Assembly (NCBI RefSeq): GCF_016786325.1
Contig: NZ_JADWYU010000194.1
Coordinates: 1 to 35,135 of the forward strand
Source of the DNA: Frankia nepalensis
GTDB taxonomy: Bacteria > Actinomycetota > Actinomycetes > Frankiales > Frankiaceae
Direction: 5' to 3'
DNA length: 35,135 nucleotides
The notes beneath the pieces were generated by a model. The model was not told the origin of the DNA. It was given only the letters and a program-made list of their open reading frames with translations, and made no database searches. Below, in pieces: positions 1 through 35,135 of this stretch. A program made the translations under genes and the position numbers. The stretch's first letter is position 1; the number at the start of each line of letters is the position of its first letter.

Positions 1-815
1 CGACCTGCCACCCGCAACCACCGGGAACCCTCAGCACGGCCCACTGGCCGCTACCAAGCAAACTTGCCGTCGCCCTGGGCCCTGAACCGTGCATGATGGC
101 ACCGTAACGGTCCACGTCAGACGGCCGACGGATGGCGGCGACGCGTTGGGCGGGACTTCCTGTCGTGGCCGAGGCAGGCCGCTCGCCGGGAATTGGCCGC
201 GGTACGCTCGAGTTGTTCTGGGTGCTGACGACGTCGAAACCGGCACCTTGGCAGCGACACCGACGATCATAGGCCGATCGTCGCGTCGCGAGCCGGAACG
301 GCCGGGCGCCGACCTTGACCTACAAAGTCCTCCTATGACTCGTCCCCCCGGCGTTCGGAGATGCCCACGCTCGGCGATGCCCACTGGTGCTGGCAATGGA
401 AGTAAACCGACCGGCAGAGCGCGCCGCAGGCCACGGTGGCCGGCGGGCTTCGCTGCCCCGCCGGCTGCTACCAATCACCGATTCCTCCGAGGTCCACGCT
501 CGTCCGTCGGTCCAGCTCGAAGTTCCGCGCTGCCCATCGCGGTGCGTTCCGTTCGGTTGGTGTCCCCGGGCCTTGACTGTACTGACGACCGTGGCGTGGA
601 CCGGCCGGACGCGCCAGGACCCGTGGCGATGCCGGGACAGGCATGCCCGACGACCCCGAGACAAGCCTGGTCACGCACCACAAGGTTCGACCACGCCAAG
701 GTGAAGTCACGATCGACCAGGACGGAGGCGAGGCCGCGGTGCCTGGGACAAGCGGTCCGGTTGTCCGGCTGGTCGGCCGTGGATTCAGCTGAAGACAGCT
801 AGTAGCATCCAGGAC
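1..815. other. no recognisable gene
   Basis: I find no convincing coding region here. The open frames on both strands give Arg/Pro/Ser-rich translations with no family resemblance and overlap each other. No tRNA, repeat or insertion-sequence end is visible. A short stem (AGCTG/CAGCT, 787-800) and a TAGCAT hexamer at 803-808 lie directly before the next gene and may belong to its promoter. Confidence 0.5.
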
Positions 816-1340
816 GTGGACTGGCTACCGGCAGTGAACACCGTTATTGGTGCCACCATTGGAATCGCGGCGACTAGTTTCGCGGAGCGGGCGCGCTGGA
901 AGCGGGAGAGCGCCAAGGACTGGAAGTCGACGAAGCTTGCCGCATACTCAAGATTTCTTCTGGCCACCGCTCGGGCAGTCGAGAACATGCGATTGATCGC
1001 GCTGCAGACGCATTCCGATGGCAGTGCGCGAGACCGCGCGCTGCAAGAGGCATTTCGGTCGGCCGAGATGCTGGAGGCGCGGTTCGAGATAATCACGCTC
1101 GCCTCCACTCGCGTGGCGGAAACGGCCAATCTCACCTACAGGAGAGCCAGGGACCTGCGCAGCATCCTGATGGCGGGCTCCGGACCAAGTGGAGCCCCCT
1201 ATCGCGAAACACTGGCTACCTGTTACGCCTCCTTGAGGGCCACGGCCTCCGAAATGCGGAAGGACCTGGGGCTGACAGAGCTGGATTTCATACCATTCGG
1301 CCTTCCTCCCGAGGAGGGAACACCCGACCCGCCGGCCTGA
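816..1340 (+). CDS. hypothetical protein with N-terminal hydrophobic segment
   Basis: This is a 174-residue protein I do not recognise. Residues about 5-20 (AVNTVIGATIGIAATS) form a short hydrophobic stretch that could anchor it in the membrane. The rest is mostly charged, alpha-helical-looking sequence with many Ala, Arg and Glu, and ends in an acidic Pro-rich tail. The composition is protein-like and unlike the neighbouring noncoding DNA. The GTG start lies 7 bases after a TAGCAT hexamer that could be a -10 box, so a leaderless or very short-leader transcript is possible, because no good ribosome site is seen. It converges on the substrate-binding protein gene. No function can be assigned. 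Confidence 0.6.
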   Translation: MDWLPAVNTVIGATIGIAATSFAERARWKRESAKDWKSTKLAAYSRFLLATARAVENMRLIALQTHSDGSARDRALQEAFRSAEMLEARFEIITLASTRVAETANLTYRRARDLRSILMAGSGPSGAPYRETLATCYASLRATASEMRKDLGLTELDFIPFGLPPEEGTPDPPA

Positions 1341-1666
1341 TGCGGGGCGGTGTTCCGGCTCGCGGGGCCGCTCAGCGCGGTTGGCCTCGGCGGCCGGCCT
1401 GAGGAGAAGGACGTCGAGATCGCCCACCTGTGCCCTCCCCCAGCCGTCGACTCACGTGCCGCATCGACAGGTCATCTGACCACGAACACATTTGACCGGG
1501 TGCTGCTGGCCACGCTTTCCTGGCTGCTTTCCCACCGGGCGCCATTGCTCGCCCCCGCCGCCCTGCCGCGCCAGGATCACGAACTCGTCCGCCGCCGCTG
1601 GACCTGCCTGAAGCGCCATGTCGAGCCCGCGGCCGGCATGCGCACAGGTCTTCGCGCGAAGCCCGA
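1341..1666. other. intergenic, no gene seen
   Basis: The space between the convergent hypothetical gene and the substrate-binding protein gene. I see no supported coding region. The terminator-like hairpin that follows is listed separately. Confidence 0.45.
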
Positions 1667-1698
1667 GGCCTGCCGGCGTCGCACGACGCCGGCAGGCC
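1667..1698 (-). terminator. hairpin downstream of substrate-binding protein gene
   Basis: A perfect 14-bp inverted repeat (GGCCTGCCGGCGTC at 1667-1680, its complement at 1685-1698) with a 4-base loop lies about 50 bases after the minus-strand stop at 1746. There is no U-run, which is common for actinobacterial terminators. It may also stop the converging transcript from the left. Confidence 0.65.
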
Positions 1699-1745
1699 CG
1701 ACAGAGGCAACGACTCGCCGTGGCAGGCGAGGCGTCAGTGCTGGT

Positions 1746-3050
1746 TCAGTCGTCGATCGGTGAGGAACCCAGCACGTCGTACTCCTTGGGCTGGCCCTTG
1801 GCGTCCAGGGTCGTGACCAGCCCGCCGCGGACACAGATCGCCGGCGACGTCGGGCTGGCCTTGCCGTTGCAGCGGAACTCGAGCCCACCCGCGCCCGGCA
1901 GTTCCTTCTCTGGCATCGCCTTGATGGCGGCGGCGATACTGGCAGAGGTGATCTCTCCCTGGATGTCCTCGACCGCGGTCTGGAAGCCGGCAAGCGAGAT
2001 GAACATGCTTATCCCGCCGGGCAGGGTGGTGTCAATGTCCGTGCCATAGGACTGCGCGACGGCCTTGTAGAGGCGGGACGACGGGTTGTCCGTTCCGAGC
2101 GGTGCCGTCGCGGCGATAACCATGCCATCGAGGACGTCGCCTGGCACGGCCTCGCGGGTCGCGTCACTGATGCACTGCGAGACACCGCTGACCTCACCCG
2201 TGAAGCCGATCGCTCGCAGGCCGTTCAGCGCGCTGATGCAGAACGAGTCGTTCCCCAGCACGTAGACGAGCCCAGGGTCGTCGCCGATGGTCTGCATCTG
2301 CGGCGCCATGTCAGCGGTGCCCGGGGGAACCGGGACTAGTTTGAGTTCGATACCCGCCGCCCTGAACTGCTCCGGCGCGACCGTCTTATAGATGTCCAGT
2401 GCCGCCGGCACGTCGATGATGATCGCCGTGACCTTCTTGAGACCGTTTTCCTTCGCTAGCTGGATGGGCAAGGTTATCCTGGGAAAGATCGGGTCGGCCA
2501 GGATGAAGGTCGACTCGCTGTCCCGCAGCATCGCTCCACCGTTTCCGGCATACAACATCACCGGCACCTTCGCGTCGTGCAGCGGCTGCCAGAGGTTTTC
2601 CGACGCCGCTGTCAATCCGACGACGACGGCCGCGACATCCTCCTCGATCATGCGGTTCGCGCAGTCGGTGGTCTTCGCAGGGTCAGCCAGCGCCTCGCAC
2701 TTCACCAGCTGTATGGGACGACCGCCGATGCCGGAGCGCCGGTCGTTCAACCATTTGGCAGTGGCGTCCGCCACCTGCAACTCGACGGTTAGGTCGTTGA
2801 TCGGACTCTTGCCGTCCGAGATGACTCCGATCTTGACAGGGTCACCCTTCGCCGGGGCCACTGGCCCGAGCACGTCGGTGGTGCTCCCGGCGCTCGGCGG
2901 CGCGCTCTCGCTCTCGTCCTGCCCGCTACCGCCGCATCCAGCGGCAAAAAGCAGGCCAGCGGTAACCACGGATAGGACGGATAAGCGGCGGCCGACCGGC
3001 CTTCGATTTGGATCCGGTCGCGCCGCCAGCGAGATCGACATGTTTTTCAT
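1746..3050 (-). CDS. ABC transporter substrate-binding lipoprotein (branched-chain amino acid type)
   Basis: The 434-residue protein has a lipoprotein signal: Arg-rich start, hydrophobic core at about 23-37 and lipobox AAGC with Cys39 as the lipidated residue. A Ser/Pro/Thr-rich linker leads to a periplasmic-binding fold of the Leu/Ile/Val class (KIGVISDGKSPINDL near residue 73, then alternating strands and helices). Such proteins capture a solute outside the membrane and deliver it to an ABC permease. No permease or ATPase gene is adjacent, so this is an orphan receptor, or its partners lie elsewhere. In this family the solute may be an amino acid, amide or aromatic acid. The ATG is preceded by GAGAGGTG at 3055-3062. 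A strong hairpin follows the stop. Confidence 0.9.
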   Translation of the reverse strand: MKNMSISLAARPDPNRRPVGRRLSVLSVVTAGLLFAAGCGGSGQDESESAPPSAGSTTDVLGPVAPAKGDPVKIGVISDGKSPINDLTVELQVADATAKWLNDRRSGIGGRPIQLVKCEALADPAKTTDCANRMIEEDVAAVVVGLTAASENLWQPLHDAKVPVMLYAGNGGAMLRDSESTFILADPIFPRITLPIQLAKENGLKKVTAIIIDVPAALDIYKTVAPEQFRAAGIELKLVPVPPGTADMAPQMQTIGDDPGLVYVLGNDSFCISALNGLRAIGFTGEVSGVSQCISDATREAVPGDVLDGMVIAATAPLGTDNPSSRLYKAVAQSYGTDIDTTLPGGISMFISLAGFQTAVEDIQGEITSASIAAAIKAMPEKELPGAGGLEFRCNGKASPTSPAICVRGGLVTTLDAKGQPKEYDVLGSSPIDD

Positions 3051-3717
3051 GTAGCACCTCTCGAACTTTAGTCGGGCGTCACTGGTCGATGGCCAGGACG
3101 TTTATCTGGAGGTCTGCCGTCACTGACACGGCGCGCAGAAGACCGCCAGCACAGAAGCGGCGGTCCTTAACAGGTGCCTGGTCACCCCAAGGACGCGGGC
3201 GTCCCGTATCGCCGCGGCCGTCAAGTCCCTCCAGCCTCATGAGGGCGCGCGGTTTTCCATGCTCGGCGCACTACTTGTGCCGCCGAGGTCCAGTCACCTG
3301 GACGGCGGTCCTGGCGATGTCTCGACGGATACCAAGCGCGAGACGCCGCCGCTTCGCCCGCCGCACGCCGGCACGGAAACGAAGATCATGGTTTCGAGGC
3401 CGGTATGGGTTCAGGTATTTTCGACTGCCCACGGGGGCCGGCGGAAACTTCCTCCTCGATATCCCGAAGCCAGCTGATCGCGGCGAACGCGTCGTGGACG
3501 ACGGGCTGGATGCTTTCCGGTTGCATTTCGGACTGGCTGCTCATGCGCCGGAAGGTGCTGGACGATGTCAAAAGGCTGATGAATGACCGGACGTCGGGGC
3601 CGGCGGGCGGCTCACCGCGTTCGATGCCTCCGCGCGGCGCTCGCTCGTGGACCCTGCCAGCCCTCGCCGTCGGCTTTGTCGCGCGACGCTTCCTATTGCC
3701 GGTCGCGGGTCGCGGCG
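3051..3717. other. intergenic, no intact gene
   Basis: The leader of the substrate-binding protein gene and a stretch without a convincing gene. A minus-strand frame ending near 3386 has a short protein-like run (QPVVHDAFAAISWLRDIEEE) but no family match or ribosome site. With the remnants immediately to the right, this region looks like decaying DNA. Confidence 0.4.
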
Positions 3718-3810
3718 CCAACGAGAGAGGGAGGAGGGTCGCATATGGTTGAAGTGGAGGTCGACCTGCCGCGGCAGGACGATGAGGTCTTCACGGACTG
3801 ATCCGGGGTC
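3718..3810 (-). pseudogene. remnant of TetR-family regulator (C-terminal domain)
   Basis: About 31 codons on the minus strand read DPGSVREDLIVLPRQVDLHF and continue to HMRPSSL. They align with the ligand domain of the intact TetR regulator at 31984-32541, which reads DTGSVREDLIAMLSQLVTYL and continues to ILVFPSL. The GSVREDLI block is identical. The DNA-binding domain and the rest are absent. It lies just downstream, in the same direction, of an amidohydrolase remnant. The similarity is short, so chance cannot be fully excluded, but the pairing with the second remnant makes decay of an ancestral copy likely. Confidence 0.45.
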
Positions 3811-3862
3811 GCGCCTGGCCACGGTGCTGACACCCATGAGAGCGCTGTATGGGCGAATGTGC

Positions 3863-4114
3863 TCACGAGCCCCGGTCGGTGAACGCGCCCGGTGTGAGGC
3901 CCTGCTCCTCCCGCGGCCAGCCCACCGTCGCCGGCATCCCGAGTGGGGTGGACGTCCTGCGTGCCCAGAAGACCCATTCGTCGGCACCGTGCCGCTTGTG
4001 GGCAGGCGCGGGTGCCAGGTCGAGCCACCTCACGGACACACGCTTCTCGTATGCGTCCGGCGGCTCGATCAGGCGGTCGTTGTCGCCGACCAGGATCTTG
4101 TCGTCCTGGTTCAT
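3863..4114 (-). pseudogene. 5' remnant of Amidohydrolase-2 family gene
   Basis: The 83-codon fragment starts with ATG after a good ribosome site (GAGAGGGG) and is clearly homologous to the first ~80 residues of the intact amidohydrolase at 29354-30622. Shared blocks include LIEPPD/MIEPPD, WLD.AP, DEWVF, TSTP.GM.ATVGWP and GAF. After GAF the frame changes to TDRGS and stops, and the rest of the ~420-residue protein is missing. The N-terminal metal-ligand motif is also lost (DDH in the intact protein, NDR here). The retained ribosome site and start, with lost catalytic residues, indicate a once functional gene now decayed. Confidence 0.8.
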
Positions 4115-4347
4115 GCGGTACCCCTCTCGCCGGTGGGACGGGCAGGTTCTCCCCGTGACGCGTCGCCCGCATCCCGACCGGGCGGGAGGTCTCGCAGTAG
4201 CGCGTTGGTCCGGGGCACGAGCGTGGCCTGCGTGAGGGGAAGCAGGCCGCGCCTGGCAGCCACGGCGCGGGGCGGCCCATCCGACACTGCCATCGGCAAT
4301 CCGCTCGTCGCAGCTCATGACCACCACCAGGCCCGCCCCCGGACGAC

Positions 4348-4400
4348 GATATGAGATGAGACTGTCTCGTTTACTTTCGGGTCACTCGCTCCCGCAGTCA
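4348..4400 (+). promoter_or_regulatory. operator/promoter block, copy 1 (degenerate -10)
   Basis: The 22-base block 4356-4377 is identical to the matching parts of copies 2 and 3. It contains the 11-bp palindrome GAGACTGTCTC at 4358-4368 overlapping a -35-like TTTACT at 4370-4375. The hexamer 17 bases further on is CGCAGT rather than TACAGT, so the -10 seems lost. ATGAG is duplicated just upstream. No intact gene follows on the plus strand, and the amidohydrolase remnant lies divergently to the left. It is probably a decayed regulatory region of the ancestral locus. Confidence 0.65.
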
Positions 4401-4620
4401 AGACCCAGAGAGGCTCCGTTGTGTCGAGGCGACCTGGGGCACGGCGGGGCCGGGCAGGCGGGCGGTTCAGACGGCCAGAGCGAGCCCGACGACCGACGGC
4501 GCACTGCCTGATCATGCCCGACCTGTTGATCCGTCCACCGCGCCCGGCCGACGCATCGGCCTCCCGCGACGCCGTCCCCGCGGTTCACACCCAGGAGCCC
4601 GCCTGCTTCCAGCGGCGATT

Positions 4621-4676
4621 TGATATGAGACTGTCTCGTTTACTTTCAGCCTTGGTCGCCCTACAGTCAGGGTCCA
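4621..4676 (+). promoter_or_regulatory. operator/promoter block, copy 2, upstream of hydrolase
   Basis: The 26 bases at 4621-4646 are identical to copy 3 at 33875-33900. The palindrome GAGACTGTCTC (4627-4637) ends just before -35 TTTACT (4639-4644). A 17-base spacer and -10 TACAGT (4662-4667) follow. A palindrome against the -35 is the classic place for a repressor, and TetR-type proteins bind sites of this kind. The first ATG lies 8 bases after the -10, at 4676, so the transcript may start on or next to an initiation codon. Confidence 0.75.
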
Positions 4677-4846
4677 TGAAGAGGGCAAGATCATCCGATG
4701 GCGGCCCTTCGCCTGCACCGGGCGACGGAGCGCTGGAGGTCGACAGGCGTCCACGAGTCGGAACGATGTCCTTACCGAGCGCCCAAGACTCCTCCGGCGG
4801 AGCGCGCCCCGCGGACCGCTGGCCGGTGGGCGGTGGGAGGCCATGA
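4676..4846 (+). CDS. possible leaderless 56-residue ORF coupled to the hydrolase gene
   Basis: An ATG 8 bases past the TACAGT -10 opens a 56-codon frame whose TGA overlaps the ATG of the hydrolase gene (ATGA at 4843-4846). The product is a Pro/Gly/Arg-rich, hydrophilic peptide with no family resemblance. Leaderless mRNAs are common in actinobacteria, and an overlapping stop/start would couple translation to the hydrolase, whose own ribosome site (GGGAGG) is only two bases from its ATG. The frame may therefore act as a translated leader rather than make a useful protein. Alternatively it is chance in GC-rich DNA. Confidence 0.3.
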   Translation: MKRARSSDGGPSPAPGDGALEVDRRPRVGTMSLPSAQDSSGGARPADRWPVGGGRP

Positions 4847-6429
4847 CTGTCTCTGGGAAAGATCGGGCGGACCTGGGGCTCGTCACAACGCCGGTCCGGC
4901 GCGGTCGGACGACCCGCGCACGGCTGTTTCCGGTGATCGGCGTGGTCTGTGTCGCGGCGGCGGGACTGGTGGCATGTTCGGGCAGTGGCGGCAGCGGACA
5001 GTCGTCGTCAACCGCGCCCCCGAGCGGTGCCACGACGACCACACTCGCCCGCCCGGACGGGCCGGCGGCCGACCTGTCAATGGAGATCGCAGGCGGGGAT
5101 GGCGCGTTCATGGGCGAGGCGGAGCCACCAGATCTGCGGCGCCTCGGCTACGTGGAGCACGAGTACCTTGCCACCGGGACCGCGTCGTCGTACCGCGTCG
5201 CCGGTGCGCTCACCCACGACGGCAGGTGGACGTTCACCCCGGACGCGACCGCGCCCTACCGAACCCGGATCGTCGTGCGCCAGCCGGCAAAGGCCTCGGC
5301 GTTCAGCGGCAACGCCGTTGTCGAATGGCTGAACGTCAGCGGCGGGTCGGACGCTGATCCGGAATGGGTCAGTCTCGAGGAAGAGATCGTACGTCGAGGT
5401 GACGTCTGGGTTGGCGTGTCCGCCCAGCTGATCGGCGTCGTGGGTGGCCCAGTGCGGGTGCCGACCAGCGTCGGTGCGGACATAGCAGGCAAGGGCCTCG
5501 CGGCGATCAATCCTGCCCGGTACGGCGCCCTGCAACTTGAGCATCCCGGCGACGGCTTCTCGTTCGACATCTACACGCAGGTAGCCCGCGCGATTCGAGC
5601 GGGCGCGGGCATGGACGGATTGCGACCGCAACGGCTGATCGCGGCTGGGGAGTCACAGTCGGCGTTCGCGCTCGTCACCTACTACAACGGCGTTCAGCCC
5701 CTTACCCGCCAGTTTGACGGCTTCTTCGTGCACAGCCGGGGGGCGGTCGGGCTGCCACTCGTGGAACCAGGCAAGTCCGCCGACATCGCCGCCGCGCTTG
5801 GCGGAACACCGGCGATCTTCCGCACGGACCAGGACGCACCCGTGCTCGACGCCCAGACCGAGTCCGATGTCACGAGTGTCCTCAACTCGTACGCGGCGCG
5901 CCAACCCGACACCGATCGTTTCCGGCTCTGGGAGGTCGCGGGCACCGCCCACGCTGACGCGCACCTGGTCGGCTCGGCCGCCGCGTCGTTCGACTGCGGT
6001 GTACCGGTCAACAACGGTCCGATGCACCTCGTCGCGAAGTCGGCGCTGCGTGCGCTCACGACATGGATCACGGCGGGCAAGCCTCCGGTCATCGCGCCGC
6101 GCCTTACCGTGCAGCCAGCCACGACGCCACAGATCAGCCGCGACGCCGATGGCATCGCCCTCGGTGGCATCCGCACGCCTCTGGTCGACGTGCCAGTCGC
6201 GATCCTGTCCGGCGCGCCCGGTTCGAAGCCCTCGGCGATCTGCCTGCTGGTCGGCTCGACCCAGCCGCTGTCGACCACTCGGCTCGCCCAGCTCTATCCC
6301 TCACCCGCTGCGTACCTGCAGCGCTACACCGCCGCCGCCGACAAGAGCATCAAGGATGGCTACGTGGTCCGCGAGGACCGCCCCGCGCTGCTGGCGTTCG
6401 CCGAGCCGTCGCGCATCACCGCCGGATAG
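4843..6429 (+). CDS. secreted alpha/beta-hydrolase-domain lipoprotein
   Basis: The 528-residue protein has a lipoprotein signal (hydrophobic core about 28-44, lipobox LVAC, Cys45), followed by a Ser/Gly/Thr linker and one large catalytic region. GESQS at 269-273 places the likely nucleophile at Ser271, and AGTAHAD places a likely catalytic His at 370. The pattern matches the 'alpha/beta hydrolase domain-containing' family of actinobacteria and proteobacteria, often found in catabolic loci as esterases or lactonases. It would act outside the membrane, perhaps freeing a substrate by ester cleavage. The gene lies behind operator/promoter copy 2 and overlaps a possible leader ORF. The IS701-family element begins about 290 bases downstream. 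Confidence 0.85.
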   Translation: MTVSGKDRADLGLVTTPVRRGRTTRARLFPVIGVVCVAAAGLVACSGSGGSGQSSSTAPPSGATTTTLARPDGPAADLSMEIAGGDGAFMGEAEPPDLRRLGYVEHEYLATGTASSYRVAGALTHDGRWTFTPDATAPYRTRIVVRQPAKASAFSGNAVVEWLNVSGGSDADPEWVSLEEEIVRRGDVWVGVSAQLIGVVGGPVRVPTSVGADIAGKGLAAINPARYGALQLEHPGDGFSFDIYTQVARAIRAGAGMDGLRPQRLIAAGESQSAFALVTYYNGVQPLTRQFDGFFVHSRGAVGLPLVEPGKSADIAAALGGTPAIFRTDQDAPVLDAQTESDVTSVLNSYAARQPDTDRFRLWEVAGTAHADAHLVGSAAASFDCGVPVNNGPMHLVAKSALRALTTWITAGKPPVIAPRLTVQPATTPQISRDADGIALGGIRTPLVDVPVAILSGAPGSKPSAICLLVGSTQPLSTTRLAQLYPSPAAYLQRYTAAADKSIKDGYVVREDRPALLAFAEPSRITAG

Positions 6430-6718
6430 CTCTCGATGTCGTCAGCGGCCCTGAGAACGCCACATGTTGGTCTACCACGGCCTCGCCGGCGCGGAAGCGG
6501 TGGTCGACGGCCTTTGTCCCGAGCGGACAAGACGTCATGAGTGAGATCCGCGCCTTCGCTGCCTCCGCTCCCGTCTGCCACCCGACGTCACCGACCATGT
6601 GGAGAAGGCGTCAGAGCCGCTGCCCACAACCGCGGGCGACGGCTGACGACGAGGGCAGAACCACCGGTGCGCCGGGCTGTCGAAAGCACAGTGGCTCGCA
6701 TGCCCCACCGGACAGTCC
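6430..6718. other. intergenic, no gene seen
   Basis: The sequence between the hydrolase stop and the IS target duplication. Short frames on both strands show no family resemblance. It would have been continuous with the start of the oxidoreductase locus at 14251 before the IS inserted. Confidence 0.4.
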
Positions 6719-6722
6719 TAGT
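6719..6722 (+). repeat. target-site duplication CTAG, left
   Basis: CTAG lies directly outside the left inverted repeat and is matched by CTAG at 14247-14250. A 4-bp duplication of YTAR type, here CTAG, is the known signature of IS701-family insertion. Confidence 0.85.
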
Positions 6723-6746
6723 ACTCCAGCCCGACTTCTGTGATCG
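6723..6746 (+). repeat. IS701-family left terminal inverted repeat
   Basis: 24 bp beginning TACTCCAGCCCGACTTC. It is a perfect inverted match to 14223-14246 and abuts the CTAG duplication. Confidence 0.93.
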
Positions 6747-6788
6747 TTTGGATCTGGTGGGTCTGGGTTAGGTGGCCGGGTCGGCATC

Positions 6789-7757
6789 GTGCGGCGTGGT
6801 GGGCCCGGACATGAAGGGGCCACCGGTGATCATCGCGGGTTTGTGACGACACGTGAAGATCAGCCGGTGGCCGTGTGCCCCAGCGTAGACCCTGACGGGT
6901 GGCGAGAAGCGTTCGAGGTCTTCACCGGCCGGCTCGACCGTCGGTTCGGCCGGGTCGAGTCGCGGGGGCGGATGCGCCGGTTCCTGTCCGGGCTGATGGC
7001 GGGGCTGCCGCGGGTGAACTGCTGGACGCTGGCCGAGCATGCCGGGGAGTCCTCGCCGGGCGGGATGCAGCACTTTTTGGCTGGTGCGGTGTGGGACGAC
7101 GACGGGCTGCGCGCCGACCTGCGGGACTACGTCGTCGAGACGTTCGGCGACCCGGAGGCGGTGTTCGTGTTCGACGAGACCGGCGACGTGAAGAAGGGAA
7201 CGGCCACCGTCGGGGTCCAGCGCCAGTACACCGGCACGGCGGGGCGGATCGAGAACTCCCAGGTCGCGGTCTATCTGACGTATGCCACCGCGGCCGGGCA
7301 CGCCCTGATCGACAACGCCCTCTACCTGCCGGCCTCGTGGACGTCGGCCCCCGGGCGGCTGTCCGCGGCGGGCGTGCCCGACGGCGTGGCCTTCGCGACC
7401 AAGCCCGCGCTCGCCCGCCGCATGGTCACCGATGCGCTCGACGCCCAGGTCCCGGCCGCCTGGGCCACCGGCGACGAGGTCTACGGCAACGACCCCGCCC
7501 TGCGCGCGGCGCTGGCCCGCCGCCGGCTCGGCTACGTGCTGGCCGTCGCGAAGACCCACCAGATCGACACGAAGGCGGGGAAGAAGAAGGCGATCGACCT
7601 CGCTGTCACCCTGCCCGCCACCGCCTGGAACAGGGTCTCCGCCGGCAACGGCGCCAAAGGCCACAGGCTCTACGACTGGGCGCTCGTCACCACCGGCGAC
7701 CAGGACCTGCCCGGCGAGCACCACCTGCTGATCCGCCGGAACATCAACACCGGTGAG
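6789..7757 (+). pseudogene. IS701-family transposase, 5' part (interrupted)
   Basis: 323 codons of a DDE transposase. FDETGD gives the first catalytic Asp (129) and ATGDEVYG the second (229). The reading frame runs to RRNINTGE, then enters the group II intron and meets a stop at 7764-7766. Joining codon 323 to position 13811 restores TGE-HAFYRTHSPTPVPL, which fits the family's usual TGELAFYR...SPTPVPL register and gives a 460-residue protein with the third acidic residue in the 3' part. The GTG at 6789 is the first possible start, and GTG at 6843 in the same frame is an alternative. Confidence 0.9.
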
Positions 7758-7765
7758 GTCGGGTA

Positions 7766-7791
7766 GCGGCGGCGCATTACTGCGCCGCCGC
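7766..7791 (-). ncRNA. group II intron domain VI-like hairpin
   Basis: An 11-bp perfect stem (GCGGCGGCGCA on the minus strand) is closed by a GTAA tetraloop, between domain V and the 3' intron end. The position fits domain VI. No bulged branch-point A is visible in the stem, which is unusual and may mean hydrolytic splicing or a different pairing. Confidence 0.55.
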
Positions 7792-7798
7792 CCCCTCG

Positions 7799-7833
7799 GA
7801 ACCCGGCGGGCCACTCGTCGCGGCACCGGGCTC
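7799..7833 (-). ncRNA. group II intron domain V
   Basis: The 35-nt minus-strand sequence folds as domain V. A 9-bp lower helix pairs GAGCCCGGU with GCCGGGUUC and contains the AGC triad. A 2-nt CC bulge follows. The 5-bp upper helix pairs GCCGC with GUGGC and is capped by GACGA. It lies 25 bases after the maturase stop, as expected. Confidence 0.85.
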
Positions 7834-7858
7834 GGGCTCCCGCGTGGGCGGGCAGACC

Positions 7859-8887
7859 CTACAGATCCATGTCCGTACCGGCTGTGGCGGCGCCTGGCTG
7901 GTGCCGGTGGCAGTCGGTGTGTACGAGGCGGTGTCGATCGTCGGCGTGACCATCCGCGCCGGGCACCGTGACCGTGGTGTAGACGGTCGCGGTGCGGGCG
8001 TCCCGGAACCACGTTTCCCATTGGCTGGGGGAGTCGGGTGGCTGGTCGTCGTAGAGCAGGTCGTCCCCGCAGAGTGGGCACCGGCCGCGCTGGGCGCGCA
8101 GGGCGCGCCCGGTTGTCGGTGCCAGGGGCGGGTGTTGGCGGCTGTGCCGCCTCCGCCGGTCTGCCCAGTACTGGGCCAGGGCCGGGTCATCCGGGGATGA
8201 CCGGCCCGCCACGGGGATGTGCCGGACGATCGGGGTCCAGGCGTACTTGTGGAGGTAGGCGCCCGTTTTCGGGTCACCGAAGACCCACCGGTCGTTCCTG
8301 GACGGGTTGTGCGGGCCGAAGTAGCGCCCGGCGACCCACCGGCGGTTGTGGTTACGGTGGCTGCGGCGGGCCCAGCTCTGAAGCCGATACCACAGCCATC
8401 TGTCGAGGGCGGCGAACGCCTCCTTCGACACCTTGGTGCGGAAGTAGGCCGCCTGTCCCCGAATGATCGGGTTGAGGTGGCCGACGACCGCGGCCGCCGG
8501 CTGGCCGCGCAGGGCGCGCAGTTCGGCCTTGAGTCGCCGTCGGATCCTGATGAGCGCTTCCTTGCTGGGCTTGATCAGCAGTTTCGGGCCGTCCTTGGTG
8601 GTGTACCTGCGGACGTTGAAGGACAGGAAGTCGAACCCTTCCTCGATGGCCACGACCCTGGTCTTCGCCGGGTTGAAGCGAAGGCCGGTGGGCGCAAGCC
8701 ACTCGGTCAGGCGTTCTCGGACCTGTTCCGCCTCCTCGGCGCTGTGACACAATGCGACCAGGTCGTCCGCGTAGACAATGATCACGGGGGTTCCTGGTCT
8801 GGTTTCTCCTCTCTTGTTGTACCGGGTTCCGGCGGCTTCCTCGATGCCCTGGAGAGCGATGTTCAGGAGTAACGGTGAGATGACCCC
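7859..8887 (-). pseudogene. ltrA: group II intron reverse transcriptase/maturase, C-terminal part with HNH domain
   Basis: 342 codons resume the reverse transcriptase exactly after the break: GVISPLLLNIALQGIEEA and then YADD, the polymerase active site. The thumb and maturase (X) domain follow (FDFLSFNVRRY, IRGQAAYFRTKVSKEAF). The C-terminus has an HNH endonuclease-type zinc motif (CPLCGDD, then LVHTDCHRHQ). Joined to the N-terminal part at 12376-13122 it gives a 591-residue protein of normal length. The RIT insertion separates it from its start, so no full maturase can be made here. Confidence 0.92.
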
Positions 8888-8890
8888 GCC
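8886..8890 (+). repeat. CCGCC direct repeat at left RIT boundary
   Basis: CCGCC occurs at both edges of the inserted RIT element (8886-8890 and 12374-12378) but is expected once in the uninterrupted maturase gene (GGCGG within CAG-GGC-GGG). It marks the recombination crossover or target repeat. Confidence 0.6.
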
Positions 8891-8948
8891 TAATGAACAG
8901 TGCTGGATTATGCGCAGCGCTGGCCTGTCGGGCCTGGTGAGGGCTCGG
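8889..8948 (+). repeat. RIT element left terminal inverted repeat
   Basis: 60 bp, a perfect inverted match to 12289-12348. Inside and just beyond it is a 14-bp inverted pair, TTATGCGCAGCGCT at 8908-8921 and its complement at 8959-8972. These are likely binding sites for the tyrosine recombinases. Confidence 0.92.
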
Positions 8949-9038
8949 CTGAGGCTTGAGCGCTGCGCATAACACGCCGACGATCTTTGGTTGACGGTTC
9001 GGTATGGAGCCGGGTCGGTCTGATCGGAGGTCGGCGTA

Positions 9039-10271
9039 ATGGTTGCTTTATCCGATTTGGTGGAGAGTCTGGACGCGGAGTTGCAGCGTCTGGGCTACAA
9101 GGACTCGACGATGGTCTGGTACCGGGGTTGCTGGCGCCGTCTGCAGCGCTACTTCGCCGACCGTGGCGTCGAGGAGTTCTCCCTCGACGTGGCGATGAGC
9201 TGGGTCGACGAGACGTGCGGGTTCTTCGCGAAGGAGCGTGCGGGCACGCTCAAGGAGAACGACGTCTACCTGTTCCGGGTCGCGTCGATGCTCGACTCCT
9301 ACGCGGTGCACGGGGCGGTGCTGCGCCGCTACGCGAGGTCCGTCGAGAAGTTGACCGCGGACGAGGCCAGGGTGGTTGCCCGGTTCACGGCGTCGCTGAG
9401 GGCCGCGGGGCAGGCGCCCTCGACGGTGCGGGCGTACACGACGCTGGCCGGGGAGTTCCTCGCGTTCGTGGGCACCCGGGGTGGGTTGCCGGGTCTTGAT
9501 GCCCGGGTTCTCGACGCGTTCGTCGCGACGTTGGCGGGATACCAGGTCAAGACCGTCGAGCAGAAGATGTGCGCGGTGCGCTCGTTCCTGCGGTTTGCCT
9601 CCGCCGACGGCCTCGTCGAGCCTGCCGTCCTCGACGTGGTCCCGTCGGTGCGCTCGACCAGGCAGGCCAGGGTCCCGGCGGTGTGGGCTCCTGGCGAGGT
9701 CGCCCGGATCCTGGCCGCGATCGACCGGGGCAACCCGTGCGGGAAACGCGACTACGCGATGATCCTGCTGATCGCGGCGCTTGGGCTGCGCAGCATCGAC
9801 GTCAAACGGCTGCGGTTCGCCGACCTCGACTGGCGGTCCAACCGGCTCACCGTGGTCCAGGCCAAGACCGGCCAGCGCGTCGAACTCCCGCTGCTCAAGG
9901 ACGCCGGCTGGGCGCTGATCGACTACATCCGGCACGGTCGGCCGGCCTGTGACGCCCCGGAGGTGTTCATCCGGCACACCGCCCCGATCGGCCCGTTCTC
10001 CGACCAGGACCACCTCCACCAGATCCTGGTCAAGCACGCCCGGATCGCGCACGTGCCGGTGAGCGAACAGCGCCGGCACGGCATGCACTCGCTGCGTCAC
10101 ACGCTGGCGACCAGGTTGATGGAAGGCGGCACCCCGATCGAGCAGATCGCCGACATTCTCGGACACCAGTCCGTGGCGTCGACGGGCGTGTATCTGAAGT
10201 CCTCGCTGGCGCTGCTGGCGACCTGCGCGCTGGACCCGGACGCGCCGGCCAGCGGGGAGACACTGCGATGA
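9039..10271 (+). CDS. ritA: RIT tyrosine recombinase A
   Basis: A 410-residue site-specific recombinase of the phage integrase family. An N-terminal SAM-like DNA-binding part (about 1-190, ending before ARVPAVWAPGEVARIL) is followed by the catalytic domain. Catalytic residues are Arg251 (GLRSIDVKRL), His350 and Arg353 (HSLRH) and Tyr385 (GHQSVASTGVY). The ATG has a good ribosome site, CGGAGG at 9025-9030. It is the first of three genes, with its stop overlapping the next start (ATGA at 10268-10271), so the trio is translated as an operon. It would act together with B and C on the terminal repeats. Confidence 0.93.
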   Translation: MVALSDLVESLDAELQRLGYKDSTMVWYRGCWRRLQRYFADRGVEEFSLDVAMSWVDETCGFFAKERAGTLKENDVYLFRVASMLDSYAVHGAVLRRYARSVEKLTADEARVVARFTASLRAAGQAPSTVRAYTTLAGEFLAFVGTRGGLPGLDARVLDAFVATLAGYQVKTVEQKMCAVRSFLRFASADGLVEPAVLDVVPSVRSTRQARVPAVWAPGEVARILAAIDRGNPCGKRDYAMILLIAALGLRSIDVKRLRFADLDWRSNRLTVVQAKTGQRVELPLLKDAGWALIDYIRHGRPACDAPEVFIRHTAPIGPFSDQDHLHQILVKHARIAHVPVSEQRRHGMHSLRHTLATRLMEGGTPIEQIADILGHQSVASTGVYLKSSLALLATCALDPDAPASGETLR

Positions 10272-11251
10272 GCACCGAGATCATGCTGACCGACGCGATC
10301 GCGGGGCTGGTCACGCAGAAGCGGGCCGTCGGCTACAAGTACGCCACGGAGGAACGGATCCTGACGCGGTTCGCCGCGTTCGCCCATGCCGAGTTCCCCG
10401 GCCTTGCGGCGCCCAGCCGGGAGTGCGTCGAGGCGTGGATCGCGGCCGGACGACGGCGCGGGGTTACCCCGGCGACGCTTCAGGGCCTGGTCACCCCGGT
10501 CCGGGAACTGTCCCGCTGGCTGGGCCGGCGAGGGGTCGCCGCCTACGTCCTGCCCTACGGCACGCTGCCCCGCCCCACCCGCTACGTCCCGCACATCTAC
10601 ACCGACGCCGAACTCGCCGCGTTCTTCGCGCAGACCGACCGGTGTCGCTACTGCGCCGAGGTCCCGGTGCGCCATCTGGTCATGCCGGTGCTGTTCCGCA
10701 CGATCTACGGCTGCGGCCTGCGGGCCTCGGAGGCCCGGCTGCTGCGTGTCGAGGACGTCGACCTGCGCACCGGTGTGCTCCAGATCCGTGACGCGAAGGG
10801 CGGCAAGGACCGCCAGGCCCCGGTCGCGGCGTCGCTGCGCCGCAGGCTGGCCGCCTTCGACGCCGACCCGGCGATCCGCCGGCTCGGCGGACAGTGGTTC
10901 TTCCCCGGCACCGACGGAAGGCCGCTCGCCCTGATGAACGTCAACAGGAACTTCCGCCGGTTCCTCTGGCAGGCACGCATTCCGCACGGCGGTCGCGGTC
11001 ACGGCCCCCGCGTGCACGACATGCGGCACACGTTCGCGGTCAACAACCTGCGCAGATGGTTCCGCCGCGGCGACGACGTCGGCGCGCTGCTGCCGGTCCT
11101 GCAGACCTACCTGGGCCACGCCTCGATCGGCGACACCGCCTACTACCTGCACCTGACGGCCGAGTCCTACCCCGATATCGCCGCCCAGGTTCAGCGCGTC
11201 CTCGGCGAGGTCGTTCCGCCCGTCACCGACTGGCCGCACGATGGCGACTGA
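10268..11251 (+). CDS. ritB: RIT tyrosine recombinase B
   Basis: A 327-residue integrase-family protein. Catalytic residues are Arg152 (GCGLRASEARLL), His250 and Arg253 (HDMRH) and Tyr293, the second Tyr of the DTAYYLHL block after GHASIG. Two cysteines (CRYC) near residue 125 are a family-like insertion before the active site. It overlaps ritA by 4 bases and ritC by 11, so expression is translationally coupled. Trio members are thought to work as a mixed complex, although the role of each is not settled. Confidence 0.93.
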   Translation: MSTEIMLTDAIAGLVTQKRAVGYKYATEERILTRFAAFAHAEFPGLAAPSRECVEAWIAAGRRRGVTPATLQGLVTPVRELSRWLGRRGVAAYVLPYGTLPRPTRYVPHIYTDAELAAFFAQTDRCRYCAEVPVRHLVMPVLFRTIYGCGLRASEARLLRVEDVDLRTGVLQIRDAKGGKDRQAPVAASLRRRLAAFDADPAIRRLGGQWFFPGTDGRPLALMNVNRNFRRFLWQARIPHGGRGHGPRVHDMRHTFAVNNLRRWFRRGDDVGALLPVLQTYLGHASIGDTAYYLHLTAESYPDIAAQVQRVLGEVVPPVTDWPHDGD

Positions 11252-12245
11252 CTTCGCGACCGCGCTGCGGCGTTTCCTCACCGCGCACCTGGCCGGGATG
11301 CGCGGCAGTTCGGCGAACACCATCGCGTCCTACCGTGACGCCTTCAAGCTATTGATCATCTTCTTCCGGGACGTCCGGTCGATTCCCCCGGAGAAGCTCA
11401 CCCTTGCCCGCATCGACGCCGACGCCGTCGGCACATTCCTGGACTGGCTCGAGGACAGCAGACACAACACCGTCGCGACCCACAACCAGCGTCTCGCCGC
11501 GATCAGCGCGTTCTACCGATGGCTGGCCTCGCAGGACCCCACACTGCTGGCCTGCTGCCAGGACATTCTCGCGATCCGCGCCAAGAAACACCCCCGGCCG
11601 GGGGTGAACCACCTCACCGTCGAGCAGACCCGCGGCCTGCTTGCCGCACCGGACCGGTCCACCCGCCACGGTCGCCGGGACGCGGTGCTGCTCGCCACGC
11701 TCTACGACACCGGGGCCCGTGCGCAGGAACTCGCTGACCTGGTCGTGCGCGATATCCGCCTCGAAGCCCCGCCGATCGCCTCCCTGACCGGCAAAGGACG
11801 CAAAACCCGCCACGTCCCGCTCGTCGGCAACACGGTCGGACTCCTGGACGCCTACCTCGCCGAACACCACCTCACCCGGTCCGGCCACAGCGACCATCCG
11901 CTGTTCTTCAACCAGCGCGACACCAAGCTCAGCCGCGGCGGGATCGCCTGGATCATCCGGAAACACCAGGCGAGCACGGCCGACCCAACGCTCACCACCG
12001 CCAAGATCACGCCGCATACCCTGCGCCACAGCAAGGCCATGCACCTCTACGAGGCCGGCATTCCTCTGCCCTACATCCGCGACATATTAGGACACGTCGA
12101 CCTGTCCACCACTGAAATCTACGCACGGGCCTCGACCGAAGCCAAGCGCAAGGCGCTTGAATCCGCCTACACCGACATCGTCACCGACGACCTCCCCGAG
12201 TGGAACCAAGACCCAGACCTGCTCAACTGGCTCACCTCGCTATGA
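11241..12245 (+). CDS. ritC: RIT tyrosine recombinase C
   Basis: A 334-residue integrase-family protein, the last of the trio. The N-terminal core-binding domain (about 1-110) includes FLTAHLAGMRGSSANTIASY. Catalytic residues are Arg160 (TGARAQELADL), His259 and Arg262 (HTLRHSKAMHL) and Tyr294 (GHVDLSTTEIY). It starts inside the end of ritB (11-base overlap). The stop is about 20 bases before the inner recombinase sites of the right end. Confidence 0.93.
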   Translation: MATDFATALRRFLTAHLAGMRGSSANTIASYRDAFKLLIIFFRDVRSIPPEKLTLARIDADAVGTFLDWLEDSRHNTVATHNQRLAAISAFYRWLASQDPTLLACCQDILAIRAKKHPRPGVNHLTVEQTRGLLAAPDRSTRHGRRDAVLLATLYDTGARAQELADLVVRDIRLEAPPIASLTGKGRKTRHVPLVGNTVGLLDAYLAEHHLTRSGHSDHPLFFNQRDTKLSRGGIAWIIRKHQASTADPTLTTAKITPHTLRHSKAMHLYEAGIPLPYIRDILGHVDLSTTEIYARASTEAKRKALESAYTDIVTDDLPEWNQDPDLLNWLTSL

Positions 12246-12288
12246 GCCCCCGCCGCCGACAGATTATGCGCAGCGCTCACGCCCCTGA

Positions 12289-12348
12289 CCGAGCCCTCAC
12301 CAGGCCCGACAGGCCAGCGCTGCGCATAATCCAGCACTGTTCATTAGG
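12289..12348 (-). repeat. RIT element right terminal inverted repeat
   Basis: 60 bp, a perfect inverted copy of 8889-8948. The paired 14-bp sites lie at 12264-12277 and 12316-12329, matching the left-end layout with a similar spacing. Confidence 0.92.
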
Positions 12349-12352
12349 TGGA

Positions 12353-12372
12353 TTATGCACAGCTGCGCATAA
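12353..12372. repeat. near-palindrome outside the right RIT repeat
   Basis: TTATGCACAGCTGCGCATAA is an imperfect 20-bp palindrome built from the same TTATGC/GCATAA arms as the recombinase sites. It lies between the right inverted repeat and the CCGCC boundary repeat. The left end has no equivalent. It may be the actual crossover site or a leftover of a circular-intermediate junction. Confidence 0.7.
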
Positions 12373-12375
12373 GCC

Positions 12376-13122
12376 GCCCTGTGGTGCGCCTTGCTCGGTC
12401 GGGGTGTACCGGCCCTTGTCGACCATGCCCGCGCGGAGCCATGCCCGGATCTGCTCTCGGGCTGGAAACTCTTTTATCTTGCGTAGGATGTGGTCGTGAT
12501 CGAGCCGGTCGAAGGCTGCTTCCAGGTCCGCGTCGAGGATCCACTTCCGGGTTTTTCTCCCGGAGGCTGTGTTGAAGATTGCCTCGATCGCGTCATGGCA
12601 GCCACGGCCCGGTCTGAAGCCATATTGTCGGCCGTCGAGCCGGGCCTCCCACTCGGGTTCCAGCGCGTTGCGCACCCTTTGTTGCTGGCAGCGGTCGGCG
12701 ATAACGGGAATTCCGAGCGGGCGTTTTCCGCCTTTCTTCGGGATGTACACCCGCCGCACGGGCAGTGCCACGCTTCCCTGGCGGTGTAGCTGTGCTGCCA
12801 GGTCGGCGCGGCCGGCCGAGGTCAGGGCGACCTGGCCGTCGATGCCAGGGGTGCGGCGGCCGGTGTTGCGCTGGCTTACCTGCCGGACGCTGACCAGCGT
12901 GTTGGCTCGGCTGCGCAGCATGAGTTGCTGTAGGTTGCGGACCTGTTTCCAGTCGCCTGCCTGCGTCGCCTTGAAGATCCTCTGCCGTAGTCGCCGTACC
13001 GCCTTCTCCTGGGCGCGCCAGTCGATGGCGTCCCAGTTGAGCGGCCCCTCGGGTCCGTTCACCGCGCCTTCGGACATGCCGAGTGCCGCCATGTCGACGG
13101 CGGTGGCTGTGTCCTGGGGCAT
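12376..13122 (-). pseudogene. ltrA: group II intron reverse transcriptase/maturase, N-terminal part
   Basis: 249 codons of the maturase from ATG to ...EQGAPQGG, where the RIT element interrupts. Visible blocks are the N-terminal RT0 region (WRAQEKAVRRLRQRIF), GRRTPGIDG, VRRVYIPKKGGKRPLGIPVI, YGFRPGRGCHDAI and the first active-site block (ILDADLEAAFDRLDHD). The YADD catalytic block is on the other side of the insertion. After the break the frame runs into RIT end sequence and stops, giving a truncated product without polymerase activity. Confidence 0.92.
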
Positions 13123-13810
13123 GGCGCCTAACTTCTCCCTCGGATTCCGACGGTTCCGGTATCGGTTCGTTCAAAGGGCTACCCGGCTCGCGTCAGCTCC
13201 CTTTCGGGCCCAGGCACCGGGCCTGGTATGCGGCCAGTTATACCGGCGCGGCCGGGTGGAGGTCCAGCCATGTGCGCCCGCTTTCCTGCTGTCTTTCGAC
13301 CGCCGCCGTTCGCTTCTCGAGCCATCCTGTACCCGCCAGGAGTTCGCCCCCCTTGCGGTCGGCTTACCGGGGGCTGGTCAGCTCCTCCGGACCTGACGGG
13401 GTTTCCGTGTTCCGCACGTGTGAGATACGGCCGGTGCCGGGCGTCCTCTCTACCCCGGGGCCATGGTGCCCGCGCGACCGGACGCGTACTGCCCGATCGC
13501 CATCGCCGCGTCCCAGCGGCAGGCCCTGCACGCCATACGTTCGCACCATCACTGGCGTTGTAGTTGACGGGGTTTCCATCAAGGATTCACGGTCTTCGCC
13601 CTTCCGGCCTTCCCCTCTCCTGTGGCCGATGGATGGGTCACCAGTCCTTGGGATTTCCCCCGGGCTTCACACCCGACGCGTGGAGTGCACGCACGGCGCA
13701 TGCCAGGGGCGGGGACGGACTGTTGGGCACTAGCCCGGAGCTAGAACATCAACTACGGTCGATCCTCCTCCTGTACTTGCTCACTCACACAGTGCGACCT
13801 CACGTCGCAC
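13123..13810 (-). ncRNA. group II intron 5' ribozyme region (domains I-IV)
   Basis: This 688-base stretch runs from the intron's GTGCGAC 5' end to the maturase start. It has no gene of its own on either strand, and its length fits domain I to the start of domain IV. The first 19 bases can pair as a short stem (GTGCGAC with GTCGCAC). I have not folded the whole domain. Confidence 0.65.
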
Positions 13811-14224
13811 CACGCGTTCTACCGGACCCACAGCCCGACACCCGTCCCACTCGCGACCTATGTCCGCGTCGCCGGGATTCGTTGGGCGGTCGAGGACGAT
13901 TTCCAGAACGGCAAGGAACTCGCCGCCCTCGACGAGCACCAGGTCCGGACGTGGACGTCCTGGCACCGCTGGACCCTGCTCGCGATGCTCGCCCACGCCT
14001 TCCTCGCCGTCACCACCGCCCACGCCCACGACACCGAACCCGCCGACGGACTCCTCCCACTCACCGTCAACGAGGTCCGCCACCTGCTCGTCCGCCTCGC
14101 CCTCCAGCGGCCGAAACCGTCGGACGCCTTCGTGCTGGCCTGGTCCTGGTGGCGCCGCCGCCACCAGGCACGCGCCCAAGCCAGCCACTACCGACGTCAG
14201 GCCACAGCCCTACAACTCAACTGA
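13811..14224 (+). pseudogene. IS701-family transposase, 3' part
   Basis: 137 codons complete the transposase: HAFYRTHSPTPVPLATYVRV, then RWAVEDDFQ with the third catalytic acidic residue (Glu351 of the joined protein), then the C-terminal helical part (LLAMLAHAFLAVTTAH, RHLLVRLAL). It ends two bases before the start of the right inverted repeat. It has no start of its own and is separated from the 5' part by the intron. Confidence 0.9.
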
Positions 14225-14246
14225 TCACAGAAGTCGGGCTGGAGTA
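14223..14246 (-). repeat. IS701-family right terminal inverted repeat
   Basis: A perfect 24-bp inverted copy of 6723-6746. It overlaps the last two bases of the transposase stop codon. Confidence 0.93.
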
Positions 14247-14250
14247 CTAG
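14247..14250 (+). repeat. target-site duplication CTAG, right
   Basis: CTAG matches the copy at 6719-6722 on the far side of the element. Confidence 0.85.
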
Positions 14251-14319
14251 GGGACTTCGCAGCCATGAACCGTTCTGCCGCGTGCGGATGGCACACGGCG
14301 CGACCATGGGAGGTTAGCA

Positions 14320-15393
14320 GTGTTACGCATCGCCCAATGGGCCACTGGGGCCGTGGGCCGGGACGCTGTACGTGCCGTTCACCAACACCCCGACCTGGAG
14401 TTGGTCGGAGCACTCGTGTACAGCGATGCCAAAGCCGGCCGCGACGTCGGCGAAATCTGCGGTATCGGCGAGATCGGGGTCGTCACGACGAAAAACCCAG
14501 ATGACATTGTCGCCCTCGATGCCGACTGCGTGCTCTACATGCCCCAGGGCGAACGAAACCTGACGGGCTCGCTCGACGACATCTGCCGGTTGCTCGCTTC
14601 GGGAAAGAACGTGGTCTCCACCGCGGTGACGGCACTCATCTACCCGAAGTATCTCGGTGAAGAGGTGGTCCAGCGGCTGGAGACCGCGTGCGCCGAAGGC
14701 GGGACCTCGTTTCACGCCACCGGCATCGAGCCGGGCTGGGCCGCCGAGGTGCTTCCGCTGACCATGTCAGCTCTTTTCGAAAGGATCGACTCGCTCCTCG
14801 TGCAGGAGCTCCTGGACTATGCGACCTATGACAGCCCGCAGATGCTTTTCGATGTCATGGGTTTCGGGCGACCGCCCGGTGAACTGATAGTCAGCCGGTC
14901 GGGGCAGTTCCACCCGTTTGGCGCCTCGCTCATGCTCCTGGCCGACGCTCTCGGAGTCTCGATCGACGAGTTCGTGTACGACCAGCAGGTGGTCGTCGCC
15001 GAAGAGGCCTTCGACATCAAGGCTGGCCGCATCGAGGTTGGGACTGTATCAGCGAAGCGCTTCTCCTACACGGCGATCATCGACGGTCGACGCGCCCTCA
15101 CGGTAGAGCACATCACGCGCCTCGCCCCAGACCAGGCGCCGGACTGGCCGACCGGACGGGGCTGGAAGGTGACCGTCGGCGGGCGGCCGTCGATGGTCCT
15201 CGAATCGAGGATCGCCGTCCACGGCGAGGACGAGAACGATCAAGGTTGCCTGGGCGCGGCGATGCACGCCGTGCATGCGATCGCGCCAGTGTGTGCAGCG
15301 GCACCGGGGATCCGCACCTTTCTCGATCTTCCGATGATCACCAGCCGGCACGTGTGGCCCGCGCGGAGGCAGCGCGCCCAGAACCGGGCTTGA
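14320..15393 (+). CDS. dihydrodipicolinate-reductase-like NAD(P)-dependent oxidoreductase
   Basis: The 357-residue protein begins with a Rossmann fold (RIAQWATGAVGRDAVRAV, glycine motif G-A-V-G). VVSTAVTALIYP and a C-terminal mixed domain follow, as in the DapB-N / 2,4-diaminopentanoate dehydrogenase-like group. Members reduce or oxidise imines, amines or carbonyls. Many actinobacterial versions in lipid or steroid gene clusters have no known substrate. The GTG start has GGGAGG at 14308-14313 with 6-base spacing. The IS701 element ends only 70 bases upstream, so the native promoter, or a former link with the hydrolase gene on the other side, may have been cut. Expression may now depend on the element's end. 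Confidence 0.8.
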   Translation: MLRIAQWATGAVGRDAVRAVHQHPDLELVGALVYSDAKAGRDVGEICGIGEIGVVTTKNPDDIVALDADCVLYMPQGERNLTGSLDDICRLLASGKNVVSTAVTALIYPKYLGEEVVQRLETACAEGGTSFHATGIEPGWAAEVLPLTMSALFERIDSLLVQELLDYATYDSPQMLFDVMGFGRPPGELIVSRSGQFHPFGASLMLLADALGVSIDEFVYDQQVVVAEEAFDIKAGRIEVGTVSAKRFSYTAIIDGRRALTVEHITRLAPDQAPDWPTGRGWKVTVGGRPSMVLESRIAVHGEDENDQGCLGAAMHAVHAIAPVCAAAPGIRTFLDLPMITSRHVWPARRQRAQNRA

Positions 15394-15793
15394 GGGAGCA
15401 GTCGTCGTGCTCCGCCGGGTGCGGTGACCTGCCCCTCTCCCCAGCTATCAGTGGAATCTATCGAGCTTATTGCGATTTCGACACTTCATCCCAAAAACTA
15501 GGATTCAGGTTTCGCGGCATTGATACGCCGCCCGGAGGCAAGGTCACCGGCTCGGGACGGGTACGACCGAGGAGATATGCTTACGCGGCCGCCACCCCTC
15601 TAGCCATATGGCTATTTTCTCTTTATTGGCCAGATTCTTCGAAACGGAAAAGGGTACTGATGCGGGATTTTTCCTGACAGGCTAGATACCTGGTCAATTC
15701 TCGCCGATGGCAGGTCAAACTACTGATCCGAGCCGAATCGTTGCCATTCACCTCCAAATGGATGCGGTACGCTTCCATTGGGGGGGGCGAGCG
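15394..15793. other. AT-richer intergenic leader
   Basis: About 400 bases noticeably richer in A and T than their surroundings (for example around 15460-15520 and 15600-15680). No convincing gene is present. It probably holds the promoter of the membrane diguanylate cyclase, but I cannot name clear -35/-10 boxes. An upstream in-frame start for that gene exists at 15707 but lacks a ribosome site. Confidence 0.45.
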
Positions 15794-17458
15794 ATGTTCA
15801 GACTCCGCAGTCTTGTCGACGCCGCGCAGAGCCTGCGGCGTCCCACAGGTACCGGCCGCACGCCGCGGATATTGTTCTATGCCGTCCTGGCATCCCTGGT
15901 GCTATTCGGACTGGACGTCGCCTTCGCGGTGCTACTCGACCTGCAATCAGCCCGAATCACCACAAACTTTGTCGATGTCGTCGCCCAAGGTACCGCTGCG
16001 GCTGCCTGTTTCTGGTCCGCCCGGCGCCTGCGCGGCGCGGAACGCCGCTGGCGAGTACTCATTGGCCTCACGGCCGTCAGTGCGATCTTCGGCAGCATCG
16101 CCATAGCACCGACCTTGCTGGCCGGAGGCGTTCCCAGTGGTGACACGTCCCTAAAATCCTACCTCGCCCTCGTTGTCTTTTACGGGGTGGCGCTGGCCGG
16201 TCTGCTGTCCCTGCCCACGGACCCCATAGACGGCCGGGAGGGCCGCAGGCGGTGGGGAGGCGAGTACCGATGGCGTGCGATCACCCTGCTGGACTGCCTG
16301 ATGATCGTCGGCTCGATCACCCTGCTGCAGTGGGGAACGACGCTCGCCTCACGTGTCAGGGACGGCCCGTTCGACACCACGCTTCTGCAGGACCTGATCC
16401 ACCAGGCCGCCGGCCTGATCCTCGCCACCACGGTGGTACTGATCGCCAGCTTCCGCCAACCGCGGTCCCCAGCGACGCTGGCCCTGCTCGCCGCCGGCCT
16501 GCTGATCAACGCTCTCAACTTCAACATCGGCGTCCACATCGCCACGGGACGGGGGCCGTACCTTCCGTCCTGGCGCCTGCTCGGGTTCGCCCTCTCGTTC
16601 CTGCTGATATTCCTCGCCGCGCTGGTCCCGGTTTCGGCCCGCCTGCCCGCCGAAGGCCCGGCACGACCCAACTCGCGCGCGATGTGGTTCCACGCGGCAA
16701 TGCCCTACACCGTCCTTGCCGCCGCCGGCCTGCTGGTCCTCGGCAAGCTGGCCACCGACGTGCCGCTCGACTGGTTCGAGATCCATGGCATGGTTACCCT
16801 CTTGTTGCTCGCCCTGATACGACAGATGTTCACTCTGGCTGAGAACACAAGATTGCTCGCCGAGATCCGCGTCCGCGAACAGCAGTTGCAGTACCAGGCG
16901 TTCCACGACCCGCTCACCGGCCTGGCCAACCGGGCACTGTTCGCGCGCCGCCTGCGGCGGGCACTGTCACGCGATACGGACAGCGACACCACCCAGACCC
17001 ATGCCAGCCAGGCCCTGGCCGACGCCCAGACGCCGGTGTCGGTTCTCTTCATGGATCTGGACAACTTCAAGCACGTGAACGACACCTACGGCCACGCCGC
17101 CGGCGACGAGCTCCTCAAGATCAGCGCCGAGCGGCTGCGGGCCGAGACTCGCGCCGCCGACACCGTCGCCCGCCTCGGCGGCGACGAGTTCGCCATCATC
17201 CTCGATGGCGGTGGACCCGATGACCCCCGCCGCATCGGCGAACGGCTCGCCACGGCTGTTCGAGCCCCATGCCTGCTGGCGGGACGTCCTTACACCCCGC
17301 GCGCAAGCCTCGGCCTCGTAACTCTCGACAGCAACAGCCAGTCCACCCCTGACAACCTCCTCCACCAGGCAGACCAGGCTATGTACGCGGCGAAGCGCGC
17401 CAAAGGCGGCACATTGGTCGTCTATCGGCCCGATCTACCCATCCCACCTAACACCTAG
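15794..17458 (+). CDS. multi-pass membrane diguanylate cyclase (GGDEF)
   Basis: This 554-residue protein has about ten hydrophobic segments in residues 25-345, a likely membrane sensor, and then a short coiled linker (ENTRLLAEIRVREQQLQYQA). The C-terminal GGDEF domain starts at DPLTGLANR. GGDEF is intact at 462-466, preceded by RxxD at 453-456, the c-di-GMP inhibitory site. It should make cyclic di-GMP from two GTP and be feedback-inhibited. No EAL domain is present. I chose ATG 15794 because a GGGGGGG run lies 7 bases upstream. An in-frame start at 15707 would add 29 residues. The ligand of the membrane part is unknown. Confidence 0.88.
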   Translation: MFRLRSLVDAAQSLRRPTGTGRTPRILFYAVLASLVLFGLDVAFAVLLDLQSARITTNFVDVVAQGTAAAACFWSARRLRGAERRWRVLIGLTAVSAIFGSIAIAPTLLAGGVPSGDTSLKSYLALVVFYGVALAGLLSLPTDPIDGREGRRRWGGEYRWRAITLLDCLMIVGSITLLQWGTTLASRVRDGPFDTTLLQDLIHQAAGLILATTVVLIASFRQPRSPATLALLAAGLLINALNFNIGVHIATGRGPYLPSWRLLGFALSFLLIFLAALVPVSARLPAEGPARPNSRAMWFHAAMPYTVLAAAGLLVLGKLATDVPLDWFEIHGMVTLLLLALIRQMFTLAENTRLLAEIRVREQQLQYQAFHDPLTGLANRALFARRLRRALSRDTDSDTTQTHASQALADAQTPVSVLFMDLDNFKHVNDTYGHAAGDELLKISAERLRAETRAADTVARLGGDEFAIILDGGGPDDPRRIGERLATAVRAPCLLAGRPYTPRASLGLVTLDSNSQSTPDNLLHQADQAMYAAKRAKGGTLVVYRPDLPIPPNT

Positions 17459-17481
17459 CTTGGTCCAGTTGGGGCGAGCCG

Positions 17482-18966
17482 TCAGCCTTCCGGGTGGGCG
17501 ACGGACTTGATCTCCAGGTACTGCTGGAACCCTTCGTAGCCGTTCTGACGGCCGACGCCGCTGGCTTTGAAGCCCCCGAATGGCAGGTCCGCGCCGTAGG
17601 CGGCGGAGCCGTTGACGCCGATGCTGCCGGTTCGCAGCCGCCGGGCGACCGCCAGCGCGTGCTGCACCGAGCCTGCCATCACATTGCCCGCGAGGCCGTA
17701 GACGCTGTCGTTCGCGATCCGGATGGCGTCTTCCTCATCCTCGAACGGGATGACGACGAGGACTGGACCGAAGATCTCCTCCTGGGCGATCGTCATCGCG
17801 TTGTCGACGTCGACGAACAGGGTCGGTTTGACGTAGAAACCCTTGTCACGGCCCACTGGCGCCTCGGTACCGCCGACGAGTAGCCGCGCGCCCTCGTCGA
17901 TGCCCGTCTGGATGTGGCCGACGACTCGCTCGCGCTGCCTGGCCGAGATCACTGGTCCGCACAGCGTGCCGGTCTCGCGCGGGTCGCCGGGGACGACGTT
18001 CTCGTAGATGTTCTTGAGAATCTCGACGCCTTCGGCGTAGCGCGAGCGGGGCAGCAGCATGCGGGTGGGGATGGCGCAGCCCTGGCCGGCATGCACGCAG
18101 GGGGCGATGCCGATCCGGCACGCCGCGGCGAGGTCGGCGTCCTCCAGCACGATGGTCGCCGACTTGCCGCCCAGTTCCAGGAACAGGCGCTTCATCGTCG
18201 CCGCGCCCTTTTCCATGATCCGCTTCCCGACCACGGTCGAGCCGGTGAAGGAGATCATGTCCACTTTCGGGGAGAGCGTGAGCTCCTCCCCGACCAGGTG
18301 GTCGGAGGCTGTCACGACGTTGACGACACCGGGCGGGATGTCCGTGTGCTCGAGGATCAGGCGTCCAAGCCGCGTCGCGTTGAACGGCGTGTCCGGCGCC
18401 GGCTTCAGCACGACCGTGTTCCCGGTCGCCAGGGCCTGGCCGAGCTTGTTCAGCGCGACCTCGAACGGGAAGTTCCACGGCACGATCGCGCCCACCACCC
18501 CGACCGGTTCGCGCCAGACCTTCCGCCACGCGCGTTGGTGGGTGACCTCGACGATCGCGTCGCCGAGGTCGATCTCCCAGGGGAACTCGTCCATCAGCCT
18601 GGCCGGGTAGGTCAATGCGTTGGACAGCGGGGCGTCCAGCTGCGGCCCGTGGGTCAGCGACCGCGGGCAGCCCACCTCGGAGATCAGCTCCTCGCGTAGT
18701 TCCTCCCGCTCGGACTCCAACGCCGCCTGTAACTGCTCGAGGCAGCGCTTGCGGAAGGCACGGTTCGCTGACCAGTCAGTGTCGTCGAAGGCGCGCCGGG
18801 CGGCGTCGATAGCACTGTGCATGTCCGTGGGAGAGGCGTCGGCGACCTGGCCGAGTACCTCTTCCGTGGCCGGGTTGATGTTGGTGAACGTCCCTGTGGC
18901 GCCGTCGACGAGCTTGCCGTCGATCAGCATTCTGGGCTCGAAACCGAGCGGCGAGGTGGCGGCCAT
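17482..18966 (-). CDS. NAD(P)-dependent aldehyde dehydrogenase
   Basis: The 494-residue protein carries the full family signature: PWNFPF (163-168), Lys188, FTGST (240-244), general-base Glu264 in LELGGK and catalytic Cys297 (GQGC). It oxidises an aldehyde to an acid in the cytoplasm. The start at 18966 is chosen for AGAGGGAG four bases or so upstream. An upstream in-frame extension to 19065 would overlap the next gene and is Pro/Arg-rich. It is the last gene of a minus-strand run with two acyl-CoA dehydrogenases and an amidohydrolase, so it may handle an aldehyde released by retro-aldol cleavage in the pathway. It ends 23 bases from the convergent diguanylate cyclase gene. Confidence 0.93.
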   Translation of the reverse strand: MAATSPLGFEPRMLIDGKLVDGATGTFTNINPATEEVLGQVADASPTDMHSAIDAARRAFDDTDWSANRAFRKRCLEQLQAALESEREELREELISEVGCPRSLTHGPQLDAPLSNALTYPARLMDEFPWEIDLGDAIVEVTHQRAWRKVWREPVGVVGAIVPWNFPFEVALNKLGQALATGNTVVLKPAPDTPFNATRLGRLILEHTDIPPGVVNVVTASDHLVGEELTLSPKVDMISFTGSTVVGKRIMEKGAATMKRLFLELGGKSATIVLEDADLAAACRIGIAPCVHAGQGCAIPTRMLLPRSRYAEGVEILKNIYENVVPGDPRETGTLCGPVISARQRERVVGHIQTGIDEGARLLVGGTEAPVGRDKGFYVKPTLFVDVDNAMTIAQEEIFGPVLVVIPFEDEEDAIRIANDSVYGLAGNVMAGSVQHALAVARRLRTGSIGVNGSAAYGADLPFGGFKASGVGRQNGYEGFQQYLEIKSVAHPEG

Positions 18967-19018
18967 GGTGCTCCCTCTCATGGGGCGCGGGCGTGTGGGT
19001 GGTCGGCCAGGGCTGGTG

Positions 19019-20296
19019 TCAGGCGCGGCGCGAGCCGCCGCGGGGCACGTCCCTGAACGGGACATCGCGGTCGAGCGCCGGCTCGCGGGGCATGCCGAGG
19101 ACCCGCTCGCTGACCACGTTGCGGGCCATCTCGGTGGTGCCGCCGCCGATGCAGGAGGTCTGGCGCATGAGGAAGCCGACCCCGGCCTGGGACGCGGCGC
19201 CGTCGTCGTCGGACCAGGCCGCGGCGGCCGGGCCGGCCAGCTCGGACTTGATCGTGGTGGTCCGTGCGCGGGCGGTGCCGCCGAACAGGCGGCTGACGGC
19301 GGCCGCCTGGTCGGACATGCGGCGGCTGGTCATGCCGGCGGAAATCCGTCGCGACAGTTCGTTGCTGACCACCTCGAGCATGCGGGCCTCACCGATGAGG
19401 TCCCGGGCGCAGGGGTCCGCCAGCCGGTCCGCGGCACGCGCGATGTCGATGGGCGCCGCGCCCCCGTTGCCTCGGGGTGCGCCGACCGGGTGGGTGACGT
19501 AGGACGACGTGAAGATCGTCCGCTCGTGGAACATCCAGCGGACACACACGGTCCAGCCGTTGTCGACGTCGCCGACCCGGTCGGCGTCGGGGACCACGAC
19601 GTCCGTGAGGTACTCCTGGCAGAAGTCCTTGCCGCCGTTGAGCATCTCGATCTGGCTGATCTCGATACCGGGCTGGCGGATCGGCAGGATGAACACGGTG
19701 AGGCCGCGGTGCTTCGGCACGTCCCAGTTGGTGCGGGCGAGGCAGAGCGCCCAGTCGGACCACCACGCGCCCGTGGTCCAGATCTTCGAACCGTTGAGCA
19801 CCCAGTCGTCGCCCTGGCGGACGGCGGAGGTCAGGGCCCCGGCGAGGTCGGAGCCGCCGCTGGGCTCGGAGAGAAACTGCATCCAGATCTCCTCGCCTTT
19901 GAGGATGGCGGGGAGGTGGCGTGTCTTCTGCTCCTCGGTCCCGAACTCGAGCAGCACCGCCGCGCAGGGGGCCATTGTCGGGATCTGGAACCGCGTCGGA
20001 CACTCGTAGCCGGCGAGTTCCTCGTTGAAGGCCCGTTGGTGCGCCGGAGTCAGCCCCTGCCCGGAGTACTTCCGGGGGATGCAGATCCCGGCGAATCCCG
20101 CGTCGAAGAACGCGCGCTGCAGTTGCCGCTCGTAGGCGACGGCGGCGAGTTCCTCCTCCGCCGAGACGCTGCCCAGGCCCATCGCCCGTTCGGCCGAATA
20201 GGGCTTCAGGCTGGCGCGGATCCAGGCGCGTGCTCGCAGGCGGAAGCTCTCGACGTCCTCGACGTCCTCGATCTCATCGCCGACCACGCCGTTCAT
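19019..20296 (-). CDS. acyl-CoA dehydrogenase, subunit 1 of a likely pair
   Basis: The 425-residue flavoprotein shows the acyl-CoA dehydrogenase fold: an N-terminal helical domain, then FLSEPSGGSD (141-150), GSKIWTTGA (169-177) and the C-terminal GGGTTEMARNVVSERVLGMP, typical of the FAD-binding end. It would introduce a C=C bond next to the thioester of an acyl-CoA. Its start overlaps the stop of the upstream acyl-CoA dehydrogenase gene (ATGA), so the two are probably co-translated. Such pairs form alpha2beta2 enzymes in actinobacterial steroid side-chain breakdown, which accept bulky ring-bearing acyl-CoAs. The aldehyde dehydrogenase follows 52 bases downstream. Confidence 0.9.
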   Translation of the reverse strand: MNGVVGDEIEDVEDVESFRLRARAWIRASLKPYSAERAMGLGSVSAEEELAAVAYERQLQRAFFDAGFAGICIPRKYSGQGLTPAHQRAFNEELAGYECPTRFQIPTMAPCAAVLLEFGTEEQKTRHLPAILKGEEIWMQFLSEPSGGSDLAGALTSAVRQGDDWVLNGSKIWTTGAWWSDWALCLARTNWDVPKHRGLTVFILPIRQPGIEISQIEMLNGGKDFCQEYLTDVVVPDADRVGDVDNGWTVCVRWMFHERTIFTSSYVTHPVGAPRGNGGAAPIDIARAADRLADPCARDLIGEARMLEVVSNELSRRISAGMTSRRMSDQAAAVSRLFGGTARARTTTIKSELAGPAAAAWSDDDGAASQAGVGFLMRQTSCIGGGTTEMARNVVSERVLGMPREPALDRDVPFRDVPRGGSRRA

Positions 20297-21450
20297 GCCG
20301 CTCCTTCAGGGCGCGCGCCGGCGCCGCGCCGCTCGACGATGTCCGCGATCCGCTGGCGGTGCTCGCCCGGAGTGCCGTACAGCACCCGGTTCAGGGCGAC
20401 CCGCCGCAGGAACAGGTGCAGGTCGTGTTCGAACGTCAGGCCGATGCCACCATGCAGCTGCACGCATTCCTGCAGCAACTCGCCGCCGTAGTCGCCGATG
20501 AAGGCCTTGGCGACGCTGACGAGTTCCGCCGCGTCCGGCAGGTCGGCCGCGACCGCGGCGGCCGCGCTGTCGGCGATGGCATGGCCTGCCTCGAGCCACG
20601 TCTTCATGTCCGCGAACCGGTGCTTCAGTGCCTGGTAAGAAGCGAGCGGCCGACCGAAGCTGTGGCGGTCGAATGCCCACCCTACGGCGCTGTCGAACGC
20701 CGTCTGCATCGCGCCGACGGCTTCGGCGCACAGAATCGTCAGCGCCAGTTGAAGCTGGCGCTCGACCTGTTCGGCGGCCGCCCCGACCTCGCCGACCACG
20801 GCGGCGGTGGGAAGGCGAACGTGGTCGAAGGCAACGGCGTCGAACCGACGGGTGAGGTCGACGGTGCGCAAGGGGGTGGTCGACACGCCGGGGGTATCCA
20901 CCGGCACGAGCACCTGGGTGAGTCCCCCGCCGGTCCGCCCGGTGACGAGCAGGTAACGTGCTTGTCCCGCCGCCTCGACGGGCCGCTTGATCCCGTTCAC
21001 CACGACGTCGGCGCCCTCGACGGCGATCTCGAGCGCGATGTCGCCCAGTCGGCCGTATGGCGGCGGCTCGGCATAGCACCACGCCGCGATCGCCTCCCCG
21101 GACAGCAGTTCGCCGACGACCTCGGCGTGCGCCTGGCCGCCGGTCCCGCTCAGCGCGGCGGCGACGACGTTGGTCGGCACAAGCGGGCCTGGCGCGGCGT
21201 GGCGGCCGAACTCGTAGGCGACCAGCGACAGGTCGACGAGACCCTGGCCGCTGATACTGCCGCCACCGACCTCCTCGTTCACCAGCAGCGAGGTCCAACC
21301 GAGCTCCGCGCCGCGCCGCCAGTACTCGAGATCGTGGCCAGCTGGGCTGTCCCGCAGCCGACGGACCTGCTCCGCGGGTACCTGCTCCCGAAGGAACCTC
21401 GCCGTTGTCTCCCGGAAGAACTCCTGATCGGAGCTCAGCTCCACCAGCAT
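20293..21450 (-). CDS. acyl-CoA dehydrogenase, subunit 2 of a likely pair
   Basis: The 385-residue protein belongs to the shorter, more divergent acyl-CoA dehydrogenase type. Its C-terminus has QLHGGIGLTFEHDLHLFLRR, a block common in the partner subunit of heteromeric enzymes. The N-terminus (LSSDQEFFRETTARFLRE) is normal for the family. It overlaps the next dehydrogenase gene by 4 bases. The partnership is inferred from the overlap and from the different C-terminal signatures of the two proteins. Each could also work alone. Confidence 0.88.
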   Translation of the reverse strand: MLVELSSDQEFFRETTARFLREQVPAEQVRRLRDSPAGHDLEYWRRGAELGWTSLLVNEEVGGGSISGQGLVDLSLVAYEFGRHAAPGPLVPTNVVAAALSGTGGQAHAEVVGELLSGEAIAAWCYAEPPPYGRLGDIALEIAVEGADVVVNGIKRPVEAAGQARYLLVTGRTGGGLTQVLVPVDTPGVSTTPLRTVDLTRRFDAVAFDHVRLPTAAVVGEVGAAAEQVERQLQLALTILCAEAVGAMQTAFDSAVGWAFDRHSFGRPLASYQALKHRFADMKTWLEAGHAIADSAAAAVAADLPDAAELVSVAKAFIGDYGGELLQECVQLHGGIGLTFEHDLHLFLRRVALNRVLYGTPGEHRQRIADIVERRGAGARPEGAA

Positions 21451-21546
21451 CTGCTCGCTCGCTCCATAGGGGTCTGTGGCCGGCCGCCGGCGCCGGAAAC
21501 CAGCGCGGCCGGCTCCTCCGCGGCCCGGCCGGCGACCTGTCCCGCG

Positions 21547-21570
21547 CGCGGGGCGTCACCCGTCCCCGCG
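21547..21570 (-). terminator. possible attenuator hairpin
   Basis: A 7-bp stem (CGCGGGG with CCCCGCG) and 10-base loop lie 5 bases after the amidohydrolase stop on the minus strand, within the 124-base gap before the acyl-CoA dehydrogenase pair. It lacks a U-run and may only lower read-through. Confidence 0.3.
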
Positions 21571-21574
21571 GGCA

Positions 21575-22768
21575 TCAGCGCACGACGGTTTCCGGCGTGC
21601 CCATCAGGCGTGCCAGGTTGCCACCCATGATCTTGCGGATGACCCGATCGGGGACGCCCTCGAGCTCGTCGACGTAGGACGGCGGGTGCGCCAGCCCCTC
21701 AGGGTGCGGGTAATCGGAACCGAACAGGACCCGGTCCTCCCCGACCAGGTCCGCGAGGGCGCCCAGGTCCTCTTCCCAGAACGGGCTGATGTGGATGTTC
21801 CGCTTGAAGACCACCACCGGGTCCTCAAGGAAGTCCTGCGGAATCTTCTTGTAGAGGTCGGCGAGCTTCTTCAGTAGCGGCGCGGCCCACGTGCCGCCGT
21901 TTTCGATCACGGCGAGCTTCAGCTGGGGAAAGCGCGACAGCGCGCCGTGGCAGATGAACGCCGACACCGCGTCCTCGATCGCCCGCGACTGGTGCAGCAT
22001 GCGGAACGCCTGCGGTTGGAACGGCAGCATCTCCTGGTTGTTGCCCGCCCACGCGTTCGCGTAGTGCGCGTAGCCGCTGTCGGAGGCGTGCATGCCCACG
22101 AGGACGTCGTGCTCGACGACTCTCGCCCAGAACGGGTCGAACTCCGGCAGGGCGAACGAGCGCGAGCCACTGGCCGCGGGCACCGGCGCGGGTCGGATCA
22201 GCACGACCTTCGCGCCGTTGGCCACCGCCCAGTCGAGTTCCTCGATCGCCTTGTCGACGATGGGCAGGGTGATGACCGGCGTCGGGAAGATGCGGTCGGC
22301 GTAGTTGAAGCTCCAGGTTTCCAGCATCCACTCGTTGAGTGCGTGGACGGCGGCGTGGGTGAGCTCCAGATCATCCTTCATGCGCTCCTCGACCAGGCTG
22401 GCCAGGGTCGGGAAGAGGAGCGTCCGGTCGAGGCCCTGCTCGTCCATGAGTTCGAGCCGCGCCTTCGGCTCCCGCCAGGCCGGCAGGCAGCGCACCGGCG
22501 GTCCGAAGATCTCCCGGCGGGATTTTCCCTCCGGATTGCCCTTCCGGTAGTAGTCCTCCTGCGCGCCGGGACGGGCGACGACGTCGAAGGTCGGGTTGGG
22601 GATGTACTCGCTGACCTTTCCCCTCACCATGATCTTCGTCCGGCCGCGGACGTCGACGTAGTCGATGGCGCCCTTGTAGCGGTCGGGCAGGTGCTTGGTC
22701 AGCGCCTCCCGCGTCTCGTACATGTGGTTGTCCGCGTCGAAGATCGGGACGTCAACCAGCTCTGTCAT
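21575..22768 (-). CDS. Amidohydrolase-2 family metal enzyme
   Basis: A 397-residue TIM-barrel amidohydrolase. The first strand carries DADNH (11-15) in place of the usual HxH, so the likely metal ligands are Asp13 and His15. Later motifs are VLVGMHASDSG and LFGSDYPHPEG, the last with the conserved Asp. The family includes decarboxylases of ACMSD/resorcylate type and hydrolases of lactones or diketones. It heads a minus-strand operon with two acyl-CoA dehydrogenases and an aldehyde dehydrogenase, and is divergent from the P450 gene. The ATG has CGGAG 7 bases upstream. It is a distant relative of the amidohydrolase at 29354-30622, so the cluster has two members. Confidence 0.9.
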   Translation of the reverse strand: MTELVDVPIFDADNHMYETREALTKHLPDRYKGAIDYVDVRGRTKIMVRGKVSEYIPNPTFDVVARPGAQEDYYRKGNPEGKSRREIFGPPVRCLPAWREPKARLELMDEQGLDRTLLFPTLASLVEERMKDDLELTHAAVHALNEWMLETWSFNYADRIFPTPVITLPIVDKAIEELDWAVANGAKVVLIRPAPVPAASGSRSFALPEFDPFWARVVEHDVLVGMHASDSGYAHYANAWAGNNQEMLPFQPQAFRMLHQSRAIEDAVSAFICHGALSRFPQLKLAVIENGGTWAAPLLKKLADLYKKIPQDFLEDPVVVFKRNIHISPFWEEDLGALADLVGEDRVLFGSDYPHPEGLAHPPSYVDELEGVPDRVIRKIMGGNLARLMGTPETVVR

Positions 22769-22874
22769 GTCGTCGCTCCGAGTCCTGGAGACGTCCGCGC
22801 CGTCGGGCAGGCCCGTGCGCCCGTCTCCCCTGGTGCCGCGGTCCCCGCGCTGCCGGGGTTGTCGTGTCGCGGTC

Positions 22875-22903
22875 TTGACGCCAATTCGCGCAGCGAGTAT
22901 GAC
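22875..22903 (+). promoter_or_regulatory. sigma-70-type promoter of the P450 operon
   Basis: TTGACG (22875-22880), a 17-base spacer and TATGAC (22898-22903) lie 45 bases before the P450 ATG, in a locally AT-rich spot between divergent genes. AGGAGG at 22936-22941 gives a well-spaced ribosome site. No copy of the GAGACTGTCTC operator is present here. Confidence 0.6.
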
Positions 22904-22947
22904 ATGAATTCGAGAAGGGGTCCAGACCCGCCACTAGGAGGCTCCCG

Positions 22948-24141
22948 ATGACCGTCACGAGCACCAGCGACGTCTACTACGACCCCTACGACGTCGAGGC
23001 CGGCGCCGACCCGTTCCCGGTCTTCCGACGGCTCCGTGATGAGACACCCGTGTATCACAACGAACGGTACGACTTCTACGCCCTCAGCCGCCACACGGAT
23101 GTCGAGCGGGCACTGGCGCGGCACGACACCTACATCTCCGGGCGCGGCGTCCTGCTCGAGCAGATCCGGTCCGACGCACCGATCCCGCCAGGCACCGTGA
23201 TCTTCGAGGACCCGCCAGTCCACACCATCCACCGTGGCCTGCTTGCCAGGCTGTTCACGCCTCGCAAGATCGCCGCCCTCGAGCCTCAGGTCCGCGACTA
23301 CTGCGTGCGTGTCCTGGACCCGCTCGTCGGTGCCGGCGGCTTCGACTTCATCAAGGACCTCGGGCTACAGCTGCCGATGCGGGTGATCGGGATGCTCCTC
23401 GGCATCCCGGAGCAGGACCAGGCGGAGGTGCGCGACCGCTACGGCCGGCATGAGATGGGCAAGCCGGTCGAGTTCGAGGACGACTTCCTGGCCGGCGCGG
23501 TCTTCGCCGACTACGTCGACTGGCGCGCCCGGAACCCGTCCGACGACCTGATGACCGAGCTGATGACCGCCGAGTTCACCGACGAGCGCGGCGTCACGCG
23601 CACGCTGACCCGTGACGAACTGCTCGCCTACATCAACATCCTCGCCGCCGCCGGCAACGAGACGACCGGCCGCCTCATCGGCTGGGCCGGCCGGACCCTC
23701 GCCGACCACCCGGACCAGCGCCGCGAGCTCGTCGCGGACCCGGCGCTGGTCCCGAACGCCATCGAGGAGATCCTGCGCTTCCAGCCGCCCGCGCTGCAGA
23801 CCTGCCGGTACGTCGCCCAGGACGTCGAGATCCACGGCCGGACAGTGCCCGCCGGCAGCGTCATGATGCTCCTGCTCGCGTCCGCCAACCGGGACCCGCG
23901 GCGGTACTCGGCCCCGGACCCCGACACCTTCGACATCCATCGCAACGTCGGCCAGCACCTGACGTTCGCCCTTGGCGCGCACTACTGCCTCGGCGCGGCG
24001 CTCGCCCGGCTGGAGGGACGAGTCGTGCTGGAGGAGGTACTCCGGCGCTTCCCCGAGTGGGAGGTCGACGAGACGGAGGCCCGCCTGGTCTCGACGTCGA
24101 CCTTCCGGGGCTGGTCACGGCTGCCCGTCCGCACGCCCTGA
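22948..24141 (+). CDS. cytochrome P450
   Basis: A complete 397-residue bacterial P450. The I-helix oxygen-activation motif is AGNETT (235-240), and EEILR supplies the ExxR pair. The haem loop FALGAHYCLG (340-349) puts the haem-binding Cys at 347. It is soluble, with no membrane anchor, and needs external ferredoxin and reductase, not encoded nearby. It opens the plus-strand run and likely hydroxylates the pathway's hydrophobic substrate or a side-chain carbon. No subfamily can be named safely. Confidence 0.95.
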   Translation: MTVTSTSDVYYDPYDVEAGADPFPVFRRLRDETPVYHNERYDFYALSRHTDVERALARHDTYISGRGVLLEQIRSDAPIPPGTVIFEDPPVHTIHRGLLARLFTPRKIAALEPQVRDYCVRVLDPLVGAGGFDFIKDLGLQLPMRVIGMLLGIPEQDQAEVRDRYGRHEMGKPVEFEDDFLAGAVFADYVDWRARNPSDDLMTELMTAEFTDERGVTRTLTRDELLAYINILAAAGNETTGRLIGWAGRTLADHPDQRRELVADPALVPNAIEEILRFQPPALQTCRYVAQDVEIHGRTVPAGSVMMLLLASANRDPRRYSAPDPDTFDIHRNVGQHLTFALGAHYCLGAALARLEGRVVLEEVLRRFPEWEVDETEARLVSTSTFRGWSRLPVRTP

Positions 24142-24182
24142 CGGCCGCGCCGTCCACTCGTTCCAACCGAAAGGGGCACGTC

Positions 24183-25205
24183 TTGCCATCCGCACGCCAG
24201 GCACGGGAGTGGGTCGCCGACGGCGGCTTGCACGGGATCGGGGACTCGCTGTACACGCCCTTCAGCGGCCCAGACGGTGACGACATCGACTACGACGCCT
24301 ACCGGGCGCTGGTGCGCTACTGCGTCGGCGACCTGGGGCACCCCATGCTCTGGCTGACCAGCGGGCTGGCCGAGTGGTGGGCGCTGACGACGGAGGAACG
24401 CAAGAAGCTCGTCGAGGTCGCCATCGACGAGGCCCGCAAGATCGCGCCGGCGACCGTCATCCAGGCCTGCACGGTGGCGAACTCGGCCAAGGACACGGTC
24501 GAGCTCACCCGGCACGCGCAGCAGGCCGGCGCCGACATCTGCTTCCTGCAGACCCCGACGATGGAAGTGCACGGCGGCGAGGGCGTCCTGAACTTCTACC
24601 GCTACGTCGCGAACCGCACCGACATCGCTTTGGGCCTTTTCAACTCGCCGTCCTCGGGCTACGTGCTCACCCCGGCGGAGATCGCCCACATCGCCGCGGA
24701 GATCCCGGCGGTGTGCGCGCTCAAGCAGGGCACGATGCACTACGGCGACAGCCCGGTGATCCACCGGCTGACGCCCGAGCTGTTCATCTGGGAGTGCGAC
24801 TCGATCGCCTACCGGGCGGGCATGCTGCAGCAGGGCATCGTCGGCGCGGCACAGCTGGGCACCTCCGGCTACCTCTTCGAGACCCCCGAGAAGCGCATGT
24901 ACACCGAGTACTGGACGCTGATCTGGGAAGGTCGCATCGCCGAGGCGATCGAGCACGGCGCGGCGTCCGGCCTGACGGCGCTCTACGCGGAGAAGGGCGC
25001 CTGGTACACGCGCTACCCCGGCCGGCCGGGGTACTTCACCCACTGGTCCGAGGCCTACCGGTACGTCGCGACGATCATGGGCCTGCCCATGGGCGACTAC
25101 CCGCACGGCCGGCCGCCGCAGGCGGTCCTGCCCGAGGAGGCCAAGGCCCAGCTCCGGCGTGCCTACGAGAACGCCGGCCTGGTCAAGCAGCTGGCGGAGG
25201 TGTAG
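24183..25205 (+). CDS. DapA-fold (DHDPS/NAL superfamily) aldolase-like protein with Tyr-to-Phe change
   Basis: The 340-residue TIM-barrel protein has the Schiff-base Lys at 181 (CALKQGTMHYGD). The residue 28 positions earlier, Tyr133 in DapA, is Phe153 (LFNSPSSGY). The GTTGES-like loop is replaced by SGLAEWWALTTEE. The TTG start at 24183 has GAAAGGGG upstream and begins after the P450 stop. A longer frame would overlap that gene. The superfamily covers dihydrodipicolinate synthase and aromatic hydratase-aldolases. In this context a retro-aldol or hydratase-aldolase on a catabolic intermediate is more likely than lysine synthesis. It lies 41 bases after the P450 and 2 bases before the next gene. 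Confidence 0.82.
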   Translation: MPSARQAREWVADGGLHGIGDSLYTPFSGPDGDDIDYDAYRALVRYCVGDLGHPMLWLTSGLAEWWALTTEERKKLVEVAIDEARKIAPATVIQACTVANSAKDTVELTRHAQQAGADICFLQTPTMEVHGGEGVLNFYRYVANRTDIALGLFNSPSSGYVLTPAEIAHIAAEIPAVCALKQGTMHYGDSPVIHRLTPELFIWECDSIAYRAGMLQQGIVGAAQLGTSGYLFETPEKRMYTEYWTLIWEGRIAEAIEHGAASGLTALYAEKGAWYTRYPGRPGYFTHWSEAYRYVATIMGLPMGDYPHGRPPQAVLPEEAKAQLRRAYENAGLVKQLAEV

Positions 25206-25207
25206 AA

Positions 25208-26062
25208 GTGCCGCGCGACATCCGTGAGCTGACAGACGACCCCGAGGCGTACGCCGCCGAGCTCCACCGGCGCTGGACGGGACTGCTGAGCTACCGCTAC
25301 ATCGGCCGCAACCACAGTTCGATGAACACCGGTCCGGCCGACAACACCGTGACCCTGCGCCGCGACATGCGCAACGCCGCCGGCGGCCTGCTGGTCGCGC
25401 CGCTGTCGATCAGCTCGCCCGGGGGCAACGTGGGCTCCGACCTGGTGGCGGTCCCGAACCCGGTCATCCACTCCTGCCAGATCCTCGACGGCGCGCGGGA
25501 CGTCAGGCGCATCGAGGTGCTCGAGTCCGAGCCGCTGCACATCGGCAGCCGGATGGGCTACAGCCGCTCGAAGATCGTCGACGCGGACAACCCCGAGCGC
25601 GTCATCGCGTACACCGAGGGCCAAGGCGTCAAGATCGGGACGCCGCCCGGCGGGCTGAAGAAGATGGACGAGGCCAAGCTCGAGATCGTCGACGGCCCCG
25701 ACCTGCCGCCACTGTGGAAGGCGTTCGGCTGCGTGCGCCGCGACGACGGCCGCTGGACACTGCCCGCGCTCTCTGTCGAGCTCGCCTCGCCGGACGCGGC
25801 GCTGCACATCGGGCCGCAGCACGTGCTGCTCGAGACCGCCGCGGTGTCCGCCGCGGCCGAGCTGCTGGGCACCGACCGGCTCCAGATGCAGACGTGGCAC
25901 GTCATGTTCCTGTCGCGAGCCAAGGCTGGGCCGTTCCGGGCCGACGCGGAGGCCGACCGGGGCCCGGACGGCAAGGTCGGCGTCCGGGTGATCCTGTACG
26001 ACGAAGGGAACGGCAACCGGAAGGTCTCCACGGCCTCGGCCGTGCTGCAGACCGTCCCCTAG
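25208..26062 (+). CDS. double-hotdog thioesterase-like protein
   Basis: A 284-residue protein with two hotdog-like halves. The first contains LRRDMRNAAGGLLVAPLSIS. The second contains ALHIGPQHVLLETAAVSAAA followed by LQMQTWHVMFLSRAKAGPFR, typical of PaaI/4HBT-type acyl-CoA thioesterases. It probably hydrolyses or binds an acyl-CoA intermediate. The GTG start lies 2 bases after the aldolase-like stop, with GGAGG of its ribosome site inside the end of that gene, so the two are tightly coupled. A catalytic residue cannot be assigned with confidence. Confidence 0.68.
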   Translation: MPRDIRELTDDPEAYAAELHRRWTGLLSYRYIGRNHSSMNTGPADNTVTLRRDMRNAAGGLLVAPLSISSPGGNVGSDLVAVPNPVIHSCQILDGARDVRRIEVLESEPLHIGSRMGYSRSKIVDADNPERVIAYTEGQGVKIGTPPGGLKKMDEAKLEIVDGPDLPPLWKAFGCVRRDDGRWTLPALSVELASPDAALHIGPQHVLLETAAVSAAAELLGTDRLQMQTWHVMFLSRAKAGPFRADAEADRGPDGKVGVRVILYDEGNGNRKVSTASAVLQTVP

Positions 26063-26381
26063 GCCAGGGCCATCCATCGAACACCGCCGGCGCCATCGAA
26101 CGCCGCCAGCGCCGGCGCCGCCGATGCCGCGGGCACCGGGTCGGCTGGACGCCGGCCGCGGCGGACCGGCCGCTCCCGGGGCCACGACTCGGCTGTGAAC
26201 GTCAAGGCCGGCTGGGCGGCCCGCCGCGGCTCCGGGCGCAGCCGCGGCGGGCGGCCAGCCACGCACCGCTGCCCTGCGTGGGGACCCCGGCTCCAGGTCC
26301 GCACGGCCCGGGTGAAGAGGTGAGAACAGACCATGCCGCGCCCCGTCCGGCCGGCCTGTCGTCACGAGGGTGGAGGACCGC
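26063..26381. other. intergenic with 12-bp stem hairpin (26220-26251)
   Basis: No gene is seen. A strong inverted repeat, CCCGCCGCGGCT at 26220-26231 with its exact complement at 26240-26251 around an 8-base loop, could end the P450-aldolase-hotdog transcript or fold in a longer mRNA. Near-direct repeats (CATCGAAC.CCGCC) occur at 26092-26110. The CoA-transferase gene follows after its own ribosome site. Confidence 0.45.
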
Positions 26382-27599
26382 ATGACCGCGGTGATGCAGG
26401 GCGTACGCGTCCTGGAGGTGGCCGAGCACACATTCGTGCCCGCGGCGTCCGCGCTGCTGGCCGACTGGGGTGCCGAGGTCATAAAGATCGAACACGTCGA
26501 GCGCGGGGACGCGATGAGGGGCCTCGCCTCGACCGGCGTCCTCAACATGCCCTCGGACGTCCACGTGCTGCTGGAACACTCCAACCGCGGCAAGCAGAGC
26601 CTGGGCCTTGACCTGACGACCGACGAGGGCCTCGACGTCGTCCACAGGCTGGCCGCGACCTGCGACGTGTTCCTGACGAACAAGCTGCCGCGGGTCCGCC
26701 AGAAGCTGAAGATCGATCTCGTCGACATCCGCGCCCACAACCCGGACATCATCTACGTCCGGGGAACCGGGCAGGGAGAGCACGGGCCCGACGCGGACAA
26801 GGGCTCCTACGACGCGCTGGCGTTCTGGAACCGCGCCGGGATGGGCATGGCGCTCGCCCGCCCCGAGTACGGCCACGTCCCAGGCCCGCCGGCCCCGGGC
26901 TATGGCGACTCGATCGGCGCGATGACGATCGCCGGCGGCATCATGGGTGCCCTGTTTCACCGGGAGCGCACCGGCCAGGCGACCACCGTCGACGTATCGC
27001 TCCTCGGCACCGGCATCTGGGCGATGGGCCAGGCGATGGCGCTGTCGATGGCGCTCGGCACCCCGTGGGTGCAGGTACGCGGCGGCCGCAACGGCACCAA
27101 CCCGTTGTCGCGCAACTACCAGACAAAGGACGGCCACTGGTTGGCGCTGACCTGCCTCCAGGCCGGAAAGTACTGGCCGCCGCTGTGCGAGATCCTCGGC
27201 CGGTCGGACCTCGTCGCCGACCCGCGGTTCGCCGACCATGCGTCGCTCAACCGCAACTGCGACGACGCCGTCGAGATCCTCGCCGCCGCGTTCGCCGAGC
27301 GGACCGTCGAGGAGTGGAGGACACTGCTCGACGGTTTCACCGGCCAGTGGGCCGTCATCCAGCACACCCTCGAGGTCGCGGAGGACCCGCAGACCGTCGC
27401 CAACGGTTACGTCCAGGAGTGTCACACCGCCGCTGGTACGCCGTTCCGTCTCGCCGCCGCGCCCGTCCGGTTCGACGACGAGCCCGCGGTGCCGAGGCGG
27501 GCGCCGCGGTTCAACGAACACGGCGACGCGATTCTCGCCGAACTCGGTCTCGACTGGGAAACCGTCCTCGGGCTCAAGCTTCGCGGCGTCGTCGCGTAG
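26382..27599 (+). CDS. CaiB/BaiF family CoA-transferase
   Basis: A 405-residue class III CoA-transferase. The N-terminus MQGVRVLEVAEHTFVPAASA and WGAEVIKIEHVERGDAMRG is the family signature, and GSYDALAFW supplies the likely acyl-accepting Asp144. The C-terminal half (RNYQTKDGHWLALTCLQAGK) matches the usual second domain. It moves CoA between acids, or racemises 2-methylacyl-CoAs, in the cytoplasm. Here it would activate the pathway acid without ATP. ATG 26382 is chosen because GGAGG lies 5 bases upstream. A GTG 12 bases earlier is in frame. Confidence 0.92.
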   Translation: MTAVMQGVRVLEVAEHTFVPAASALLADWGAEVIKIEHVERGDAMRGLASTGVLNMPSDVHVLLEHSNRGKQSLGLDLTTDEGLDVVHRLAATCDVFLTNKLPRVRQKLKIDLVDIRAHNPDIIYVRGTGQGEHGPDADKGSYDALAFWNRAGMGMALARPEYGHVPGPPAPGYGDSIGAMTIAGGIMGALFHRERTGQATTVDVSLLGTGIWAMGQAMALSMALGTPWVQVRGGRNGTNPLSRNYQTKDGHWLALTCLQAGKYWPPLCEILGRSDLVADPRFADHASLNRNCDDAVEILAAAFAERTVEEWRTLLDGFTGQWAVIQHTLEVAEDPQTVANGYVQECHTAAGTPFRLAAAPVRFDDEPAVPRRAPRFNEHGDAILAELGLDWETVLGLKLRGVVA

Positions 27600-27639
27600 T
27601 GGCACGCGAGAAGACACCCCGACCCGCGAGGAGTTAGAT

Positions 27640-29268
27640 ATGCGGCCTCTTCCTGAGCTGACGCCCATGAACAAGTGGTTCTGGCAGTCCGGCGCCGATG
27701 GGAAGCTGCGCATCCAGGGCTGCTCGGACTGTGGCACCCTCGTGCACCCACCAGTCCCCATCTGCCCGAAGTGCCGGAGCCGTTCCTGGACGCCCGCCGA
27801 GGTCTCCGGCCGGGCCACGGTCGTGGGCTTCACCGTCAACTCCCAGCGGTGGCTGCCGGAACTGCCGCCACCGTATGTGGTCGCGAACGTCGCCCTGGTG
27901 GAGGACGCCGAGGTCCGGCTGACCACGAACGTCGTGGGATGCGAACCCGGCGAGGTGCACATCGGACAGGAGGTCACCGTCCGGTTCGAGCAGCACGAGG
28001 ATGTGTGGCTGCCGCTGTTCGAGCCCACCGGCCGGACGGACCCGACCGACCGGGTCGGCGAGCCCGACCTGCCCGCCCCGCGAGCGCCGGTCAGCGACGA
28101 TCGTTTCGAGCACAGGGCGGTCCTGTCCGGGATCGGACGCTCGGCGTACGGCCGCCGGCTCATGGTCGACCCACTGTCGCTGACGGTCGACGCCTGCCTC
28201 GCCGCGGTCGAGGACGCCGGGCTGACCCTGGCCGACATCGACGGGCTGTCGACGTACCCGGGCGGCGTCAGCGGCGCCGGAATGAACGAAGGCGGTGTGA
28301 CCGCCCTCGAGGAGGCACTGCGGATCCACCCGACCTGGATCAACGGCGGCGGCGACCTGCCCGGTCCCGGCGGCTCCGTGATCGCGGCGATGCTCGCGGT
28401 CTCGTCCGGCCTGTGCCGGCACGTGCTGTGCTTCCGCACGGTATGGGAGTCGACCTTCAAGGCACTGCGCCTGGCGCGGCCCGGCGGCCGGCTGTCGGGG
28501 CCGATGATGCCGTGGCGGGTGCCGTTCGGGGCGGCGTCCGCGGCTAACTGGATCGGCATGCACGCCAACCAGTACCTCCACCGCTACGGCGCGACCCGGG
28601 AGCTGCTCGGGGCCATCGCGGTCAACGGCCGGACGAACGCGGGACGCAACCCCGCGGCCATCTACCGGGAACCGATCACGATGGACGACTACCTGTCGGC
28701 CCGCATGATCTCCTCGCCCTTCGGCCTGTACGACTGCGACGTCCCGTGTGACGGCTCGGTCGCGGTCATCGTCTCGGCCGCGTCCGTCGCCGCCGACCTG
28801 CCAAAACCCGCGGTGCGGGTCGAGGCGGTCGGCACCCAGATCCGCGAGCGGCTGTCCTGGGACCAGGGTGTCGTCACCCACGAGCCGCAGGTACTGGGCC
28901 AGGCGGGCCACCTGTGGACCCGGACGAACCTGCGACCAGCCGACGTCGACCTGGCGCTGGTTTACGACGGCTTCACCTTCAACGCCGTCTCCTGGTTGGA
29001 AGGCCTCGGCTTCTGCGGTATCGGCGAGGCCCAGGACTGGATCGACAAGGGCCGGCGTATCGCGCTGGACGGCGACCTGCCGGTCAACCCACACGGCGGC
29101 CAGCTCTCCGAGGGCCGCACCCACGGGTTCGGGTTCCTCTACGAGGCCGTCGCGCAGCTGCGCCACGAAGCCGGCGAACGACAGGTGGCCGGCGCCCGAA
29201 CCGCCATCGTCACGTCCGGCGGCGGCACACCATCCGGCGTGCTCCTGCTTCAGCGCGGCGACGCGTGA
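27640..29268 (+). CDS. fusion of DUF35 zinc-ribbon/OB domain with Ltp2-like thiolase fold
   Basis: The 542-residue protein has two parts. Residues 1-150 form a DUF35 (ChsH2-type) domain with zinc ligands Cys28, Cys31, Cys42 and Cys45 and an OB fold. Residues about 165-542 are a thiolase fold of the lipid-transfer-protein type (VLSGIGRSAYGRRLMVDPLS at the start, NPHGGQLSEG with His485 near the end). The place of the thiolase nucleophile Cys is GGGDLPGPGG, with no Cys. This is as in the steroid side-chain aldolase Ltp2, which performs retro-aldol cleavage in complex with a DUF35 partner. Tyr442 (VYDGFTFN) is a candidate catalytic residue. The fusion would place both partners in one chain. Its ribosome site is GAGGAG at 27628-27633. 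Confidence 0.9.
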   Translation: MRPLPELTPMNKWFWQSGADGKLRIQGCSDCGTLVHPPVPICPKCRSRSWTPAEVSGRATVVGFTVNSQRWLPELPPPYVVANVALVEDAEVRLTTNVVGCEPGEVHIGQEVTVRFEQHEDVWLPLFEPTGRTDPTDRVGEPDLPAPRAPVSDDRFEHRAVLSGIGRSAYGRRLMVDPLSLTVDACLAAVEDAGLTLADIDGLSTYPGGVSGAGMNEGGVTALEEALRIHPTWINGGGDLPGPGGSVIAAMLAVSSGLCRHVLCFRTVWESTFKALRLARPGGRLSGPMMPWRVPFGAASAANWIGMHANQYLHRYGATRELLGAIAVNGRTNAGRNPAAIYREPITMDDYLSARMISSPFGLYDCDVPCDGSVAVIVSAASVAADLPKPAVRVEAVGTQIRERLSWDQGVVTHEPQVLGQAGHLWTRTNLRPADVDLALVYDGFTFNAVSWLEGLGFCGIGEAQDWIDKGRRIALDGDLPVNPHGGQLSEGRTHGFGFLYEAVAQLRHEAGERQVAGARTAIVTSGGGTPSGVLLLQRGDA

Positions 29269-29353
29269 CCATTGGCGGCCTGGACCTCCCGCCGGCTCCA
29301 GCCAGCCGGTTTCCCTCCACAGACGTCCGCCGCACCGGCGAGAGGAGCTCCGC

Positions 29354-30622
29354 GTGAACGCGGAAGACATGATCCTGGTCAGCATCGACGACCACATGAT
29401 CGAACCTCCCGACATGTACAAGAAGCACGTGCCGGCCAAGTGGCTCGACCAGGCGCCCAAGGTCGTCCGCAACGACAAGGGCGTCGACGAATGGGTGTTC
29501 CAGGGGCAGAAGACCTCCACCCCGTTCGGCATGTCGGCGACCGTCGGCTGGCCCAAGGAGGAATGGGGCTTCAACCCCGGCGCGTTCGCTGAGCTGCGGC
29601 CAGGCTGCTTCGACGTGCACGAGCGGGTCCGGGACATGAACGTCAACGGCGTGCTCGCGTCGATGTGCTTCCCGACCATGGCCGGCTTCAACGCGCGCAC
29701 GTTCACCGAGGTCGCCGACAAGAACCTCTCACTGGTCATGCTGCAGGCCTACAACGACTGGCACATCGACGAGTGGTGCGCCGCCTACCCGGGCCGGTTC
29801 ATCCCCCTGGGCATCGTGCCGATGTGGGATGTCGACCTCGCCGTCGCCGAGGTCCATCGGCTCGCCCGCAAGGGCTGCCGGTCCATCAGCTTCCTGGAGG
29901 CCCCGCACGGGCGGGGCTGGCCGAGCTTCCTGTCCGGCCACTGGGACCCCATGCTCAAGGCCCTCGTCGACGAGAACATGGTGCTGTCCCTGCACATCGG
30001 CGGTGCCTGGGACCTCGTCCGGCTAGCTCCCGAGGCGCCGATCGACCACACCGTCGTCATCCCGTCGCAGCTGACCATGCTCACCGCGCAGGACCTGCTG
30101 TTCGGCCCGACGCTGCGCCGTTTCCCGGACCTGCGCGTCGCGCTGTCCGAAGGCGGCATCGGCTGGATCCCCTTCTATCTCGACCGCGTTGACCGGCACT
30201 ACCAGAACCAGGCGTGGATCGACAACAGCTTCGGCGAGGGCAAGCTGCCGTCCGACGTGTTCCGCGAGCACTTCCTCGCCTGCTACATCACCGACCCGTC
30301 CGGCCTGAAGCTCCGCGAGGAGATCGGCATCGACGTCATCGCCTGGGAATGCGACTACCCGCACACGGACACCACCTGGCCGGAGGCTCCGGAGTCCGCC
30401 TGGAAGGAGTTCCAGGCGGCCGACTGCGCCGACGAGGAGATCCACAGGATCACCTGGCAGAACGCCTGCCGCTTCTTCGACTGGGACCCGTTCGTCCACA
30501 CGAGGAGGCAGGACGCGACCGTCGGCGCGCTGCGGGCGGCCGCCACCGACGTCGACACCGCTCGGATGCCCCGGGCGGAATGGCGTCGGCGCAACGAGGC
30601 CGCCGGTCTCGGCATCGTCTAG
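29354..30622 (+). CDS. Amidohydrolase-2 family metal enzyme
   Basis: The 422-residue TIM-barrel amidohydrolase has SIDDHMIEPP at its start (Asp12, His14 as metal ligands, again DxH rather than HxH). It also has HWDPMLKALVDENMVLSLHI mid-chain and IAWECDYPHTD near residue 340 with the final conserved Asp. The GTG start has AGAGGAG 7 bases upstream. Homologues act as decarboxylases or C-C/C-O hydrolases, but no substrate is implied by the sequence. A decayed paralogue of its first 80 residues lies at 3863-4114. It lies between the thiolase fusion and a SnoaL-like gene on the same strand. Confidence 0.9.
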   Translation: MNAEDMILVSIDDHMIEPPDMYKKHVPAKWLDQAPKVVRNDKGVDEWVFQGQKTSTPFGMSATVGWPKEEWGFNPGAFAELRPGCFDVHERVRDMNVNGVLASMCFPTMAGFNARTFTEVADKNLSLVMLQAYNDWHIDEWCAAYPGRFIPLGIVPMWDVDLAVAEVHRLARKGCRSISFLEAPHGRGWPSFLSGHWDPMLKALVDENMVLSLHIGGAWDLVRLAPEAPIDHTVVIPSQLTMLTAQDLLFGPTLRRFPDLRVALSEGGIGWIPFYLDRVDRHYQNQAWIDNSFGEGKLPSDVFREHFLACYITDPSGLKLREEIGIDVIAWECDYPHTDTTWPEAPESAWKEFQAADCADEEIHRITWQNACRFFDWDPFVHTRRQDATVGALRAAATDVDTARMPRAEWRRRNEAAGLGIV

Positions 30623-30687
30623 CCGGCCGGCGGCCACGCGCCTTTGTCGGCTGTGCACGCAGACCCCGGATGGAGGGAACCGCCGCC

Positions 30688-31143
30688 ATGAACCGAGATG
30701 ACGAGGCGCTACGCGCGCTCGTGACACGCGTCGCCCAGCTCGAGGACCTGGAGGAGATCCGCAGGCTGTACATCGACTACGGGCGCCACCTGGACGCGGG
30801 TGACCCCGGCGCGTACGCGGCGCTGTTCGCGCGCGAGGCCAAGCTGCGGCTGGGCCCCGTCATGCGGGCCGACGGCCGGGACGAGATCGAGCGGGCGGCG
30901 GCCAAGGTGATCGCGGCCTCCCCGGACGGCCCCAAGGGCTCCGTCCATCTGCTCGGCTCACCGCGGATCGAGCTCGGCGATGACACCGCCTCTGGGGAGT
31001 GCGTGTGGGCCGCGATCTCGTGGTTGCCGGACGGTTCACCCGGGGTGCTCGTCGGCCGCCACGTCGATCAACTCGTGCGCGAGGACGGACACTGGCGGTT
31101 CGCGCGCCGAATCGGCCATGTGGATGTCGGGGCACTGCGCTGA
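30688..31143 (+). CDS. SnoaL-like / NTF2-fold protein
   Basis: A small 151-residue protein with the alpha+beta cone of the SnoaL/NTF2 group: the helix LEDLEEIRRLYIDYGRHLDA, then DPGAYAALFAREAKLRL and a closing beta sheet (GHWRFARRIGHVDV). Members act as small hydratases, isomerases or ring-closing enzymes, or only bind ligands. Its place at the end of the plus-strand catabolic run suggests action on a pathway intermediate. The ATG follows GGAGGG by 10 bases, and an in-frame ATG at 30670 is an alternative. Confidence 0.82.
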   Translation: MNRDDEALRALVTRVAQLEDLEEIRRLYIDYGRHLDAGDPGAYAALFAREAKLRLGPVMRADGRDEIERAAAKVIAASPDGPKGSVHLLGSPRIELGDDTASGECVWAAISWLPDGSPGVLVGRHVDQLVREDGHWRFARRIGHVDVGALR

Positions 31144-31277
31144 CTGGCCAGGTACCGATGGGTCCACGCATCCGCGGAGGTACCGGCGTGCGTGAGCCCC
31201 CCGGCGCCTGGCTGGTACGTCCGTCGGGCGCGGTCGACTCCCCCGCGGGACGGGTCGTGCCTCGCCCGTACAGACTG

Positions 31278-31306
31278 CCGGCCGGGTCAGCCCGGCCGGT
31301 TATCGT
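31278..31306 (+). promoter_or_regulatory. palindrome and -10-like box before a TetR gene
   Basis: CCGGCCGGG (31278-31286) and its exact complement (31291-31299) flank a 4-base centre. TATCGT at 31301-31306 lies 6 bases before the TetR ATG, where a -10 for a leaderless transcript would be. The palindrome could be the regulator's own operator or a terminator for the preceding operon. Confidence 0.4.
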
Positions 31307-31312
31307 CACCGG

Positions 31313-31951
31313 ATGAGCCGAACACCGACGGATGGCGTGCAGAGCGAATCGGCCCCGAGCCGCCGGTCCTACAACAGCGCTGTCCGTCGCCAGCAGGCGG
31401 CCGACACCCGCGACCGGATCCTGACCGCGGGCACCGAACTGCTGCATGTCGCCCCCACATGGAACTGGCCGGCGTTGACCGTCCGGGCCGTGGCGACCCG
31501 TGCCGGCGTGAACGAGCGGACCGTGTACCGGTACTTCGGCAGTGAGCGGGAGTTGCGCGACGCGGTCATGGACCAGGTCCAACAGGAGTCCGGCGTCGAT
31601 CTGGATCACCTGCGGCTCGAGGACATCGCCGACGTGAGTCAGCGGGTGTTCGAGTACCTGGCGTCGTTCCCGCCCGGGCCGCCGCAGACTCCGATCGACC
31701 CGACGGTCGTGGAGTCCCGGCGGCGCAAGCACGAGGCGCTGGTGGCGGCGGTGACGCCGGCGACGCGGGAATGGCCGTCAGATGACCGTGAGATCGCCGC
31801 GGCGGCGCTCGACCTGCTGTGGAACGTCACGTCGTTCCGGCATCTGGTGTATGACTGGGAGCTCGAACCTGAGGCAGCGATCCGCTGCGTCACGTGGCTC
31901 ATCCGGCTCGTCGAACGCGCCCTTCACGAAAACCAGCCACCTGAATCCTGA
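31313..31951 (+). CDS. TetR-family transcriptional regulator
   Basis: The 212-residue protein has a TetR DNA-binding domain. A helix (QAADTRDRILTAGTELL) is followed by the helix-turn-helix at about 55-76 (LTVRAVATRAGVNERTVYRYFG). The C-terminal domain (about 85-212), which would bind the inducer, is not recognisable beyond the fold. The N-terminus is extended by about 25 polar residues. The ATG lies 6 bases after a -10-like TATCGT and just past a palindrome, so the mRNA may be leaderless and self-regulated. It follows the plus-strand catabolic run and converges with the second TetR gene, and may control the P450 operon. Confidence 0.88.
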   Translation: MSRTPTDGVQSESAPSRRSYNSAVRRQQAADTRDRILTAGTELLHVAPTWNWPALTVRAVATRAGVNERTVYRYFGSERELRDAVMDQVQQESGVDLDHLRLEDIADVSQRVFEYLASFPPGPPQTPIDPTVVESRRRKHEALVAAVTPATREWPSDDREIAAAALDLLWNVTSFRHLVYDWELEPEAAIRCVTWLIRLVERALHENQPPES

Positions 31952-31983
31952 TGGACCCACTTCGTGGCCTCGGTCCCAGGTGA

Positions 31984-32541
31984 TCAGGCAGGGATCCGGC
32001 TGAACGCGGCGAGCACGGCGTCCACGACGGGAGGAACGCTCGCGGGACTGATCTTCTGCTGGCTGTTGACGCGCCTGTACACGAACGGCGCGATGACGAG
32101 GTCGATGAACAGCTGGACGTCGATGCCGTCCGGCAGCTCGCCCCGGTTGATGCCGCGGCGGATGACGCGCTCGTAGATGATCCTGGACTCCCGCTCGGTC
32201 TCCTCTCGCAGGGCGGCGAGCTTGGGGTCGCGCACGGCGGCCTCCATCAGCGAGGGGAAGACCAGGATGCGGTTGAGGTAGGTGACGAGCTGGCTGAGCA
32301 TCGCGATAAGATCTTCGCGCACCGACCCGGTGTCGGCCTCGCTGAGGGCCCGCTGAATGCGGGTGAACGCGGCGTGTATGAGGTTCTCGCGCGATCCCCA
32401 GTGGCGGTAGATCGTCGGCCTGCTGACGCCTGAGCGCTCGGCGACGGCTTCGACGGTGACGGCGGACAGGCCCAGTTCGGCGACGACGTCGATGGTGGCG
32501 CGCAGGACGATGTCCTCCGGCGTACGCGGGCGCGGCGACAT
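31984..32541 (-). CDS. TetR-family transcriptional regulator
   Basis: A 185-residue TetR regulator. The helix-turn-helix is VTVEAVAERSGVSRPTIYRH (28-47). The ligand domain has GSVREDLIAMLSQLVTYLNR and an ending typical of the AcrR-like group. A remnant of this ligand domain lies at 3718-3810, next to an amidohydrolase remnant and operator copies 1 and 2. That association makes this protein the best candidate for binding GAGACTGTCTC in front of the hydrolase and SDR genes (inference). The start is the first Met of the conserved part, and the upstream frame is non-family sequence. Confidence 0.88.
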   Translation of the reverse strand: MSPRPRTPEDIVLRATIDVVAELGLSAVTVEAVAERSGVSRPTIYRHWGSRENLIHAAFTRIQRALSEADTGSVREDLIAMLSQLVTYLNRILVFPSLMEAAVRDPKLAALREETERESRIIYERVIRRGINRGELPDGIDVQLFIDLVIAPFVYRRVNSQQKISPASVPPVVDAVLAAFSRIPA

Positions 32542-32894
32542 GGACTCATGCTCCAACGGCGGTGAGGACGAACGGGGGCACGGACCGTCGATACTGAGGG
32601 CGCACTGGGACCGCCGATCTGGGTAACGAGACGCCTGGGTCTCAGTGTAGGAGCAATCATGTGGCCCCCGGCGTCGACGCCCGGCCGTGCCGGCGTGAGC
32701 CGGTTCACCGGCCGCGGGCCGGCGCCGGTTCCGCCACGGGCCTCTCACGGGCAGGGAACACACGCAAGCCTGACAGCGAGGTCGGGTGGGATCCGATCTG
32801 CCGACCAGCGCCGCCGGCCGCCACGCCGCGCCCCATGCCGAGCAGGCCACCCCAGGACCGACCACGCATGGCCGCGTTTCTCGACCCGGTGGGC
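32542..32894. other. intergenic between TetR and SDR genes
   Basis: This 353-base stretch upstream of the minus-strand TetR gene and downstream of the SDR gene shows no supported gene. It should hold the TetR promoter. I see no copy of the GAGACTGTCTC palindrome here. Confidence 0.45.
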
Positions 32895-33689
32895 TCAGCA
32901 GAAGTCGGAGCCGCCGTCCACGTTGATGTTCGCGCCGGTCATGTAACTGTTGTGGCGGGACGCGACGAACGCGATCACCCGGCCGACCTCGTGCGGCAGC
33001 CCCGCGCGCGGCAGGAAGGCGGGGTGTCCCACAAGTTCCGTGATGCCACGCATCACCGCGTATGGATCCTCGGGATCGACGCCGTTACGCCTCGCCCATC
33101 CGGCCAGGCTGTCGGAGAGAACGGCGCCCGGCGACACGGTGTTCACCAGGATCTCGTCGTCGGCGAGGGACTGCGCCAGGTTCTTGGTGACGCTGGTAAC
33201 CACCGACTTGGCCGCGGTGAAGGCGACCAGCGACGGCGACTGCCGCTTGGTGGACTGCGCCGAGAGGTTCACGACCCGGGCCCACTCCGCCGCGCGCAGC
33301 AGCGGCAAGGCGGCCCGGACACAACGGATCATGCCCAAGGCACCGGCGTCGACCGCTCTGCGCCAGTCATCGTCGGAGAGCTCCTCAAAGCGTCCACCAA
33401 CGCTCGGACCAGCCGTGTTCACGAGGATGTTCAGCGCGCCCCATCGTTGGCGGACGAGCTCGAACGCGGCGGTCACCTCGACAGGGTTGGTGATGTCGGC
33501 CAGTAGCGCCACCGCGTCCGGGGCGCCCAGCGCGATCAGGCGCGCGACGGTCTTGTCCGCGTCCGCGCGGCGACGGGCGAGCACGCCGACCTTCGCGCCC
33601 TCGGCGGCGAGGCACTCCGCCGCCGCCCGCCCCATGCCCCTGCTGCCACCTTGCACGACGGCCGTCGCGTCGGCCAGACCAAGATCCAT
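32895..33689 (-). CDS. short-chain dehydrogenase/reductase with Phe in place of catalytic Tyr
   Basis: A 264-residue classical SDR: the cofactor motif GGSRGMG (14-20), NTAG (91-94), Ser143, then FTAAK (157-161), where YxxxK is expected. The C-terminus NSYMTGANINVDGG is typical. With Phe157 the usual Tyr proton donor is missing, so the enzyme may use another residue, catalyse a different reaction such as isomerisation or dehydration, or only bind. The codon is clearly TTC. The start has GGGAGGAG 4 bases upstream. Operator/promoter copy 3 lies 165 bases upstream, giving it the same control as the hydrolase gene. Confidence 0.88.
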   Translation of the reverse strand: MDLGLADATAVVQGGSRGMGRAAAECLAAEGAKVGVLARRRADADKTVARLIALGAPDAVALLADITNPVEVTAAFELVRQRWGALNILVNTAGPSVGGRFEELSDDDWRRAVDAGALGMIRCVRAALPLLRAAEWARVVNLSAQSTKRQSPSLVAFTAAKSVVTSVTKNLAQSLADDEILVNTVSPGAVLSDSLAGWARRNGVDPEDPYAVMRGITELVGHPAFLPRAGLPHEVGRVIAFVASRHNSYMTGANINVDGGSDFC

Positions 33690-33781
33690 GCTGCTCCTCC
33701 CGGGGCAAGGCTCCTACCGCGGCCTGATGACCGCGACGCCGCCGCTCGCCACGGGCTGACGGCAGATTGAAGCGATGGGAG

Positions 33782-33838
33782 GGCGGTTCCGGGTCCGAAC
33801 CGCCGCCGCTGGAGCCGTCGATGCCCGTCCTGACGGGC
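33782..33838 (-). other. two hairpins in the SDR mRNA leader
   Basis: GGCGGTTC (33782-33789) pairs with GAACCGCC (33797-33804), and GCCCGT (33823-33828) pairs with ACGGGC (33833-33838). Both lie between promoter copy 3 and the SDR start, in a leader of about 150 bases. They may stabilise the mRNA or regulate it, and they match no riboswitch class I know. Confidence 0.35.
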
Positions 33839-33853
33839 GCCTCCCGGGCCTTG

Positions 33854-33900
33854 ACTGTAGGCCCACCAGACTCCAAAGTAAACGAGACAGTCTCATATCA
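33854..33900 (-). promoter_or_regulatory. operator/promoter block, copy 3, upstream of SDR gene
   Basis: Read on the minus strand: GAGACTGTCTC (33894-33884), -35 TTTACT (33882-33877), 17-base spacer, -10 TACAGT (33859-33854). The 26 bases at 33875-33900 equal those of copy 2, and the -10 and spacing are the same. The conserved arrangement across 29 kb indicates one regulator controlling both genes. Confidence 0.78.
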
Positions 33901-34147
33901 TTTCGTGGTCGGTGGTGCCGGAGAAGCCGCGGTCCCGACCATGATCTCGGCGTCACGCCGACGGACCGGTCGGCGAAGACCCGAGAACCGGCCACTGGCG
34001 CCCGCGTCGCAGGAACACCTCCTACGCGGCGCGGCAGCGGACGAAGGTGGTCACCTCTCGGTGGCCCGACCAGCCATCCAGCCAGGTCGACCTCAACTTC
34101 CCAGCCACTCACTGAAGTAGGCGCTGACACGGCCAGAAGGAGGCGCT

Positions 34148-35062
34148 GTGGAGAGCTTCGCTGTGGGCGCGCCCGATGGGCCGGCGGCAGCCGCGAGGCC
34201 AGCAGCCGGCTCGGCGTGGCCACGGCAACGGAGCCAGCGCGGTGTTCTCTCCAACCTCTTCCGGATGGATCTGCCGACCTTCGAGAACGACGCCGTGCGC
34301 ATAGGGATGAGCACGGGGCCGTGGAGCACCTGGCCAGCCGGCGAGCCCTCCCTCGGCGCGCTCGGCGCCGCGATCGACAACGCCGTCGGTCTCAGCGTGC
34401 TGCGGGCCAGGCCACCGGGACACGGGTCGGTCACCGCGGAGCTGTCCGTGGATGTGCTCAGACCGGACGGCCTGCGTAGCGGCCGGCTGGTGACGGTCGG
34501 CCGGCTCATCCACATCGACAGCAGGGGCGGATACGCGCGCTGCGAGGTTCTCGACGGCGCGCACGCGGCCGTCGTCGTAGGCACCGCCCGGTTCCAGTTC
34601 GTGGTGTCTCCCGGCTCACCGGCGGCGAGGCCCGAGCCGGCGTCACGACGGCCACGGGCAGCGTCGGGCGAGGGACCGCCGGCGCGCTGCCACGACGTCG
34701 CGGACCTCCTCGGCGCCAGCGTGGAGCCAGGCCCGCGCCTGGCGCGTGTCGTCATCGAGGACCCCTCCCGGCTGTACAACTCCAGCCGCACAGTGCACGG
34801 CGGCATCCTCTTCTGCGTCTCCGAGCTCGCCGCCAGCGCCATCACGCCGTCAGACGAGGGAAGCGCCAGCCGCACCACGTCGGTGCGTATGAACTTCCTT
34901 CGCCCCGGCAGCCTTGACGACGCGTTGGTGGTGACCGCCGAGGTGATCCACCACGGCCGCACGACGACCGTATGCCGCGTGACGGCGGGCAACCTCGCCG
35001 GGAGGACGTACACGGTCGCCACCGTCACCCGGCTGGCCTCAGGCGGCGCCGCGGCGCACTAG
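34148..35062 (+). CDS. tandem hotdog (PaaI/4HBT-like) thioesterase
   Basis: A 304-residue protein with two hotdog domains. The first is about 35-155 (LGALGAAIDNAVGLSVLRAR, then VTAELSVDVLRPDGL). The second is about 180-300 (RTVHGGILFCVSELAASAI, then TSVRMNFLRPG), with the HGG motif of PaaI-type thioesterases. The N-terminal 30 residues are low-complexity. It probably hydrolyses an acyl-CoA, freeing CoA in the catabolic pathway. The GTG has AAGGAGG 4 bases before it. Its stop TAG is part of a CTAG that abuts a possible IS5-like end, so the original C-terminus might have been longer. Confidence 0.78.
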   Translation: MESFAVGAPDGPAAAARPAAGSAWPRQRSQRGVLSNLFRMDLPTFENDAVRIGMSTGPWSTWPAGEPSLGALGAAIDNAVGLSVLRARPPGHGSVTAELSVDVLRPDGLRSGRLVTVGRLIHIDSRGGYARCEVLDGAHAAVVVGTARFQFVVSPGSPAARPEPASRRPRAASGEGPPARCHDVADLLGASVEPGPRLARVVIEDPSRLYNSSRTVHGGILFCVSELAASAITPSDEGSASRTTSVRMNFLRPGSLDDALVVTAEVIHHGRTTTVCRVTAGNLAGRTYTVATVTRLASGGAAAH

Positions 35063-35135
35063 GGCGTATCTCGTGGATCAATGGCACCGGATAGTCTTCA
35101 TGATCCATGGTTGGTCGGCATGAGATCACCGACAC
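35063..35135 (+). mobile_element. left end of a likely IS5-family element (cut by window edge)
   Basis: After CTAG (35059-35062) the sequence starts GGCGTATCTCGTGGATC and reaches an ATG at 35107. The layout fits an IS5-group end (CTAG or TNA targets, short leader). The right end is outside the window, so this is unproven. Confidence 0.45.
35107..35135 (+). CDS. IS5-family transposase, first codons only
   Basis: The frame reads MVGRHEITD, matching the common start of IS5/IS427-type transposases (M..RHELTD..W). Only nine codons are inside the window, so the call rests on this motif. Confidence 0.5.

Follow-up and report, generated by a model that had tools for sequence, protein, structure and literature searches.

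Group II introns reside within other group II introns (twintrons) or within IS elements (RmInt1 in ISRm2011-2), sometimes site-specifically, and to our knowledge Tn554, GInts and strand-biased circularizing elements (SEs) use targets other than reverse transcriptase (RT) genes. In the passages of PMC3414803 drawn on here, RIT elements are described as three adjacent, overlapping tyrosine recombinase genes of around 3.5 kb, the trio being flanked by an inverted repeat and an overlapping palindrome. Insertions into radC and IS66 tnpA have been reported (PMC2864759, in part), and the consulted part of a comparison from 2023 (PMC10214605) listed the target specificity and movement of RITs as not tested. 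According to the same part, Tn554, GInts and SEs resemble RITs in having several tyrosine recombinases and target specificity, but differ in their gene sets; SEs and Tn554-related elements carry a 6-bp footprint from the donor site, and a palindromic dual-core joint, as proposed below for RIT, is not mentioned there. RITs are known from Van Houdt 2009/2012 and Ricker 2013. A group II intron target was not found for them in the papers searched, PMC3414803, PMC10214605, PMC2864759, PMC5385486 and PMC8138268, each with 0 occurrences of the term. The novelty of RT targeting by a RIT is regarded as provisional.

In the window, a stretch of 35,135 nucleotides from Frankia nepalensis (contig NZ_JADWYU010000194.1), an earlier note had recognized three nested layers with clean joins, a RIT in a group II intron in an IS701-family element (Table 1). 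As in the twintrons and RmInt1, a mobile element lies within a mobile element; there the invader is an RNA-based intron, whereas here a DNA element invades an RT gene. By sequence comparison, both joins were confirmed by related uninterrupted IS701 elements and RIT-free introns in the same family, and homology continued across the joins.

Table 1. Features of the three nested elements, with positions in the window.
Feature	Position	Strand	Basis
IS701-family element, outer layer	6722..14246	+	24-bp exact inverted ends, NF033540, uninterrupted relatives
CTAG, left copy, presumed target duplication	6718..6721	.	sequence
CTAG, right copy, presumed target duplication	14247..14250	.	sequence
IS701 transposase gene, 5' part (to NTGE)	6789..7757	+	NF033540 positions 2-290 of 363
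IS701 transposase gene, 3' part (from HAFYR)	13811..14224	+	NF033540 positions 296-362 of 363
Group II intron, antisense to transposase; 5' GTGCG at 13810, 3' CTACCCGAC at 7758	7758..13810	-	ends common to copies at other exons
Intron RT/maturase, N-terminal part ending PQG	12374..13122	-	TIGR04416 positions 3-183
Intron RT/maturase, C-terminal part starting VISPLLLN	7859..8884	-	TIGR04416 positions 185-353; GIIM domain on 7859-8785
Strong hairpins (presumed domains V and VI) at 3' end of intron	7758..7850	-	fold z-score -4.8
RIT element, inner layer	about 8891..12373	+	break points compared with RIT-free intron L088
ritA, tyrosine recombinase	9039..10271	+	PF00589
ritB, tyrosine recombinase, 4-bp overlap with ritA	10268..11251	+	PF00589
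ritC, tyrosine recombinase, 11-bp overlap with ritB	11241..12245	+	PF00589
RIT left inverted arm	8886..8972	+	sequence
RIT right inverted arm	12264..12351	-	sequence
Palindrome TTATGCGCAGCTGTGCATAA, outside right arm, QG side of split RT gene	12353..12372	-	sequence
Core GGCGGC (Gly-Gly codons), QG side	12373..12378	-	sequence
Inner core GGTGGA between palindrome and arm; possible footprint of earlier target	12347..12352	+	
Core GGCGGG, VISP side	8885..8890	-	sequence

The IS701 family is characterized by inverted ends and a 4-bp CTAG-type duplication. The 24-bp inverted repeats and the CTAG duplication had been read correctly: the ends, starting at 6722 and 14246, are identical over 24 bp, CTAG is present on both sides (6718-6721 and 14247-14250), and the 5' part of the transposase gene matched the IS701 model for DDE transposases, NF033540, with 307.9 bits (cut-off 150). 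The IS flanks were rejoined by script (1481 bp) and aligned end-to-end with the uninterrupted copies in G028 (84%, 4 gaps), G019 (82%, 9 gaps) and G031 (74%, 42 gaps). The proposed removal of 7758-13810 turned out to be exactly right and restores the transposase frame NTGE-HAFYR, the equivalent of which is HTGE-YAFYR in G019. For L086 the DNA alignment is valid, while its row in the protein alignment carries no information (antisense frame).

Group II introns have the consensus ends 5' GUGYG and 3' AY. The window intron, which is 2565 nt long when the RIT is subtracted, shares its ends with further copies that are inserted at unrelated exons (L096 for the 5' end, L088 and L090 for the 3' end); L095 has the 5' end TTGCG, not GTGCG. 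The RT halves matched PF00078, PF08388 and TIGR04416, and thus represent an RT with a maturase (X) domain. As had been predicted, the RT join is restored by removal of the RIT: the halves match TIGR04416 positions 3-183 and 185-353, and the RIT-free intron copy L088 reads PQGGVISPLLLN. A search of Rfam with E values up to 10 yielded no group II match in the window intron.

The RIT has a size of 3.48 kb and is present as a single copy in its genome. Tyrosine recombinases have the catalytic residues R, HxxR and H...Y, and one such set was found in each recombinase (GLRSID/HSLRH/LGHQSVASTGVY, GLRASE/HDMRH/LGHASIGDTAYY and GARAQE/HTLRH/LGHVDLSTTEIY). With its trio of adjacent overlapping genes, its size and its terminal inverted repeats with a palindrome the element conforms to the described RITs, as far as the parts of the sources drawn on cover them. 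The arms match over 63 nt with a single mismatch at 8888, and their full extent is 87-88 nt at 94%; the 60-bp perfect ends of the earlier note (8889-8948) are right because the sole mismatch is at 8888. A 20-nt palindrome at one RIT end only (12353-12372) had been overlooked.

In the window, the RT gene of the intron was broken by the RIT, and the IS had been broken by the intron, which lies antisense to the IS701 transposase gene. Of the order of events that had been regarded as fixed, one part holds, i.e., the IS must have preceded the intron. That the RIT came last is less certain: its insertion into the intron may have preceded the arrival of this intron copy in the IS, because mobilization in trans is conceivable for introns whose RT is interrupted. 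The perfect joins had also been taken as a sign of recency, but clean joins follow from insertion mechanisms and do not alone show recency; the open frames argue against a great age of the insertions.

In total 38 RIT loci were collected. For 26 of them the best segment of RitA had an identity of 59% or more, with the matches of L053 and L055 covering only 75 and 54 residues. Junction counts are based on 23 of these 26 relatives, the other three being without a readable tip junction. Twenty-one of the 23 are interrupted at the same RT codons, between PQG(G/S) and (V/I)SPLLAN, and show PQG(G/S) and/or an SP(L/V)LAN-type motif at the tip. The remaining two are L055, a decayed RT without QG and without palindrome, and L038 (Sphingobium), whose insertion is at a CCGCAAGG site but not within an RT. 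In tblastn searches, 13 of the 14 loci matching the N-terminal half of the window RT were aligned up to its final residues (249 or 250), and for 8 of the 10 loci matching the C-terminal half the alignment began at residue 1 or 2. On the finished plasmid of L099 the recombinase trio lies between annotated fragments of a group II maturase and of an RT, and an element-only pattern yielded four matches in 35 family genomes, all at PQG(G/S), and 0 matches with the reversed control. Group II RNA domains adjoin the RT halves in six of the ten loci scanned; Rfam revealed none beside those of L029, L036, L041 and L053. At L018 the RIT is truncated within its arm and the contig is without an RT match. 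In L029, the uneven identities of the RT halves raised the suspicion of a mixing of RT halves between introns.

In a RitA tree a single branch (100/100) leads to all 28 rows of the group. The group was found in actinobacteria and proteobacteria and, by metagenome-bin labels, also in Acidobacteria and Chloroflexi. A RitA search in 393 genomes of the class (E <= 1e-50) retrieved three genomes, two of which (the window's and G032) belong to the group, and no relative was found in the viral collection searched. Because nearly all readable close relatives, in unrelated bacteria, hit the same RT codons, the RIT gives the impression of a DNA element preying on other mobile elements at one specific protein motif. 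The earlier note had treated the combination as a curiosity of independent events; for this group a RIT in an intron is habitual, the nesting looks like targeting and not like coincidence, and the innermost element of the window is probably not there by accident.

RITs of this group were found inserted in either orientation, and at all 26 ends with a palindrome the latter was on the QG side, with CAA or CAG immediately before it in all 26 rows (24 loci). L099 and L100 share their RT site but differ in RIT orientation, and in both of them the palindrome is on the QG side. The occurrence of both orientations with the palindrome always on the QG side suggests that the intermediate is a circle and that its attachment site is symmetric. 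The inner cores translate to Gly-Gly, Gly-Ser or Gly-Ala in 24 of 25 rows, a count that takes related rows as independent; the exception, L028 (Gly-Tyr), does not fit. The residues encoded by the core on the QG side differ from those of the SP-side core in L029, L035 and L037, in line with a QG-side core carried by the element. In L030 and L034 an RT N-half and a palindrome are present at either end, which is not expected from simple insertion.

Judged from these junction sequences, the recombinase trio very probably inserts the RIT site-specifically into RT genes carried by group II introns, where the DNA codes for the conserved motif PQG(G/S)-x-(V/I)SPLLAN, via a presumed palindrome-jointed circle. 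The RIT would leave as a circle, and the joint would be one large palindrome in the order arm, core GGNNNN, TTATGCGCAG/CTGCGCATAA, inverted core, arm, bearing two crossover cores that are equivalent but oppositely directed. By recombining with the RT site, either of these cores would allow either RIT orientation, the palindrome always remaining on the QG side, i.e., 5' in the gene, and the carried 6-bp cores would be apparent footprints left by previous RT targets. Such a footprint could be mimicked if the recombinases prefer cores of this kind. The DNA that the targets have in common is highly degenerate (by eye CARGG, followed by TCNCC or AGYCC) and gives no explanation of the way in which the recombinases locate RT genes, which weighs against site-specific insertion.

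Among the more distant RIT loci, 28 were inspected, and 17 of these break a single conserved motif in some other gene, namely after YVKPYVK in an IS110 transposase, between VPD and N in the IS21 transposase IstA, after IYDxYAxAW in a strawberry-notch-type helicase, or after AAYIxSWL in ArdC. The 28 include 11 loci without a target reading (L042, L043, L047, L048, L049, L052, L054, L113, L114, L115 and L119), of which L113, L115 and L119 were judged by annotation only. An IS66-type gene is annotated near L114, and a gene with a group II maturase domain upstream of the trio of L113.

Nested mobile elements are common and the intron itself is found at unrelated exons elsewhere, both of which would be in accord with a chance nesting of three unrelated elements and a RIT without sequence preference. 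This was judged unlikely, being largely contradicted by the identical RT codons in 21 of 23 readable relatives and by the 17 distant loci that break one of four other motifs, and its probability is practically negligible. An identical placement in every copy would likewise result if the RIT was an inherited passenger of one intron lineage, which spread together with the intron. However, the RT C-halves of 14 hosts have a mutual identity of just 27-67%, both RIT orientations occur, and a RIT-free relative of the host intron exists. In addition, one Kibdelosporangium genome contains two RIT copies, one of them incomplete, at different RTs; the RitA sequences are identical as extracted and the DNA is 99.9% identical over 1464 bp, beyond which L021 stops aligning, while the host RTs are 31% identical. 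This pair speaks against passenger inheritance as the sole account, which was judged unlikely and is very improbable.

Site-specific insertion could also be combined with another origin of the two orientations, an inversion of the body between the arms after insertion instead of a symmetric circle joint. The arms are inverted repeats and the difference between L099 and L100 is exactly such an inversion, but the likeness of the inner cores to RT codons is left unaccounted for, and this origin was regarded as possible, though rather unlikely. Body inversion is compatible alongside the circle model. RITs overall are likely to be motif-hunting parasites, mostly of other mobile elements, each trio being adapted to the DNA of a single conserved protein motif, with a two-core palindromic circle, a 6-bp target record and an occasional motif switch.

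The junctions provide concrete targets for several RITs and a testable circle structure, and related recombinase trios with differing coding-motif targets represent a natural series for specificity change in tyrosine recombinases. Specialisation of a DNA element on a retroelement's reverse transcriptase, as seen in these junctions, bears on what restrains group II introns.

The three nested layers described in the earlier note were confirmed together with their coordinates (see table). The transposase gene of the IS701-family element is interrupted after NTGE (7757), and its two pieces matched consecutive parts of profile NF033540. When the IS701 flanks were joined by script, the full 1481 bp aligned with uninterrupted relatives in genomes G028 and G019. 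The intron 5′ end was seen again at another exon in locus L096 and the 3′ end at other exons in loci L088 and L090, and because the same ends recur at different exons they are taken to be the true intron ends. The reverse transcriptase (RT) gene of the intron is split by a recombinase-in-trio (RIT) element, about 3.48 kb long, with terminal inverted repeats (arms) that are identical over 60 nt, in agreement with the 60-bp perfect ends that had been claimed. The RT pieces matched positions 3-183 and 185-353 of profile TIGR04416, and a RIT-free intron relative in G032, a genome of the same genus, is continuous across the RIT site (PQGGVISPLLLN). Relatives of the uninterrupted IS701 and of the intron without RIT, forms for which the earlier note had proposed searches, are present in other genomes. 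As it had also claimed, the nesting forces the order of IS before intron; that the RIT came last is likely, but is not forced by the nesting. The joins are clean because each of the insertion mechanisms inserts cleanly. In the window's own genome the analysis found one RIT copy plus a 42-bp match elsewhere, one intron copy, and one IS701 besides weaker relatives. The genes flanking the IS match Abhydrolase_10 (4843-6429) and DAP_DH_C/DapB_N (14320-15393).

Nested mobile elements in the window
Feature	Coordinates	Strand	Remarks
IS701-family element	6722-14246		24-bp exact inverted ends, CTAG on both flanks
Group II intron	13810 (GTGCG) to 7758 (CTACCCGAC)	minus	within the IS701 transposase gene
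RIT element	about 8891-12373		within the intron RT gene

Relatives of the window RIT were found at 38 loci, 26 of which (L018-L041, L053, L055) have a RitA whose best segment is 59% identical or more, while the remaining 12 are at 31-35%. The tip was readable in 23 of the close relatives; L018 is truncated inside the arm and its contig has no RT match, L031 ends at most six bases from both RIT tips, and L033, with a single base at the left, breaks off within ritC. On the L018 contig (93% RitA match), positions 1-60 and 3110-3169 carry the same sequence, inverted. In 21 of the 23 readable relatives the insertion is at the same RT codons, with ...PQGG or ...PQGS on one side and (V/I)SPLLAN or a close variant on the other. 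Seven loci (L020, L025, L029, L035, L036, L037, L040) showed both motifs, the rest a single one; L027 has two unread bases where SPLLAN is expected, and its frame picks up again at ERYADD. In tblastn with the N-half of the window RT, 13 of 14 loci matched as far as residue 249 or 250; the exception, L055, is a decayed copy that follows the RT residues ERGTP. With the C-half, the match began at residue 1 or 2 in 8 of 10 loci (exceptions L021 and L053). The sole readable close relative outside an RT gene, L038 from Sphingobium lactosutens, lies at 7854-11288 between groEL and a ParB-like gene (gene names assigned by eye); the site there is CCGCAAGG, and its palindrome, AAATGGATAGCTATCCATTT, differs from that of the rest of the group.

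Group II RNA domains adjoin the RT halves in 6 of 10 scanned relatives (L020, L021, L023, L032, L099, L100); none was detected in L029 and L036, and in L041 and L053 the matching regions are not next to the RT halves. The L029 RT is 61% identical to the window RT in its N-half and 35% in its C-half, which is either a natural RT type or a product of mixed halves. Eleven plasmid records at 60-80% identity were among the best 5000 matches listed, and all six that were read have the RIT in RT genes. In the public annotation of Rhodococcus pseudokoreensis the trio is flanked by one piece with a maturase domain and one with an RT domain.

As a control, an element-only pattern, which is blind to the target, was run on 35 genomes of the family. 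It retrieved four ends, one in each of four genomes, all of them at PQG(G/S), and the reversed pattern retrieved none. No RT match was found in the 12 distant loci with 31-35% RitA identity, several of which are short contigs. RT C-halves of at least 60 residues (14 of 17 loci read) share just 27-67% identity, and Kibdelosporangium philippinense carries two RIT copies with identical RitA in RTs that are 31% identical, the second copy being alignable over 1464 bp only. This divergence and the Kibdelosporangium pair indicate that the RIT moves independently of any single intron, apparently finding the same codons in unrelated RTs. At L092, L093 and L094 (genomes G019, G002 and G003), RIT ends were seen at the RT codons in genomes without a RitA match, and these are apparent remnants. 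In L090, positions 1605-2027 hold a roughly 420-bp mini-RIT that has the palindrome and the two arms but is too short for recombinase genes; it lies at PQGG/GVISP of another intron in G032 and is a MITE-like derivative.

Only one end of the RIT carries, between arm and gene, a palindrome of 20 bp that in most copies is nearly TTATGCGCAGCTGCGCATAA; in L030 and L034 both ends do. In all 26 rows (24 loci) in which the pattern detected the palindrome, the bases just before it are CAA or CAG from the PQG codons, regardless of RIT direction, and in L099 versus L100 the RIT is reversed at the same RT site with the palindrome on the QG (5′) side in both. The joint of an excised circle would read arm, core GGNNNN, two half-palindromes, inverted core and arm. 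CTGYTCATAA and TTATGCGCAG border each 6-bp core, an arrangement typical of the sites at which tyrosine recombinases cross over. Recombination of either core with the RT site would yield both RIT orientations while the side of the palindrome stays fixed. Translated, the inner core, which adjoins the palindrome towards the element, gives Gly followed by Gly, Ser or Ala in 24 of 25 rows (L101, a near-copy of L040, was excluded; a binomial value for this count presumes independent rows) and is unlike the gene-side core in 23 of 25. In L029, L035 and L037 the QG-side and SP-side (3′) cores code for different residues, the latter fitting the RT type as judged by eye. These differences and the Gly-type inner cores suggest an element-borne footprint of an earlier target: the RIT would take 6 bp from its previous target and deposit them on the 5′ side of the gene. 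Circle, crossover and footprint are all inferred from sequence. PMC10214605 reports a 6-bp footprint, much like that proposed here, for strand-biased circularizing elements (SEs) and Tn554-related elements.

Three RITs have the same half of a target gene at both ends: N-halves from two different RTs in L034 (100-3600), N-halves with the same flank in L030 (whole locus), perhaps an assembly artefact, and IS21 C-halves in L046 (1445-4951). Recombination between two inserted RITs could have given such arrangements.

Earlier reports place RITs inside a Tn6049-like transposase gene and radC (PMC3414803), and in radC of two species and once in IS66 tnpA (PMC2864759). RIT end variation and the palindrome are described in the former, with mobility still to be demonstrated, and Table 1 of PMC10214605 lists target specificity, empty site and movement of RITs as not tested. 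The term "group II intron" does not occur in PMC3414803, PMC10214605, PMC2864759, PMC5385486 or PMC8138268, and no paper joining tyrosine recombinases or RITs with group II introns was found in the literature searched; a prior description (e.g., Ricker 2013, Nielsen 2017) is possible.

Among 28 more distant RIT loci, grouped by the target found (counts, not tests), 17 were assigned to a motif, 12/12 in one set and 5/12 in another, and 11 are unassigned, including L113, L114, L115 and L119. IS110 transposases are broken at YV(K/R)xYVK/..K.D..DAEAI (both sides in L118, L120, L123; one in L121, L122), strawberry-notch-type helicases at IYDxYAxA(W/F/Y)/(I)IHxN (L117, L125, L126, L128), and ArdC at AAY(I/L)x(S/N)WL or DYIGSWL (L116, L124, L127), some of these frames being read by eye from DNA. 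The IS21 transposase break is at VPD/N in L045, L050 (VYD) and L051; in L044 it was read on the N side only, and no palindrome was found there, while L046 has IS21 C-parts on both sides. Profiles agreed for IS110 (L118, L120, L123) and ArdC (L116, L124), AAA_34 matched in L117 and L125, the former also with the strawberry-notch C-terminal domain, and for IS21 (NF033546) the match stops at position 184 in the N-parts of L045 and L051 and starts at 183 in the C-parts of L050 and L051. Judged by eye, each palindrome that was read together with its gene (in loci other than L121 and L122) sits towards the N-terminal part of that gene. A RitA tree was built without L103 (another recombinase picked) and L128 (not extracted). 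In it the IS21 loci cluster together (100/99), 28 RT-group rows stand behind a single 100/100 branch, and the IS110, ArdC and helicase loci are intermixed in one alphaproteobacterial group. This intermixture indicates that, judged from the RitA sequences, targets switch within the alphaproteobacterial RIT group.
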